From contig CALVTM010000007.1 of NCBI GenBank assembly GCA_944362615.1, positions 1 to 64,000 on the forward strand: a DNA stretch of 64,000 nt. Reading direction: 5' to 3'. Under the pieces are notes generated by a model. The model was not told where the DNA came from. It saw nothing but the letters and a program-made list of their open reading frames with translations, and did no database searches. How positions within the stretch are numbered: the first letter of the stretch is position 1; the number at the start of each line of letters is the position of its first letter. The position numbers and the translations under genes are program-made. The DNA is from an uncultured Clostridia bacterium. GTDB lineage: Bacteria > Bacillota > Clostridia > Christensenellales > Pumilibacteraceae. Positions 1-64,000 of the stretch are shown one piece after another.

Positions 1-1409
1 GTTTCGGTCAGTTTTGCCTCCAACTCCTCAATTTCGGCTTCGAGTTTCTTTTGCTCGTCGGAATATTTCTGTATGAAGCCGATACAGATATTCTCCGGCA
101 TCTTGCCTTTCAGCCTGTCCTCATATGCAAGTTGCATAAGACGGGACAATTCTTCAACGCGGTTTCTCTTTCCCTGTAATTCCTTCTTGGCGACTTTTAT
201 GGATTTTTCCTGCACTTCCGCATTGTGCCGGATAAACTCTTCACGGATAGACTTTTCGTCAAGGACGATCCGCTGTGCCATTTCCCGTATATCGTCAAGG
301 ATTATTTTTTCGAGAGTCTTTGCCGCTATGTGATGGGAAAAGCATATCGTCTTACCGAAACGCATATGGTCGCCGCAGTTAAACGCATATTTATTGTTTC
401 CGACGCTGTTCAACTTCATTTTGCAACCGCAGTCGGCGCAATAAAGAAATCCCGACAACGGATGCGTATAGCCCGTAGCGGTTTTCCTGCCCTGCGCGAC
501 AGACTTTTCACGTTCACGTACTCTATCCCAAAGCTCCTGTGAGATAATAGGCTCGTGGGTATTATAGACGACAACCCATTCGCTTTGATCTTTCTTGTAT
601 CTCTTATGGTTTTTGTAAGATACGGACGTGGACATCAGCTGCGGCATATGCCCGATATATACTATATTTTTCAGCATAGAGGCGATAGTGATCTGTCCCC
701 ACAATCTGCGGTCGCCCGGCTTACCCTTATGTCCGAGTTTCTCAAACGCATACTGTCCGGGGCAAGGGACATTTTCTTCGTTTAATATCTCGGATATTCT
801 CCTCGGACTGATTCCAGACGCGTACATTTCGAATATCCTGCGGACTATCGGCGCTGTTTCTTCGTCGATGATGAACGTCCGTTTTTCGTCCGTACCCTTG
901 ATATAGCCGTAAGTGGCTTTCTTGCCGTGGAACACGCCTTCTTTGGCTTTCGCTTTCCATACGGCGCGAATTTTCTTGCTGGTATTTGCCGCATGCCACT
1001 CGTTAAAGATGTTCATTATGGGCATCATCTCCATGGCATTGCTGTCGCGGTTTTCCGTGTCTACGTTGTCCTGTATGGCGATAAACCGAATACCAAACGC
1101 AGGGAACACATAGTCAACGTATTGCCCGACTTCGATATAGTTCCTGCCGAAACGGGAAAGGTCTTTGACGATGATGGTGTTGATTACGCCCGTCTTTGCG
1201 TCGTCCAATAGCCGCTGCACTTCGGGACGCTGGAATGTCGTACCCGAAACGCCGTCGTCTATGTATTCGTCGTGGATTTCAAAGCCATGCTCCTCGGCAT
1301 ACTTGCGTAAGATAGTGCGCTGGTTGTCGATAGATACTGACTCGCCTTGACGTTCGTCCTCTTGGGAAAGTCTGTAATATAATCCCGCGATATAGTGTTT
1401 CTGTTTCAT
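1..1409 (-). CDS. Large serine recombinase, C-terminus beyond window edge
   Basis: Site-specific recombinase of the large serine family, which excises and integrates a mobile element. The frame is open from an ATG preceded by GAGGTGAA to the first base of the window, giving 469 residues; the C-terminus is outside. The catalytic domain (about 5-150) carries YYRLSQED with the likely nucleophile Ser15. It is followed by a recombinase DNA-binding domain (about 165-275), a zinc ribbon (about 300-345, CADC plus two later Cys) and a coiled coil from about 375. This order is that of TnpX/Tn4451-type transposases, not of small resolvases or invertases. It starts 4 bp after a small TnpW-like gene, so the two are probably co-transcribed. 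The family is certain; the target site and element ends cannot be read here. Confidence 0.93.
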   Translation of the reverse strand, partial: MKQKHYIAGLYYRLSQEDERQGESVSIDNQRTILRKYAEEHGFEIHDEYIDDGVSGTTFQRPEVQRLLDDAKTGVINTIIVKDLSRFGRNYIEVGQYVDYVFPAFGIRFIAIQDNVDTENRDSNAMEMMPIMNIFNEWHAANTSKKIRAVWKAKAKEGVFHGKKATYGYIKGTDEKRTFIIDEETAPIVRRIFEMYASGISPRRISEILNEENVPCPGQYAFEKLGHKGKPGDRRLWGQITIASMLKNIVYIGHMPQLMSTSVSYKNHKRYKKDQSEWVVVYNTHEPIISQELWDRVREREKSVAQGRKTATGYTHPLSGFLYCADCGCKMKLNSVGNNKYAFNCGDHMRFGKTICFSHHIAAKTLEKIILDDIREMAQRIVLDEKSIREEFIRHNAEVQEKSIKVAKKELQGKRNRVEELSRLMQLAYEDRLKGKMPENICIGFIQKYSDEQKKLEAEIEELEAKLTE

Positions 1410-1413
1410 GGGT

Positions 1414-1608
1414 TCACCTCGCATTGTTAGTCGTGCGCTGTACGGCGATGGTTTTCATCGTTTTCTCAAAATCCTTGCCGCCGCGGAAATACCTGCGGAC
1501 ATAATACGTCTGCCTGTCCACGGTTTTCCGTTTACTGATAGACGGAGCGAAGATATAACAGTTCTCGTAATCCTCGCCGCTGTAAAATGCTTTTTGTACT
1601 GCGTTCAT
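1414..1608 (-). CDS. Small TnpW-like transposon protein
   Basis: A 64-residue basic protein starting at an ATG with a strong AGGAGG site 7-8 bp upstream and ending 4 bp before the recombinase start. The C-terminal part (YYVRRYFRGGKDFEKTMKTI) resembles the conserved tail of TnpW-family proteins found beside recombinases in clostridial transposons: a short beta strand, then Lys-Glu/Asp-rich helix. That match is from memory of the family, so the name is an inference. The role of TnpW is not established. Coupling to the recombinase suggests a transposition accessory or regulatory protein. Confidence 0.65.
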   Translation of the reverse strand: MNAVQKAFYSGEDYENCYIFAPSISKRKTVDRQTYYVRRYFRGGKDFEKTMKTIAVQRTTNNAR

Positions 1609-1717
1609 TTTGCAACCTCCTATGATTTGATTTTTTATTTTGGTTTACCTTTCGGCGGAGCGAAAATAAACGGTTGCGGCCGTTCAACGTCTTAAAACTT
1701 TTTCGTTCGGAATACAT

Positions 1718-1793
1718 TGTCAAGGGACAAGAAAATATTTTGCGTCATCGTTAATTTTCTTTGCTGTCCTTTGCAAAATATTTTCCCTTGACA
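1718..1793. repeat. Interrupted inverted repeat between rep and the recombinase genes
   Basis: The left arm reads TGTCAAGGGA, an extra CAAG, then AAAATATTTTGC. The right arm (1773-1793) is the reverse complement without the CAAG insert. The arms are about 21 bp and are separated by 29 bp. The position between the replication gene and the recombinase operon of a mobile element suits a transcription regulator site, a recombination or replication site, or a strong hairpin. The minus strand also reads TTGACA at the outer end, so part may be a -35 box. Function is not known. Confidence 0.55.
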
Positions 1794-1835
1794 GGGCGGA
1801 CACAATCGTTTACGCTCCACGGGCGAAAGGTAAAT

Positions 1836-2728
1836 TTAATTTACCTTCGGCATTTTCTCAATGATTTCTTTGCTGACCGTTCCCATAATCTCTCCGTCCG
1901 ATATACAAGTGAAGTTGTCTGCAAGGATAGCCTTTCGATCGTCTATTCCGTAAGGACAGATAACATCTTCGTCCATCACGTCGGAAACGAAGTAAGTAGG
2001 CAGGTCGCCGCCGTAGATCAGGCGTTCTCCGGACTTCTCTATGTATTTCATCAAATACCCCAAAGAGTGTTGTACTTCTTCCGGCGAGCCGAGCGGTTGA
2101 AAATCATTTCGCCCGTACCGTTCAAGGAAGTAAGTATTTTGATGTGCTGTCTGCATCCGGTGGTCTTTGGTACTGTAATCTTTGGTCTCCACGATCTCTC
2201 CGACCATTCCGCCCGGCGGAATGTAGAAAATACCGTGGAAATGCAGTCTGTCTGTTTCACCGCTCGCTCCCATACACCTACATGCTTCCAGCCTTTACGG
2301 GCTACAAGGTGTTTGAACGTGTTGCGCAAGGACTTGCGGAAACTCTCTTCCGTATGCAGCTTATCCGAAAACGTAAACGTACAAAAGAAATTCCATTCCC
2401 TTTGCAGATTTACTTTTTTGGATAGGCGCACCTTTCGGCGTATCTTGTTGGTCGTTTTACGTTCATTGTTCCTCTCGACGTATTCTTTCCGCTGTTCTTT
2501 GTCGGGGATTGTTTCCTCCATAGCTTTCCGCATATAGGCTTTGCGCTCTTTACGGGGAAGCTTTTGACTTTCCTTATAGGCGGCTTCAAATCGCTCCTTT
2601 CGTTCGACCTCTCTGGGTGTTGGTGGCAGGCTTACCCGTCGTCGCTTTCGCCCCTGTGGGAAATTTTCCTTCGGGGTGGCGATGTAATGGCTCCCGTCAA
2701 ATGAGATTTTTGCTGCTCTGTACGACAT
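1836..2728 (-). pseudogene. Rolling-circle (HUH) replication initiator, frameshifted
   Basis: Rep-type endonuclease that would nick an origin and start rolling-circle replication. It begins at ATG 2728 behind GGAGG, with a basic N-terminus (about 1-105) and motif I FFCTFTF near residue 115. The frame then breaks near 2265, just after GVWER. The other half continues in the neighbouring frame with motif II HFHG (two His for metal) and motif III YLMKYIEK with the candidate nicking Tyr, ending at 1836. Joining the halves needs about one extra base. Joined length is about 297 residues, normal for this family. No slippery heptamer is visible, so a mutation or assembly error is likelier than programmed frameshifting. 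It could also be called a plasmid-type replication-associated protein. Confidence 0.8.
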
Positions 2729-3184
2729 TATTTTGTCCTCCTTCGATTTTTTGCATAGCTTAAACCTTAAACTCGCAAGGTTTTTGCGACTTCAAGAATT
2801 TTCTTTGAGAAAAATTCTACAAGCCAAACCGGAAGGTTTCTTTCCGGTTTGAAAAAGTTTTAGCACCTAAATGCGACAGTTTTTGACGTGTTATAAAAAC
2901 TTTTTCCACAAGCGTACAAAAAATCAGTGCCAAAACCTGTCCTTAATTTTCGGAGATTTTTACTCTATCACGGAATTTTTCGAGATGGAAGGAGGCCAAG
3001 CGGACAGATTCAGGAGCAATTTCGGGCTTCTTCGGAGAGAAAAGTGTGATATTCAGGGTGTAAGAGGTGTTTTCAGATGACAGGATAACAAAACGACAGG
3101 CAGAATGTTAGCAAGCCTGCCTATAACGTTTCCAAAGCGGCATATAACAAATACAAAATGCGGTGTAGTTTACCCAAACTAAAT
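2729..3184. other. Non-coding leader region upstream of rep with hairpins
   Basis: No convincing gene. It holds a perfect 9-bp inverted repeat (2826-2834 and 2842-2850, AAACCGGAA with its complement) and a weaker one around 2795-2818 (AGAATTTT with AAAATTCT). Both lie 70-120 bp upstream of the rep start on the transcribed side. In rolling-circle elements the double-strand origin often sits next to rep, so these hairpins are candidates, but there is no nick-site motif I can name. Confidence 0.4.
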
Positions 3185-3222
3185 ACATAGAAAAAGGCAG
3201 CCGTCGTACAACGTCTGCCTTC
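3185..3222 (-). terminator. Intrinsic terminator of the sigma-like gene
   Basis: Read on the minus strand, AAGGCAGACGT and its partner ACGGCTGCCTT form a GC-rich stem followed by TTTTTCTATG. It lies 28 bp after the stop of the sigma-like gene. Confidence 0.8.
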
Positions 3223-3250
3223 AATGAAAGATTAAGTTAAGCGGCATATA

Positions 3251-3922
3251 TCAGTACGCGCCGTAAAGCGAATAATATCTCTGACGGATGCTTTCTTTTC
3301 TGCTGTTGATTTTCCCTCTTCCGATGCCGAGTTCGGCGCAGACTTCGGATTGTACCATGCCGTTCATATAGCAGTTCAGAATGGCAAGCTCTAATGCGGA
3401 AAGCTGTAACGCGTCTACAAGCTCATCGTATTTCGTGTAGTCTGTCTGCTCATGTTCAAAGCAGTTCACGGGATCCATAGGCAACGCCTTATAATCCGTA
3501 AAGTCTATGGATTCAACGACAGTCCCGCGCCTGTCCGGTCTGTTACGTAGAAGATTGATGAAGTGGTCTACTTCACGATAGCAGGCAAGTTTTATGGTGA
3601 TCTCTTTTCCCTTGCGATCTTTGCCGTAAATTTCATTGGCTGTATGACCGACGAATTGATAGAGAAAGCAGATTGCGGTCTGTGCTACGTCATAACCGTC
3701 CGATACGATATAGTCTATCTCACTCATATGGTGCAGGTCTTTGATGAGTCCGATATACAGTTTGTCTGCTACTTTCATATCGAACTTTTTGACGGTACGG
3801 AGCGCCTGCAATGCTATCATTTCGCCCATGAGTTTTACGTTATCGGCAGAGATAGGTTCTGCGAACAAATCGCCTTCGTTGCGATACTTTCCGTTTGAGA
3901 ACTTTGTTACCAACATTTCCAT
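3251..3922 (-). CDS. Sigma-70-like regulator of a mobile element
   Basis: A 223-residue protein. The chosen start (MEMLVTKFSNG) has AGAGGTG 7 bp upstream; the frame is open further upstream but without a ribosome site. The last 55 residues (LSALELAILNCYMNG.. then EVCAELGIGRGKINSRKESIRQRY) look like sigma region 4 or a sigma-like helix-turn-helix, as in regulators carried by clostridial integrative elements. The first 170 residues are not recognised in detail, and no clear region 2 is seen. It probably controls element genes. It lies alone between a terminator and a structured non-coding stretch. Confidence 0.6.
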   Translation of the reverse strand: MEMLVTKFSNGKYRNEGDLFAEPISADNVKLMGEMIALQALRTVKKFDMKVADKLYIGLIKDLHHMSEIDYIVSDGYDVAQTAICFLYQFVGHTANEIYGKDRKGKEITIKLACYREVDHFINLLRNRPDRRGTVVESIDFTDYKALPMDPVNCFEHEQTDYTKYDELVDALQLSALELAILNCYMNGMVQSEVCAELGIGRGKINSRKESIRQRYYSLYGAY

Positions 3923-4654
3923 TTTAACACCTCTGTTTTTCTCGCTTCCGCGAGTATTTGTATTTGCCTTTTTCGGGCAACAGGCGGAGGTGCATAGGAC
4001 GGTAAACGGAAAGCATCTTCTCAATCGGTCTGCGGAAGTCAACGGGGCAAAGCCAAAATCGTTGCGTTATACGCGTGCAAAACGGATTGTAAGCGAAAAA
4101 AGAGCCGAGCAAGGAAACTCCTTACTCAGCTCAAAAGTTGTTTCTATGGGTGTTTTCTGCGACGATTTTGCGGCCGTTGACGTCCGCGAAGGCCTATGCT
4201 ACCATAGCCGACCGAAAAAGCAAATTCAAGAGGTACATGGAACGGGAATAAAGCCAATGAAAGAAAGCATTGCGCGGCGGAAAAAGCGGCAGCCGATCCC
4301 CAAGCGGGTTAGCGGGGACGGCTCCGCGCCGCCGCGCTTTCGGTTTGGTTTTCCGTGTTGTTCTTGTTTGCTTTTTCGTGGCGTGTGCTTGGCTGCGGCG
4401 AGCGAAGCGAGCCGCACTTGTCTATGCCAAGCACACGCCACGGTGCCAAATAAATTTTTCATCCTGATTTTCCTGATTTTTGCTCTGTTTTTGCATGTCA
4501 AAACCGCCCCTTGTGAGAGCGGCTTTGCGGATGGATAAAAGTTTGAGCAAATTTATTTTGAGAGCGTTTCCAAAACTAACTGCGATAAATAGGTGTGAGC
4601 TAATCGCAGCGGTGGAAGGGCGGTTTGTTGTTCCTCCGCTTCCACCTTTTTGAT
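3923..4654. other. Structured GC-rich non-coding stretch of the mobile element
   Basis: About 730 bp with no gene I can support; open frames here lack ribosome sites and family resemblance. The right half is GC-rich and contains a large inverted repeat listed separately. A weaker repeat (GGTGGAA and TTCCACC, near 4612-4650) flanks the junction with the truncated WYL gene. This could be a transfer origin, an element end or degraded coding sequence. Confidence 0.4.
4377..4442. repeat. 16-bp perfect inverted repeat with nested hairpin
   Basis: The arms CGTGGCGTGTGCTTGG (4377-4392) and its exact complement (4427-4442) are separated by 34 bp. The spacer itself folds: TGCGGC (4394-4399) pairs with GCCGCA (4411-4416), and the loop GAGCGAAGCGAG is near-palindromic. 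No T-tract follows, so it is not a standard terminator. A cruciform-type site such as oriT or a recombination site is possible. Confidence 0.6.
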
Positions 4655-4745
4655 AAGTTATCATAGGATGCATTTCATCTGTATGTTTTTGAAGTATATC
4701 ATACAGAACCAATAATTTGATTTTCTGTTCAGCGTGTCTCGACAT
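4655..4745 (-). pseudogene. 5' remnant of a WYL-domain transcription regulator
   Basis: The first 30 or so residues (MSRHAEQKIKLLVLYDILQK then HTDEMHPMIT) match the N-terminal winged-helix start of WYL-domain regulators, where similar residues lead into a DNA-binding helix. After about position 4655 the frame continues into low-complexity sequence unrelated to the family and ends without a WYL domain. The start codon lies 6 bp after the stop of the ABC exporter, so the gene was once the last of that operon. The mobile element or a deletion probably cut it off. Short match, hence moderate confidence. Confidence 0.55.
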
Positions 4746-4751
4746 AGCATT

Positions 4752-6866
4752 CTATTTTTTATTGATAATATCAATGGGCGTTTTTTTCACCAACTTAAAA
4801 ACGGGTAATATCGCAGATATTGCGACTGCACCAAAACAAATTCCCAACATTGAAATAATGGACAAAAATCCAACAATAAATAGCGGTATAAAATAAATTG
4901 TATTAAGTATCCCGCAAATGATACTGACAGCTATCAATGAAAACGAAAAATCAATTAAAGCGATTATACCGCTTTCCGTCATACAAATACATAAAATATC
5001 CTTTTTTCTTGCGCCTAACGCGCGTAAAATACCAAGTTCTTTTTTACGGCATTCAAAACTTGTATTCAAAAAATTCATCATAAGTAAGGCCGCAAATACT
5101 GCAAATACAGTTGCTCCTATTTGAAACGGTAAAAGAAGATAGTCTCTAAAAAAATACAAAGGAGACATTAAACCACTATAAGGCGACTGTATTTTAACTG
5201 ATTTTTCCCGACCGCTTTCCTCAGTATAATTCAACTGATTGAAAAGTTTTAAGTCTGCATTCTCATTTCCACTCAATTTTAGAACTAAACGATTTATATC
5301 GACTGAATATCCATGTAAACTTTCACTAAAACCTTTTTTTAAGTACATAAAACTAATAACCGAATTAACAGATGTACCTACAATATCAGCATTATAAGGA
5401 TCATTGGTTTTGAGGGTTTCCATACTAATATCATCGTATTGTTTATAATATTCCCTGTTCAGTTCGGTGGAAAAAACGCCGCAGATTGTCAAGTTTCCTC
5501 GCCCTAATTTTTTTCCAATCAGTTCATCGGGCGTCTGGATGCGTATAGTTTCTCCGTTTTCTGTTTTGTAGCCAAATCGTATAAACATATCGGCATGCAT
5601 ATCCGTGATCGCTACCTCGTCATAAGTTTGCGGAAGTCGACAGATATCCTTGTCTTTAAATCGTTTATCGGGTTCCAATTTAGCATCTTCATCGCCCGTT
5701 ACTGAATCTATTTCGATACAGGTACTTGATGAAAGAGCAAGTCGGCAATATACGGAATTTGAGTCCTCCCTTTTGGTTTCTCCCAAATTCAACTCCGACC
5801 AATCCGCAGTAGCAACGGGAGAAATAACTGTCATCGGTTCTTTTCCGTTATTAAATTCTTTGATTATATTAAGCTGCTTTTCGGCAAACGGCAAATAATC
5901 AAGCCCATTATGACCATAATATTTATTATCTGCTTCAACAATAATCATTTGAAAATCGTTGTCACGCAGTATGGTCAGTTCGGTTCGATACTCGTTCACC
6001 ATGCTTGCCGTAAATGAAAATCCGAATAACGTAAATGCCACCACTGCTAACAGTATGGATATAGCCAAACGAACGGGGTTAGAACTTAATCCATGTACCC
6101 CTATTAAAAGAGCACGTTTAAACGGCAGTTTACTCTTTATAAAATGACATTCATCAGTCGTTTTTTCATTCGGTACTTCATTCAAATAAGAATCATTTAT
6201 TATTTTTCCATCCGACAATTCAACAATTCTGTCGCCGTACCGCAATGCACTCTCATAATCATGGGAAACTACTATAACCAACCTTTTTTCCGAAAGTTTT
6301 TTCAAAAGCTCATAAAGTTCGGCACTTGTTTTGCTGTCCAAAGCGCCGGTAGGTTCATCGGCCAAAATTATTTCCGGATTTTTTATTAGAGCACGAGCAA
6401 TGGCAACACGTTGTTTCTGCCCGCCTGAAAGTTCATTAATTTTACGATTAAACAACGTGTTGCCTCGGTTATCTGTCAAATCAACTAAACGTAATACCAT
6501 ATCGACATCTTCACGAGTATATTTTCTGCCTTGCAATTCTAAAGCGAGTTTAATATTATCTTCCACAGAGTAAGTATCAATTAAATTATACTCTTGAAAC
6601 ACAAAACCGATACAAGTATTTCTATAATTATCAAAATCCATTGCAGAAAAATTTTTGCTGGATTTTCCTTTGACAATGATTTCTCCGTCCGTAGGTTGAT
6701 CTACTCCTCCCAGTAAATTTAAAAAAGTAGACTTTCCAGAACCGCTTTTACCCAAGATGAATACAAAGCCGGTTTGACAGAAGTTTATTGTCAAGTTATC
6801 CAATGCCGTTGTTTTTACGCCTTTGCTTGTTTCATAAATTTTAGTTAAATTCTTGACAGATAACAT
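4752..6866 (-). CDS. ABC exporter, ATPase fused to FtsX/MacB-type permease
   Basis: A 704-residue membrane ATPase for export of a peptide or lipid-like substrate, or for mechanotransmission. The N-terminal domain (1-225) has Walker A GKSGSGKS (39-46), signature LSGGQKQR, Walker [13 protein letters not shown] and the switch His. One membrane helix (about 256-282) is followed by a large extracytoplasmic domain (about 283-575). Three more helices carry the FtsX signature with [20 protein letters not shown]. This four-helix plan is that of MacB-like type VII ABC systems. It is AT-rich compared with DNA right of 8.7 kb. It starts 10 bp after the secreted papain-fold protein, suggesting joint work across the envelope. 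The substrate is unknown. Confidence 0.88.
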
Positions 6867-6876
6867 TTTTATTACC

Positions 6877-8145
6877 CTAATCTACAAGATTATCATCTTT
6901 CCATTCCAATAAAGAATGACCGATCCTTAAAGTTTTTGTGTTATTATCTAATTGATCGGCAAAGGTAACCAATCGCATTCTATTCCCGTTATTATAGTAT
7001 TCTCTACTGAATGCTACTGATGAAGCAAACCAATTTTCTTCTACTTCGATATTTTTACTCTTATATGCTTCAATACTTTCCTCTGTAACATCTTTTAATC
7101 CTTTCCACTCTTTTGCGTCGTCATAAAAACACATTTTTTTGTTGTACCGAATATTTATGTCTTCAGCCGTATTGTTTTTTACTTTAATTGTCCATGTACT
7201 ACCTTCTTTATCTACAATTGAAAGACCGAGGTATGCAGAATTAGAATAATCTGTATTCACATATGTATAATGGCTACCATAAATATCAGCAGGCCAACAT
7301 CCACCTTTCTCGCCGATTGCGTCGGTCATGTCTATGCCAGCATATTTATAAGCAGCGTACATCATCTCAGAACAATACCAATCCTCGCTGTTTATATCTG
7401 TATTTAATCGGTCATATGCTCCAGCATGCCAAAGATTATATTCCTTCCCTAATTGTTTATAATGGAAATATTTTACATCTTCTCTTTGCGCCGAAGTAAC
7501 GCCTCTTACTCCCAAAATTTTAACTTGGAAGTTGACCATACGATTGTCATCTAAAAATCCGAACTGTGTTCCGCCCTTGACACAATCAATTGTTTGTATA
7601 TATTCACCCTTATCGCTCTTGTGATCTAAATCATAAATACATGCGACGTGACCGATATTGTTTAGAATGGTCTGCGTCTCAAGTAAAATATCCCCTTCTT
7701 TGATAGCACCATAATAAAACATGGAGCATACGAAATCTCGTTGAAACACACTCGCTGGAGTTATCTCATCGTCATATCCTCTATTTGCGAAATCTCTGTA
7801 AATCTCCCTATTTTTACCAGCATTACTATTGTATTTCAATATGTAATCGGCATCGGCAGATGATGAACGGGGTGCTATGGTCAAATTTGTAGGATTCCCC
7901 GCATTTTCTATTACCGCTGCAGTGTAATCCTGTATAGTTGTCTCATAATTATAATAATTTGCACTGAAATCCTCAATCTCACACATTTCATGGCCAGTAG
8001 CCGTTACTTTTTCTGATGCCTGATCATAATATGATTGAAAAATATCTTCATATGATAAAATTTCAATGGGCGATTTTTCAATCTGTTTTTCAGCAGCCGT
8101 TTCTGCTCTTGCTGAAATTGATATCTCCATAAACGAAACAAACAC
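6877..8145 (-). CDS. Secreted circularly permuted papain-fold (YiiX/NlpC-P60-like) protein, cut from its signal peptide
   Basis: A 422-residue protein whose middle matches permuted NlpC/P60 enzymes. GDILLETQTILNNIGHVACI supplies His166, and DWYCSEMMYAAYKYAGID supplies Cys258 after it, the order that defines the permuted YiiX/YaeF type. Such enzymes act as amidases, peptidases or acyltransferases. Residues about 295-422 look like an added beta-rich domain. The frame starts at a weak GTG with no ribosome site. A true start with a good site and signal peptide lies upstream in another frame (8227 to about 8125), so one frameshift separates secretion signal from enzyme. First gene of the ABC-exporter operon. 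The domain call is good, the reaction unknown. Confidence 0.72.
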   Translation of the reverse strand: MFVSFMEISISARAETAAEKQIEKSPIEILSYEDIFQSYYDQASEKVTATGHEMCEIEDFSANYYNYETTIQDYTAAVIENAGNPTNLTIAPRSSSADADYILKYNSNAGKNREIYRDFANRGYDDEITPASVFQRDFVCSMFYYGAIKEGDILLETQTILNNIGHVACIYDLDHKSDKGEYIQTIDCVKGGTQFGFLDDNRMVNFQVKILGVRGVTSAQREDVKYFHYKQLGKEYNLWHAGAYDRLNTDINSEDWYCSEMMYAAYKYAGIDMTDAIGEKGGCWPADIYGSHYTYVNTDYSNSAYLGLSIVDKEGSTWTIKVKNNTAEDINIRYNKKMCFYDDAKEWKGLKDVTEESIEAYKSKNIEVEENWFASSVAFSREYYNNGNRMRLVTFADQLDNNTKTLRIGHSLLEWKDDNLVD

Positions 8146-8227
8146 TCATAAACATACTAAGGAATATCAATAAACTAATAATAATTGTTGTACCTTTTAA
8201 CTTTTTTGAAGTCTTAAAATAATTCAT
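8125..8227 (-). pseudogene. Signal-peptide segment of the papain-fold gene, out of frame
   Basis: ATG 8227 is preceded by AAGGAGAG at 8 bp and encodes a typical signal peptide: MNYFKTSKKLKG, a hydrophobic run IIISLLIFLSMFMSVCFV, then YGD. The frame then meets a stop near 8090, while the enzyme continues one base away in the next frame. This is the natural N-terminus of the downstream protein, broken by a one-base indel near 8125 or by an assembly error. Confidence 0.75.
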
Positions 8228-8284
8228 CGTTTTCTCTCCTTTTTTGTTAATAACATAATATTGATATATAATTCTACGATTTTT

Positions 8285-8333
8285 TAAAAAACAAAAAAGC
8301 ATAAAAGTTGTCCTTATGACATCTTTTATGCTT
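8285..8333 (-). terminator. Terminator-type attenuator in the leader of the papain/ABC operon
   Basis: AAGCATAAAAG (8323-8333 on the minus strand) pairs perfectly with CTTTTATGCTT (8297-8307), an 11-bp stem with a 15-nt loop, followed on the minus strand by TTTTTTGTTTTTT. It sits between the promoter and the first gene, and its first arm overlaps the stop codon of a leader peptide. That is the arrangement of translation-controlled attenuation. Confidence 0.75.
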
Positions 8334-8352
8334 ATACGCAACATGTGTACAT
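8332..8352 (-). CDS. Six-codon leader peptide MYTCCV
   Basis: The ATG has AAAGGAGG with a 9-nt gap, the best ribosome site of this operon, yet the frame has only Met-Tyr-Thr-Cys-Cys-Val before TAA. The stop overlaps the terminator stem that follows, so a ribosome pausing in or at the end of this frame would cover one arm and let transcription pass. The same strand also carries a longer GTG-start frame through the region, but its start overlaps the ribosome site and is unlikely. Confidence 0.6.
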   Translation of the reverse strand: MYTCCV

Positions 8353-8446
8353 TGGAAAACACCTCCTTTTCCGTTAAACCATCACTTTAACATTTTTTCT
8401 TTATTTCCATTCCTATTATTCAACCTAACCTGTAATCTATATTTAT

Positions 8447-8475
8447 ATATTATCACATATTTATCTCATTGTCAA
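8447..8475 (-). promoter_or_regulatory. Sigma-A promoter of the papain/ABC operon
   Basis: Minus strand: TTGACA (8475-8470), 17-bp spacer, TAATAT (8452-8447). The start would fall near 8440, giving a 5' leader of about 210 nt that contains the leader peptide and attenuator. Confidence 0.75.
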
Positions 8476-8629
8476 TACTAAACAATAAAATATTTCCGCG
8501 ATTTATCACAAATCGATTATTCATATAAAACACAATCCGAATCTTTGGACATCCCGAAGACATAAGGACTCGTAAATTGCTCGTGAATACATTGTTATCG
8601 ACAGATTTTCCAAGTCTTATGCTGAAAAC

Positions 8630-8669
8630 ATAGAAAAAAGCAGATTGAGGAACCCGCTCGCTCTGCTTC
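8630..8669 (-). terminator. Orphan minus-strand terminator near the island border
   Basis: Read leftward, AAGCAGA and TCTGCTT form a stem followed by TTTTTTCTATGTTTT. No minus-strand gene lies to the right to be terminated; the next gene is on the plus strand and lacks a normal start. Its trailing sequence (TTTTTCTATG) resembles that of the sigma-gene terminator at 3185-3222. It may be left over from a gene removed at this border. The rest of 8476-8770 shows nothing else clear. Confidence 0.55.
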
Positions 8670-8770
8670 TTCTTTCCCCCTCGGTTCGTCCTTTTTCTCG
8701 CACTCTACGGTTATGCTTTACCGTCTTACGTTAATAATAGAGAGGCCTACAAAAATGTCCATAAAAATAT

Positions 8771-11700
8771 GTGACAGTCACTACGCATTCACTGCAATTC
8801 GAACTTTCCGTAAACTGGGCGGAAACAAGTGAACTTACCGCCATTCTGACATCGGATAGCGAACAGTATGAACAGACTTTTTCAGATGACAAAAGCAGTT
8901 TTACGCTATTGTTCGACTCCCTCACCCCGGATACCGATTATCATCTGGAAATAACGGACGGAACGACGGTATTCCTTTCCGAAGATTGCAGAACGGCAAC
9001 GCCGCAGCTGATCAACATTGCCCATGAAACCGTTTCGCCGGACAGTATTTCCCTTGTGTTTGACGGATCAGGGCTTACGGATATTTACACGGTTTATCTC
9101 GACGACATAGCCTGCGGAAATGTGAGCGCGGATTCGGTGGAGATTGCATGGGAAGAGCTGACCCCCGAGACGAGTTACCGGGTGACCGTCAAGAATAAAG
9201 TCGGCGATGTTGTATTCGACAAAACTTACTTAACGCCGGCTTATGAGGTTGTCGTCACGGAGACGGCTTCCGAAATCTCGATGACGCAAATCTACGTTGA
9301 GCTCAATGTTGAGCACGCAAGCGACACTCTTACGGCAGCGATTGCCGGACAGTCGCAGGCTCTCACCGACGGCGTTAACGTCATCCGGGTTACCGGACTT
9401 TTACCAGGAACGGAATATACTCTCGAAGTCAGCGACGAAAATGAAGTCTATCTCACAAGAACTTATATCACTGACTCTTACGTGCAGATGCTGTTCCCTG
9501 CCGAGACTGTTCTGCCCGAGTCCATTGAACTGAAATTCGACTCTGAAGAGCTTACCGCAAGCAGCTATACCGTTATGCTGGACGGCAACGAATACGGAAT
9601 ACTGAGCGCGGCGGATACGGACATATTACTGAGCGGGCTTGCGCCCGAGACAAGCTACAGGGTGACCATTGAGGACGGCAGCGGCAATACGGTGTTCGGT
9701 AAGACGTACTTAACGCCGGCTTATGAGGTTGTCGTCACGGAGACGGCTTCCGAAATCTCGATGACGCAAATCTACGTTGAGCTCAATGTTGAGCACGCAA
9801 GCGACACTCTTACGGCAGCGATTGCCGGACAGTCGCAGGCTCTCACCGACGGCGTTAACGTCATCCGGGTTACCGGACTTTTACCAGGAACGGAATATAC
9901 TCTCGAAGTCAGCGACGAAAATGAAGTCTATCTCACAAGAACTTATATCACTGACTCTTACGTGCAGATGCTGTTCCCTGCCGAGACTGTTCTGCCCGAG
10001 TCCATTGAACTGAAATTCGACTCTGAAGAGCTTACCGCAAGCAGCTATACCGTTATGCTGGACGGCAACGAATACGGAATACTGAGCGCGGCGGATACGG
10101 ACATATTACTGAGCGGGCTTGCGCCCGAGACAAGCTACAGGGTGACCATTGAGGACGGCAGCGGCAATACGGTGTTCGGTAAGACGTACTTAACGCCGGC
10201 TTATGAGGTTGTCGTCACGGAGACGGCTTCCGAAATCTCGATGACGCGAATCTACGTTGAGCTCAATGTTGAGCACGCAAGCGATACGCTCACAGCCAAG
10301 ATCGGCCGGCTGTCGCGTTCGCTGCATGACGGAAAGAACACTATTGAAATAACCGGACTTAATATAGACACCGAATATACACTGGAGGTAAGCGACGGAG
10401 AAACCGTATGCTTCGCTAAAACTTATCGCACGCTCGCTTACGAACAGAAGCTGTTCCCCGTTGAGACCGTTCTGTCCGAGTCCATTGAATTGCAGTTCAC
10501 ACCCGAAGAACTTACCGCAGACAGTTATATCATCAAGCTGAACGGTGAAGAAACCGGCGTATTGAGCGCGACGCAGACAGTCCTGCTGTTTGAAGGACTT
10601 ACGCCTGAAACCGATTACCGGGTGACCATTGAGGACGATATCGGTAATACGGTGTTCGATAAGACTTACATAACGGTTCCCGACGTCTCCATAACAGAGA
10701 TCTCGAGCGAAATATCCATGACAAAACTGCGCGTTGAGCTTTATGTCGAGAACATGATCAATCCGCTAACGGTAACATACGGAGGCAATTCGCAGACATT
10801 ACAAAACGGAACGAATATTATCGAACTTTCCGGACTTTCACCCGGAACCGTATATGCTGTAAGAGTAACCGACGGTACGACCGAATATTTCTTCCAAACA
10901 TACCGTACGGCAAATTATGTGCAGACACTGTTCCCCGTCGAGCAATATGTAGGTATTGATACTATCATCCTGCAATTTGACGAAGCAACGATTTCCGAAG
11001 ACGGCTATACTGTATATGTCAATAACGAACTGTACGGTGTTCTGAACTCAAGCAATTTTTCCATTGTTCTGGAAAATCTCACGCCCAATACAACATATCA
11101 TATCGAAGTACTGGACAGCAACGAGGATATCATGCTTGAGGATTACTACCTGACGCCATACCTTATTGCCGATGTAGCAAGCATTACCTGCGCTCCTACC
11201 TATATCAGTCTTACGCTGTTCATACAGTCCCAGCAGGGTCAGGCGGATGTCTCTCTCAGGAGCGAAAGCGGAGAATATTACAACAAGATCGCTAACCCCG
11301 AAAACAGCGGTGAATTCATTTTTGAAAATCTTACGCCGCTGACAGATTATACTCTGACGATCACAGATGACCGCGGCGTGGTTTACTATGAAGACGTATT
11401 AAGAACAGAGCTTTCTTATTCGCTCGTATCCATTAGCGGTACGGAAATAACTCTGGACTTCCCCGCTTGGCAATTCGACGGTCTCGAAGGAGTGGAAGTA
11501 GTTCTGAACGACAGCACCTCGCAAGGCATGTTCTTCGGCGGCGAAATCACCTTGTCTGATCTGACTCCTCTTACTGAATATGAAATCACTGTATATGTAA
11601 GCGGTGTGATATATTGGCAGAAGACGTTTACTACCCCGGATATCATAGTAGACCGTGCTGAACCTATCGTAGGCTCAAATACAATGAACGTGATATTCAG

Positions 11701-12229
11701 CGTTCAGAATCCGCAGAACGAAACACTTCGGGCAGCCACGTTTATGGGGGATATCGAGCAGCAGTCGTTTACGTTCAATCAGTCGGAATTTACCGCAACG
11801 TTCGATACCATTGAGAACGGACTCTATTATGTACGCCTGATCAGAGAAAGCGACGGGCTCATACTCTGGCAAAAGCAGATTCCTACAGCATATTCATTTG
11901 TATATATTCCGAATTCCCTCCTTACTGAAACCGAAGACGGCGACGAACTGTGGGAAATTAACGGGCAGTATATTGACGGCATACAGATCGAAATCCACGA
12001 AGATACACAGTACTTCGTCTTATCGGAAATCAGACTGGATTGCATCGCACAGGACGGCAGCAATCTGACTCTTACGGCGCAGCCGGACGGCAACATCAAT
12101 TATTACTATTTAATGATGGAAGAAATCACCCTCGATACTGTTTACGAATTAAGGATCTACCGCAACGTAGACGGCGTCGATTATCTTATTGAAAGCTTAT
12201 ATTGGAAGTGTTTAAAACTACTTCCATAA
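8771..12229 (+). CDS. Long fibronectin-III-like repeat protein, N-terminus probably lost
   Basis: A 1152-residue protein made of about 13 beta-sandwich repeats of 75-85 residues. Each has a core like YTVMLDGN..G, then L.PET.YRVTIED, then KTYLTP, the pattern of fibronectin type III domains in bacterial surface proteins. The only in-frame start is GTG 8771, with a stop just before it and no Shine-Dalgarno sequence. No signal peptide, LPXTG motif or membrane segment is seen, which is odd for this type. The 5' end was therefore probably cut off where the AT-rich island joins at about 8.70-8.77 kb, or a frameshift lies there. Two units are an exact 480-bp duplication. It ends 39 bp before the MscS gene. 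Role unknown, likely adhesion or envelope. Confidence 0.72.
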   Translation: MTVTTHSLQFELSVNWAETSELTAILTSDSEQYEQTFSDDKSSFTLLFDSLTPDTDYHLEITDGTTVFLSEDCRTATPQLINIAHETVSPDSISLVFDGSGLTDIYTVYLDDIACGNVSADSVEIAWEELTPETSYRVTVKNKVGDVVFDKTYLTPAYEVVVTETASEISMTQIYVELNVEHASDTLTAAIAGQSQALTDGVNVIRVTGLLPGTEYTLEVSDENEVYLTRTYITDSYVQMLFPAETVLPESIELKFDSEELTASSYTVMLDGNEYGILSAADTDILLSGLAPETSYRVTIEDGSGNTVFGKTYLTPAYEVVVTETASEISMTQIYVELNVEHASDTLTAAIAGQSQALTDGVNVIRVTGLLPGTEYTLEVSDENEVYLTRTYITDSYVQMLFPAETVLPESIELKFDSEELTASSYTVMLDGNEYGILSAADTDILLSGLAPETSYRVTIEDGSGNTVFGKTYLTPAYEVVVTETASEISMTRIYVELNVEHASDTLTAKIGRLSRSLHDGKNTIEITGLNIDTEYTLEVSDGETVCFAKTYRTLAYEQKLFPVETVLSESIELQFTPEELTADSYIIKLNGEETGVLSATQTVLLFEGLTPETDYRVTIEDDIGNTVFDKTYITVPDVSITEISSEISMTKLRVELYVENMINPLTVTYGGNSQTLQNGTNIIELSGLSPGTVYAVRVTDGTTEYFFQTYRTANYVQTLFPVEQYVGIDTIILQFDEATISEDGYTVYVNNELYGVLNSSNFSIVLENLTPNTTYHIEVLDSNEDIMLEDYYLTPYLIADVASITCAPTYISLTLFIQSQQGQADVSLRSESGEYYNKIANPENSGEFIFENLTPLTDYTLTITDDRGVVYYEDVLRTELSYSLVSISGTEITLDFPAWQFDGLEGVEVVLNDSTSQGMFFGGEITLSDLTPLTEYEITVYVSGVIYWQKTFTTPDIIVDRAEPIVGSNTMNVIFSVQNPQNETLRAATFMGDIEQQSFTFNQSEFTATFDTIENGLYYVRLIRESDGLILWQKQIPTAYSFVYIPNSLLTETEDGDELWEINGQYIDGIQIEIHEDTQYFVLSEIRLDCIAQDGSNLTLTAQPDGNINYYYLMMEEITLDTVYELRIYRNVDGVDYLIESLYWKCLKLLP
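9227..10186 (+). repeat. Exact 480-bp tandem duplication inside the fibronectin-III-like gene
   Basis: Bases 9227-9706 and 9707-10186 are identical in every line compared. A third copy runs for about 98 bp (10187-10284) with one substitution (A to G at 10248) and then diverges. Each unit codes 160 residues, a pair of fibronectin-like repeats, so copy-number change keeps the frame. Confidence 0.93.
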
Positions 12230-12268
12230 AATAAAACAACGACATAAATTAACATGAGGAGAATAATC

Positions 12269-13300
12269 ATGGAAGTGAAAAACAAAAAATTGGACATTGT
12301 CTCCATAATTTTATGGTCGGTCGGCGGTCTGATCGCGCTTACATACTTCATACTGCTGATCGGCGGTCACTGGATGTTCGGAGATGATAATGTATTCTAC
12401 AACGGCATCAACATATTCAGCGGCACTGCCGGCAACGTATGGTTGCGCTCTGTAAGTTACATCATCTTCTTCTTGACGCTTTCACGATTGATACGCCTCG
12501 TGTTAAAGCAGTCGGCAAGACTTTTCCGCAAGGGTAAAGCTATAATCGATCTTTTATGCAGCTTCATCAAATACATTGCCGTTATCGCAATGATATTCGC
12601 AATCCTGAGCGCGTGGGGCGTGGATACGGCAGCACTTCTCGCCGGCATCGGAATCTTGAGCTTGGTCGTAGGTCTCGGAGCACAGCCGCTGATCGAAGAT
12701 ATTATCGCGGGATTGTTTATCGTTTTTGAAAATGTATTTGACGTCGGCGACATAATCGTCGTGGACGGTTTCCGCGGCGTGGTAAAAGAGATAGGAATCC
12801 GCACAACGCAGATCGAAGATATGGGTGGAGACATAAAAGTCGTTAATAACTCCGACGTCCGCACGCTTATCAATATGACAAGTAAGCTTTCGCTTGCTAT
12901 CTCGGAGGTGGACGTCGAATACGGTGAGTCTCTCGAAAGAGTGGAGCTCGTCATCAAAGAAAACCTCAACAAAATGCGTGAAAACATTCCGGATATCGTA
13001 GACGGTCCATTCTATCTAGGCGTCGCAAAACTCGGCTCTTCCGGCGTTACGCTCCGTTTCTCGGCAAGATGCCCGGAGGAACAGAAATTCCAGGTGGAAC
13101 GAGATCTTAATCGTCAGATAAAATTACTGTTCGACGAAAACAAGATAGGTATTCCCTTCCCTCAGATCGTTGTACACAAAGCGGACGAGGAGCGTGCGGA
13201 TATGTATCTGCATGAAGGTACGCAGGAAAACGCAAAGAAATTCGTGGACGAGCAGCGTGAACTCACGCGCGGTATGGGCGAAAACGAATCACAGAATTAA
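12269..13300 (+). CDS. MscS-family mechanosensitive channel
   Basis: Small-conductance mechanosensitive channel that vents solutes when membrane tension rises. The start chosen is the second ATG (MEVKNKKLD), because the first ATG, 15 bp earlier, is part of the GAGGAG ribosome site. Of 343 residues, about 10-125 hold three or four membrane helices. The MscS pore and beta domain follow: LSLVVGLGAQPLIEDIIAGLFIVFE crosses about 130-155, and then FDVGDIIVVDGFRGVVKEIGIRTT. A soluble alpha-beta domain ends near residue 310, and the tail is charged. It lies 39 bp after the repeat protein and may be co-transcribed with it. Confidence 0.92.
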   Translation: MEVKNKKLDIVSIILWSVGGLIALTYFILLIGGHWMFGDDNVFYNGINIFSGTAGNVWLRSVSYIIFFLTLSRLIRLVLKQSARLFRKGKAIIDLLCSFIKYIAVIAMIFAILSAWGVDTAALLAGIGILSLVVGLGAQPLIEDIIAGLFIVFENVFDVGDIIVVDGFRGVVKEIGIRTTQIEDMGGDIKVVNNSDVRTLINMTSKLSLAISEVDVEYGESLERVELVIKENLNKMRENIPDIVDGPFYLGVAKLGSSGVTLRFSARCPEEQKFQVERDLNRQIKLLFDENKIGIPFPQIVVHKADEERADMYLHEGTQENAKKFVDEQRELTRGMGENESQN

Positions 13301-13369
13301 AATACATACATGAAGCGCAGACATTAAGACCGCTGCGCCGCGCTGAAAATAATAAGAAATAATAAATAG

Positions 13370-13410
13370 CTGCCGCATGTCGGAAATTCTGACTTGCGGC
13401 AGTGTTTTTT
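13370..13410 (+). terminator. Terminator after the MscS gene
   Basis: CTGCCGCA (13370-13377) and TGCGGCAG (13395-13402) with an inner TGTCGGAAATTCTGAC, followed by TGTTTTTT. The remaining sequence to 13601 shows no gene. Confidence 0.85.
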
Positions 13411-13601
13411 ACTTATACGTTTTTTAATGAATCATTATCCGCGCATACCGGAAGAGAAGCATTTTTACAATATCATCAAATAACAGAGAAGCGGCAATTA
13501 TTCCGAAAGATACCTGCACATTATTGCCACGCTATTTGTCACGATAATAATGCTCAGGCGCAAGCTGTCCGTTCTCCGATACTTACCGTCAAATGCGTTT
13601 T

Positions 13602-14570
13602 TCAGGCGCGGAATGTCCCCCTTTCGTATCGCACGAACATATATGCTATTATTACGCCCAGTATGAAAAGCGCTATGCCTATACATATATCACGCCACAT
13701 TCCCGGAGCTTCCCATCCGTCATAGACTTCCACTATCTCAGAATTGAAAAACATCGTCACTATCGAACCGAGAGACAGTCCGGATATCGTAAAAAAAGTA
13801 GGCGCGGGGCGATGTTCTATAAGTACGGTCATGAACTTTGAGACCGTAAGCAGTCCCGCAATAAACCCTGCTATAAGACAGGCATAAACTATGAATACTC
13901 CGGGATTTTCTTTCCAGTAAGAAATACTGACCGACTCCATCAGAGAAGTAAAACAGCCGACCGTCATCAGAAGCGCCGTCGCGCTCAGCCCCGGAACGAG
14001 CTGAGTCACCGCAACCGCATATCCGAGTACGACAAATATTATGTAATGGTACGGCGCAAGATCCTCAAGAGGTGCGAACTCTCCCGCTACAAATACCGAC
14101 AGACAGGATACTACTACGGGAAGAGCAAAACCTGCCGCAAACAAGATCACACGCACCGGCGTGATCTTTTCGCCCTTCAGCTTTTCCGTTACCGACGGAT
14201 ATGCTCCGAGCATGAGCCCGGCGAAAAGTGCGACTATCGCAAACGGCAGAAGTTCCAAAAGTATGCGGACACCGAAAAAACCGACCACAAGCCCGACTAT
14301 CGCACCCAGGGCTATCGGAAGCAGAAAGCGCACGCACGTGCCGAATTTTTTGACGAGATTGCCGAAGGCGTAAAGCAGCTTTTCATACAGACCGAAAATT
14401 ATCGCCACTACCGAGCCGCTTACTCCGGGCACTATTATTGCAAGACCTATCGACGCTCCGAGCACACCGCTGCGCAGGATATCCTTTTTACTTTCGTACT
14501 TAAGAGATAATTCCTTTCCGGGCTCTGCTTCTTCAGCCGGTAAATCATGTTTTTCGTTATTCTCGTTCAT
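13602..14570 (-). CDS. DUF368 membrane protein, candidate undecaprenyl-phosphate translocase
   Basis: A 322-residue polytopic membrane protein. Near residue 35-65 it has the family motif GASIGLAIIVPGVSGSVVAIIFGLYE, and about eight to ten hydrophobic segments follow. DUF368 proteins (PopT) have been reported to return undecaprenyl phosphate across the membrane for cell-wall synthesis; that is family knowledge. The function here is inferred. The start ATG overlaps the end of the upstream membrane-protein gene by 14 bp, so the two are translationally coupled. The first 30 residues are acidic and cytoplasmic. Confidence 0.85.
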   Translation of the reverse strand: MNENNEKHDLPAEEAEPGKELSLKYESKKDILRSGVLGASIGLAIIVPGVSGSVVAIIFGLYEKLLYAFGNLVKKFGTCVRFLLPIALGAIVGLVVGFFGVRILLELLPFAIVALFAGLMLGAYPSVTEKLKGEKITPVRVILFAAGFALPVVVSCLSVFVAGEFAPLEDLAPYHYIIFVVLGYAVAVTQLVPGLSATALLMTVGCFTSLMESVSISYWKENPGVFIVYACLIAGFIAGLLTVSKFMTVLIEHRPAPTFFTISGLSLGSIVTMFFNSEIVEVYDGWEAPGMWRDICIGIALFILGVIIAYMFVRYERGTFRA

Positions 14571-15519
14571 TTACTTCTCCTTTCTGCTGCTTTTTAAGTA
14601 AAATAAGTTTTCTCCACGAACTTATTATCAGATATATCGCAATAAATATCGTCACAGCACATACGATAAATCCAAGTGATGCGCTTATCGGTATCATATC
14701 AGATGCGTTGCCGAATAACGCTACCAGTGTTGTTTCCAGCGTAACGAGTGATACAAGCGCATCCGTCAGATTGATGTATCTCAATGTTTCGACGACGGGA
14801 TCTTTATACCGTTTTGCCCGTACGGCATTTATTATCGCCATTATAACCTTTACAAACGTATACGCTGCCGTGATTATCGCTATTACCTTATTTCCTGCAG
14901 GCGGCGCCATTAAAATGCGCAGTGCTATAACGCATAACAATGCCCATTCCAGCCATAACAACGCAAAACCTCCGCCTATGCTCACACGCAGTTTCGCTGT
15001 CTCATGCTTCTTCAGCCTGCCTGCCACACTGCCGACCGACACTATGACTATACGGACTATGCTTAACGCAAAGTAATAACCGGCGATCACTCCGTACCAG
15101 ACCGATGCCAGCAACACAGCAGCAACCCCGTTGCCGATCGCAAACAGAGCGGCAAGGATAAACGATATCAGAGACATTATCACCGTCTGCAATCCGTAGT
15201 TGCCTACAAGACGGCGCGTACCCGGATGTGCGCTAAGCTTTACCCTTACCGCCGCTTTTAATCGCATGAAAAAACTTACAGTAAGATATATAGCATAGCC
15301 GAGCGCCGCTACCGTAAAGCCGTAAAGTATATACGCGGGTATGCTCAGGGAAAACGGAGATACTGCCAGAAGTACGCTCCCTGTCACAAGAGTAAACGCC
15401 AGTATGTATATCAGGGTACCCCAAAGTTTTCCGGGACGGCGTAACCACGTGACAAAAGATAACTGCGTCTCATCACCGGATATTTCAGCCTTATCCTGTT
15501 CGGGATCGTTTTCCACCAT
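14557..15519 (-). CDS. Uncharacterised eight-helix membrane protein
   Basis: A 320-residue protein not recognised as a known family. The first 30 residues are acidic. Hydrophobic helices lie at about 34-55, 60-80, 112-132, 137-160, 180-200, 215-230, 255-270 and 285-305, with a Lys-rich C-terminus. The start has AAGGCGG 6-7 bp upstream, and TATAAT lies 12 bp before the ATG. It overlaps the DUF368 gene, so it may serve the same lipid-carrier or envelope task. Nothing in the sequence points to a reaction. Confidence 0.6.
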   Translation of the reverse strand: MVENDPEQDKAEISGDETQLSFVTWLRRPGKLWGTLIYILAFTLVTGSVLLAVSPFSLSIPAYILYGFTVAALGYAIYLTVSFFMRLKAAVRVKLSAHPGTRRLVGNYGLQTVIMSLISFILAALFAIGNGVAAVLLASVWYGVIAGYYFALSIVRIVIVSVGSVAGRLKKHETAKLRVSIGGGFALLWLEWALLCVIALRILMAPPAGNKVIAIITAAYTFVKVIMAIINAVRAKRYKDPVVETLRYINLTDALVSLVTLETTLVALFGNASDMIPISASLGFIVCAVTIFIAIYLIISSWRKLILLKKQQKGEVNERE

Positions 15520-15822
15520 ACACCGCCTTATATTATAACTTCACTTCCCCTTAATTATAACAGATATTCGTTGCTTCGTAAAGTCAATTGTACTTTTTCA
15601 TGCAAAACAACCGCTCACGCAAATAATATTTGCGGGAGCGGTTTGATCAAGGAGACGGCTGACGCCGAATGAAAAGTGCCTCAACTACTTTTGTGAAAAT
15701 ATATTCACAAAATCATAACTTATCTGTCATATAAATTATATCACATTGTGACGTCGTTGCAATACTTTTCACAGAATTTTAATCAAATTCTAATAGCCGT
15801 CTTTTATCCTTTCATGTGCAGT
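15520..15822. other. Intergenic region with two inverted repeats
   Basis: No gene. A large hairpin lies at about 15608-15647 (AACCGCTCACGCAAAT with ATTTGCGGGAGCGGTT) and could end transcription from the rRNA methyltransferase side. A second dyad has arms TTTTGTGA (15689-15696) and TCACAAAA (15705-15712) with an 8-bp centre; it looks like a regulator site or a weak terminator. Confidence 0.5.
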
Positions 15823-16695
15823 TCAACGTTTGATTAATTTAGCAACAAAAAATCCTTCGTAATACTCGTCCGGAGCGACAAGCAATGCCCCTTCAGTCCT
15901 GACCGGCAATAATTCAGCTCTCTCCGGAACTATGCCGACAGGCTCAATGTCAAGTCCGCTTTTAAGCGCATACGATACAACGTCTTCGTTTTCCTCGGGC
16001 AGAAGCGAGCACGTCGAGTAAACAAGTACGCCTCCCTTTTTAAGCAGCATTGCGGCGCGGGTGATCAGCGTTTTCTGCGCCTTTACGCACGCGGCAAGCA
16101 GTTTTGCCGAAAAGCAACCGGGAGCACGCGGCGTTATCGTACCGCTGCCGGTACAAGGCGCATCCAGCAGTATGCGATCGAATTTCATTACGGGATCCAA
16201 CCTGCCTGCATCAGTAACAAGTACTGTCGTCCGTTTTACGCCGAGTAGTGCAAGATTATGTCTGAGCTTTTCCGCGCGCACAGCATTTTTCTCGCACGCG
16301 GTGATATATGCCCCGCCGCCCGTCATTGCGGATATCTGCGAAGTTTTCCCGCCAGGAGCAGCACACATGTCGAGTATGTTCTCACCCGGTACGGGAGCAA
16401 GCGCAAGCGGCGGCAACATTGATGAAAGACTTTGCACGTACAGTCCGCCGCGCGTATAAATTTCCAGCGCACGCACGCGCCCATCATTGGTCACATCTGT
16501 TACAAATGCGCCGTTTACGATCTCAAACGGGATCTCCGCTCTTCTCAGTTCTTCCGCAACAATTTCCTCCGTACTTTTGAGCGTATTTGCACGAAACGTC
16601 ATTTTACGGCATACGGAAAATCCGCTCAGAACTCCGTCCGCAAGAGCGCCGTATGCGGCTTGGATCTTATTCTCCAGAAGTTTGTTTATCTCCAT
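15823..16695 (-). CDS. NOP2/Sun (RsmB/F-type) RNA cytosine-C5 methyltransferase
   Basis: S-adenosylmethionine-dependent enzyme that puts a methyl group on carbon 5 of a cytosine in rRNA. It has 290 residues from MEINKLLENK. The SAM loop is DMCAAPGGKT, the first catalytic Cys lies in DAPCTGSG and the second in YSTCSLLPEEN, all in the expected order. The NusB-like N-terminal domain of classical RsmB is absent, so it is closer to short RsmB/RsmF homologues. There is no Shine-Dalgarno sequence; a -10 box ends 7 bp before the ATG, which suggests a leaderless mRNA. A second member lies at 38475-39749. Confidence 0.88.
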   Translation of the reverse strand: MEINKLLENKIQAAYGALADGVLSGFSVCRKMTFRANTLKSTEEIVAEELRRAEIPFEIVNGAFVTDVTNDGRVRALEIYTRGGLYVQSLSSMLPPLALAPVPGENILDMCAAPGGKTSQISAMTGGGAYITACEKNAVRAEKLRHNLALLGVKRTTVLVTDAGRLDPVMKFDRILLDAPCTGSGTITPRAPGCFSAKLLAACVKAQKTLITRAAMLLKKGGVLVYSTCSLLPEENEDVVSYALKSGLDIEPVGIVPERAELLPVRTEGALLVAPDEYYEGFFVAKLIKR

Positions 16696-16702
16696 GTTTA
16701 TG

Positions 16703-16732
16703 ATTATACCCTGCTTTATGCGCACATGTCAA
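16703..16732 (-). promoter_or_regulatory. Promoter giving a leaderless rsmB-like mRNA
   Basis: Minus strand: TTGACA (16732-16727), 18-bp spacer, TATAAT (16708-16703). Only 7 nt (CATAAAC) lie between the -10 box and the ATG, so transcription should start at or within about 2 nt of the codon. Confidence 0.75.
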
Positions 16733-16852
16733 GCACAGAATAACTGACCTGCCGGGCATAGTCGCCTTATAAACTGCGGCAGATGATCATTACTTTGACG
16801 GGTGCTTTGGCTTATGTTTTTTCTTGCGGCTAACTGCGATAATATTTAAAAC

Positions 16853-16881
16853 AAAAAGACTCCGCCACTATAACGGAGCCT
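16853..16881 (-). terminator. Terminator after the four-helix protein gene
   Basis: Minus strand: GGCTCCG pairs with CGGAGTC (one G-U pair), followed by TTTTTG. The stretch from here to the rsmB promoter holds no gene. Confidence 0.75.
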
Positions 16882-16920
16882 TTCTTGATCATTGTCATCT
16901 TATTTAACCGCCGTTCGGCT

Positions 16921-17421
16921 TTATCCTCTTTTAAGAAGCATCGCCGCGCCGGAAACTATCGTTCCGACTGCGCACAGATACATGCCTACAACAGGGAAAA
17001 TTGAAGTAAGTTCCGTGCTGAGATTTCCGCCGAGAGTAAACGAGAACACGGCAACAAGTGCGCCGATGACTATCGTTGCGACTGCGAACAGGAACGGAAG
17101 AAGTCCTTTTATACGAACGACTTCAAACGCTTTGAGCACTACGCCTACAGCGCAAAGCCCTGCCAGTACTGCGGCTATTATCGCAAACGCCTGTACAAGT
17201 CCGAGAGGGATTGTGCTTTCAAATATATTTGCAGCGTCTACGGTGGTTTTCAGTTCATCCGAAAACAATGCGCTCGATCCGCCGTCGACCTTTCCGTCTA
17301 AAGCGCTGCCGCCCATCCACGGAACGAACAGACCGACTATTGCGCAGACAAAACCACCAACAGCAAGCAACATAAACAGTCCGTCAAATAATCCGATATG
17401 AACCTTTTTTCTCTTGCCCAT
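16921..17421 (-). CDS. Small four-helix membrane protein, unknown function
   Basis: A 166-residue protein. The first ATG of the frame is part of the GGAGG ribosome site, so the second ATG (MGKRKKVHIG) is the start. Hydrophobic helices at about 11-35, 72-95, 107-130 and 140-160 enclose one outer loop of about 35 residues (WMGGSALDGKVDGGSSALFS..), a claudin-like layout common in unassigned Firmicutes proteins. It is monocistronic with its own promoter and terminator. No catalytic motif is visible. Confidence 0.65.
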   Translation of the reverse strand: MGKRKKVHIGLFDGLFMLLAVGGFVCAIVGLFVPWMGGSALDGKVDGGSSALFSDELKTTVDAANIFESTIPLGLVQAFAIIAAVLAGLCAVGVVLKAFEVVRIKGLLPFLFAVATIVIGALVAVFSFTLGGNLSTELTSIFPVVGMYLCAVGTIVSGAAMLLKRG

Positions 17422-17490
17422 GATTACCTCCATTTTTTACGGAGAATATGACGCAAATATCCTCGCGCGCCCTATTCTCTTATTGATGAT

Positions 17491-17519
17491 ATTATAACAT
17501 ACGACGACACCGCGTTCAA
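17491..17519 (-). promoter_or_regulatory. Promoter of the four-helix protein gene
   Basis: Minus strand: TTGAAC (17519-17514), 17-bp spacer, TATAAT (17496-17491), with a leader of about 65 nt. Confidence 0.7.
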
Positions 17520-17629
17520 TAGGCATAATCAAATTTTAATGTTTATTTTGTAAAAATTTTACGGTTATTTTTTTCATTAGCGAATTGAAATTCATTAATA
17601 AATTTAAGCGCGCCGCACTTTTCCCACAA

Positions 17630-17663
17630 ACAAAAGGCTGCCGCACTTTTCCATGCGACAGCC
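17630..17663 (-). terminator. Terminator after the glycosyltransferase gene
   Basis: Minus strand: GGCTGTCGCA pairs with TGCGGCAGCC, followed by TTTTGTTTG. Confidence 0.8.
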
Positions 17664-17673
17664 CGATCAAATA

Positions 17674-18705
17674 TCATCCGAGTTTTATCTTCTTCTGAGC
17701 AATCTTATAACCTTTTATAAATGCCCATCTTCCTATGGGACGAGGCAAAAAGGTGTATACGGCAGGATAATGACGGTATTTGAGCTTTCTATACAGCCAC
17801 TTATCCTTTGCTTTTATATCCGACCATACCTGCTTAAGCGCAGCGTACTTCTCTTTCGTCGGTACCGCAACCGTGAACATTATCGTTATCATCATGATAC
17901 ATGCAAGCGTGTGCATCATGTATTTATAAAGGGGTTTGCTCTTTTTCCTGAGCTCACGCATATCATATGCGTTCGCCATTATCAGCATCACCCTGTTCTG
18001 CTGATCATTGCGCTTGGAAAAGTTCGCCATATTGACGGACTGATCGGCTCTGCCTATATAATAGTGATAAAGATCAATATCCATATAGTACATTTTCTTC
18101 ACATACGGAAGCGGAGTATATGCATATATGTTATCCACATAGAACGTATGCTTCGGAAGCTCCAGACCGCATTCACGCAGAACGCTGACCTTGTACATAA
18201 GCGAGTGCATGAGCAGTACACTGGAAGTACGGAAAGGCTTTACCACGTCCCAGCCGAAAAACTGTTCGACCGGCATATTCGTTACGTATCTTCGAGTAAA
18301 AGATTCATTATCGCACACGCGGTCGTAAATAAAGTTGGTTATATACATATCGGGAAGTTCATCCGCGTCGCGGTGGCGGCGCACAGTCGCTATCAATTTA
18401 GCAAGAGCCTCCTCGTCTACCCAGTCGTCAGAGTCCACTACCTTATAGTAAAGTCCGTTGGCATTGCGCAAACCCTGATTGACACCCTCGCCGTGACCGC
18501 CGTTCTCCTGGTGGATAGCACGGCATATCGTGGGATATTTTGACGCGTATTCGTCGGCTATGGCACCAGTACCGTCCTTTGATCCGTCGTTGACTATGAT
18601 TATTTCAACATCTTCACCGCCGCTGAGTATCGAATCTATACATTTCCGCATGTATGCTTCCGAATTGTACGACGGCACCGCGAACGTTATCAATTTCTCA
18701 TTCAT
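17674..18705 (-). CDS. Family 2 glycosyltransferase
   Basis: Transfers a sugar from a nucleotide donor to a cell-surface glycan or lipid. It has 343 residues. The GT-A fold begins with ITFAVPSYNSEAYMRKCIDSIL, then EIIIVNDGSKDGT (nucleotide-binding Asp) and VVDSDDW (the DXD-type metal site near 95). Residues 230-343 are basic and include a short hydrophobic segment (about 262-280), so the protein is probably membrane-associated. The start has AGAGGAG upstream. Promoter and terminator make it a single-gene unit, so there is no pathway context. Acceptor unknown. Confidence 0.88.
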   Translation of the reverse strand: MNEKLITFAVPSYNSEAYMRKCIDSILSGGEDVEIIIVNDGSKDGTGAIADEYASKYPTICRAIHQENGGHGEGVNQGLRNANGLYYKVVDSDDWVDEEALAKLIATVRRHRDADELPDMYITNFIYDRVCDNESFTRRYVTNMPVEQFFGWDVVKPFRTSSVLLMHSLMYKVSVLRECGLELPKHTFYVDNIYAYTPLPYVKKMYYMDIDLYHYYIGRADQSVNMANFSKRNDQQNRVMLIMANAYDMRELRKKSKPLYKYMMHTLACIMMITIMFTVAVPTKEKYAALKQVWSDIKAKDKWLYRKLKYRHYPAVYTFLPRPIGRWAFIKGYKIAQKKIKLG

Positions 18706-18728
18706 AACCTGTTCTCCTCTTGAGTTAA

Positions 18729-18757
18729 ATTATAACATACCTTGTCGTAATATGCAA
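18729..18757 (-). promoter_or_regulatory. Promoter of the glycosyltransferase gene
   Basis: Minus strand: TTGCAT (18757-18752), 17-bp spacer, TATAAT (18734-18729), 23 bp before the start codon. Confidence 0.7.
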
Positions 18758-18851
18758 GAACTTTTCGTCAAAGGTTACGACATGATGCCGCTCCGCACGC
18801 AGAAACCGCCTTTTTTATCTTGGCGTCACTGAACACGGTCTTATCGATATA

Positions 18852-18888
18852 TAAAAGGACTGCAGCCCGATCTTACGGCAACAGTCCC
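18852..18888 (-). terminator. Terminator after dnaJ
   Basis: Minus strand: GGACTGTTGCC pairs with GGCTGCAGTCC, followed by TTTTATATAT. Confidence 0.8.
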
Positions 18889-18896
18889 CGTGTTAT

Positions 18897-20012
18897 TTAT
18901 TTCCCGAAAAATTTCTTTTTCCCGGGCTGCGTGGACATCGAATCACGATATGCCTTCAGCGCAGCCTTCTGTTCGTTGGTAAGCGATACCGGTACTTCCA
19001 CATTAAGCGTTACGAAATGATCGCCTCTGCCTACTCCGTTTACTCGCGGCACACCCTTGCCTTTGATGCGTACCCGCGTTCCCGACTGCGTGCCTTGCGC
19101 AACTTTGCATGAGACATCGCCGTCTACCGTCTTTACCGTTATGTCTCCGCCCATTACCATCACAGGATACGGCACGTTGACAGTTGAGTATATATCCGTT
19201 CCTTCACGACGGAAATCGGGATTGGAACGCACTACTACTTCCACGATAAGATCGCCTCTGCCGCCTCCGTTCTCACCCGGTTCGCCCTCGCCGCGTACGC
19301 GTACGCCCTGACCGTTATCTATGCCCGCGGGTATGCGTACTTTTATGCGTTTACGGGTGCTTATATATCCGGTTCCGTTGCACTCCGGACATCTGTTCTT
19401 CACCTTCATGCCCGAACCGCCGCAATCCGTACAGCGCGCGGTGCGGCTGATCATACCGAACGGCGTTCGCTGGCTGCTGACTACTTCGCCCGTACCGCCG
19501 CACGTCTTACATACCGTCGGCTTCTCTCCGTCCTTGCCGCCCGTACCGTGACATGCTTTGCACTCCGCTTTATAGCTGAGCTCTATTTCCTTTTCACAGC
19601 CGAATACCGCTTCTTCAAAATTTATACGCAATACATAAGTCGAATCGCTGCCCTGCACCGGTCCCCGTGAACGCGCACCCCGTCCGCGTCCGCCGAACAT
19701 TCCGAAAATATCACCGAAAATATCGCCGAAACCGGAGAACATATCCGAATATGAATTTGCGTCAAAGCCGTAATTTCCGTTCATGCCTGCATGACCTACG
19801 GTATCGTACTGCTTGCGCTTTTCCGCATCAGACAGCACACTGTATGCCTCACTCGCTTCCTTGAACTTCGCTTCGGCTTCTTTGTCGCCCGGATGAAGGT
19901 CGGGATGATACTTCTTAGCAAGGTCACGATAAGCTTTTTTTATCTCATCGTCCGTCGCCGTCTTGCTCACTCCCAGCACTTCGTAATAATCTCTTTTCTT
20001 TTCATCCGCCAT
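18897..20012 (-). CDS. dnaJ: Chaperone DnaJ (Hsp40)
   Basis: Co-chaperone that delivers unfolded proteins to DnaK and stimulates its ATPase. It has 371 residues, normal length. The J domain (about 6-70) has the HPD motif in [17 protein letters not shown], then a Gly/Phe-rich stretch, and four zinc-binding CxxCxGxG repeats ([32 protein letters not shown]). C-terminal substrate domains follow. It stands alone with its own promoter and CIRCE element; grpE and dnaK are not beside it, unlike the usual hrcA-grpE-dnaK-dnaJ order. Ribosome site GGAG 9 bp upstream. Confidence 0.97.
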
Positions 20013-20072
20013 ATATCACAGTCTCCGCAGCGGTCCAGCCGCTCACTTTAGCTTATTTATCTTCAATATCGG

Positions 20073-20101
20073 ATTATACCCGACACTGCGCTAAATGTCA
20101 A
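20073..20101 (-). promoter_or_regulatory. dnaJ promoter
   Basis: Minus strand: TTGACA (20101-20096), 17-bp spacer, TATAAT (20078-20073). Perfect consensus hexamers, about 55 nt of leader. Confidence 0.85.
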
Positions 20102-20106
20102 GCAAA

Positions 20107-20133
20107 TTAGCACTCTTTTAGCTGAAGTGCTAA
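20107..20133. promoter_or_regulatory. CIRCE element (HrcA operator)
   Basis: TTAGCACTC, nine bases, AAGTGCTAA: the CIRCE consensus with one mismatch (A for G in the right arm). It ends 5 bp upstream of the dnaJ -35 box rather than downstream of the -10 box, an unusual position. HrcA control of heat-shock genes through this sequence is established in Firmicutes. Confidence 0.9.
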
Positions 20134-20142
20134 ATTTTGCAA

Positions 20143-20184
20143 TAATAAAAAATATCCCGGCGTTCGGAGATCCGAGCGCCGGGG
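20143..20184 (-). terminator. Terminator after gap
   Basis: Minus strand: CCCCGGCGC pairs with CGCCGGG around TCGGATCTCCGA, followed by ATATTTTTTA. Confidence 0.85.
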
Positions 20185-20213
20185 CGTTACATTTGGAGGT
20201 AAACTATCAAAGT

Positions 20214-21302
20214 TTACTTGGAGATAAGCTCTCCGAAGTACTTTATAGTACGTACCATCTGGCTGGTGTAAGAGTTCTCGTTGTCGTACCAGGAAACTAC
20301 CTGTACTTCATAGAGGTCATCAGCTCCGTCTACCTTAAGTACGCTGGTCTGGGTAGAATCAAACAGAGAGCCGTAGTTCATACCGATGATATCGGAAGAT
20401 ACGATCTCGTCTTCGTTGTAACCGAAAGACTCGTTTGCCGCTGCCTTCATAGCTGCGTTTACGGCTTCCTTCGTTATGTCCTTACCCTTTACTACTGCGA
20501 TAAGGATCGTCGTAGAACCGGTCGGGGTGGGAACGCGCTGTGCTGCGCCGATGAGCTTGCCGTTGAGCTCGGGGATAACAAGACCGATAGCCTTTGCTGC
20601 ACCCGTGGAGTTGGGAACTATGTTGCAAGCGCCCGCACGGCTACGGCGAAGGTCTCCCTTTCTCTGGGGACCGTCAAGGATCATCTGGTCGCCGGTGTAT
20701 GCATGGATCGTGCACATGATACCGCTCTGGATAGGTGCGAACTTGTTGAGCGCATCAGCCATAGGAGCAAGGCAGTTCGTCGTGCAGGATGCTGCGGATA
20801 TGATCGCGTCGTCCTTCGTAAGGGTCTTGTGGTTGGTGTTATATACGATCGTCTTAAGATCGTTGCCTGCAGGAGCGGAAATGATAACGTGCTTAGCGCC
20901 TGCGTCGATATGTGCCTGAGCCTTTGCTTTGCTGGTGTAGAAACCGGAGCACTCAAGTACTACGTCAATGCCGAGCTCTTTCCAGGGAGCTTCCTTTGCA
21001 TTGGGTATAGCGTAGATCGTGATTTCCTTGCCGTCTACCGTGATGGAGCCGGGGGTAACGACGGTCTTACCGTCCTCTGCAAGAACAGGATCCTTGTGGG
21101 AAACAGCGTGCTTGCAGCCGCCGATACCTGCATAGTTGCCCTGCGAGGAGTCATACTTAAGAAGATGCGCGAGCATCTTGGGAGAGGTCAGGTCGTTGAT
21201 CGCAACGATCTCAAAACCTTCGGCGCCGAACATCTGACGGAACGCAAGTCTGCCGATACGTCCGAAGCCGTTGATAGCTACTTTTACGTTTTTGGTTGCC
21301 AT
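20214..21302 (-). CDS. gap: Glyceraldehyde-3-phosphate dehydrogenase, type I
   Basis: Oxidises and phosphorylates glyceraldehyde-3-phosphate to 1,3-bisphosphoglycerate with NAD in glycolysis. It has 362 residues, somewhat longer than the usual 335. The NAD fold starts [15 protein letters not shown]; the catalytic Cys lies in [12 protein letters not shown], and the His in the following [10 protein letters not shown]-terminal [13 protein letters not shown] is canonical. The extra length is mainly small insertions in the first 130 residues (for example around [15 protein letters not shown]). GGAGG lies upstream of the ATG. Single gene with strong promoter and terminator, as expected for an abundant enzyme; codon choice is strongly biased. 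Confidence 0.98.
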
Positions 21303-21352
21303 TACAGTGGTCCTCCATTAAATTTCTGTGTGTAAAACTCACCTACTTTGCT

Positions 21353-21381
21353 ATTATACTCCTTTCTATTGTAAAAATCAA
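21353..21381 (-). promoter_or_regulatory. gap promoter
   Basis: Minus strand: TTGATT (21381-21376), 17-bp spacer, TATAAT (21358-21353). Confidence 0.8.
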
Positions 21382-21439
21382 GAATTTTAACAATATTTTT
21401 CAGCATACTTGCACCACTCGCGCTATATCCCCTATATGC

Positions 21440-21480
21440 TTGACTTTTATGTGTATAATTGTATATAATACATATATACA
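21440..21480 (+). promoter_or_regulatory. Promoter and palindromic operator of the GntR-ABC operon
   Basis: TTGACT (21440-21445), 18-bp spacer, TATAAT (21464-21469). A dyad with arms TGTATAT (21460-21466) and ATATACA (21474-21480) covers the -10 box. This position and form fit self-repression by the YtrA-type regulator encoded next. Confidence 0.75.
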
Positions 21481-21499
21481 ATATTGACAGGGGCGAATT

Positions 21500-21880
21500 T
21501 TGGATATCTTTATTAACAATAAATCGGATATACCGCTTCACAAACAGATCTACGATAAGATAAAGCGCGGTATACTTACGGGAGAGCTGAGAGAGGGCGA
21601 ACCGCTCCCTACGGTGCGCGGGCTGGCAAAAGATCTGCGGATAAGTATCATAACCACAGCACGAGCATATAAGGATCTCGAACAGGACGGATTTATCGAT
21701 ACCGTCGTCGGCAAAGGCAGCTTTGTCGCACGGCTCAGCGACGGTCTGCAGCGAGAGGAATATCTGAAGGAAGCGGAAAAGCTCATGAGCAAAGCGGCGG
21801 AAAAAGCCGCTTGCGGAGGCATGAGTAAAGAGGAGTTCGTCCGACTTGCCGAAGAGTTTTACGGAGGGAAATATGAATAA
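21500..21880 (+). CDS. GntR-family (YtrA subfamily) repressor
   Basis: A 126-residue regulator. Residues 8-75 form the GntR winged helix (PLHQIYDKIKRGILTG-like start, then LPTVRGLAKDLRISIITTARAYKDLEQDGFI). The short C-terminus has only two helices, as in YtrA, with no large effector domain. The start is TTG with a weak AGGGG site. Its coding end contains the ribosome site of the ABC ATPase gene, which overlaps it, so repressor and transporter are one operon. YtrA-type regulators respond to cell-wall-active compounds in Bacillus; the trigger here is unknown. Confidence 0.9.
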   Translation: MDIFINNKSDIPLHKQIYDKIKRGILTGELREGEPLPTVRGLAKDLRISIITTARAYKDLEQDGFIDTVVGKGSFVARLSDGLQREEYLKEAEKLMSKAAEKAACGGMSKEEFVRLAEEFYGGKYE

Positions 21881-22691
21881 CTGCGTCACACTGGAAAACG
21901 TGACAGTAAATTACGGCGCTTTGTCACAGTTTTCGCTTATCGTTCCGCGCGGTGAGGTCACCGGCATCATAGGGGAAAACGGTGCGGGCAAAAGTACCGT
22001 TCTTAAACTGCTCGCCGGTATCCTGCCATATGGTGGCAGCGCGACTGTAAACGGAGCGCAGGTAAAAGAGATGACCGGAGCGCAAAGGCAAAAGGTCGGC
22101 TATCTCGGCGGAGAAAGATGCCTGCCGGAAAGTCTGACCGCAACTCAGTTCGGCAACGTGCTTTCGGGCATGTTCGCAAACTGGGATAAAAAACAGTTCG
22201 CGGATATGATTTCGCGGGCTTCCCTGCCCTGCGACAAACCCATACGGGAATTCTCCACAGGCATGAAGACAAAGCTCGCGCTTGCCGCCGCAATGTCGCA
22301 TAATGCGGACCTGCTGCTCCTCGATGAACCTACAAACGGACTGGATGCGGCGGCGCGGGATGAAGTGCTCGATACGATATACGGATTCATGCAGGACGAA
22401 AAGCATACCGTTATCATCACTTCACACATAACGTCCGATCTTGAAAAGCTGTGCGACCGCATTGCTCTGATCCACGAAGGAAAGCTGCTCGTTTCCGGAG
22501 AAAAAGACGAGCTGCTTGACAGTTATGTGATCGTACGCGGATATAAAGGCGATAATGCGGTCAGAACGCTTGAGCGCGCTTACGGCTGTGACGCGCTCTT
22601 CCTGCGCAAAGATATCCCCGCCGGATCGGATGCGGAAAGAGTCGGTCTGGACGAACTTCTTATGTTTTTTATCAAAGGTAACATGTCATGA
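21873..22691 (+). CDS. ABC transporter ATPase of the GntR-linked operon
   Basis: A 272-residue ATP-binding subunit. The start MNNCVTLENV has GGAGG 5 bp upstream, inside the end of the repressor gene; a farther ATG has no site. Walker A is GENGAGKST, the signature region is EFSTGMKTKLALAAAM (FSTGM instead of LSGGQ, common in this subfamily), and Walker B is LLLLDEPTNGLD. Together with the next gene it forms an ABC-2 type exporter like YtrB-YtrC. It overlaps the repressor by 8 bp and the permease by 4 bp. Confidence 0.92.
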   Translation: MNNCVTLENVTVNYGALSQFSLIVPRGEVTGIIGENGAGKSTVLKLLAGILPYGGSATVNGAQVKEMTGAQRQKVGYLGGERCLPESLTATQFGNVLSGMFANWDKKQFADMISRASLPCDKPIREFSTGMKTKLALAAAMSHNADLLLLDEPTNGLDAAARDEVLDTIYGFMQDEKHTVIITSHITSDLEKLCDRIALIHEGKLLVSGEKDELLDSYVIVRGYKGDNAVRTLERAYGCDALFLRKDIPAGSDAERVGLDELLMFFIKGNMS

Positions 22692-23299
22692 AAGGTCTGT
22701 TTGTAAAAGATATGTACACACTTAAACGGTACGGTCTCTGGTACCTGGTATACTGCCTGGCGTTCACGCTTCTTGCGGTTTTTCTTGAGAACCCGGCGTT
22801 CGTTACCGGACTTGCGGTGCTTCTGCCGCTGTCCGCGCTCTCTGCGACCGTTACCGCCGACCGCAAGGACAACTGGACGGAATACGCTCTCGCCTGCGGA
22901 CAGTCGCCTTTTGCCATTGCTGCGGAAAAACTGATCATAGCTCTGACGCTCTCACTGATCACCACGGCGTTATGGGCGCTCTCTTATTTCCTTGCGTTCC
23001 GGACATTCGACGATCCGGCGGAGCTCTGCATCACCGCCGCGCTCTCCTTTGCTACCGTCGCGCTGTCGCTGCCGCTTTCGTATAAACTCGGTGTCGAACG
23101 CTGCCGGCTGGTGCTCGGGATCATCATGCTCGTACTTATGGTCGCGTGCGTGGCTCTTCTCACCGCCGCCGGCAACGGATTGTCAGACGCATCCCCTCTG
23201 CTGTTCTCCGCTCTTACCGTCATCAGCGTCGCCACATGCGTCCCTTCTTTATTTATTACTGCATCGGTTATACGTCCGGACAAGTCCCTGAGCCCATAA
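22688..23299 (+). CDS. ABC-2-type permease subunit of the GntR-linked operon
   Basis: A 203-residue membrane protein with six hydrophobic helices (about 15-32, 38-55, 80-103, 110-128, 140-160 and 170-192). The second loop ADRKDNWTEYALACGQSP is typical of small ABC-2 permeases, where the motif W..Y....P precedes the third helix. It starts in an ATGA overlap with the ATPase gene, so the two are made together. Substrate unknown. The promoter of the next gene lies only 24 bp downstream. Confidence 0.85.
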   Translation: MKGLFVKDMYTLKRYGLWYLVYCLAFTLLAVFLENPAFVTGLAVLLPLSALSATVTADRKDNWTEYALACGQSPFAIAAEKLIIALTLSLITTALWALSYFLAFRTFDDPAELCITAALSFATVALSLPLSYKLGVERCRLVLGIIMLVLMVACVALLTAAGNGLSDASPLLFSALTVISVATCVPSLFITASVIRPDKSLSP

Positions 23300-23322
23300 A
23301 GGCTAAAAATATTCAAAATGTA

Positions 23323-23351
23323 TTGACATAAAACCGCACTGATGATATAAT
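23323..23351 (+). promoter_or_regulatory. PFOR promoter
   Basis: TTGACA (23323-23328), 17-bp spacer, TATAAT (23346-23351): perfect consensus. A 110-nt leader with several possible stems (for example GCCGT and ACGGT around 23397-23417) follows before AGGAGG-type site and ATG. Confidence 0.85.
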
Positions 23352-23470
23352 ATTCAATGGTAATCAAACCGCCGACCGAGAGTTCTTTTTGTTTTGCCGT
23401 AATTGCTTTACGGTGAAAACGGCAGACGGTAACCAAATACAAACAATCTATAACGGAGGAATAATTCCAG

Positions 23471-26400
23471 ATGAAAAAAATGACTATCGACGGAAATACC
23501 GCGGCGTCTCATGTAGCGTACGCATTTTCCGAAGTAGCTGCCATTTATCCCATCACTCCCTCGTCCCCTATGGCGGAAGTTGCGGATGAGTGGTCTGCGA
23601 AGGGTAGACTCAACATGTTCGGACAACAGCTCCGCATTGCGGAAATGGAGTCTGAAGGCGGCGCTGCCGGTGCCGTTCACGGATCGCTCTCCGCAGGCGC
23701 GCTTACGACGACGTATACCGCCTCTCAGGGTCTGCTCCTTATGATCCCCAATATGTACAAAATCGCCGGCGAACTGCTGCCCTGCGTATTCCACGTTTCG
23801 GCGCGTGCGCTTGCGGCTTCGTCACTTAACATATTCGGTGATCATGCAGACGTTATGGCTTGCCGTCAGACCGGTTTCGCCATGCTCTGCTCGGGCAGCG
23901 TTCAGGAGGTCATGGATCTTGCGCTCGTTGCGCACCTGTCCACTCTTAAGAGTAAAGTTCCTTTCCTTCATTTCTTCGACGGCTTCCGTACGAGTCATGA
24001 GGTAAGCAAGATCGATGTTATCGATTATGATGAGATGAAGGCGCTCGTCAATATGGATGAAATCCGCGACTTCAAGAGCCGCGCTCTCAATCCCGAGCAT
24101 CCTATCCAGAAGGGTACGGCACAGAACCCTGACGTATACTTCCAGACCCGTGAGGCTGTCAACAAGTATTACAACGCCGTTCCCGAGATAGTCAAAGAGA
24201 AAATGGCGGAAGTCAGCAAGCTGACCGGCAGAAAGTACGAGATCTATCAGTACTACGGCGCTCCCGATGCGGATCGCGTCATCGTCCTTATGGGCAGCGG
24301 CGCTGAAACCGTTCAGGAAACGATCGATTACCTCACTGCAGCCGGCGAAAAGGTCGGCGTTATCAAAGTCCGCCTGTTCCGTCCGTTCGCAACTGAGGAC
24401 TTTATCTCCGCTATTCCCGAGACCTGCAAGAAGATCGCAGTTCTCGACCGTACAAAAGAGCCCGGTTCGCTCGGCGAGCCTCTCTACCTCGACGTATGCG
24501 CCGCTCTCGCAGAAAGCAAAGTACGCGGCGTAAAGGTTGTAGGCGGCCGCTACGGCATGGGCAGCAAGGAATTCACTCCTTCGATGGTTAACGCTATCTA
24601 CAAAGAGCTTAAGAAGGCTTCGCCGAAAAACCACTTCACTATCGGTATCGATGATGATGTGACCGGCACTTCCCTTGCTTACCCCGAATTCGTCAACGCA
24701 TCTCCCGCGGGTACTGTACGCTGCAAGTTCTACGGCTTCGGCGGTGATGGCACGGTAGGCGCAAACAAGAACAGCATCAAGATCATCGGTGACCACACCG
24801 ACAAGTATGCTCAGGGTTATTTCGAGTATGACTCCAAGAAGTCCGGCGGCTTCACTCTTTCGCACCTGCGTTTCGGTGATCAGCCCATTCTTTCCGAATA
24901 CCTCATCGATGAGGCGGATTTCGTAGCTTGCCACAAGCCCGCTTACGTAACGATGTACGATATGCTCTCCTCTCTTAAAGAGGGCGGCACGTTCCTGCTC
25001 AACTGCAAGTGGACGGATACAGAGCTTGAAAAAGAGCTTCCCGTTTCCATGAAGCGCATGCTCGCCAAGAAGCATATCAAGATGTATGCTATCGACGCTC
25101 TCGCTACCGCTCAGAAAGCAGGCAGCCCCAAGAGCCAGAACATGGTACTTCAGGCAGCGTTCTTCAAGATCGCAAATATTATACCTTACGCTCAGGCGGA
25201 AGAGTACATGAAAGCGGCTGTTGAAAAGACGTACGGCAAGAAGGGTCCCGAGGTAGTCAAGGCTAACTGCGACGCTATCGACATGGCTATCAGCGAGCTC
25301 CGCGAAGTTGAGATTCCCGACTGGTGGGCAACCACTAAGGTCGGAGCTAAAGCCGAGATCCCTGCCGATGCCAAGGCGGACAAGTATTACAACGAATTCA
25401 TCAGCGTCTGCAACGCCCAGGAAGGCAACAAACTTCCTGTATCCAAGGTAAGCGCAGACGGCTCCGTTCCTACCGGTACGACGAAGTATGAGAAGCGCGG
25501 TGCTGCTCCCGTTGTTCCGATGTGGGATATAACCAAGTGCATACAGTGCAACCAGTGCTCGTACGTATGCCCTCACGCAGCTATCCGTCCCGTACTTATG
25601 ACGGCTGAAGAAGCTGCTGCAGCTCCCAAGGCTTTCGCATCCAAGCCCGCTAACGGCTTCGCAGGTATGCAGTTCAGAGTTCAGGTATCTCCTCTTGACT
25701 GCACGGGATGCTCCTCCTGCGCTAACGTATGCCCTGCTCCCGGCAAGGCACTCAAGATGATCGATATTGAAGCTGCAATCAAGGCGGAAAAAGCTAACTG
25801 GGAATTCTCTCAGACCGTTTCCGTTAAGGATGTTCCTCCGACGAATCCCAAGAACAGCCAGTTCAGTCAGCCTCTCTTCGAGTTCTCCGGAGCTTGCGCA
25901 GGCTGCGGCGAAACCCCTTATGTCAAGCTTGTTACCCAGCTGTTCGGTGACCGTATGATCATCGCTAACGCTACGGGTTGCTCGTCCATCTACGGCGGTT
26001 CCGCTCCCGTTTGCCCTTACACTAAGAACGCTAAGGGAGAAGGTCCCGCATGGGCTAACTCGCTGTTCGAGGATAACGCTCAGTTCGGTTATGGTATGTT
26101 CCTTGCTTATAAAGCTCGCCGCGAAAAGCTCGCTGCCGATATGCACAAGGCTATAGAGCTCGGAGCAGGCGCTGACCTCAAAGCTGCTTTCGAGGAATGG
26201 GGCGCAAACATGAAGAGCGTCGAGATCACCCGCAAGTGCGCCGACACTATCAAGGCCGCACTTCCCGAGGCTATCAAAGCCGCTTCCGGTGAGCTCAAGA
26301 GCGTTCTCGAAACAATCTACGCAGACAGCGACTGCATCGTCAAGAAGTCGTTCTGGATTATCGGCGGTGACGGTTGGGCTTACGATATCGGTTACGGCGG

Positions 26401-26977
26401 TCTCGACCACGTGCTTGCTCAGGATGAGGACGTTAACGTACTCGTTCTCGATACCGAGGTTTACTCCAACACCGGCGGTCAGGCTTCCAAGGCTTCCCCT
26501 ACCGGCTCTGTCGCTAAGTTCGCTGCTGCCGGCAAGCGCACAAAGAAGAAGGATCTCGGTATGATGGCTATGAGCTACGGCTACGTATACGTTGCACAGT
26601 GCGCTATGGGCGCAAGTCAGCCTCAGCTCCTCAAGGCTCTTACCGAAGCCGAGAAGTATGACGGACCTTCGCTTGTTATCTGCTACTCCACCTGTATCAA
26701 CCACGGTATCCGCATGGATATGGGTCAGATGGAACAGAAGAAGGCTGTTGAAGCCGGTTACTGGCAGCTTTACCGCTACAACCCCGATACCGGATTCACC
26801 CTTGACTCCAAAGATCCTACAGCTTCTTATCAGGACTTCCTTATGGGCGAAACGAGATATAAGTCCCTTAAGGCTTCCAAGCCTGAGATTGCAAGCGTCC
26901 TCTTCGAGAAAGCTGAAAATGACGCCAAAGTACGTCTGGAAACCTATAAGATCAAAGCAGAAGAGTCTAAGAAATAA
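23471..26977 (+). CDS. nifJ: Pyruvate:ferredoxin (flavodoxin) oxidoreductase
   Basis: Splits pyruvate with CoA to acetyl-CoA, CO2 and reduced ferredoxin, the main pyruvate enzyme of anaerobes. At 1168 residues it is the single-chain homodimeric form. Domains in order: pyrimidine-binding domain I (from MTIDGNTAASHVAYAFSEVA), the gamma domain (about 420-620), and a ferredoxin domain with CIQCNQCSYVCP (near 690) and CTGCSSCANVCP (near 743). The last part binds thiamine diphosphate and a third cluster (CAGCGETPY near 811; GGDGWAYDIGYGG near 963). Its own strong promoter and terminator, and uniform codon use, indicate high expression. The reverse frame is open over much of the gene, a result of that bias. 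Confidence 0.98.
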   Translation: MKKMTIDGNTAASHVAYAFSEVAAIYPITPSSPMAEVADEWSAKGRLNMFGQQLRIAEMESEGGAAGAVHGSLSAGALTTTYTASQGLLLMIPNMYKIAGELLPCVFHVSARALAASSLNIFGDHADVMACRQTGFAMLCSGSVQEVMDLALVAHLSTLKSKVPFLHFFDGFRTSHEVSKIDVIDYDEMKALVNMDEIRDFKSRALNPEHPIQKGTAQNPDVYFQTREAVNKYYNAVPEIVKEKMAEVSKLTGRKYEIYQYYGAPDADRVIVLMGSGAETVQETIDYLTAAGEKVGVIKVRLFRPFATEDFISAIPETCKKIAVLDRTKEPGSLGEPLYLDVCAALAESKVRGVKVVGGRYGMGSKEFTPSMVNAIYKELKKASPKNHFTIGIDDDVTGTSLAYPEFVNASPAGTVRCKFYGFGGDGTVGANKNSIKIIGDHTDKYAQGYFEYDSKKSGGFTLSHLRFGDQPILSEYLIDEADFVACHKPAYVTMYDMLSSLKEGGTFLLNCKWTDTELEKELPVSMKRMLAKKHIKMYAIDALATAQKAGSPKSQNMVLQAAFFKIANIIPYAQAEEYMKAAVEKTYGKKGPEVVKANCDAIDMAISELREVEIPDWWATTKVGAKAEIPADAKADKYYNEFISVCNAQEGNKLPVSKVSADGSVPTGTTKYEKRGAAPVVPMWDITKCIQCNQCSYVCPHAAIRPVLMTAEEAAAAPKAFASKPANGFAGMQFRVQVSPLDCTGCSSCANVCPAPGKALKMIDIEAAIKAEKANWEFSQTVSVKDVPPTNPKNSQFSQPLFEFSGACAGCGETPYVKLVTQLFGDRMIIANATGCSSIYGGSAPVCPYTKNAKGEGPAWANSLFEDNAQFGYGMFLAYKARREKLAADMHKAIELGAGADLKAAFEEWGANMKSVEITRKCADTIKAALPEAIKAASGELKSVLETIYADSDCIVKKSFWIIGGDGWAYDIGYGGLDHVLAQDEDVNVLVLDTEVYSNTGGQASKASPTGSVAKFAAAGKRTKKKDLGMMAMSYGYVYVAQCAMGASQPQLLKALTEAEKYDGPSLVICYSTCINHGIRMDMGQMEQKKAVEAGYWQLYRYNPDTGFTLDSKDPTASYQDFLMGETRYKSLKASKPEIASVLFEKAENDAKVRLETYKIKAEESKK

Positions 26978-27031
26978 TTATCCTTCGCGAGCGGATATGT
27001 CCGCTCAGCGGAAGAATAATGAAAAACCCCA

Positions 27032-27067
27032 GGGGTTGCCGCACAAGTGCGACAGCCCCTTTATTTT
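27032..27067 (+). terminator. Terminator after PFOR
   Basis: GGGGTTGCCGCAC pairs with GTGCGACAGCCCC, followed by TTTATTTTT. Confidence 0.85.
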
Positions 27068-27083
27068 TAACCGAAACCACAAA

Positions 27084-27121
27084 CAAAAAAGGTGAAGCGT
27101 TTTGCGGCGCTTCACCTTTTT
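27084..27121 (-). terminator. Terminator after the leucine-rich-repeat gene
   Basis: AGGTGAAGCG and CGCTTCACCT form a stem with T-runs on both sides, so it can act in both directions between the two convergent genes. Confidence 0.85.
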
Positions 27122-27154
27122 CTGCTTTACGATCAAGCTTATCTGTTCAATATA

Positions 27155-29422
27155 TCAAACGGTTCCGTCAGTGCAGCGGACAGTATAATCACCGGTGTCG
27201 CGATCCCAGTTCGAGCCGAAAGTTATGGCTTTCCAATCCTCGGTAGTTCCGTTGTATACTATTTCGGTGAGTGAAGAGCAACCGGAGAACGCATAGCTGT
27301 CTATGGTCTCCACATCGGCTGATATTGTCACGCTTTTCAGGGATAAGCAGTCCTCAAACGTATACTTTCCGATACGGCGCACTCCCTCGGGCAGCGTTAT
27401 GCTCGTGAGACTTTCGCAACCGGAGAACGCGCTATCCTTAATATAAGTTACGCTTTCGGGCAATACAATGTCCGTCATTCTGCAGCCGAAGAACGCTCCG
27501 TCACCGATACCGGTCAAACCGTCGGGCAGCGTAATATCCGTGAGCATGTCGCAGCCATAGAATGCGCCGTCGCCTATAACGGTTACTTTATCCGGGATCA
27601 CGATCTCGGTAAGACCGATGCAGTTATAGAACGCATAATCACCTACGCCGGTAACATTTCCGGAAAGCGTTACACTTGTTAGCTCGCTGCAATTATAAAA
27701 CGTGTAACCGCCGAATCCGATCACGCTTTCGGGAAGCGTGATGCTCGTGAGCGCGGAATTTTCAAAAGCGCCGCCCTGTATGAATTTTGTACTCTCATGC
27801 ACGTCACAGCTTTCTGCCGCCTCACTCTTTGCTTCAGTCAATATAAGATAAGGATTATCATCATTGCCGAGATAATATGCGTTGTCGTACTCGCTGAACG
27901 CAAGCGAATCGCAATCGGTAAATACCCAGTCACCGAAGCTCGTCAGACCGCCCGGAACAGATATGTCGGTAAGACCGGTGCAGCCCATAAACGCATAGTC
28001 CCCTATGCTGACCAGGCTGTCCGGTAGAGCTATACCCGCAAGAGAGGTGCAGTTATTGAACGCCGAATCCCCTATCGCAGATAAGCGGGCAGGAAGCGTT
28101 ACGGTTGAAAGTGAACCGCAGGAATAAAAAGCATTGTCCCATATGGCAGTCACACCGTCCGGAATAATGATGCTTTCAAGATAGCGGCAGTTTTCAAACG
28201 CCGACATCCCTATGCTTGTTACGCTCTCCGGCAAAGTGATGTCCGTCAGTGAATTGCAAGCATAGAAAGCGGAATTTCCGATAAGCGTCACGCCTTCCGG
28301 TATAGTGATATCGCTGATGCCGCTCTCGTAGAATGTATAGCTCTCTATCCTTTTCACTCCGCCCGGGATCTCTATGCTCTTAAGAGACGTGCAACCCGTA
28401 AACGCCGCGCTTCCGATGCCGGTGACTCCGTTCGGGATCGTAACATCCGACAGTGAACGGCAATAGTTGAACGCGCCACCCTGTATGAACTTAGTGTTCT
28501 CGTTTATTTCGCAGCTCTGAATGGTATCATCTGCCACTTCTATAAGAACCATATAATGATTATCGTCATTACCGACATAATGTGCGTTGTCGTAAGTGTA
28601 AACCTCCATCCAGTTACACCCCTCGAACACATAATCGCCGATATGCTTTATACCGTCCGGTATCGAGATACTGTCAAGATAACCGCATCCGGAAAATGCC
28701 GCGTTCATTATCACTCTCGTGCTATCGTGTATATCACAGCTATCGATCATAAGATTTTCGGACTTTACAAGCACAAGATAAGGATTCGTTCCGTTACCGA
28801 TATAGTCAGCATTGCCGTAGTTGTTATAAGTAAGCGAAGAGCATCCGGTAAACGCGTTGTTCCCGATGTACTCTATGTTGTCTGATACTGAAATTTCCGA
28901 CAGCTTACCGCAATCATTAAACGCACGCTCCCCTATGCTTGTCACGCTTTCCAGTGAAATGCGCTCGAGCGAACTGCATCCGTCGAACGCATATACTCCT
29001 ACGCTCTTTACGCTCGCAGGGACGGTAACGCTCGTAAGCAGGTCGCAGCCGCTGAACGCATAGTCCTCCACAGCCGTGACCGGCAACCCGTTGTACGATG
29101 AAGGTATGGAAATGTTAGCACCTGCTGCCTTGCCGATACCGCTGACCGAGTAGCTCGTACCGTCGCCGGACAGCGTGAACTCCAGACCGGTTGTGTCTGC
29201 AAGCACATAATGGCAGACCGTACAAACGCCGTTACTGAATGTATGCTCTGCTTTATCGCTTACCTCTCCGGTATGCTCGCATGTCGCCGCGTGCCAATGA
29301 TAAGTTTCATCGGATGACCATTCTTCCGAATAAGTATGTTCATGGCCGCCGCACGCTGTGACAAACAGCATACAAACAAAAAGGCATACCATGCCCGATA
29401 CAATTAAAAATTTTCTTTTCAT
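27155..29422 (-). CDS. BspA-type leucine-rich-repeat surface lipoprotein
   Basis: A 755-residue secreted lipoprotein. The signal peptide has a lipobox-like VTAC with Cys24 followed by GG. Residues 26-75 form a His/Cys-rich zinc-ribbon-like module (HEHTYSEEW.., HWHAATCEH, then CTVCHYVL) common in gut Clostridia surface proteins. From about 100 on there are some 25 repeats of the LRR_5 type (AFSGCDLLTSVTVPASVKSVGVYAF pattern, 23 residues). They are broken in three places by a related insert with YVGNDDN.Y and E.TKFIQGGAF. BspA-like proteins bind host or microbial surfaces; the ligand is unknown here. The start has AGGGG upstream. Monocistronic. Confidence 0.9.
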   Translation of the reverse strand: MKRKFLIVSGMVCLFVCMLFVTACGGHEHTYSEEWSSDETYHWHAATCEHTGEVSDKAEHTFSNGVCTVCHYVLADTTGLEFTLSGDGTSYSVSGIGKAAGANISIPSSYNGLPVTAVEDYAFSGCDLLTSVTVPASVKSVGVYAFDGCSSLERISLESVTSIGERAFNDCGKLSEISVSDNIEYIGNNAFTGCSSLTYNNYGNADYIGNGTNPYLVLVKSENLMIDSCDIHDSTRVIMNAAFSGCGYLDSISIPDGIKHIGDYVFEGCNWMEVYTYDNAHYVGNDDNHYMVLIEVADDTIQSCEINENTKFIQGGAFNYCRSLSDVTIPNGVTGIGSAAFTGCTSLKSIEIPGGVKRIESYTFYESGISDITIPEGVTLIGNSAFYACNSLTDITLPESVTSIGMSAFENCRYLESIIIPDGVTAIWDNAFYSCGSLSTVTLPARLSAIGDSAFNNCTSLAGIALPDSLVSIGDYAFMGCTGLTDISVPGGLTSFGDWVFTDCDSLAFSEYDNAYYLGNDDNPYLILTEAKSEAAESCDVHESTKFIQGGAFENSALTSITLPESVIGFGGYTFYNCSELTSVTLSGNVTGVGDYAFYNCIGLTEIVIPDKVTVIGDGAFYGCDMLTDITLPDGLTGIGDGAFFGCRMTDIVLPESVTYIKDSAFSGCESLTSITLPEGVRRIGKYTFEDCLSLKSVTISADVETIDSYAFSGCSSLTEIVYNGTTEDWKAITFGSNWDRDTGDYTVRCTDGTV

Positions 29423-29680
29423 GTTTACCCCTGAAGGTACAGCTATTACGCTATAACTCCATAACTATAAAATTTTATATCACCGGTCAAGTATGACCGA
29501 CAATCACATATTTGCACTTCAGCGTGCCTGAAAAGCCGCAAGTATATTTTTATGCTTTTTCAAACGACGCTATACGTTTCTGAGTATAACATAATCCGGC
29601 GGGAAATGCAAGACAATATCATTCAATAGAGTCCGCAGAAATAAAAATGTGCGCCTGTTTCTTTTTTTTCCGTAAAAAAT

Positions 29681-29746
29681 TTGACAGCCGAATAAAAAAG
29701 TGCTATAATCCATATAGTTAAAATTTTTTAAGTAAATTATTTTAAC
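29681..29746 (+). promoter_or_regulatory. Promoter and palindromic operator of the MarR-DegV operon
   Basis: TTGACA (29681-29686), 17-bp spacer, TATAAT (29704-29709), then a dyad GTTAAAAT (29717-29724) and ATTTTAAC (29739-29746) over the start region. A repressor bound there would block transcription; the MarR-type product next door is the natural candidate. The stretch 29423-29680 shows no other feature I can support. Confidence 0.75.
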
Positions 29747-29839
29747 TTGTTTGCCGCAACTGACGCATATGCCGATCGTACAACGGTAATTCGCGCGACT
29801 GACCGAACATACCATAATACCATATACACGGGAGAAAAT

Positions 29840-30301
29840 ATGAACGCAGATACGAAAATGAATATTGAACGGGATTTTGAAATAATCTATAATGAATTCC
29901 GGTTGCAGCTTTACAAGCACATATTCGGGATCATCGGCGAAAGATCCGGTTCACTGTCCGCGACGGAATACTTTAGCGCGGAAGTCGTATACCTGCTCGG
30001 CAATCCGACCGTAACCGAATTCGCAGATTATCTTAATATCTCCTCCCCGAATGCCGCGTACAAGGTGCGCTCCCTTATCGAAAAAGGATACCTTGTCAAA
30101 ACGCAGACTGACGATAAACGCAGTTACAGACTGTCGGTCACGGATAAATTCACAAAGTACTATCACAAGGAAGACAGTTACGGAACTTATATAACCAAAA
30201 TGCTTGAAGAGCGTCTGAATGATGAGGAATTGGAATACGTCAGCCGTATTTTCAGACGGTATATCGAGCAAATAAATATTGAAAAGAAAAAGGAAGACTG
30301 A
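29840..30301 (+). CDS. MarR-family transcription regulator
   Basis: A 153-residue winged-helix regulator. The start MNADTKMNIE follows GGGAGA at 6 bp; an earlier in-frame start has no site. The wHTH spans about 50-110 (LLGNPTVTEFADYLNISSPNAAYKVRSLIEKGYL, then the wing TDDKRSYRLSVTDKF), with long N- and C-terminal helices for dimerisation. It ends 1 bp before the DegV gene, so it probably controls fatty-acid binding or uptake together with itself, as MarR-type FabT does in streptococci. That link is inference. Confidence 0.9.
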   Translation: MNADTKMNIERDFEIIYNEFRLQLYKHIFGIIGERSGSLSATEYFSAEVVYLLGNPTVTEFADYLNISSPNAAYKVRSLIEKGYLVKTQTDDKRSYRLSVTDKFTKYYHKEDSYGTYITKMLEERLNDEELEYVSRIFRRYIEQINIEKKKED

Positions 30302-30302
30302 T

Positions 30303-31139
30303 ATGTTAAAAATCATTACCGACTCTTCAGCAAATCTTACGGCAGAAGAAGCGGAATCCATGGGAATCAAGGTACTGCCTTTCCCAGTGATCTTCGGTGA
30401 AAGAACATTTCTTGACGGAGTAAATCTGTCAACAGACGAGTTTTACAGGATGCTCGCAAACGATCCCGATCATCCGCATACGTCGCAGATCAATGTTGCG
30501 CAGTTTGAAGAGGTATTTTCCGGAGTAAAACCGGACGACGAAGTTATCGTGATACTGCTCTCCTCCGCTCTTTCGGGAACAGTGAACAGCGCGCGCATAG
30601 CGAAGGAAAACCTCAAACTCGACAATATACATATTTACGACTCTTTCGGCGCGACCGTTATGGAAAAGATGCTGGTACTTGCCGCATACAGAAATCGCGA
30701 CAAAACCCCGAAACAGGTCATATCCATACTTGACGATCTCCGCTCCCGCATGGAAATTTACGCCATCGTCGATACGCTCGAATATCTTTACAAGGGCGGC
30801 AGGCTCAAAAAAAGCGCAGCAACGCTCGGCAAGATATTCCGGATAAAGCCTATAGTCACCGTATCGAAAGACGGTTTCGTCGAGCTTTGCGGCAAGGCAA
30901 TCGGTACCGCGGCGGCTATCAAGAATGTAGCTAAGCGCATTGAAACCGTTGGTATCGATCCCGATTATCCGCCATGCTATATCTATTCCGCGGATAATGA
31001 GCTTTGCAGACGCATGGTCAGCGTAATTGACCCGGATAATGCCGATAAGTGCGTCGCAAACGCATCCAACCTCTGCCCCGTTATCGGAGTGCATATAGGT
31101 CACGGCGCCGCCGGCATCTGCTTCATACGCAAAAAATAA
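30303..31139 (+). CDS. DegV/FakB-family fatty-acid-binding protein
   Basis: Binds a fatty acid and presents it to the FakA kinase for phosphorylation and entry into phospholipids; known for the FakB branch of DegV proteins. It has 278 residues from MLKIITDSSANL. Two lobes are seen: an EDD domain with ITDSSANLT and SSALSGTVNSARIA, the loop that holds the carboxylate, and a second lobe from about 155 (YLYKGGRLKKSAATLGKIFRIKPIV). It ends in HIGHGAAGICFI. Ribosome site AAGGAAG. Coupled to the MarR gene. No fakA is present in the window. Confidence 0.93.
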   Translation: MLKIITDSSANLTAEEAESMGIKVLPFPVIFGERTFLDGVNLSTDEFYRMLANDPDHPHTSQINVAQFEEVFSGVKPDDEVIVILLSSALSGTVNSARIAKENLKLDNIHIYDSFGATVMEKMLVLAAYRNRDKTPKQVISILDDLRSRMEIYAIVDTLEYLYKGGRLKKSAATLGKIFRIKPIVTVSKDGFVELCGKAIGTAAAIKNVAKRIETVGIDPDYPPCYIYSADNELCRRMVSVIDPDNADKCVANASNLCPVIGVHIGHGAAGICFIRKK

Positions 31140-31225
31140 CGATGGACTCCATCGGAAATATGCCGCTCAATGTATATTTCCATTATATATTTCTGTAGCT
31201 GAAACAACCCTTAAATTTGTAACGC

Positions 31226-31258
31226 AAAAAGCATACCCGTTTTACAGGTATGCTTTTT
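31226..31258. terminator. Bidirectional terminator between DegV and MBL genes
   Basis: AAAAAGCATACC and GGTATGCTTTTT with a 9-base loop, T-runs on both strands. The stop codon of the MBL gene lies within the right arm. Confidence 0.85.
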
Positions 31259-31913
31259 CGTCGCTCTTATTAACCGGTATCATTGCCGGCCGGTCTCTCT
31301 TTACGTATATCGGCCTGCCGTGTCCGGGATATATCGTCGTGATACGCTCATCCTCCGTTATACGTCGGTATGACGCATCGGCGGCTTCCTTGTCGTAATA
31401 GCTTTTCGCTCTGCATGCCGTAAAAATATTCGATACGGCATCTCCGGCTATCAGCGCTCCGTCATAATAAACGCCCATGGATCCCGGCGTATGACCGGGC
31501 AGCGCGTACGCCTCGCCTTCAGCTCCGAACGCGGTCAGATCGAGCTTGTCGCACAATTCCACAGACGGACTGAACGCGGGTATCCTGCGCTTTATGTTTC
31601 TCCGCGACATCCACAGCATTGCCCTGCCCGTGAACGTGTCAGCTTCCATGCGCACGTATTCGTAATTGAACAGAAACGGTATATCAGCAGAATTTACAGC
31701 TATCGGCACTTTCAGCGCATCAGCAAGCCGCGCCGCCCCCGCAACGTGATCGTAATGACAATGCGTAAGCACTATCAGCTTTACGCCGAGCTCGGATGCA
31801 CGCCTGCAAATACGGTCGAAATACTTTTCCGTAGCGGTATCGACAAGCGAACAACTGCCGCGCTTTCCGACTATGTAGCAATTGACATTGCCGCATACTA
31901 TCCGCTCTACCAT
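31242..31913 (-). CDS. Metallo-beta-lactamase-fold hydrolase
   Basis: A 223-residue MBL-fold metalloenzyme, probably a thioester or phosphodiester hydrolase of the glyoxalase-II-like group. The metal motif is THCHYDHVAG near residue 50-59; LPGHTPGSMGVY gives the next His (near 140), AGDAV the bridging Asp and YPGHG the last His. It lies 4 bp after the valS stop and is probably read from the valS mRNA. There is no good ribosome site, in line with translational coupling. Substrate unknown. Confidence 0.9.
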   Translation of the reverse strand: MVERIVCGNVNCYIVGKRGSCSLVDTATEKYFDRICRRASELGVKLIVLTHCHYDHVAGAARLADALKVPIAVNSADIPFLFNYEYVRMEADTFTGRAMLWMSRRNIKRRIPAFSPSVELCDKLDLTAFGAEGEAYALPGHTPGSMGVYYDGALIAGDAVSNIFTACRAKSYYDKEAADASYRRITEDERITTIYPGHGRPIYVKRDRPAMIPVNKSDEKAYL

Positions 31914-31917
31914 GCCG

Positions 31918-34554
31918 TCACTTGCCCGCTGCCGCTTTTATCTCCGCTATCTTTGCTTCGAGTGCGGATATACGATCGGTGAATTTGGCAACCTTTTCTT
32001 TCTCGGATTCGACCAATGCTTTCGGCGCTTTCGCAACGAACTTCTCGTTCGCAAGTTTGCCCTGCGCGCGCTCAAGTTCACTGCGGGCGTTCTCCAGCTC
32101 TCCGCCCAGACGCTCCAGCTCTTTATCGTAGTCCATGAGCTCGCCCATCGGAATGTATATCTCGCCGAGCGTCGTAACGATAGCAGTGCAACCGTCCGGT
32201 TTGCTCTCCGTTTCGGTAACCGTCGTTCCGGACGCAAGTTTGACAAGATATTCGCCCGCCTTTTTTATGATGCCGTCGGCTGCCGGAGAAACATGAACAT
32301 AAAGCTCCGTACGCCTGGAAGGCTTTACGCCCGTTTCGGCACGCAATGCGCGTACTGCGCGGATAGCGTCCATGACCATTTCCATAGCACGCGCATCCTT
32401 CGGATGACTCTTAAGCGCTTTGGGATCGGGATAAGCGGATATCATTATATCCTCCGCTTCACGCGCCTCCGCCGGTATGTTCTGATAGATCTCCGCTGTG
32501 ATGAACGGAATGATCGGATGTGCAAGCTTGAGTATATCGCTGAGTACGCGCACAAGCACGCTTATCGTGTACTGCTTCTTCTTTTCGTCCGAAGAGTACA
32601 GTGATACTTTGGAAAGCTCTATATACCAGTCGCAGAACTCGCTCCATATGAAGTCGTAAAGCTTATTCGCGGCAAGACCGACTTCATAACGCTCCATGTA
32701 CTTCGTGACTTCGGTTATCGTGCGGTTGAGTCTCGTTATTATCCACTTATCCGCAAGAGTAAGACGCACTTTCTCTATCGGAAGTATTTCCGTCTCACCG
32801 ACATTCATGAGTACGAATCTTGCAGCGTTCCATATCTTGTTCATAAAGTTACGGAAACTTTCCTGCTTTTTGTCCGAATACTTGATGTCGCCGCCCGCAG
32901 ATACGCCGCTTATCAACGAAATACGCAGCACGTCCGCACCCGCCTCGTCTATGATCTCAAGCGGGTCTATTCCGTTGCCCAGACTCTTGGACAGCTTTCT
33001 GCCCAGCTCGTCACGGACAAGACCGTGTATAAGTACCGTGTCAAACGGCTTTTCTTTGATGAACTCCAGTCCGGAGTATATCATTCTCGCAACCCAGAAC
33101 GTGATTATGTCGTATGCGGTCACAAGCACGTCCGTCGGATAGAAATACTCAAGGTCGGGCGTCTTTTCCGGCCAGCCCAGCGTAGAGAACGGCCAGAGTG
33201 CGCTCGAGAACCAGGTGTCGAGAACGTCCTCGTCCTGACGCACGGGCGCTCCGCAGGTCGGACACGTCTTTATATCTTCGCGGCTGACGAACTCTCCTCC
33301 GCACTTGTCACAGTAAAATACCGGTATGCGGTGACCCCACCAGAGCTGACGGGAAATGCACCAGTCGCGGATGTTCTCCATCCAGTAAAGATAGTTCTTT
33401 TCAAAACGTCTCGGAACGTACTTGATGTCTCGGTTCTTTACAGCGTCTATAGCGGGCTGCGCAAGCTCTTTCATCTTGACGAACCACTGCTTGGAAACTA
33501 TCGGCTCTATTGCCGACTTGCATCTGTGGCAGTGTCCGACGTTGTGCATATGAACTTCCGTCTTTACCAGCAGTCCGAGCGCTTCAAGGTCTTTTACCAT
33601 AGCGTCGCGCGCTTCATAACGGTCCATGCCCGCATACTTGCCCGCAAGCTCGTTCATGTGTCCGGTATCGTCCATGACGCGCATCACTTCAAGGTTATGA
33701 CGCAAGCCGACTTCAAAGTCGTTCGGATCATGCGCAGGCGTGATCTTGACCGCACCGCTTCCGAACGATTTGTCTACATATTCATCCGCAATAACGGGTA
33801 TCTGTCTGTCGGTGAGCGGCAGGATGAGCATCTTGCCGACAAGCGACGTGTAACGCTTGTCCTTGGGATTGACCGCTACAGCCATATCGCCGAGCAGCGT
33901 TTCCGGACGGGTAGTCGCTACGACTATGCCTTCGCTGCCGTCCGCCGCAGGATAACGGATGTGCCAAAGATGACCTTCCTCCGTTTCGTATTCCACTTCA
34001 GCGTCCGATATAGCCGTTTTACAGTGAGGACAGAGATTTACTATTCTCGCTCCGTGGTAGATCCAGCCCTTTTCATAATAACGTACAAACGCTTCGCGTA
34101 CCGCACGGGTCAGCTTCTTGTCCATGGTGAAAGCAAGACGATCCCAGTCGCAGGATGCGCCCAGTCGCCCCAACTGCTCTATTATACGTCCGCCGTACTT
34201 GTCCTTCCACTCGAAAGCACGACGGAGAAATTCCTCTCGCCCTACCTGCTCTTTGGTAAGTCCCTCTTCCGCCATTTTATCCACGATCTTGACTTCCGTC
34301 GCTATCGAGGCATGGTCGGTACCCGGAAGCCACAACGTTTCATATCCGCGCATACGCTTATAACGTATTATTGAATCCTGTACCGTCATCGTAAGCGCAT
34401 GACCTATATGCAGCTGTCCCGTGATGTTGGGAGGCGGCATCATTATCGTAAAAGGTTTCTTATCCTTGTTAACATGTGCGGAAAAGTACTTCTTCTCCTT
34501 CCACTTGTCGTACAATTTTGTCTCAAACTCTTTGGGATCGAATGTCTTGTTCAT
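31918..34554 (-). CDS. valS: Valyl-tRNA synthetase
   Basis: Charges tRNA-Val with valine. It has 878 residues from MNKTFDPKEF, normal length. Class I motif HIGH lies in PPPNITGQLHIGHAL near 43; the editing domain (about 190-330) has TTRPETLLGD. KMSKS appears as KLSKS in GRKLSKSLGNGIDP near 520. The anticodon-binding domain and the C-terminal tRNA-binding coiled coil (about 810-875) are complete. No T-box leader is possible: the promoter sits directly at the ATG and no Shine-Dalgarno sequence is present, so a leaderless mRNA is likely. The in-frame TTG 9 bp upstream overlaps the -10 box and is not the start. Confidence 0.97.
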   Translation of the reverse strand: MNKTFDPKEFETKLYDKWKEKKYFSAHVNKDKKPFTIMMPPPNITGQLHIGHALTMTVQDSIIRYKRMRGYETLWLPGTDHASIATEVKIVDKMAEEGLTKEQVGREEFLRRAFEWKDKYGGRIIEQLGRLGASCDWDRLAFTMDKKLTRAVREAFVRYYEKGWIYHGARIVNLCPHCKTAISDAEVEYETEEGHLWHIRYPAADGSEGIVVATTRPETLLGDMAVAVNPKDKRYTSLVGKMLILPLTDRQIPVIADEYVDKSFGSGAVKITPAHDPNDFEVGLRHNLEVMRVMDDTGHMNELAGKYAGMDRYEARDAMVKDLEALGLLVKTEVHMHNVGHCHRCKSAIEPIVSKQWFVKMKELAQPAIDAVKNRDIKYVPRRFEKNYLYWMENIRDWCISRQLWWGHRIPVFYCDKCGGEFVSREDIKTCPTCGAPVRQDEDVLDTWFSSALWPFSTLGWPEKTPDLEYFYPTDVLVTAYDIITFWVARMIYSGLEFIKEKPFDTVLIHGLVRDELGRKLSKSLGNGIDPLEIIDEAGADVLRISLISGVSAGGDIKYSDKKQESFRNFMNKIWNAARFVLMNVGETEILPIEKVRLTLADKWIITRLNRTITEVTKYMERYEVGLAANKLYDFIWSEFCDWYIELSKVSLYSSDEKKKQYTISVLVRVLSDILKLAHPIIPFITAEIYQNIPAEAREAEDIMISAYPDPKALKSHPKDARAMEMVMDAIRAVRALRAETGVKPSRRTELYVHVSPAADGIIKKAGEYLVKLASGTTVTETESKPDGCTAIVTTLGEIYIPMGELMDYDKELERLGGELENARSELERAQGKLANEKFVAKAPKALVESEKEKVAKFTDRISALEAKIAEIKAAAGK

Positions 34555-34562
34555 AATAAACA

Positions 34563-34591
34563 ATTATACCACCGTTACACCTCAAATGCAA
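34563..34591 (-). promoter_or_regulatory. Promoter giving a leaderless valS mRNA
   Basis: Minus strand: TTGCAT (34591-34586), 17-bp spacer, TATAAT (34568-34563), then 8 nt (TGTTTATT) to the ATG. Confidence 0.75.
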
Positions 34592-34711
34592 CTGTTTTTT
34601 AAGGCAGTGCATATCGTTTTTCCCTCTTCCGCTTTTTCAAAAGCGCTTACCGCAGATAAGCCGCCGCCTCGTCACTGTCGCTCCCTTGCCCGTTTTCAGC
34701 TCACACACTTC

Positions 34712-34749
34712 TTCATATCGGCATACAATGCTGTATATGAACTTTTTTC
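34712..34749 (+). terminator. Hairpin with T-tract directly before the importer operon
   Basis: TTCATAT (34712-34718) pairs with ATATGAA (34735-34741), and inner GCAT pairs with ATGC; CTTTTTT follows. The T-tract runs straight into AAAGGAG of the solute-binding-protein gene, and no plus-strand gene lies upstream to be terminated. It is therefore a candidate attenuator of this operon. I saw no TPP or other known riboswitch core in the 120 bp upstream. Confidence 0.5.
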
Positions 34750-34766
34750 AAAGGAGACAAAACGGA

Positions 34767-35765
34767 ATGAAAAAGGCAATATCCGTGATCTTTGCCGCAA
34801 TCATCGTGGCGGTAGCCGCGCTTGCGGGCGTAACGGGATGTACGGAAGACAGTACCCGCATACGTCTGTGCGAAGTCACCCACTCGGTATTCTATGCCCC
34901 GCTCTATGTCGCGCTTAATAACGGCTATTTCGAAGAGCGCGGACTGGAAGTCACGCTCACAAATGCGGGCGGGACGGATAAGGTTACAGCCGCACTCGTA
35001 AGCGGCAGCTCCGATATCGGACTTATGGGTCCGGAAGGCGTTATCTATGCCAGCGATATGAATAACGCGCCTGTCGTATTCGGACAGCTGACCAAACGCG
35101 ACGGCTCCTTCCTCGTATCAAAAAAGGATGAGGCGGATACGTTCAAGTGGAGTGATCTCGAAGGCAAGCACGTTCTTGCCGGACGTGTGGGCGGCGTTCC
35201 CGCCATGACAATGCAGTATATCATGAACGGTTACGGATTATATGACGGCGTAAACTGCACTATCAATACGGAAGTTGCTTTCAATATGATGGGGAGCGTT
35301 TTCGACGCCGATGACTCCGTCGACTATACGACGCTGTTTGAACCCACCGCGTCCGAGTTCGAAGCGACCGGTAAGGGCTATATCGTTGCAAGCGTAGGCG
35401 CCGAAAGCGGCGAAGTGCCTTATACCGCTTTCTGTGCGCTCGGCAGCTTCCTTGAGGAAAAACGCGACGTAGCTAAAAGCTTCCTTGAAGCCGTGCGCGA
35501 AGGATATGAGTTCATGTGCGAATCCACGCCCGAAGAAGTAGCCGCCTCTCTTGCCCCCTCGTTCGACGGCACAGATGAAAAGTCGCTCGCTATCGCAGTG
35601 GAAAGCTATCTCGAAATAGACGCATGGTGCTCTACTCCGGTTATGACGGAAGAGTCGCTCGACCGGCTTCAGGAGATCATGAAGAACGCAGGTGAACTGG
35701 ATAAGGAAGTTGCGTTTGAGGATATAGTGGATAATTCCATTGCAGAGGAGATCATGGCGGAATGA
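34767..35765 (+). CDS. ABC importer solute-binding lipoprotein (SsuA/ThiY-like)
   Basis: Extracellular binding protein of an importer for a sulfonate, nitrate-like or thiamine-precursor molecule. It has 332 residues from MKKAISVIFA behind AAAGGAG; farther starts lack a site. The lipobox AGVTGC places the lipid on Cys24 or so. The NMT1/THI5-like fold is seen in VFYAPLYVALNNGYFEERGLEV, then AALVSGSSDIGLMGPEG and LEGKHVLAGRVGGVPAM. It is the first gene of the three-gene operon, overlapping the ATPase by 4 bp. Which of the possible substrates is bound cannot be told. Confidence 0.9.
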   Translation: MKKAISVIFAAIIVAVAALAGVTGCTEDSTRIRLCEVTHSVFYAPLYVALNNGYFEERGLEVTLTNAGGTDKVTAALVSGSSDIGLMGPEGVIYASDMNNAPVVFGQLTKRDGSFLVSKKDEADTFKWSDLEGKHVLAGRVGGVPAMTMQYIMNGYGLYDGVNCTINTEVAFNMMGSVFDADDSVDYTTLFEPTASEFEATGKGYIVASVGAESGEVPYTAFCALGSFLEEKRDVAKSFLEAVREGYEFMCESTPEEVAASLAPSFDGTDEKSLAIAVESYLEIDAWCSTPVMTEESLDRLQEIMKNAGELDKEVAFEDIVDNSIAEEIMAE

Positions 35766-36529
35766 AAGATCTGCTGACGTTGGACGGAGTCGCTCTGTCC
35801 TACCACACCGCCGAAGGAGAAACGGAGGCGCTCCGCAGCGTCTCCTTCTCCGTCCGGCAGGGAGAGTTCCTTTCCATCGTCGGACCGTCCGGCTGCGGTA
35901 AGACCACGATCCTGTCCATTGTCGCAGGTCTGCTCAAACCTACCGCCGGTACAGTCATGCTGGACGGCAGACCTGTCGGCGCGCCGAAAGGCGAAGTGGG
36001 CTACATGCTACAAAGGGATACGTTGTTTGAATGGCTGACCGTTTCGGCAAATACGTTGCTCGGACTGAAGATACAGAAAAAACTTACGGACGAAAGCCGC
36101 GCTTACGCAATGTCGCTCATAAAGAAATACGGTCTCGCGGAATTCGCCGACGACTATCCGACAAGGCTCTCAGGAGGAATGCGTCAACGCGCCGCACTTG
36201 TTCGGACGCTCGCGTTCCGCCCCAAGCTGTTACTGCTTGACGAACCGTTCGGAGCCCTGGATTTCCAGACGCGTACCGACGTTGCTGAGGACGTGCGAAG
36301 TATCATCGCGGCAGAAGGCGTGACGACGCTGCTCGTTACACACGATATTCCCGAAGCCGTTTGCATGGGAGACCGCGTAATTGTAATGTCGCCGCGCCCC
36401 GCTGTCGTTCAGTCGATAGTTGACGTGGATATACCGGGGTCTCCGGCTCAGCGGCGCCCGACGGCAAGAGCGGCGGAACTTGCGGAAGAAATATGGCAGA
36501 GGCTGAAAAGCCCGCCCGAAAATCAATGA
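35762..36529 (+). CDS. ABC importer ATPase (SsuB/TauB/ThiZ-like)
   Basis: A 255-residue ATP-binding subunit. Walker A is GPSGCGKTT near 40, the Q-loop lies in YMLQRDTLFEWLTV, the signature is LSGGMRQRAAL, Walker B is LLLLDEPFGALD and the switch His is in LLVTHDIPEAV. The motif YMLQRDxLxPW-type segment is typical of the nitrate/sulfonate/taurine family. It starts in an ATGA overlap with the binding-protein gene and ends 22 bp before the permease gene. Confidence 0.93.
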   Translation: MKDLLTLDGVALSYHTAEGETEALRSVSFSVRQGEFLSIVGPSGCGKTTILSIVAGLLKPTAGTVMLDGRPVGAPKGEVGYMLQRDTLFEWLTVSANTLLGLKIQKKLTDESRAYAMSLIKKYGLAEFADDYPTRLSGGMRQRAALVRTLAFRPKLLLLDEPFGALDFQTRTDVAEDVRSIIAAEGVTTLLVTHDIPEAVCMGDRVIVMSPRPAVVQSIVDVDIPGSPAQRRPTARAAELAEEIWQRLKSPPENQ

Positions 36530-36551
36530 TCGGTACGGACGGAGGCGTGAT

Positions 36552-37439
36552 ATGCAAAGGAAGAAAAAACCGGGCGTATCTCGGAGAAAAGATAAGACGC
36601 TGCTCTCCCCGCATGAGAAGTATCTGCTCGGAGTGCGGAGAAATAAACGACTGGTGCGGCTCTGGCAGGCGCTTATACTCGTGCTTCTGCTCGGACTGTG
36701 GGAACTTCTGACTTTTATAGGGTGGATGGATCCGTTTTTTATGAGCTCTCCGTCACGCATTGCCGTCACGTTCGTCGAACTGATGGCGGACGATCTTATG
36801 TATCATATAGGCGTCACCCTTCTTGAATGCGTGATAGGGTTCATCATATCCATGACTGTCGGCTGTGTTATCGCTATCGCGCTCTGGCTTTCGCCTCTTG
36901 CTAAACGGATAGCAGAACCTTATCTTGTCGTACTGAATGCCCTGCCCAAAATCGCTCTCGGACCGCTGCTCATCATCTGGGTCGGGTCCGGCGCTAAAGC
37001 TATTGTTCTGATGGCGGTGCTGATCTGCATAATCGTAACGGTCATCTCGGTTCTCGAAGGATTGTGCTCCGCCGCCCCGGATAAACTGCTGCTGCTCCGT
37101 TCCATGGGCGCGAGCCGCTTACAGCTTTTGCGCTACGCCGTTCTGCCCTCCGCCGTCCCCACCTTTCTGTCCGTGCTTAAGATTAATGTCGGACTCAGCT
37201 GGGTGGGTACGGTCATGGGCGAATATCTCGTATCCGGCGCCGGACTCGGGTATCTTATCGTATACGGAGGTCAGGTGTTCAAGACCGATCTCGTCATGAC
37301 TGCTACGGTCACACTGTGCGCCCTTGCCGCGCTCATGTACGGCGCCGTTGCGCTTGTGGAAAAGCTTAATGCGCGCAAAAAGAAACGCCGCGCACCTGAT
37401 AAGATACGCACCGCCAATAACCCCGATAAGAGGATATAG
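36552..37439 (+). CDS. ABC importer permease (SsuC/TauC/ThiX-like)
   Basis: A 295-residue inner-membrane subunit of the same importer, with GGAGG 8 bp before the ATG. The basic N-terminus is followed by six helices. The coupling-helix motif (EGLCSAAPDKLLLLRSMGASRLQLLRYAVLPSAVPTFLSVLK) near 175-220 is the EAA loop of this family. The last 107 codons (37119-37439) overlap the end of the YkvI-like gene on the other strand, but the C-terminal tail here (KKKRRAPDKIRTANNPDKRI) is plain and basic. Confidence 0.93.
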   Translation: MQRKKKPGVSRRKDKTLLSPHEKYLLGVRRNKRLVRLWQALILVLLLGLWELLTFIGWMDPFFMSSPSRIAVTFVELMADDLMYHIGVTLLECVIGFIISMTVGCVIAIALWLSPLAKRIAEPYLVVLNALPKIALGPLLIIWVGSGAKAIVLMAVLICIIVTVISVLEGLCSAAPDKLLLLRSMGASRLQLLRYAVLPSAVPTFLSVLKINVGLSWVGTVMGEYLVSGAGLGYLIVYGGQVFKTDLVMTATVTLCALAALMYGAVALVEKLNARKKKRRAPDKIRTANNPDKRI

Positions 37440-38324
37440 TCTGCCTACAAGCTTATCAAAACCGAGTACGGACAGCAGACTGCCTGCAAGCGCGGCGGCG
37501 AGCATACCCTCGCCGCCTGCGTTTTTTGACGCAAACTTATCCCGGACAGTAGATAAAGCCCCTATCATCGTAGTGAATATCGAGCACAACAGACATATCA
37601 CGTACAAGGCGTAGATCACTCTCGAGCCCGACGAAAGCTCCATAAGGGGCATTACGCCCGCCGGTGCAAAAGGCAACGCGCCGCATATCAGCGTCAGAAG
37701 TCCCGCTATCGTAAGCGCGCTTATCCCGCTTGCCGCAAGCACCTGACCCGCAGTCATCCCCCGCCTCGTCACGAGCACTCCCGCTCCGAGCAGCAGGTTC
37801 ATCGACACATAAGCAAATCCCGACGGCAGTTCTGTCAAGGAGAACGCTCCCGTAAGATCCAAACCCGCATTGACGCATACGGCGCCGAGCGTGACAGCTA
37901 TGCACGGTACAAGCACCGTATTCGCTTTCGCAAGCCCTCCGCCGCCCCGACGGACGACGTATATCCCGGTAAGGCAAAGCATCACGCCGTACGGCAGCTC
38001 AACTCCGGTCAGCGACGTTAATGCGGAGTCCGTTCCCGCCATCATTGCCGAAAGCACTATAACAGCATTGGCAAGCATTACTCCGTCCGCCGCTCCCCCC
38101 GCTTTTCGGAAAAGCGTGCGATTGACGTCCGAAAGATCTCCCGAAGTGCATGAGCCTACTCCGAGCAGTACCGCGGTAAATACAAACATGAGCGCTCCGC
38201 ATATAACGGGTACGGCTAAAGACGGATGCGGTCCGAAGTATGCGACCACTTCCTGTCCGCTCGCGTACCCCGCGCCTATCATTGTTCCGACACATATCAT
38301 TGCCGCAGACAAAACTTTTTTCAC
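37119..38324 (-). CDS. YkvI-like membrane transporter with antisense-overlapping tail
   Basis: A 401-residue protein of the YkvI branch of the APC superfamily, likely an amino-acid-type transporter. It starts at GTG (MKKVLSAAMICVGTMIGAGYASGQEVVAYF), where GxMIGAGxxSGQE is the unwound substrate segment; about ten helices end near residue 325. The frame continues 75 residues past the last helix (HKRNGAVHERGKGAQCDRSSHDEIG..), antisense to the permease gene. That tail is hydrophilic and unlike the family, so the native stop may have been lost. A TATAAT ends 5 bp before the GTG with no Shine-Dalgarno sequence, another leaderless candidate. Confidence 0.75.
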   Translation of the reverse strand: MKKVLSAAMICVGTMIGAGYASGQEVVAYFGPHPSLAVPVICGALMFVFTAVLLGVGSCTSGDLSDVNRTLFRKAGGAADGVMLANAVIVLSAMMAGTDSALTSLTGVELPYGVMLCLTGIYVVRRGGGGLAKANTVLVPCIAVTLGAVCVNAGLDLTGAFSLTELPSGFAYVSMNLLLGAGVLVTRRGMTAGQVLAASGISALTIAGLLTLICGALPFAPAGVMPLMELSSGSRVIYALYVICLLCSIFTTMIGALSTVRDKFASKNAGGEGMLAAALAGSLLSVLGFDKLVGRLYPLIGVIGGAYLIRCAAFLFARIKLFHKRNGAVHERGKGAQCDRSSHDEIGLEHLTSVYDKIPESGAGYEIFAHDRTHPAESDINLKHGQKGGDGGGQNGVAQKL

Positions 38325-38329
38325 ATTCG

Positions 38330-38335
38330 ATTATA
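38330..38335 (-). promoter_or_regulatory. -10 box 5 bp before the YkvI-like start
   Basis: TATAAT on the minus strand, then CGAAT and GTG. No clear -35 hexamer is seen 16-18 bp upstream, so it is weaker evidence than at the other leaderless candidates. Confidence 0.45.
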
Positions 38336-38474
38336 TGCTGCCGCATGATAAATAATGTTGCGCCGGCTCCTGCCGCAAGGTGTGAGTGACCGCATTTTTA
38401 ATACGCCGCACAGTTACCTGCAGTTTCGCCCGATATGCGCTGATGCCCGCGTCATATACCCGGCATGTTTCAGA

Positions 38475-39749
38475 CTATTTTCTCAGATACGCCGGCAGTT
38501 TGTTTTTTATCCTGCCGCCCGACCCTTTTCCTATTCCTATCGCATAACCATCGGCGGCTACGACGCACCAGCCCTTACAGTTGCCGTCTATCTCCTCTCC
38601 GCGCAGGTATGCGGCTATGCGCGGGTCATCGGCAGCCATGTTCTCGCGGCTGTGAAATCTGTCGCCGTATGCGCTTGCCGCCTGATGAGTGAACGTAAGC
38701 CTACCGTCTTTTTCAACGACGGCAAGAAGCACGCCGTTCGTAAGACAGGGTATGTCCGCATCAAACGCCGGAACGAACAGCATATTACCCGTGCGCGCCA
38801 CCTTCAGTCCGCTTACGTCCATAACCTCGGACAGCCGGGCAATATCGCTCTTTCCTGCCGCGGTGAGCCGTTTATGCCGCGCTTCCGCTCCGCCGCCGCC
38901 CGTCTTTTCGAGCAGACAGAAATACTGCCCTTCGCCGCAGTATTTATGCGGATAAAATTTAAAACCCGCTTTGCACCTTGCGTCGCGCAGGAAATCATCG
39001 CCCGGTATCCGCTCCTTATAGCCGCGCTCCATCATAAATTCCGCATTGCACTCATCCTCTTCCTCGGAAAAAGTACAAGTCGAATATATGAGCAGTCCTC
39101 CGGGCTTCAGACACTCGTCCGCAGCAAGCAGTATCTCACGCTGTCTTTCCGCACACGAACGTATGTTTTTAAGCGACCAGTCGAGCGCGGCCTGAGGCTC
39201 TTTTCTCATCATCCCTTCGCCCGAACACGGCACATCAGCTATCACTACGTCAAACATGCACCCGAAAGTTTCGCCCAGCCGCTGAGCGCGCATACAGGTC
39301 ACAACGACATCAGTGTAGCCGAGCGTGACTATATTTTCACGAAGCGTTTCCGCACGCTTTCTGTCCGCATCATTGGAAACGAGCATACCGCTGCCGCCCA
39401 GCCTCGACGCCGCCATACTGCTCTTACCGCCCGGAGCCGCGCACATGTCAAGCACTTTCGCGCCCGCCGGTATGTCCGCGTAGGATACGGGAAGCATTGC
39501 AGTCGGTTCCTGCATATAGTAAAGTCCGGCGCGGTAATACGGATGCGCGGTGGGAGTCCCACCGGTCACTTCGTAACAGCCTCCGCTGTACTCCAGTTTC
39601 CGCAGTCCGCACACCGAAGTTATGTCCGGCAACGTCTTTGTCTTTACCGCATTCAGATGCAGCCCTGCCCGTTTGGGTTCGGACAGCGCTTTTATGTATT
39701 CGTCAGCTTCGTCACCGAGACGGCGTTTCATTTCCTCAAGATATTCCAT
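38475..39749 (-). CDS. RsmF-type NOP2/Sun rRNA methyltransferase
   Basis: Methylates a cytosine at C5 in 16S rRNA. It has 424 residues. The catalytic domain (about 25-290) has SAM loop DMCAAPGGKSS, first Cys in ADVPCSGEGM and second in YSTCTFSEEEDE. GEG after PCS and the C-terminal PUA-like part (about 300-424, with TNGVLLAVVEKDGRL and GWCVVAADGYAIGIGKGSGG) identify the RsmF/YebU branch. Compare the shorter paralogue at 15823-16695. A -10 box ends 6 bp before the ATG and there is no ribosome site. No terminator was identified; 150 bp separate it from the YkvI-like gene. Confidence 0.92.
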   Translation of the reverse strand: MEYLEEMKRRLGDEADEYIKALSEPKRAGLHLNAVKTKTLPDITSVCGLRKLEYSGGCYEVTGGTPTAHPYYRAGLYYMQEPTAMLPVSYADIPAGAKVLDMCAAPGGKSSMAASRLGGSGMLVSNDADRKRAETLRENIVTLGYTDVVVTCMRAQRLGETFGCMFDVVIADVPCSGEGMMRKEPQAALDWSLKNIRSCAERQREILLAADECLKPGGLLIYSTCTFSEEEDECNAEFMMERGYKERIPGDDFLRDARCKAGFKFYPHKYCGEGQYFCLLEKTGGGGAEARHKRLTAAGKSDIARLSEVMDVSGLKVARTGNMLFVPAFDADIPCLTNGVLLAVVEKDGRLTFTHQAASAYGDRFHSRENMAADDPRIAAYLRGEEIDGNCKGWCVVAADGYAIGIGKGSGGRIKNKLPAYLRK

Positions 39750-39755
39750 ACTCAG

Positions 39756-39784
39756 ATAATATCACTTTTTATCGGGATTTGCAA
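39756..39784 (-). promoter_or_regulatory. Promoter giving a leaderless rsmF-like mRNA
   Basis: Minus strand: TTGCAA (39784-39779), 17-bp spacer, TATTAT (39761-39756), 6 nt (CTGAGT), ATG. Confidence 0.65.
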
Positions 39785-39827
39785 GACGTTTGGATTAATT
39801 GAATCGTTTATACATTTAAAACAAAAC

Positions 39828-39869
39828 AAGTCCCCGGCGCCGTATCGGCGCCGGGGACGTTGATTTTTA
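39828..39869. terminator. Strong terminator after the zinc-ribbon gene
   Basis: GTCCCCGGCGC pairs with GCGCCGGGGAC around a five-base loop; TTTTTAATTTTT lies on the plus side and CTTGTTTTGTTTT on the minus side. Confidence 0.85.
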
Positions 39870-39910
39870 ATTTTTCGTGTACTTTAAACCATGGTAAGCA
39901 GTACGCTGTA

Positions 39911-40285
39911 TCAACAAGTTAAAGTTATAGTTATATTAACCAATATCATGATCACTCCGCTTATTATCGAAATGACGATACCTGCTATTGCAAGACCGCG
40001 TCCGCTGCCATTCATAATCTTGGACTTGTTCAGACCTATTACGCTGAATATAAGACCGAGCAGCCAGAAAAAGAAAGACAATACAAATCCTGCTATCGCA
40101 AAACCGTTGGTGCGGCTCTCTGCCGGCTGATTGTTATACTGATACTGCTGGTTATACTGATTGTAGCCGCCGTTATTCATCGGACCGGGCTGCTGATAAC
40201 CGGGATTATCATGTAAAGCGGCTCCGCAATAAGGGCAAACATTATCGTTATTGTTTACTTGTTTACCACAATTAGAGCAAAACAT
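39911..40285 (-). CDS. Zinc-ribbon membrane protein (DUF4190-like)
   Basis: A 124-residue protein. Residues 1-25 are a zinc ribbon (CSNCGKQV..CPYCGAAL). Residues 27-57 are a Gln/Asn/Tyr/Gly-rich linker, and the rest holds two hydrophobic helices (about 62-82 and 96-118) around the DUF4190 motif KIMNGSGRGLAIAGIVISI. Such proteins are common in Firmicutes, with no known task. AAGGAGG lies before the ATG and it has its own promoter and terminator. Confidence 0.85.
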   Translation of the reverse strand: MFCSNCGKQVNNNDNVCPYCGAALHDNPGYQQPGPMNNGGYNQYNQQYQYNNQPAESRTNGFAIAGFVLSFFFWLLGLIFSVIGLNKSKIMNGSGRGLAIAGIVISIISGVIMILVNITITLTC

Positions 40286-40332
40286 ATTTTTCCTCCTTAT
40301 AATTTGCCTTCGACATTAAGTTTACTAATATT

Positions 40333-40362
40333 AATATAACATTAAAATTTGCTTATTGTCAA
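40333..40362 (-). promoter_or_regulatory. Promoter of the zinc-ribbon gene
   Basis: Minus strand: TTGACA (40362-40357), 18-bp spacer, TATATT (40338-40333). Confidence 0.7.
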
Positions 40363-40468
40363 GCGTAGACGTACACATAATCGGCATTATTTTATTCGGC
40401 TGCACATATTTTTATACACCCTGACCGATTATCCCTTTTCCTGCCCGGAATTTCCGTCTGCCGCACTG

Positions 40469-40505
40469 AAAAGAGCAGGACTCCGAAAGGAATCCTGCTC
40501 TTTTA
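40469..40505 (-). terminator. Terminator after the COG0523 GTPase gene
   Basis: AAAAGAGCAGGA and TCCTGCTCTTTT, perfect 12-bp arms, T-runs on both strands. Confidence 0.85.
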
Positions 40506-40552
40506 TTATCATTGATATCGGCTCAGCAGAACCGCCGAACGCGGTGCGTTTA

Positions 40553-41815
40553 TCAAATCTTATCCAGTTCCGCTTTGATCGCGGCGCGGTCGATATTCTG
40601 ACCGATGAAAACGAGCTTGATCATACGGTCACCGTATTCCATATCCCAGTCGTGCGCAAACTTCGGATCGGTCGCAAGAAGTCTGTCTATCTCGCGCGCC
40701 GGAAGCGTCGCATAGAACGGTCCGTTCTCCGTCAGATATTTCTGTCTGCCCGCCTGCTCATATACGTACGACATATCCTTATCGTCCGTGAAATACAGCA
40801 GACCTTTGGAACGAATGATCATTCTGCCATAGTCCTTATTCGCCCAGTCGTCAAATTTCAGCCGGTCAAACGGTCTGCGGCGGTAGTACACATAAGTACC
40901 TATACCGTACTCTTCAGCCGTACCGCTGTCGTCATTCTCGCCCACTCCGTGCTCATGGTGATGATGGTGGTGGTGATGCTCATGATGCTCATGCTCCTCG
41001 CCGTCATCATCGTCGTCATCGTCGTGATGGTGTTCATGATGATGCCCGTGATGATCGTCATCCGCATCATGCTCATTGTCCGGACTGTCAAACTCTTCCA
41101 TCCAGCCGGCGGAGTTTATTGCCTGTTCAAAGTCAAACAGATTGGTATCGAGAATATCCGCTATATCTACTTTGCAGTAGTCCGTTTCTATGATCTCGGC
41201 ATGAGGCTGCAGTTTGCGTATGATAGCTTCGATCGTGCTGAGCTGCTCGGGAGTTACCTCGCTCGCCTTATTCAGAAGCACGATATCGCAGAATTCCAGC
41301 TGCTGTATGACGAGGTTTTCGATATCCTCTTCCCCGCGCTCCGCATGCTCGAGAGCTTCGCCGCAACCGAACTCATCAGCAAGTCGCAAAGCATCGGTAA
41401 CGGATATAACGGCATCCAGTTTGCAGAACTTGGGCATTCCGCGCATCTCGAACTGATCTTCAAGATAAGTTATCGTCTGGGCAATGGGGATAGGCTCGCA
41501 TATTCCGGAAGCCTCGATCAGTATATGATCGAACTTGCGTGTCTTTATGAGCGACGCAAGCTGATCGATCAGGTCTTTTTTAAGCGTGCAACAGATACAG
41601 CCGTTCTGAAGCGCGACAAGATTGTCGTCCTTTTCCGCAACGACTCCGCCTTTCTGTATAAGATCGGCGTCAATGTTCACCTCGCCTATATCGTTGACGA
41701 TGACTGCCATTCTATATCCTTTCGCATTGCGAAGAAGATGGTTGATCAGCGTCGTCTTTCCGCTTCCGAGGTATCCTGTAATAAGTGTAATGGGTACTGT
41801 CTCAAACTTTTTCAT
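40553..41815 (-). CDS. COG0523 (CobW/ZNG1-like) metal-chaperone GTPase with His-rich loop
   Basis: GTP-driven metallochaperone that inserts zinc, cobalt or another metal into client enzymes. It has 420 residues. The G domain has GYLGSGKTTLINH (Walker A near 12-19), the metal motif CICC near 73 and ASGICEP (switch). Residues about 246-285 are almost only His, Asp and Glu (for example HHGHHHEHHHDD, then EHHEHHHHHHHHEHG), a metal store longer than usual. The CobW C-terminal domain (about 305-420) follows. No Zur box or metal regulator is visible. The -10 box ends 6 bp before the ATG, so the mRNA is probably leaderless. The metal is not determinable. Confidence 0.92.
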   Translation of the reverse strand: MKKFETVPITLITGYLGSGKTTLINHLLRNAKGYRMAVIVNDIGEVNIDADLIQKGGVVAEKDDNLVALQNGCICCTLKKDLIDQLASLIKTRKFDHILIEASGICEPIPIAQTITYLEDQFEMRGMPKFCKLDAVISVTDALRLADEFGCGEALEHAERGEEDIENLVIQQLEFCDIVLLNKASEVTPEQLSTIEAIIRKLQPHAEIIETDYCKVDIADILDTNLFDFEQAINSAGWMEEFDSPDNEHDADDDHHGHHHEHHHDDDDDDDGEEHEHHEHHHHHHHHEHGVGENDDSGTAEEYGIGTYVYYRRRPFDRLKFDDWANKDYGRMIIRSKGLLYFTDDKDMSYVYEQAGRQKYLTENGPFYATLPAREIDRLLATDPKFAHDWDMEYGDRMIKLVFIGQNIDRAAIKAELDKI

Positions 41816-41821
41816 GGTTAA

Positions 41822-41850
41822 ATCATAGTCCTTTGTCGCGCCTTTGTCAA
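41822..41850 (-). promoter_or_regulatory. Promoter giving a leaderless COG0523 mRNA
   Basis: Minus strand: TTGACA (41850-41845), 17-bp spacer, TATGAT (41827-41822), 6 nt (TTAACC), ATG. Confidence 0.7.
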
Positions 41851-41877
41851 GCGCAGCCGCTTAAAATTATAATTATC

Positions 41878-42783
41878 TCAAAAATCCGCTTCTTTAAGCA
41901 CCTCAAGCAAAGACTGCTTATCTTTACATACCATAGCCGCATTCCGTATGCGTTTTATATCCGGCACTCCTTTAAGATAGAACGGTATGAAAGACCGCAA
42001 CGCCGTTACCGCATACCGCTCCCCGAAATATTCCTCTCCGTACTCGAGATGTTTCAGTATTACTTCATAACGCGTCAGTTTCCGTCCGCCCGAGAAAATC
42101 TGCGGATTTGCAACTGCTCCGCGACCTATCGCTACGCCGTAAACGCCTTGTTTGCGCTGCCCGATATTCGTTTCGTCCACGTCTCCGTTACCCAGCACGG
42201 GTATGCTTACCGCCGATGCAATCTCAAGTATTTTATCCCAGTCCGCTTCGCCGGAGTACAGCTGTTCGCGCGTTCTGCCGTGAACTGTTATCAGATCCGC
42301 GCCCGCATCTTCCATACGCCTGGCGAAATCCACGGCGCCGCATGTGTCCTTGACTCCCAGACGCATTTTTATCGTCACCGGCTTATCGCCTTTTTTAAGA
42401 GCGCGGACTATCGCCGCCGCCCTGTCCGGGTCAAGCATGAGCGCGCTTCCCTCGCCGTGTCCGAACACTTTGCGTACCGGACAGCCCATATTTACGTCGA
42501 GTATATCGAATTTTGCCACTTCCGGATGAGAGAGCGCACGCTCGAACTGTTCGGGAATACTGCCGAAAAGCTGTGCGCAGGACGGAGTTTCATTCGGAGC
42601 AATGCGCAGCAGCGCTACCGTCTTTTTGCTTTTGTAATTGAGCCCCGCAACGCTTACCATCTCGGTCACGGTCAGATCGGCGCCGAAATCCTTGCAAAGC
42701 CGTCTGAACGCCACGTCACTGTAACCGGCAAGCGGCGCAAGCGTTGCGCAGCCCGGGCGGAGCATCTGCTTTATGTCCGCCAT
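41878..42783 (-). CDS. tRNA-dihydrouridine synthase (DusB-like)
   Basis: FMN enzyme that reduces uridine to dihydrouridine in tRNA. It has 301 residues. The TIM barrel starts TLAPLAGYSDVAFRRLC; the catalytic Cys lies in DVNMGCPVRKV, Lys and Arg for FMN in TIKMRLG, and HGRTREQLYSG and LGNGDV follow. IGRGAVANPQIF is the phosphate site. The C-terminal helical domain is short. Its start overlaps the stop of mazG (TAATG), so it is the third gene of a copA-mazG-dus operon. This enzyme often sits beside nifR3-type genes; here it is with a copper pump. Confidence 0.93.
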   Translation of the reverse strand: MADIKQMLRPGCATLAPLAGYSDVAFRRLCKDFGADLTVTEMVSVAGLNYKSKKTVALLRIAPNETPSCAQLFGSIPEQFERALSHPEVAKFDILDVNMGCPVRKVFGHGEGSALMLDPDRAAAIVRALKKGDKPVTIKMRLGVKDTCGAVDFARRMEDAGADLITVHGRTREQLYSGEADWDKILEIASAVSIPVLGNGDVDETNIGQRKQGVYGVAIGRGAVANPQIFSGGRKLTRYEVILKHLEYGEEYFGERYAVTALRSFIPFYLKGVPDIKRIRNAAMVCKDKQSLLEVLKEADF

Positions 42784-43604
42784 TACTTGTCGGACACCTT
42801 TGTTATTTTTCCGTCCATAAAAGCCGCGGACAGCGCGTTGACTTCTTTTATAAGATCCGGTTCAAGATCGGCGCCGCTCTTCAGCGCTCCGCACGCGGAG
42901 ATCAGAAGATCATGTACGGTCGCGGCAGGAACGTCTATTTCCAAGCCCGCTTCACGCAACTTTTTGACCGTCTTCTGAAGTTTGAGCAAAGCCGGAAACG
43001 TATCCGGTATACGCGCAAGCTTGCTTTCCAGCGTTTCCGCATGCTTTTCCTTTGCCTTTGCCGCCTCCCAGCGGTCGAGAGCTTCCGATTCGTTATCCGC
43101 CTTGTCCTCGCCGAAAATATGCGTGTGACGGGTCACCAGCTTACGCACCAGCTCGTCCACCACGTCCAGCCGCGTGAATTCGCCTGCGCGCTCCGCCATA
43201 TCACAATGGAAAAGCGCCTGAAGAAGTATATCACCGGTTTCCTCACGCATTCCGTCAAGGTCGCCTGCGTCTATGGCTTCACAAAGCTCGTACGCTTCCT
43301 CTATCGCGTTCTTGCGTATGCTTTCATGCGTCTGCGCTCTGTCCCAGGGGCAGCCGCCTTCGCCGGTAAGTCTGCGCATGACGTGTATCAGGTCGCCGTC
43401 AGAGTACCTCGGCTTGAACAGACTGTCGTTCCCTTCGGCGTATGCTTCGCCGCCGGTCACCGCAACTTTACAGCCGTACAGCTTTTCAATGTAAGCCTCT
43501 ACCCTCTCCGGATCGGTTATATCGATCACGCGGAGATCGTATCTCGTATCTATCAGCGCATCATAAAGATCCGCCTCAGTTATCGTAAAAACGCTTCTGC
43601 TCAT
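42783..43604 (-). CDS. mazG: MazG-family nucleoside triphosphate pyrophosphohydrolase
   Basis: Hydrolyses NTPs to NMP and pyrophosphate, cleaning the nucleotide pool. It has 273 residues. The MazG core (about 68-165) has GGCPWDRAQTHESI, the metal motif EEAYELCEAI and EETGDILLQALFH. The first 65 residues match the end of a tetrapyrrole-methylase-linked MazG (YabN) leader region without the methylase itself. The second MazG domain after 180 is degenerate (KLARIPDTFPALLKLQK, then helices). It starts in an ATGA overlap with copA, so translation is coupled. Confidence 0.92.
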   Translation of the reverse strand: MSRSVFTITEADLYDALIDTRYDLRVIDITDPERVEAYIEKLYGCKVAVTGGEAYAEGNDSLFKPRYSDGDLIHVMRRLTGEGGCPWDRAQTHESIRKNAIEEAYELCEAIDAGDLDGMREETGDILLQALFHCDMAERAGEFTRLDVVDELVRKLVTRHTHIFGEDKADNESEALDRWEAAKAKEKHAETLESKLARIPDTFPALLKLQKTVKKLREAGLEIDVPAATVHDLLISACGALKSGADLEPDLIKEVNALSAAFMDGKITKVSDK

Positions 43605-43789
43605 TTGCTTACCTTATATCCCTCTTTCTCTATTGCCGCTATTATAGCTTCGTCGCTTACATCGCCCTCTACAGTAGCCGTACCGGCTTCAAGGCTGACT
43701 TCAACCTTAAGTCCCAGCTCCTCAAGCGCTTTCTTTACTCTGCCCGTGCAATGACTGCACATCATACCTTCTACCTTAAATATTCTCAT
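43601..43789 (-). CDS. Possible internally started CopZ-like copper chaperone
   Basis: Within copA and in its frame, an ATG at 43789 is preceded by AAAAAGGAG at 7 nt, as good a ribosome site as any in the window. From it runs a 62-residue HMA domain (MRIFKVEGMMCSHCTGRVKK..) that equals a complete CopZ protein in length and motif. It may be made as a free chaperone in addition to the fused form, or mark a recent fusion of copA and copZ by loss of the copA stop. The site is seen; the second product is inference. Confidence 0.55.
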   Translation of the reverse strand: MRIFKVEGMMCSHCTGRVKKALEELGLKVEVSLEAGTATVEGDVSDEAIIAAIEKEGYKVSK

Positions 43790-46135
43790 ATCCGTCTCCT
43801 TTTTCGCTGCGGAAAGCGAATTGTTTTCCTTTTTTACGGCGCATGCGCCGTTCGCGGAGCACTCAGCCGGCGCGTCAATGACCGCGCTCCTGCCCGCCGT
43901 CTGCTTCTTCAGCCCTATATTAAGTCTTAAAGAGTTCAGCACCACGCATACACTGGAAATGCTCATCGCCGCAGAACCTATCATCGGGGTTATCGTGAAC
44001 CCGAGCGCCGCAAATGCACCGCCGGCTATCGGCATACATATCAGATTGTATATGAACGCCCAGAACAGATTTTCCTTTATTATGCGCATCGCTCTTCGCG
44101 ACAGCATTATTCCGAAAGCCACCTTTTCCACTCTGCCGCTTGTGAGCACGAAATCGGCGGAATTCATAGCTATATCCGTGCCGCTGCCCATTGCGAACCC
44201 GACATCGCTGACCGCAAGAGCCGGCGCATCGTTGATGCCGTCCCCGACAAAAGCGACGTACTCCCCGCGAGCTTTGAGCTCTTTAATGTACTCCGCTTTA
44301 TCCTCCGGCTTAAGCGAATGCCGCACTTCGTCTATGCCGAGTACGGACCGAACGTGATTCGCCGCCCCCTCGCCGTCTCCCGTCAGCATGACCGTGCGTA
44401 TACCGAGTTTTTTCAACTCGTCCACCGCCTCTTTTGCGCCTTTGCGCGCGCCGTCGGATACGCCAAACACAAGGACCGCCTGTCCGCCGGTCACCGCCAC
44501 TATCGCACTGCCGCCCGCACTGCGTATCTCCGCTATTTCACGCGCAAACCTTGTCAGGTCCGCGCCATGCGTCTCCGCCATGGCAACGCTGCCTATAATA
44601 TACTTTCTGCCGCATGCGCTGCCGGATATACCGCCGTAAAACTGGGCAAAGTCCGCCGCCTCCTCGCTCCCCGCGTCCGCACCGTATTCGGCTATCGCCG
44701 CGCTTATAGGGTGAGAACTGAGCTTCTCCACTGCGACTACCGCCGGAAGATGATCCATATTGCCGTAAGCAGATGTTACTTTCGGCTTACCCTCGGTCAC
44801 GGTTCCCGTCTTATCGAAAGCGACTACCGTTATGCGTCCGGCATTTTCCAGCGCCGCTGCGCTTCTTATGAGTATGCCCTCGCGCGCCGCCCTGCCTACA
44901 CCCACCGTTACGGCTACAGGCGTTGCAAGTCCGAGCGCACACGGACATGATATCACAAGCACGCTCGCCGCGAATATCACGGAATGCGCAACGTCCGGCG
45001 ATCCCGACGCCACTCCGGTGACTATCATCCAGATAATGAACACCACGGCGGCAACGCCTATTACAAACGGTACGAATATACCGCTTATTCTGTCCGCCAG
45101 TCTGCCTACGGGAGCTTTGTCCGCCGACGCCTTTTCCACCGCGTCTATAATGCGTGAAAGCGTGGTGTCCTCTCCTATCTTCTCCGCTTTTACAGTGATA
45201 TACCCGCTTTCCAGAGTACATGCGCCTACGACTTTATCCCCGATCCGAACATCGCGCGGTATGCTTTCACCCGTGATCGCCGCCTCACCGACAGCTCCTT
45301 CACCCGAGACAATCTCTCCGTCCGTCGGAATGCTTTCTCCAGCTTTGACCGCGAAAATATCACCGACCGCCAATAACGCTATCGGGATCAGCTCCTCTTT
45401 ACCGTCTCTTATTACGCGCGCCTTATCCGGACGCAGGGATATGAGTCCGTCTATTGCGGACGTCGTCCGGGTCTTGGATAATGCCTCAAGGAATTTACCG
45501 ATCGTCACAAGCGTAAGCACCATTGCAGCCGAGTCGAAATACAGATATGAACGCGCCGCGCTTACCGCTTCGTGCAGAGCTCCGTCCGTCAGACTTCCGT
45601 CTACGCCGAAAAGAAGAACTATACCGTATACACCTACGCCGAACGATGCCAGACTGCCCAACGACACGAGCGTGTCCATATTGAACGACATGTGACGCAG
45701 ACCTTTTGCCGCGCTAATGAAAAATTTACGGTTCACGACCATTATCACTATCGTAAGCGCCGCCTGTATGAAAGCTCCGGCTATTGCTCCGGCTTTCCCC
45801 GGAAATTCAGGCAGCCCTATCATGTGCCCCATCGCAAAATACATAAGCGGCACAAGCAGCGCTATCGATATCATCAGTCTGCGGAAAGTACGCTTCGCTT
45901 CCTTTGCATGCACTTCGCCTATCTTCTTCTGCTCCGTGCGCTCAAGCGCTCCGTATCCTATGTCCGTTACCGCTCTGATAATATCAGATGCCGGTACGTC
46001 GCCCTCTACGGTTAGCGTCGCGGATATCAGATTAACGGATGCGGATTTTACACCCGCAACTCCCCTTGCCGCTCGCTCTACCGCCGCACTGCACGCGGCA
46101 CAGCTCATTCCGGTTATATCGTATACTTTACTCAA
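43601..46135 (-). CDS. copA: Copper-translocating P1B ATPase with C-terminal CopZ-like domain
   Basis: Pumps Cu(I) out of the cell. It has 844 residues from a TTG with GGAGA 8 bp upstream. An N-terminal metal domain has GMSCAACSAAVE (about 9-20). Eight helices follow, with CPC in ISCPCALGLATP, the phosphorylated Asp in DKTGTVTEGK, and GDGINDAPAL in the ATP domain. After a Cys-containing linker (PAECSANGACAVKK), residues 783-844 form a second metal domain with GMMCSHC. That last part has its own ribosome site and ATG (see next entry). A C-terminal placing is unusual; CopA normally carries such domains at the N-terminus. First gene of a copper-mazG-dus operon. Confidence 0.95.
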   Translation of the reverse strand: MSKVYDITGMSCAACSAAVERAARGVAGVKSASVNLISATLTVEGDVPASDIIRAVTDIGYGALERTEQKKIGEVHAKEAKRTFRRLMISIALLVPLMYFAMGHMIGLPEFPGKAGAIAGAFIQAALTIVIMVVNRKFFISAAKGLRHMSFNMDTLVSLGSLASFGVGVYGIVLLFGVDGSLTDGALHEAVSAARSYLYFDSAAMVLTLVTIGKFLEALSKTRTTSAIDGLISLRPDKARVIRDGKEELIPIALLAVGDIFAVKAGESIPTDGEIVSGEGAVGEAAITGESIPRDVRIGDKVVGACTLESGYITVKAEKIGEDTTLSRIIDAVEKASADKAPVGRLADRISGIFVPFVIGVAAVVFIIWMIVTGVASGSPDVAHSVIFAASVLVISCPCALGLATPVAVTVGVGRAAREGILIRSAAALENAGRITVVAFDKTGTVTEGKPKVTSAYGNMDHLPAVVAVEKLSSHPISAAIAEYGADAGSEEAADFAQFYGGISGSACGRKYIIGSVAMAETHGADLTRFAREIAEIRSAGGSAIVAVTGGQAVLVFGVSDGARKGAKEAVDELKKLGIRTVMLTGDGEGAANHVRSVLGIDEVRHSLKPEDKAEYIKELKARGEYVAFVGDGINDAPALAVSDVGFAMGSGTDIAMNSADFVLTSGRVEKVAFGIMLSRRAMRIIKENLFWAFIYNLICMPIAGGAFAALGFTITPMIGSAAMSISSVCVVLNSLRLNIGLKKQTAGRSAVIDAPAECSANGACAVKKENNSLSAAKKETDMRIFKVEGMMCSHCTGRVKKALEELGLKVEVSLEAGTATVEGDVSDEAIIAAIEKEGYKVSK

Positions 46136-46159
46136 TTAAATATCTCCGTATTTACGTAG

Positions 46160-46186
46160 TTAAATAGTTTAACCATGGTTATTTAA
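46160..46186. promoter_or_regulatory. Palindromic site upstream of copA
   Basis: A perfect 12-bp palindrome TAACCATGGTTA lies within overlapping arms TTAAATA (46160-46166) and TATTTAA (46180-46186), 25-50 bp before the copA start. This suits an operator. It is not a CopY box (TACAnnTGTA) and is not clearly a CsoR site, so the regulator is unknown. Confidence 0.5.
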
Positions 46187-46263
46187 TACTTACACCGCAA
46201 GGATACCACCATTTATGGCTTTTGTCAAGAATTTTACCGCCGCGCCGGATGTATTGACAAACG

Positions 46264-46305
46264 AAAAAAGCCCTTCCGTCCCGGTCCGGTGAAAGAGCTT
46301 TTTTC
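46264..46305 (-). terminator. Terminator after the small membrane protein gene
   Basis: Minus strand: AGCTCTTTC pairs with GGAAGGGCT (with G-U pairs), inner CCGG/CCGG, then TTTTTTCG. Confidence 0.7.
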
Positions 46306-46321
46306 ATAAATTAAGTAAAAG

Positions 46322-46648
46322 TTATGCCGACATTGCCATATTTACCAATGTTTTTAACGTACCCGGGAAGCAAAGCATGATCACACATGCAGCTACAACT
46401 ACAATGTAGAGAATAAGTATCAGCATGTTACGGGATGCAAACTCGAAACCTGAGCATGCAAGTGCAATCAGAGTCGCCCAGTACTTGATATACTCTATTA
46501 TACCTGTCGCATCACCGAGGAAATAGCCGTCGATAAAACCGGAAAGTCCGGTGTTGAGCAAACAGAGCAACCACAAAATAACGGTCGCAAAAGCTATTAT
46601 CTGACCGGCGACGTTGACAAATTTTACAATAGGATTATCCTGCTTCAT
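46322..46648 (-). CDS. Small three-helix membrane protein, unknown function
   Basis: A 108-residue protein not recognised. AAGGAGG lies 7 bp before the ATG. Hydrophobic helices at about 12-32, 57-75 and 76-98, with a short polar segment DGYFLGDATGIIEYIKYW between. It has its own promoter and terminator, so it is a real gene, but its neighbours (copA operon, PfkB kinase) give no hint. Confidence 0.7.
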   Translation of the reverse strand: MKQDNPIVKFVNVAGQIIAFATVILWLLCLLNTGLSGFIDGYFLGDATGIIEYIKYWATLIALACSGFEFASRNMLILILYIVVVAACVIMLCFPGTLKTLVNMAMSA

Positions 46649-46673
46649 TTCTTGACCTCCTTATATTTTCTTA

Positions 46674-46702
46674 ATTATACTATCGAATGCCGAATACGTC
46701 AA
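46674..46702 (-). promoter_or_regulatory. Promoter of the small membrane protein gene
   Basis: Minus strand: TTGACG (46702-46697), 17-bp spacer, TATAAT (46679-46674). Confidence 0.75.
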
Positions 46703-46822
46703 TAGCGTTTTTAAAAATTAAACGGAATTTTAATCCAACTTTAATTCTTTGTTCACGCCTTAAGCAATCATTCATTACGGCATGATTTGTTATGTGAAAC
46801 AGATAAATGCGTTTAAAAACGA

Positions 46823-47719
46823 TCAAGCTCTGCCTTTCAGTAAGTTCGAGCCTTTCAGCGTAACGGCAATACCGCCGCTGCGCACTCCGGCATTGAGCGC
46901 TTCCTCAATATCGTCGGAGCGGGATAAAGAAAGAAGTACGGCAGCAAAAAAGGCGTCGCCTGCCCCCGTTGTATCTACTGCCGCAACCGGTACTGCCGGA
47001 GCGTAACGGATCTTATTGCCGCGAGCGGCATATGCTCCTTTACTGCCGAGAGTTACAAACACGGTCTTTCCGCTCCCGGCAAGACTGAGTGCGGCTGTGC
47101 GCGGATCCGATACGCCCGTAATCAATGCCGCTTCCTCTTCGGAAAGTTTTACTATATCGGATGCGCTTAAAAGCGTATCCGTCGCACGGATCGCGTCCGC
47201 AGTCGAGACGTAAAGCCCGTTGCGCAGATTGACGTCGAAAGATATGAGCGCACCGCGCGACCGCGCAAACTCCGCAGCTTCGGCGGCGAATTTCCGTCCG
47301 CTATCGCTTCTCAGCATGAGCGAACCGAAATGAACTATGTCGCCGCTTCCCGCGACGTTTTCCGTAAGGAATTTCACGGCGTCGTCAAAGCTCAGATCGT
47401 CATCAGAAGTACCGTCCGCCCTGAATGTGAACGAGCGCTCACCGCCCGCGCTTATCTCCACATAAGCAAGCGTCGTCGCACGTCCGGAAGTGCGGAGGAA
47501 CAGAGCGTCAAAGCCGCAGCGCTCCGCTTCTTGTTTGAGCATTTCTCCCGTTTTATCGCTGCCCGTGCTTCCGAAAAAGCCGGCTTTTCCGCCCAGCGCC
47601 TTTATATCGCATGCGACGTTAAACGGCGCACCGCCCGCACATAAACTTTCACGCCGCGTACCGTCGTCACGCTTCTCAACGGTTATATCCGCAAGTATTT
47701 CTCCGATACAAAATATCAT
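46823..47719 (-). CDS. PfkB-family sugar kinase (fructokinase-like)
   Basis: Phosphorylates a sugar, probably fructose, with ATP. It has 298 residues. It starts IFCIGEILADIT, the fructokinase-like first strand, then GGAPFNVACDIKALGG for sugar binding. The ATP and catalytic site is DTTGAGDAFFAAVL near 250 with the base Asp. The ribosome site is ACGGAG. It follows gyrA after a strong hairpin, with no clear promoter in the 50-bp gap, so it is read either by partial read-through or from a promoter inside gyrA. No transporter or other sugar genes adjoin. Confidence 0.92.
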   Translation of the reverse strand: MIFCIGEILADITVEKRDDGTRRESLCAGGAPFNVACDIKALGGKAGFFGSTGSDKTGEMLKQEAERCGFDALFLRTSGRATTLAYVEISAGGERSFTFRADGTSDDDLSFDDAVKFLTENVAGSGDIVHFGSLMLRSDSGRKFAAEAAEFARSRGALISFDVNLRNGLYVSTADAIRATDTLLSASDIVKLSEEEAALITGVSDPRTAALSLAGSGKTVFVTLGSKGAYAARGNKIRYAPAVPVAAVDTTGAGDAFFAAVLLSLSRSDDIEEALNAGVRSGGIAVTLKGSNLLKGRA

Positions 47720-47730
47720 ATATATCTCCG

Positions 47731-47761
47731 TAAAAGGGACGCTCCGTCCGGAGCGTCCCTC
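47731..47761 (-). terminator. Terminator between gyrA and the PfkB kinase
   Basis: AGGGACGCTCC and GGAGCGTCCCT, perfect 11-bp arms, then TTTT on the minus strand. The short T-run leads directly into the kinase ribosome site, so read-through is plausible. Confidence 0.75.
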
Positions 47762-47774
47762 TGTCAGTTATTTA

Positions 47775-50267
47775 TCATTCGGCTGACCCGCCTTCTTCGT
47801 CCTCTTCGTAAGGCGCGGCTTTCGCTACGCATACTACCTGACCGACGCCCTTCAGCTTCATAAGGCGCACGCCTCTCGTATCGCGGGATATCTTGCTTAT
47901 CTCACGCGCACGCATACGGATTATCGTACCGTTATCCGCTATCAGCATGACGTCCTCATCCTGATCGACAAGTTTGAGGTTGACAAGTTTGCCCGTCTGT
48001 TCGTTGAACACGCCCGCCTTGACACCTTTGCCTGCACGGGTCTGAAGACGGTATTCGTCAATATCAGTACGCTTGCCGTAACCGAACTGGGATACGGTGA
48101 GTACTTCGCATCCCGGATAAACCACCGTCATGTCCACAATGACTTCGCCTTCATCCAGACGCATAGAGCGCACGCCCATCGTGTCGCGTCCCATCGGACG
48201 GACGTCGTCCTCCGAGAAACGTATGCACTTACCGCCGCTCGAAGCTATCAGTATCTCATCGCGGCCGCCGGTAAGCTGTACGCTTATCAGTTCGTCATCC
48301 GGCTGAAGTGAAATAGCTATCTTACCGCCCTTACGGATGTTGGCAAACTGATCCATAGGCGTCTTCTTGATAAGTCCGCACCGCGTAGCCATCATGAGAT
48401 TGCCCTTGCTGCGCTCGTCTTCCTTGATCGGGATAACGGCGGAGACCGTCTCTCCCTCGCCCAGACTGAGCAGATTGACTATTGCTCTGCCGCGCGCCGT
48501 CTTGGCTGCTTCGGGAACTTCGTATGCTTTTATGCAGTACACCTTGCCCTTATTCGTAAAGAACAGCAGGTCATCGTGAGTGCATGTCGTTATCATCGTT
48601 TCAACGAAATCTTCCTCTTTCGGACGATGCGCGGTCACGCCCTTGCCGCCTCTGTGCTGAGCCTTGTATTCGGTCACGGGCAGACGCTTCACGTATCCGA
48701 AATGCGTCATCGAAATAACGACGTCTTCACGCTCGATAAGATCGCCTATATCTATCTCGTCGTAATCAATGCAAAGCTCGGTACGACGGGGCGTATTGTA
48801 CTTTTCCTTGATCTCAAGAAGCTCGCTGCGTATTATTTCAAGCACGCGGGAAGGCGTTGCAAGAATGTTGCGCAGGTCGGCTATCCGCTCTTCCAGCTCG
48901 GCAAGCTCGTTCTTGAGCTGCTCGACTTCCAGAGACGTGAGACGGGCAAGACGCATATCGAGGATAGCATTCGTCTGCTTATCGGACAGATAGAACTCGC
49001 CCATCAGCTTTTCGCTCGCTTCATAGCGATCGCGGCTGCTCTTGATGATCTCTATCACTCTATCGATATTCGCAAGCGCTTTGACCAGACCTTCGAGTAT
49101 GTGCTCGCGCTCCTCAGCCTTTTCAAGGTCGTACCTCGTGCGGCGCGTGATAACGTCTTTCTGATGCTCAAGGTAGTAGAACAGCATATCGCGGAGATTA
49201 AGTACCTTGGGTTCGCCGTTCACAAGCGCAAGGAAGATTATTCCTGTGCTTACCTGAAGGTTCGTATGCTTGAACAGCATGTTCAGCACCACCTGCGCCT
49301 GAGCGTCACGCTTGACGTCTATGACTATACGCATACCATGACGGTCTGATTCTTCCTTGACGTCCGCTATGCCTTCTATCTTCTTATCCTTGACCAGATT
49401 GGCTATTGATTTGATCAGCTCGGCTTTGTTCACCTGATAAGGCAGTTCCGTGACTACTATACGCTGACGCAAACCGCCCGGTGTATTATGCTCTTCTATC
49501 TCAGTCTTTGCGCGCATAAGTACGCCGCCGCGTCCCGTGCGGTATGCACAGCGCACGTTCGCCCTGCCCATGATAAGTCCGCCCGTGGGAAAGTCGGGCG
49601 CGGGAATGTACTTCATCAGCTCGTCAGGAGTGATGTCCGGATTATCTATCAACGCACATACGCCGTCGATGACTTCACCGAGATTGTGGGGCGGGATGTT
49701 CGTAGCCATACCTACGGCTATACCGTCCGATCCGTTTACAAGCAGATTGGGAAAACGCGCAGGCAGTACGCTCGGCTCTTCCAGCGTTTCATCGAAGTTG
49801 CTCTGCCAGTCGACTGTCTCTTTATCTATATCGCGCAGCATCTCCGCGCTTATCTTGGAAAGACGCGCCTCGGTGTATCGCATTGCCGCCGGAGGATCTC
49901 CGTCCACACTGCCGAAGTTGCCCTGTCCGTCCACAAGCGGCTCCCTGATTGAGAAATCCTGTGCAAGACGGACGAGCGCATCGTACACCGACAAGTCGCC
50001 GTGAGGATGATATTTACCGAGAACGTCACCGACTATTCTTGCGCATTTACGATACGGCTTATCGGCAGACAATCCCAGCTCGTTCATTGAGTAAAGTATA
50101 CGGCGGTGTACCGGTTTGAAACCGTCACGCACATCGGGTATAGCTCTGGAGACGTTTACCGCCATCGCGTAAGCTATAAACGACTGCTTCATCTCGTCGT
50201 TTACATTCACTTTGAGGTATTTGGTATTATCGGGAACTCTTTCCCTCATATTATCTTTTCCAGCCAT
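47775..50267 (-). CDS. gyrA: DNA gyrase subunit A
   Basis: Cutting and rejoining subunit of gyrase. It has 830 residues from [16 protein letters not shown] 7 bp upstream decides this start over an ATG 24 bp earlier. The winged-helix region has [17 protein letters not shown] and KYHPHGD; the catalytic Tyr is in AMRYTEARL (about 130). The C-terminal domain has six-bladed DNA-wrapping repeats with [10 protein letters not shown] in the GyrA-box position, where gyrase rather than topoisomerase IV is expected. It follows gyrB with 16 bp between. Confidence 0.96.
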
Positions 50268-50283
50268 GTCCGTTCTCCCCCCG

Positions 50284-52278
<1,995 letters not shown>

Positions 52279-52429
52279 TTAACCAAACAGAAAAAATTTA
52301 TATCATTTCGCGTATAAAGCCTTTAAAACCGCTTTAAAGCCGTAATAGTGTTTTTTTAATAAATAAATCGTCTATACCGTTACGCGCGAATGATGCGCAA
52401 TTAAAAACGATTATCGTTTTCAGACGTAA

Positions 52430-52461
52430 TAAGCGCACCTGACTTCACAGCCGGTGCGCCC
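52430..52461 (-). terminator. Terminator after the ThrE-like gene
   Basis: Minus strand: GGCGCACC pairs with AGGTGCGC, followed by TTATTACG. T-run weak. The rest of 52270-52504 shows nothing beyond a small palindrome (AAAACGAT/ATCGTTTT). Confidence 0.6.
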
Positions 52462-52504
52462 ATACTGAAACAATGTATGTCATTATGACGATATACTATA
52501 TTTT

Positions 52505-53836
52505 TTATAATTTAAGAAGCTTTTTATAGAGCCTTTCACGGATTATCGAAACGACAACAGACAATGCCACTACGCCGCAGGCTATGCCGAGACACCCCTT
52601 GAGCGCGACAAGCAGCCGCTCCGCCATTACCGTGTAATTAGCGTACACCATATTGCTCATCGCAAGATATATATCACCTCCAGGGATAAGAGGAAGTATA
52701 GCCGGAATGAGGAATACCATTGCGGGAGCTTTCAGTTTTGTCGCAAAAAGTTCGCTTATCAGCGTCACTGCCGCCGCTGCCGCTATCGTGCGGAAAAATA
52801 CTTCCGTCACACCGCCGACAAACTCCATGAGGTTGATTATTATCATTGTGACGAGCACATTGAAAAGCGTGAGCGGTATACGTTTGTATTCTATGTGGAA
52901 ATACAGCGAAAAGCCAAGCGCTCCGACTACGCCCGCAGCTGTCTTCACTATCGGGAAATAGTCGTTGCCCGGTCCGTGAGCAGGTACGGCGTTTACGTCC
53001 ACATTTGAAACGAGCGCTCCGAAAGCGACAAGCGCAACGGAAAGACCTATCGCAAGACCGAGAGTGACCATCACGCTCTGAAGAAATTTCACCGCACCGC
53101 TCGTTACGTCGCCGCAAAGCATGTCGCGCACGGCGTTTGTAAGAGTAAGTCCGGGGATCAGTATCATGATCTCACCTATCATCATCGTCGGAAGATTATC
53201 GCCTAAACCAATTTTATAAAGCAGTATGCACAGCGCACTTGCAAGGAATGAGCTCAGCAGCGTTGTCGCAAACTTGTTCATTATCCTCGATAGAAAATAA
53301 CTGAGGAGCATTACCGCAGACGCCGCCACAGCCGCACCCAGTCCGTCAAGCGGCGTACCCATGGAAGCGACGGTCATTCCGAAACTGCCCAAAGCTACGC
53401 CCGCGACTTCCTGCCACAGCGTTGCCGTTTTTTTATCTATCACCTCTTTGAGCCGCCGCTCGGCTTCCGCTATCGGCGGAGTCTCAGTGCAGAACTCGCG
53501 GGAAAGTGAGTTTATCTGTTCCAGCTTGCGCAGGTCCACGCTGTCTTTACGGATACGTATGGACCTTGTCGTACGGTTGCCGTGCTCGAACTCCGCCGTC
53601 AGTATTATGACCGTTCCTGTCGCATATGAATCCGTCTCCACAGCGCCGTAAGCGCGGCAAAGCCTGTCTACGGCGTACTCTGCGCGCTGCATCTCACCGC
53701 CGGATTCCAGCAGTGATTTACCGAGCAGAAGCGCAAACTCTATTATATCCTCATGTTCGTCCTCTTTCAGCTCGTCGGTCTCCAGCGCCTCTATACGCTC
53801 GACTTCCTCCGATCTTATGTCATCATCTTCGGGCAT
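52505..53836 (-). CDS. ThrE-type threonine/serine exporter, fused form
   Basis: Exports threonine or serine, or a related solute. It has 443 residues. An acidic leader (about 1-30) precedes the soluble ThrE part (LLLGKSLLESGGEMQRAEYAVDRLCRAYG, then RSIRIRKDSVDL). Ten helices follow in two blocks: the DUF1212 block with ILIPGLTLTNAVRDMLCGDVTSG and the DUF3815 block with FLIPAILPLIPGGDIYLAM. In many Firmicutes these blocks are separate genes; here they are one. AAAGGGG lies before the ATG, 30 bp after the mnmE stop, so they probably share an mRNA. Confidence 0.9.
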   Translation of the reverse strand: MPEDDDIRSEEVERIEALETDELKEDEHEDIIEFALLLGKSLLESGGEMQRAEYAVDRLCRAYGAVETDSYATGTVIILTAEFEHGNRTTRSIRIRKDSVDLRKLEQINSLSREFCTETPPIAEAERRLKEVIDKKTATLWQEVAGVALGSFGMTVASMGTPLDGLGAAVAASAVMLLSYFLSRIMNKFATTLLSSFLASALCILLYKIGLGDNLPTMMIGEIMILIPGLTLTNAVRDMLCGDVTSGAVKFLQSVMVTLGLAIGLSVALVAFGALVSNVDVNAVPAHGPGNDYFPIVKTAAGVVGALGFSLYFHIEYKRIPLTLFNVLVTMIIINLMEFVGGVTEVFFRTIAAAAAVTLISELFATKLKAPAMVFLIPAILPLIPGGDIYLAMSNMVYANYTVMAERLLVALKGCLGIACGVVALSVVVSIIRERLYKKLLKL

Positions 53837-53866
53837 ACGTTTTCCCCTTTATCTTTAGTTATATCC

Positions 53867-55165
53867 CTATTTCCCTACGCAAAACCTTGAAAATATATCG
53901 CCGAGAACGTCCTCAGTGGCGTTGGCGCCCGTTATTCCGCCTATAGCAGAAAGCGCTCCCGCGACTGCCGCAGACGCAAGGTCGATCGCATCGCCGGCAA
54001 ACGCATTTTCGGCGTGTCCGAGCTCCTCCATGGCTTCCAGCAACAGCGTATAGTGACGCGCGTTCGTGACCGTCACGCCAGAAACGGAGACCTTGTCGCC
54101 CATCGCCGCTTTATATATCCGCTCTTTAAGTTCCCTTATGCCTTTGCCCGTAAGAGCGGAAACACCCTCGTCACCGCCGCCCTCGGCTATATCCGTCTTG
54201 TTGTATACGTCAATAACGATACCCGTCGTCTCCACCGGCAGCACTACCGGCGCAGCAAGATCGATTATCCTCAGCACGATATGCGCAGTACGAGCGGCAA
54301 GCGCACTGCGTTTCACGCCGGCGGCTTCCGCCTCGTCAGACGTTTCACGCACACCCGCGGTATCTACAAGCGTGAACAGTACGCCCTTATATTCATAAGA
54401 CTCCTCTATCGTGTCGCGTGTAGTTCCCGCATTCGCCGTCACAATCGCACGTTCTCTGCCCAGAAGGCGGTTGAGCAGGCTGCTCTTGCCCGCGTTGGGC
54501 AGCCCGACTATCGCGACTTTAACGCCTCCGCGCAGTTTTTCACCCGTTCCGTAACTGGCTATCAGCGCAGCTATTTCTTTCTTACATTCCTCAACGACAG
54601 GCAATGCCTGTGCGGAAGTGCGCATTTCCACGTCTTCTTCAGGATAGTCGAGCGCCGCAGTCATTTCACCGGCAAGAGCAAGCAGTTTATCGTACACGCC
54701 GCGAAGCGCGGTGTGCAGAGCTCCGCGCATGCCGTCGTATGCGGCGTTTGCCGCGGCTGTGCTCTGGGCGTTTATCAGGTCGCCTACGGCTTCCGCTTCA
54801 TCCAGGCTCATCTTACCGTTTTCAAACGCACGGCGCGTGAATTCACCCGGCTCGGCATGACGCGCACCCAATGAGATAAAACGCCGTATGATGGCGTCCA
54901 CTATTTCGGGAGAACCGTGACAGTGCACCTCAGCTACATCCTCGCCCGTATAGCTATCAGGGGCATAGAACACAACAGCCATCACGCGGTCGCGCAGCTG
55001 TACGGCATCAAGCGTGCCGAGCACCATTCTGGCGTGTTCCAGACGATCGGCACGCGAAAAACATTCGGAAAGTATGCGCACAGCATCCGGTCCGCTCATC
55101 CGGACAACGGATATTGCGCCTCTTCCCGCCGCGCTCGAGAGCGCGGTTATCGTATCGCTTCTCAT
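53867..55165 (-). CDS. mnmE: tRNA modification GTPase MnmE
   Basis: With MnmG it makes the 5-carboxymethylaminomethyl group on wobble uridine 34 of tRNA. It has 432 residues. The N-terminal tetrahydrofolate domain starts DTITALSSAAGRGAISVVRMSG. The G domain (about 205-350) has GLPNAGKSSLLNRLLG, DTAGVRET and NKTDI. The C-terminus FSRFCVGK is the canonical FCxGK with the essential Cys. A TAAAAT -10 box ends 6 bp before the ATG with no ribosome site. No mnmG or rnpA adjoins in the window. Confidence 0.97.
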   Translation of the reverse strand: MRSDTITALSSAAGRGAISVVRMSGPDAVRILSECFSRADRLEHARMVLGTLDAVQLRDRVMAVVFYAPDSYTGEDVAEVHCHGSPEIVDAIIRRFISLGARHAEPGEFTRRAFENGKMSLDEAEAVGDLINAQSTAAANAAYDGMRGALHTALRGVYDKLLALAGEMTAALDYPEEDVEMRTSAQALPVVEECKKEIAALIASYGTGEKLRGGVKVAIVGLPNAGKSSLLNRLLGRERAIVTANAGTTRDTIEESYEYKGVLFTLVDTAGVRETSDEAEAAGVKRSALAARTAHIVLRIIDLAAPVVLPVETTGIVIDVYNKTDIAEGGGDEGVSALTGKGIRELKERIYKAAMGDKVSVSGVTVTNARHYTLLLEAMEELGHAENAFAGDAIDLASAAVAGALSAIGGITGANATEDVLGDIFSRFCVGK

Positions 55166-55171
55166 ATCGTT

Positions 55172-55200
55172 ATTTTAACATTTCCCTTTACCGTTGTCAA
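55172..55200 (-). promoter_or_regulatory. Promoter giving a leaderless mnmE mRNA
   Basis: Minus strand: TTGACA (55200-55195), 17-bp spacer, TAAAAT (55177-55172), 6 nt (AACGAT), ATG. The region 55201-55389 beyond it shows no gene. Confidence 0.7.
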
Positions 55201-55389
55201 TAGCCGCGACTCAATCCGCCCGCCCGGCTCTCGGCAATCTTTTTCTCCGGTCGCTCCGCATACGCAGTATACCGGTCAGACGCACGCTTATGATTTGACG
55301 TGCATACTGTTTTGCCGCTTATGCGCATAGCCGCTGTTTATGAGCAAGGACAACGAAGTCTGTCGCACCGCAGAGTCGTCGTTGCGCAA

Positions 55390-55431
55390 AAAAATAAAAG
55401 AGCGAAACTCCGGAGAAGCATCGCTCTTTTC
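55390..55431 (-). terminator. Terminator after the ftsH operon
   Basis: AAAAGAGCGA and TCGCTCTTTT arms, 15-base loop, T-runs on both sides. Confidence 0.85.
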
Positions 55432-55467
55432 TGTTCTTTCTGATCGGGATAGATCCGGTCTGACCTA

Positions 55468-56274
55468 TTATTCGGCAGTCGTGGTATCTTCAGTCTCACC
55501 GTCGGTAGTCGTATCTTCCTCAGTCGTGTCATCGCCCGTCTCTTCCTCTTCTTCCTCTTCAGGGAATGCATCGTAAGTGTATACTCCCTCAAGAACATCC
55601 AGCATTGCGGCGGTGCGCATGCCGAAAGTCAGACGGTAATAGATCTGAGCGGTGGACTCTGTTCCCGGTTCGCTGTGCTCGCCGAATACGGCGTTCCAGC
55701 TGAAAGCATAAGCGTCTATATTACGTACCCAATCGCTGTCCTGGTTTACGGTAAACATAACAGTATCGTATTCCTGGGTGCATTTACGACCGTGATCGTC
55801 TTCAAGCTCAAGAACGCGAGGCTCGCCTTCAAGACGGATAACGAATGAATAACCGAGCGCAGTGCCTTCCGTAAGTTCCGTGTAGACATTCTGCATCTCC
55901 AGACCGGTCATCTTATTGTTGTTTACGTTATCCATATCCGCAAGGCTGAGTCCGAACGAATAGTTGAACTGAAGGCACGCGGAAATAAGTGAGAAATTCG
56001 TCATGTCGAATATATCGCCGACAGTGTATTTTTCCTCAAGCGCAGCATATTCGCCATTGCCTTCGAGAAGCTCGCTTTCCATTCCACCGGAATGTATAAG
56101 GTAACCCTCTGCGCTGCTGTGGTATATCTCCACGTTTCTGACATCTTCCATCCAGCCGTTAGAATACGACACGGGACGTATCACTATGCTCGAAAGCACT
56201 ACTACTGCCGCGATCGCTATGATAGCTACTGCCGCTACCACGATCGCGATTATGTTCTTCGCTTTACCTGACAT
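55468..56274 (-). CDS. Membrane-anchored protein of the ftsH operon, unknown
   Basis: A 268-residue protein not recognised. It begins with a single membrane helix (about 7-32, IIAIVVAAVAIIAIAAVVVLSS). An outside domain of about 200 residues is rich in beta strands and ends in a tail of Glu and Thr (EEEEEEETGDDTTEEDTTT..). AAAGGAAAG lies before the ATG. It starts 20 bp after ftsH and shares its promoter and terminator. Its one-helix topology with a large outer domain is like that of known FtsH partners such as HflK/HflC, but the sequence is not related to them as far as I can see. Confidence 0.65.
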   Translation of the reverse strand: MSGKAKNIIAIVVAAVAIIAIAAVVVLSSIVIRPVSYSNGWMEDVRNVEIYHSSAEGYLIHSGGMESELLEGNGEYAALEEKYTVGDIFDMTNFSLISACLQFNYSFGLSLADMDNVNNNKMTGLEMQNVYTELTEGTALGYSFVIRLEGEPRVLELEDDHGRKCTQEYDTVMFTVNQDSDWVRNIDAYAFSWNAVFGEHSEPGTESTAQIYYRLTFGMRTAAMLDVLEGVYTYDAFPEEEEEEETGDDTTEEDTTTDGETEDTTTAE

Positions 56275-56294
56275 TTGGTATACTTTCCTTTTGC

Positions 56295-58553
56295 TTAATT
56301 ATTATTGTTATCGTCGACGGGGTCATCCGACGCACCGTTGTTGTTACCGGCATCACTGCCCGTATCATTGTCTTTATCCGTATCGTCATCCGGATGAGTG
56401 TTTGAGGATGACAGGTGTATGACGTTATCCTTCTTTTCCTTCTTGTTTCCGAAGTTGCGGTACGTTCTGTCGTCAATGACCTTCATCACTTCATCCGCAG
56501 GAGCGCCCTGCATGATCATATCGAATTCTTCGGCATATACCGTTTCTTTCTCTATGAGCACGCGAACAAGAGTATCAAGGTATTTTCTGTTTTCCGAAAG
56601 GATGCGGAGCGCGGTCTGGTGACCTTCCTCGACAAACTTACGTATCTGATCATCGATCTCAGCCGCCGTCTTGTCGCTGTAGTTATGACTGCTACCGTAA
56701 TCACGACCGAGAAATACTTCGGTTTCGCCGCCGTAGTAAACCGGTCCGACGCTGCTCATGCCCCATTCGGTGACCATCTTACGCGCACGCGCCGTCGCCG
56801 CTTTTATGTCGCCTGATGCGCCTGCCGATATATCTTTTATCACAAGCTCTTCCGCGGCACGTCCGCCCATAGTCATAGCTATATCCGCAGTAAGCTTCTT
56901 ATAGGTTATATGATTGTCGTCGTTGTCCGGACGCGTCATCGTGTAACCTGCAGCATTGCCTCTCGGAATTATGCTTATCTCGTGAACGGGATCGCAGTTG
57001 GGCGCAAGTCTGTATGCGACAATCGCATGTCCGCCTTCATGATACGCGGTTATGCGCTTATCAACTTCAGTAACAAGCCGGCTCTTCTTCTGAGGACCCA
57101 TGATGACTTTATCGATAGCCTCATAAATGTCCTCCATGATTATCTGCGTGCGGTTTGCTCTCGCGCACAGAATAGCCGCCTCGTTGAGCAGGTTGGCTAT
57201 CTCCGCACCCGTAAAGCCGCTCGTTATGCGCGCAAGAACGCGGTAGTCGATCTCGGGCGACATCGGCTTATTACGCGCATGCACCTTGAATATGGCTTCT
57301 CTGCCGCGCACGTCCGGTATCTGTACATATATCTGTCTGTCAAAACGTCCGGGACGCATGAGCGCGGGGTCGAGTATATCCGCGCGGTTGGTCGCCGCCA
57401 TAACGATTATAGCTTCATTGGATTCGAAACCGTCCATCTGAACGAGCAGCTGGTTGAGCGTCTGCTCGCGCTCGTCGTGTCCGCCGCCGAGTCCGGCGCC
57501 GCGCTGTCTGCCGACTGCGTCTATCTCGTCAATGAAGATGATGCAAGGCTGATTCTTCTTCGCCTGAGCGAACAGATCGCGCACACGGCTCGCACCTACA
57601 CCGACGTACATTTCCACAAAGTCCGATCCGGAGATGGAGAAGAACGGAACGTTCGCCTCCCCCGCGACAGCTTTCGCGAACAACGTCTTACCTGTACCCG
57701 GAGGACCTACGAGAAGTACGCCCTTCGGTACGCGCGCGCCTACGCCCGCAAACTTACCGGGAGTCTTGAGGAAATCTACAATCTCCGCAAGCTCCTCCTT
57801 TTCCTCTTCAGCGCCGGCTACGTCCGCAAAACGCACTTTCAGAGAGCTCTGCACATTGGCTTTGCTCTTTCCGAAATCGTTTGCAACACCGCCGCCGCCA
57901 CGCATGCTGCGGAACAGTATAACGATAAAGACTATCATTATAGCGATCATTGCTACGGGATATACATAGTCAAATATGGATACCGAGTAACGGTCGCCGT
58001 ACTTTGCATTCGTATAATCATAGTCCGCTATTTTAGTATAGTCGCTGCCGATAAGACGGGAACGGGCTATCGTACCGGTTATCGATGTGACATAAGCGTC
58101 CCACGCCGCATCCGCTTCCGCATCCGTCATTCCGGGAAGCTCCGTATCCGGCGTTTCGGTACCTTCGTCCGTGCCGGTCTCTCCTCCAGCTTCCGTCTCA
58201 GCTCTGTCGCGCTCGGCGACTTCCGCTTCAAGACGCTTTGCCTCACGTACGGCAGCATCATAATCTGCAAATACCTCGGCATAGCCGGATTCGGCATACA
58301 GGATAACCTTATAGCTCCTGTTCGTATCGGCATCGTCAAATGTGAGCGTATCATTCGCAATATCGAGCGATTCGTTTTTGATCCTGCCGTCAAACAGCAT
58401 ATCATAAAACTCGCCCGTACGCAGTTCCTGCGCCCGCGTAGTTGCGAACATGATGATCACTATAACAAGGATCACGCCGAGAAACGCAAGAAGCGCTATT
58501 AAACCTTTAGTGCTTGATTTCAAATTCTTTGTTCTCCGTACTTTCTCCGCCAA
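56295..58553 (-). CDS. ftsH: ATP-dependent zinc metalloprotease FtsH
   Basis: Membrane protease that pulls out and degrades membrane and regulatory proteins. It has 752 residues, longer than the usual 600-680. The helix at about 15-37 is followed by an outer domain of about 155 residues with an acidic insert ([20 protein letters not shown] near 115-135), then a second helix near 195-215. AAA motifs: GPPGTGKT near 283, [13 protein letters not shown] near 340. The zinc site is HEGGH (Gly replaces the usual Ala) near 505. The C-terminus ends in an Asp/Asn-rich tail ([10 protein letters not shown]). The start is TTG 58553 or TTG 58523, the second having GGAGA upstream. Confidence 0.96.
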
Positions 58554-58596
58554 GGCGAAGAGCGAGCCGAAAACTTCGGCTTGAGTATACTATCCT

Positions 58597-58625
58597 ATTA
58601 TAGCGCAAGCGAAACAAAATTACAA
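58597..58625 (-). promoter_or_regulatory. ftsH promoter
   Basis: Minus strand: TTGTAA (58625-58620), 17-bp spacer, TATAAT (58602-58597). A stem (GCCGAAGTTTTCGGC, 58566-58580) follows in the leader. Confidence 0.75.
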
Positions 58626-58682
58626 GTGTTTTTATGCCTTTTGCAGAGCGTAATTGCCCCGCCTGTGCCGAATTTTACGTTT

Positions 58683-59435
58683 TTATTCCTGTTCGGGAAA
58701 GTCGGGATACTCCACTGCCGCAAGATATAATGCCTGCGGCGGGGCTATATCCGGCATCATCACCCTGTTGCCTGATGCAAGAGCAGTCCCGATATCCTCC
58801 GCTTTTTTCTCATTCCGCCCGATACGGATAAGCGCGCCTGATATTATCCTGACCATATTATAAAGAAATCCGTTTCCCGTTACACGGTATATTATCCTGT
58901 CGCCTTCCTCTCTGACTTCCGAGTCGTATATCGTGCGGGTGAATGTCTTTGCGGATGAACCGCTCCGGCAGAATGCGGAAAAATCATGTGTACCCTTAAG
59001 CAGTCCGGCAGCTTCATTCATTGCCCGGACGTCCGCCGATGCCCCTATATAACACTCACGCGTCCGGCGCAACGGAGACGGCAGATCCGCCGTGTACATC
59101 ACGTACTCATACGTTTTGCGCCGCGCACTTTTTCTCGCATCAAAGGTATCCGGAACAGCCGAACAGCTCTTTACGCATATATCTTCAGGCAGCCAGTGAT
59201 TGAGCGCGCGCATAAGAGTCGCCGCGTCCAGTCCGCCGTCATAGTCAAAGTGCGCAACCTGTCCGAGAGCATGAACTCCTTCGTCCGTTCTTCCGCTCCC
59301 CGTCACCGCCGCGTCCGCAGTAAGGTGGCTGAGCGCACGCTCGACTTCTTCCTGTACGGTGCGGCACCCGCTTCGCTGCTTCTGCCAGCCGTGGAAACCC
59401 GATCCGTCGTATTCAAGAACGATCTTATAGCGCAT
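58683..59435 (-). CDS. truA: tRNA pseudouridine synthase A
   Basis: Converts uridines 38-40 of the anticodon stem to pseudouridine. It has 250 residues, normal length. YDGSGFHGWQKQ opens the fold; the catalytic Asp lies in GRTDEGVHALGQVAHF near 52. YEYVMYT, then FCRSGSSAKTFTRTI and GNGFLYNMVRIISGALIRIG, are canonical. It follows the ECF genes as in many Firmicutes. Its ribosome site is a run of ten G's starting one base before the ATG, see that entry. Confidence 0.96.
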   Translation of the reverse strand: MRYKIVLEYDGSGFHGWQKQRSGCRTVQEEVERALSHLTADAAVTGSGRTDEGVHALGQVAHFDYDGGLDAATLMRALNHWLPEDICVKSCSAVPDTFDARKSARRKTYEYVMYTADLPSPLRRTRECYIGASADVRAMNEAAGLLKGTHDFSAFCRSGSSAKTFTRTIYDSEVREEGDRIIYRVTGNGFLYNMVRIISGALIRIGRNEKKAEDIGTALASGNRVMMPDIAPPQALYLAAVEYPDFPEQE

Positions 59436-59436
59436 A

Positions 59437-59446
59437 CCCCCCCCCC
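59437..59446 (-). repeat. Ten-G tract at the truA ribosome site
   Basis: On the coding strand AAAG, ten G's in all, T, ATG. The tract takes the place of the Shine-Dalgarno sequence. Length change by slippage would shift the spacing and alter translation without touching the frame. Confidence 0.8.
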
Positions 59447-59524
59447 TTTGCCGACTCAGCCGACTTATGTTAAAAAATATATATCCTACATTAAAAGGCT
59501 ATTAAACGACGTCGCGCCGATCAA

Positions 59525-60382
59525 TTATACGGTACCCATCTGCATGAATGCAACCCAACCCCAGTTCCACCAGTTATATACGCATACGAGTATAAAGAAC
59601 AGAAGCAGTGCGGAAAACAGCATGCTTAATATGTCGGATACCCTGAATTTAAGCACTTTCATGCGCGTCTTGCCCTTACCGCCGTTGTAACAGCGGGATT
59701 CCATCGCATCCGAAAGATCGGCAGAACGCTTGAGTGCGGATATGAACAGCGGTATCAGTACCGGAACAAGCGCGCCTATACGTTTGAATACGTTACCGTG
59801 ATCAAAACACGCTCCGCGCGCTTTCTGCGCGTTCATGACCCTCTGAGTCTCCTCAAACAAAGTGGGGATCATGCGCAGCGCTATGCTCATTATCATGCCG
59901 AATGCGTGAACGGGTACTTTTATCAGCTTTAACGGAGCAAGCAGAAACTCTATCGCATCAGCCATGTCTACCGGCGTAGTCGTGAGCGTTACCATCGTAG
60001 GACCGACGATAAGCAGCACTATGCGGCAGATTATGAACGCGCCCGTAAGCAGACCTGTGCCGCAGATGCAGAAAGGTCCGAACTCCAGATACAGCGACTC
60101 GTTTTCTGCGCCTTCCCCCTTATTCAGCAATACGGTAAAAATGAATGTCGCTATCGCAAGTACGATTATCGCTTTAAGCGCGGAAAGCACTTTCAGCGGC
60201 GGTATGCGGCTCATAAGTATCACTGTCAGCAGAAGCAGAGCAATGACTGCCATCTGCATGAAAGACGACGCAAAGATGACCGTCACTATATATAAGATCA
60301 TTATTATGAATTTTGCCCTTGCGTCCGCCCTGTGAACCGGAGAATTCACGGGATATATCTGTCCGAAAACTACGTCCTTCAT
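59525..60382 (-). CDS. ecfT: ECF transporter transmembrane subunit EcfT
   Basis: Couples the two ATPases to vitamin- or metal-binding S subunits. It has 285 residues; the start MKDVVFGQIYP lies in an ATGA overlap with ecfA2, with GGCGGGAG before it. Five or six helices are seen, and the two coupling motifs are QKARGACFDHG and DAMESRCYNGGKGKTRM, variants of the Ala-Arg-Gly box that contacts EcfA. Family order A1-A2-T is kept. No S subunit gene adjoins, so it is the shared group II module. Confidence 0.95.
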   Translation of the reverse strand: MKDVVFGQIYPVNSPVHRADARAKFIIMILYIVTVIFASSFMQMAVIALLLLTVILMSRIPPLKVLSALKAIIVLAIATFIFTVLLNKGEGAENESLYLEFGPFCICGTGLLTGAFIICRIVLLIVGPTMVTLTTTPVDMADAIEFLLAPLKLIKVPVHAFGMIMSIALRMIPTLFEETQRVMNAQKARGACFDHGNVFKRIGALVPVLIPLFISALKRSADLSDAMESRCYNGGKGKTRMKVLKFRVSDILSMLFSALLLFFILVCVYNWWNWGWVAFMQMGTV

Positions 60383-61296
60383 CTCCCGCCTCCGTATGCA
60401 CTGAGAAGTTCTCCGAGAAGTTCCTCTTCCGTCAGACATTCAGGGCGCACGGGTATGCCGTGCTCCGCAAGGTATGACGCAAGCTCTACCGCAACGGGCA
60501 GTTCAAGCCCGAGCGAACGTATCAGTTCCCGTTTGGAGAACAGCTCGGACGGCGCGAATACTCCGAGTACTTTTCCGCCGCCGAGTACGGCGACTTTATT
60601 GCAGCACTCAGCCACCTCGTCCATATTATGCGACACCATGACTATTGTCGGGCATGTCGTAAGCTGTATATCCTTAAACAGCGCAAGCAGCTCACGCTTG
60701 CCTTCCGGGTCAAGCCCCGCCGTAGGCTCGTCAAGTATGAGCACTTCCGGACGCATTGCAATGACTCCCGCTATCGCAACTCTTCTCTTCTGTCCTCCCG
60801 AGAGCTCGAACGGAGAACGCTCGGATATTTCCGTATAATTCAGTCCGACAAGACGTATCGCTTCGCGCACTCGTTCATCAGTCTCCGCATCGCCGATACC
60901 GAGGTTCTTGGGACCGAACGCCACGTCCTCACGTACGGTATCCGCAAAAAGCTGGTATTCGGGATACTGGAAAACCATTCCCACCTTTTCGCGCAGTCTC
61001 TTCAGATCCGGCTTCTTAGCGGTAAGATCTATTCCGCATACGTTAACCGTCGCGCAGTCATTTACTTTGCCTTTAAGCTGTACGCGGGTAAGAGCGTTGA
61101 TATGAGAAATAAGCGTACTTTTGCCGCTTCCCGTCTGCCCTATAATCCCGAAAAAGTCACCGCGTTCTATCGTCAGTGACACCTTGTCAAGCGCTCTGGT
61201 CTCAAACGGTGATTTGGGATTATAAGTATATGTCAGGTCTTTGATCTCGATCAGTCCGCCGGAGGAGGACGTCTTCTTCAGTTCTTTATTCTGCAT
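60379..61296 (-). CDS. ecfA2: ECF transporter ATPase EcfA2
   Basis: Second ATP-binding subunit of the ECF module. It has 305 residues. Walker A is GQTGSGKSTLISH near 55, the signature FELSGGQKRRVAIAG, Walker B VLILDEPTAGLDPEGK and the switch His in VMVSHNMDEVAEC. The C-terminal extension of about 60 residues is as in EcfA2. It starts with GGAGG, overlapping ecfA1 by 19 bp. Confidence 0.95.
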   Translation of the reverse strand: MQNKELKKTSSSGGLIEIKDLTYTYNPKSPFETRALDKVSLTIERGDFFGIIGQTGSGKSTLISHINALTRVQLKGKVNDCATVNVCGIDLTAKKPDLKRLREKVGMVFQYPEYQLFADTVREDVAFGPKNLGIGDAETDERVREAIRLVGLNYTEISERSPFELSGGQKRRVAIAGVIAMRPEVLILDEPTAGLDPEGKRELLALFKDIQLTTCPTIVMVSHNMDEVAECCNKVAVLGGGKVLGVFAPSELFSKRELIRSLGLELPVAVELASYLAEHGIPVRPECLTEEELLGELLSAYGGGR

Positions 61297-62138
61297 AACG
61301 CCTCCGTAAGTCCGTCGGGTGTAGTTATGCCTTCCGGCATACTCAGACCTCTTTTCCTCAGTTCATATGCTATACGCGCCGGAAGAGGCGCGTCCAGCCC
61401 TATTGAACGCAACGCCTCCACGTCAGACAAAGCCGCCGACGACGGCATATCCATCGCCACGCGTCCGCCCGAAAGCGCTATCACCCTGTCCGCTCTTGCC
61501 GCCTCGTCCGGGAAGTGCGTTATCATGATAACCGTAACTCCCGCTTCAGACCGTATGCGCTCCACTACGTCCATTACTTCTTTTTTGCCGCGCGGATCAA
61601 GCATTGCGGTGGACTCGTCAAGCACCATAACGCGCGGACGCATCGCAAGCACGCCCGCTATTGCTATACGCTGTTTCTGTCCGCCCGAAAGTCTGAACGG
61701 CGTCCCTTTTTTATGATCAGCCATGCCTACGCACTCGAGCGCCCAGTCCACGCGCTCGCGTATTTCGGCGGGAGGAAGCCCCAGGTTTTCCGGACCGAAC
61801 GCGACATCGTCCTCTATTATTGATGCCACCATCTGGTTATCAGGGTTCTGAAATACCACGCCTACGGTGCGGCGCACCGCAAGTATGTCCTCATTCTTAT
61901 CAGACGCAGTGTTGATACCGCTTACAAATACATCGCCTTCATCCGGAATATAAAGCGCATTGAGGAGACGCGCAAGCGTGCTCTTTCCGCTTCCGTTAGC
62001 ACCAACCAGCGCCACGAATTCCCCCTCTGCTATCTCAAACGATATACCGCGAAGAGCCGTGACCTCATCTTCCGTGTCACGGTTGTATTTATATACGGCA
62101 TTGCTGACGCGTATTATCTTTTCGGCTGATCTGTCCAT
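61278..62138 (-). CDS. ecfA1: ECF transporter ATPase EcfA1
   Basis: First ATP-binding subunit of the ECF module. It has 286 residues from MDRSAEKIIRV; an earlier in-frame ATG lies inside lepB and has no site. Walker A is GANGSGKSTLARLL, the signature [15 protein letters not shown], Walker B VMVLDESTAMLDPRG with Ser in place of the usual Pro, common in EcfA1. The switch His is in IMITHFPDEAARAD. It lies 22 bp after lepB. Confidence 0.95.
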   Translation of the reverse strand: MDRSAEKIIRVSNAVYKYNRDTEDEVTALRGISFEIAEGEFVALVGANGSGKSTLARLLNALYIPDEGDVFVSGINTASDKNEDILAVRRTVGVVFQNPDNQMVASIIEDDVAFGPENLGLPPAEIRERVDWALECVGMADHKKGTPFRLSGGQKQRIAIAGVLAMRPRVMVLDESTAMLDPRGKKEVMDVVERIRSEAGVTVIMITHFPDEAARADRVIALSGGRVAMDMPSSAALSDVEALRSIGLDAPLPARIAYELRKRGLSMPEGITTPDGLTEALCRIKN

Positions 62139-62160
62139 TACTAACGTCCGTCTGTGCGGC

Positions 62161-62766
62161 TCAGAATCCTCCCATAAACAGTCGTACAAAAAATTCAGTT
62201 ATATTGTCCGGCGGTACAATTGCCGCAAGCTCTCCGAGAACGCTGTCTTCATCCACGAACCCTACGGTGGAGTACCTCGAGTCCGTGGAGTTGTTCCGGT
62301 TGTCACCGAGTACGAACAAGTGACCTTCGGGTACGGTCACGACGACATCCGGATAAAGCATTAGAGGCACACTGTCCGAGTAGTCCCTCATGCGCTCTTT
62401 TATATAATCTTCGCGGACGTATTCGCCGTTTACATACAAATCCACATATCCGTCTCCCGTTCGCCGCAGTTCCACGGTATCGCCTGCCGTCGCCACCACT
62501 CTCTTTATCAGCGGTTCGTTCCGAACCTCCGATTCAAAGACTATCACGTCGCCCCGCTCCGCAGTGAAGTTATTGTACAGTGTCACGTACTGCCCGTCCT
62601 GCAACGTCGGATTCATACTGTTGCCGCTTACAAGACACAGCGAAAACAACGAATGCACTATTACGAGCGTCGCGAGAACGGCGTACATAAACAGCGCCAG
62701 GATTAAAAATATTATGTTGGAGTTGTATTCTCTCCCTAACAGGTGTTGTGTTAATTTGCTATTCAT
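62161..62766 (-). CDS. lepB: Signal peptidase I
   Basis: Cuts signal peptides from secreted proteins at the outer membrane face. It has 201 residues from MNSKLTQHLL, in an ATGA overlap with the upstream hydrolase. One helix (about 18-45) is followed by box B with the catalytic Ser (VSGNSMNPTLQDGQ, near 50), box D with the Lys (EPLIKRVVATAGDTVEL) and box E (VLGDNRNNSTDSR). The single N-terminal helix is the Gram-positive type. It is read with the ECF genes. Confidence 0.95.
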   Translation of the reverse strand: MNSKLTQHLLGREYNSNIIFLILALFMYAVLATLVIVHSLFSLCLVSGNSMNPTLQDGQYVTLYNNFTAERGDVIVFESEVRNEPLIKRVVATAGDTVELRRTGDGYVDLYVNGEYVREDYIKERMRDYSDSVPLMLYPDVVVTVPEGHLFVLGDNRNNSTDSRYSTVGFVDEDSVLGELAAIVPPDNITEFFVRLFMGGF

Positions 62767-64000
62767 GCCCACAGCATACTCGCCACTATGACCGCGCCGC
62801 TACCGCTTATGCGTAATCCGAAAACGTCGTTCCAGTTTTCGCACGAGCCGTACGGGGATTTAAAATCAGACGCTTCAAGCGTCAGTTTACGCCAGTTCTC
62901 TTCGGGCAAAAGCTCAACGGTATGCGAAAACTCCGCGTACTTTCCGCCCTTTACGGAAGCCGCTATCGTCAATGTGACGTTCTGTCTGGTTTCCGAATAT
63001 AACATTATCTGCAGCAGATAACCTTCCCTGCCGCGGAATACCGGATCACCGAGCTTAAAAGTTCTCAGCGCACCCGATTTCGCCGTCACACCGTTTATCC
63101 CGAACGGACCCTCAACTACGGAGAGCGTATTCATAGACGCCATCGAGGCTTCCTCCGACCAGTCATCTATACCCATATCGCCGTCATATATAAGACGGCT
63201 GTTTGTAAGCGGGGTCTCCTCTATCCCAAGCATAGCCGGGAGCTTTTCGCATATCGGACTGCTTATGCTTATACCGCCGGGCTGTCGGGTGTTCACAAAC
63301 GAATATATCTTTTCTTTAGCATTATAAACATCAACGTGAGCAATATACTCGCCCTCTCCGACAAGCATCAGTTTGATCTGACTCCAGTTCCTTAAGGACG
63401 GTTCCTGCGTTCCTCTGGAAACAAAAAGTTCTGTTTCGCATGCCGGGTCCGACTTTATATTATAATACAGTTTATGCTCCGACGAAGATGCCGTAAGATC
63501 AGGCTGGGCAGGCACATTCCCCTCGCCGGTCAGGTACTTCTTCAGCCATATACCTACGTTAGCCCGCTGCTTTACTCCCACCGCGTGACTGGTACGCTCG
63601 CTTATCGAAAGACGGGATCCGGTCTCTTCGGGGATAAGCGAATAAACCGAGCTCATCTCGTCAGTGGACCCGTCCACTTCGTTTGAAGCTATCATCATCA
63701 GAAGCGGCACCTTGACCATGGGCGCATATGCAGCATCGGCAAGCGCTACCTTATACGGAATATAATTCGGATCATCGCTACGCTCGTCCACACGTCCGCT
63801 CGAATACATAGTTATTGCACACGATAAGCGTCTGTCCAGCGCCGCCGCCTTGAGCGCGGCAGAGCTTGCCACTCCTTCACCTATCATCGCCATACGCGCA
63901 CCGTCTACAAAATCCAGTTGCGCCGCATACGAAAGAGTGCGCATGCCTATTTCCGCCCATATGCTCCAGCAATTGAAACGCATGTCTGACGGATACTCCG
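62763..64000 (-). CDS. Alpha/beta-hydrolase-like protein with jelly-roll C-terminus, start outside window
   Basis: The frame is open to the right edge of the window, so the N-terminus is missing; 412 residues are seen. The first 180 resemble an acetyl-xylan-esterase-like hydrolase: a helix, then MAMIGEGVASSAALKAAALDRRL at the nucleophile elbow, NEVDGSTDEM for the acid and SERTSHAVG for the His. The elbow reads GEGVA where GxSxG is expected, so the nucleophile Ser seems lost. The last 150 residues form a beta-rich jelly-roll like carbohydrate-binding modules (YDGDMGIDDW..SGAVIVASML). It overlaps lepB by 4 bp and heads that operon as far as seen. It may bind rather than cut sugars. Confidence 0.65.
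   Translation of the reverse strand, partial: EYPSDMRFNCWSIWAEIGMRTLSYAAQLDFVDGARMAMIGEGVASSAALKAAALDRRLSCAITMYSSGRVDERSDDPNYIPYKVALADAAYAPMVKVPLLMMIASNEVDGSTDEMSSVYSLIPEETGSRLSISERTSHAVGVKQRANVGIWLKKYLTGEGNVPAQPDLTASSSEHKLYYNIKSDPACETELFVSRGTQEPSLRNWSQIKLMLVGEGEYIAHVDVYNAKEKIYSFVNTRQPGGISISSPICEKLPAMLGIEETPLTNSRLIYDGDMGIDDWSEEASMASMNTLSVVEGPFGINGVTAKSGALRTFKLGDPVFRGREGYLLQIMLYSETRQNVTLTIAASVKGGKYAEFSHTVELLPEENWRKLTLEASDFKSPYGSCENWNDVFGLRISGSGAVIVASMLWA

Follow-up and report, generated by a model that had tools for sequence, protein, structure and literature searches.

An in-frame ribosome site at the 3' end of a clostridial copA gene predicted to yield a free CopZ-type copper chaperone beside the pump

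Overview

The copA gene of an uncultured Clostridia bacterium of the family Pumilibacteraceae, located in a 64,000-nucleotide stretch of contig CALVTM010000007.1 (hereafter the window), is very probably a maintained dual-product gene that encodes a pump–chaperone fusion and, by internal initiation, a free CopZ. Ribosomes starting at the TTG codon would produce the entire pump, including the tethered metal-binding domain at its C-terminus, and other ribosomes would bind an internal AAGGAG in the linker-coding mRNA and initiate at the ATG at 43789, so that this domain is also made on its own, as a Cu(I) chaperone of the CopZ type with 62 residues. The free chaperone may deliver Cu(I) from the cytosol to the pump and perhaps also to a copper-sensing regulator. 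We infer initiation at the internal ATG, accumulation of the free product and its chaperone function from sequence comparisons.

The copA gene and its nested frame

The predicted transporter encoded by copA is a Cu(I) P1B-type ATPase, with E1-E2 ATPase and HAD hydrolase domains assigned by Pfam, an N-terminal HMA domain (GMSCAAC), and a CPC transport motif (SCPCALGLATP) (Table 1). On paper, the internal start is at least as good as the primary one, since the latter uses a TTG codon spaced 8 nt from its GGAG. A palindrome, AACCATGGTT, lies at 46171–46180 on the minus strand, downstream of the promoter-like site and before the copA start, and is a possible operator. Downstream, the MazG-like gene overlaps the copA stop and is also the next gene after copA in most genomes of the genus; the overlap and the recurrent neighborhood suggest translational coupling. 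Two genes downstream of mazG lies a CobW-type GTPase gene (40553–41815, minus strand), whose product has a long His/Asp-rich insert and is likely a metal-handling protein.

Table 1. Features of the copA region of the window.
Feature	Position	Strand	Remarks
Promoter-like TTGACA-17-TATCCT upstream of copA	46200..46228	-	Consensus match only
Putative ribosome site GGAG of the primary TTG start	46144..46147	-	8 nt spacing, read from the sequence
copA	43601..46135	-	TTG start at 46135, TGA at 43603–43601; 844 aa; Cu(I) P1B-type ATPase with an HMA domain at the N- and C-terminus; Pfam E1-E2_ATPase, Hydrolase, two HMA stretches
Linker-coding stretch, last membrane helix (NSLRL) to C-terminal HMA	43790..43915	-	Fast-evolving, Cys-containing
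Internal Shine-Dalgarno (SD) sequence AAAAAGGAG	43796..43804	-	Followed by ACGGAT, i.e., 6 nt to the ATG
Internal ATG, in frame with copA	43787..43789	-	Candidate start of free CopZ, read from the sequence
Nested copZ-like frame	43601..43789	-	62 codons and stop (MRIFKVEGMMCSHC...GYKVSK); complete HMA with CxxC (GMMCSHC)
MazG-like gene (mazG)	42783..43604	-	Begins at 43604, overlapping the copA stop as ATGA

The original prediction described a complete 62-residue metal-binding domain at the C-terminus, preceded by an in-frame ATG and an SD sequence of its own, and the sequence confirms this description. Pfam HMA (PF00403) covers residues 4–59 of the nested frame (E 2.9e-17), and the B. subtilis CopZ structure 2qif aligns to residues 3–62 (E 2.4e-6); the matches of the C-terminal domain include the CopZ structures 2qif, 1k0v, 6ff2, and 1cpz, as well as PDB 3fry. 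As a single HMA of 62 aa with GMMCSHC, the domain has the size and motif of CopZ/Atx1-type proteins (approximately 60–75 aa, GMxCxxC). The genome (1.6 Mb, 25 contigs) encodes two further single-HMA proteins, one with a GMRCGMC-type and one with an LDCAHC-type motif, and neither is a clear CopZ.

The linker often contains paired cysteines, ECSANGAC in the window and ACPVGAAC, CTLDKC, CSGC, or ECGDKC in relatives (L006–L017, L036, L042), which perhaps form an extra metal site. A separate copZ promoter was rejected, because the sole minus-strand match near the site starts at the internal ATG itself and would lie downstream of the SD. The mRNA fold around the site in the window is no less stable than those of shuffled sequences, which counts against the proposal.

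Conservation of the internal site

A total of 229 non-identical fused copA genes were pooled from samples of the order, of named GTDB genomes, and of the phylum, most of the genomes being metagenome assemblies. The site was defined as an in-frame start codon where the HMA begins, preceded at 3–11 nt by GGAG, AGGA, or GAGG. ATG with SD was present in 198 genes and GTG or TTG with SD in three, and ten had the ATG only and 18 (~8%) no start. Besides Bacillota, including Pseudoflavonifractor, Lachnoclostridium, Parablautia, Selenomonas, and Aedoeadaptatus, the records cover Treponema, Elusimicrobia (Elusimicrobium), and Gastranaerophilales. Tandem N-terminal HMAs, which were sought as a control, did not occur in the collected set of fused copA genes.

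In the order sample, the SD was found in 107 of the 113 ATG-bearing fused genes, compared with 48.3 expected when the encoded amino acids are recoded synonymously; among the remaining in-frame ATGs of these genes, only 121 of 2020 (6.0%) had an SD 4-mer 3–11 nt upstream. The median duplex energy was −8.7 kcal/mol at the site and −2.4 kcal/mol at the other in-frame ATGs. The independent sample of named genomes gave a similar picture, with the site in 65 of 74 genes and an SD before 94 of 1509 control ATGs. A difference in mRNA accessibility from other ATGs was discounted as evidence, being confounded by the A-rich linkers. A start codon and a ribosome site are therefore present at the domain boundary and conserved beyond amino-acid need, as expected for internal initiation.

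Separate copZ genes and the role of the free domain

Among 38 genomes with the site, 2 had separate CopZ-like genes, compared with 7 of the 14 genomes in which it was absent or only weak (p = 7e-4, uncorrected for kinship; p-values here are inflated by the relatedness of the sequences). This count was made by motif, taking GMxCxxC as CopZ-like and excluding proteins of the GMxCGMC and LDCAxC types; when two DLCC types are counted as CopZ, the first figure becomes 4 of 38 (p = 0.005). No free CopZ-like gene was found in the other seven of the 14 genomes with a weak site or no start, indicating that the free form is not indispensable.

Two further observations concern small HMA genes. Two fused copA genes without the internal start, L143 and L147 (G151 and G132, one genus), have a separate 73-aa HMA gene (GMRCGGC) directly downstream. 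A recurrent free HMA family with the motif GMxCGMCExHV and a conserved C-terminal YEKxGL tail (L003 at 1438–1692 on the minus strand, L309–L312, L315–L319, L341, L343, L346) is apparently distinct from CopZ.

Internal initiation might be real and its product still not a chaperone, with the free domain acting as a pump-bound regulatory subunit or a copper buffer. The same domain is already tethered to the pump, so that delivery might need no free copy, and in the case of Cas11, a proven analogue, the short product joins the complex of the long one as a subunit (PMC11899642). However, the domain matches known CopZ chaperones in sequence, and genomes with the site less often have a separate CopZ-like gene, which makes this role rather unlikely. 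The CopZ-type chaperone remains the preferred identity of the free product.

Origin of the fusion and persistence of the SD

The survey for split relatives proposed with the original prediction found pairs with the same SD. In the split copA-copZ pairs L075, L077, and L081, copA ends with ...KGE-stop and the SD of copZ (aaaggag) lies within that end; the fused gene L105 is laid out alike, except that sense codons take the place of the stop. These arrangements suggest that the fusion arose by stop loss with retention of the copZ start. On a 203-row tree, the fused or split state needs three changes and the presence of the site approximately 12–16, although split genes are under-sampled in this tree because the query was the fused tail. 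With three such changes and the fusion present in many families, the fusion looks old and the SD appears to have been kept since, and the alternative offered in the original prediction, that the SD merely marks a recent copA-copZ fusion, was not borne out.

The genus sample comprised 14 genomes, all with a copA match and 13 with a complete fusion, and both SD and ATG were kept in all 13 fused genes. Mean pairwise amino acid identity among these genes was as low as 26% in the linker, compared with 77% over the 95 residues that precede it and 69% over the HMA. In the linker alignment, the information content at the GGAG positions was 1.2–2.0 bits, whereas most other linker positions were well under 1 bit. 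The residue preceding the Glu (GAG) codon varies among K, E, Q, T, and M, and its codon always ends in G. A conserved linker with unconserved SD bases had been named as the pattern contrary to the proposal; the opposite is seen, as the linker diverges and the SD and ATG stay. In the 14th genome (G004, locus L018), the SD and ATG are present and the frame is interrupted by a TAA six codons later (MKTVKI*GMMCMHC), which would leave both the fusion and the free domain incomplete; this gene may be a pseudogene, an assembly error, or something else.

The site could also be a fossil of the fusion, the old copZ ribosome site persisting as a relic without present function after the stop codon was lost. 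The split, overlapping relatives and L105 make a stop-loss fusion plausible, and the site has been lost in some lineages. Nevertheless, a relic would be expected to decay, and in this genus the SD stays in a linker that has drifted to 26% identity. The placement of the SD and the synonymous codon choice, described below, also deviate strongly from the remaining linker, and the apparent age of the fusion further argues against a relic, which we consider quite improbable. A ribosome site maintained for present use accounts better for these patterns.

Selection on nucleotides

SD 4-mers occupied 432 of 1408 positions at 4–11 nt before the start (31%), compared with 0.2–1.8% elsewhere in the same linkers. 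Codon choice was shifted at the SD, with GAG used for Glu in a ratio of 121:81 against 139:283 in the rest of the linker, and AAG used for Lys in a ratio of 99:61 against 237:449. The motif was found in differing codon phases across the fused genes, which indicates conservation of the nucleotides rather than of the amino acids. A strong SD was present in 150 of the 182 genes with the ATG but in 4 of the 17 without it. Matched independent pairs on the tree, comparing start and SD, ran in the expected direction (4.4 vs 0.7 of 10) and were too few to reach significance.

An SD-like sequence within a gene might instead slow elongation, so that the last membrane helix is inserted before the soluble domain is made and no initiation takes place. 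The median distance between the membrane domain and the ATG is 38 codons, which is about the length of nascent chain held in the ribosome exit tunnel. This distance, however, ranges from 16 to 120 codons, whereas the spacing between SD and ATG is tight, mostly 6–11 nt. Moreover, most genes that lack the ATG have no SD either, and the three genes with GTG or TTG in place of ATG retain the SD. Translational pausing is therefore a very improbable explanation, and initiation at the adjacent start codon is favored. Chance or composition, by which A-rich linkers with many Lys and Glu residues would place GGAG near a Met accidentally, can practically be dismissed, as synonymous recoding alone yields 48 of 113 against the 107 observed, the motif is confined to the correct spacing, and the control ATGs reach only 6%.

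Comparison with known systems

Ordinary copA-copZ operons with a separate CopZ, of the B. subtilis and E. hirae type, contain the same two protein modules with copZ after copA, as do the split relatives described above. In these operons, the two genes form separate frames with a stop between them, whereas the arrangement in the window is one continuous frame from which the fusion is always made too. CopA of Archaeoglobus fulgidus has metal-binding domains at both the N- and C-terminus and thus resembles the present protein in its tethered C-terminal domain; to our knowledge, internal initiation is not known for CopA of this type.

In E. coli copA(Z), programmed −1 frameshifting on copA gives a chaperone (Meydan 2017; Drees 2017; as described in PMC7558416, PMC5009743, and PMC9470648), and PMC5009743 describes a 70-aa product in which the N-terminal HMA is freed by the frameshift and an early stop. 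As in E. coli, one copA gene would give a pump and a small HMA chaperone, the choice being made at translation. In contrast to the E. coli mechanism, with its slippery sequence and stimulatory structure, the domain concerned here is the C-terminal HMA, with a second in-frame start and no need for a frameshift site. The conservation of SD and ATG supports, as the best explanation, the original prediction of a pump and a free chaperone made from one gene by a route different from frameshifting.

The mechanistically closest proven case found is Cas11, which is made from an internal in-frame start in cas10d and cas8 genes (McBride 2020, as cited in PMC11899642). In both systems, initiation at an in-frame start within a long gene gives, or would give, a small separate protein that corresponds to the C-terminal region of the large one. 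However, the proteins and their functions are unrelated, and Cas11 joins the same complex, whereas the free copper domain should act as a soluble carrier.

Implications for copper homeostasis in Bacillota

No report of internal initiation for CopZ was found in the open-access literature. It seems probable that a large part of the Bacillota, together with some Treponema, Elusimicrobia, and Gastranaerophilales, share a previously unrecognized arrangement in which copZ, instead of being a separate gene, forms the in-frame end of copA and has a ribosome site of its own. A pair of tethered and free chaperones would then come from one gene, a solution convergent with the frameshifting of E. coli. 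Cultured species suited to testing this arrangement include Parablautia intestinalis (L298), Pseudoflavonifractor capillosus (L229), and Lachnoclostridium sp. An196 (L233), and the roughly one dozen natural losses of the site may provide a natural system for studying how initiation is tuned inside a translated frame.

If the proposal is true, the production of a copper pump and its chaperone from one gene has arisen at least twice in evolution, through translational mechanisms that are unrelated. Annotation that assigns one protein to each frame would be expected to overlook such chaperones, and the nested copZ is a possible reason why many of the sampled gut bacteria seem to have no copper chaperone gene.
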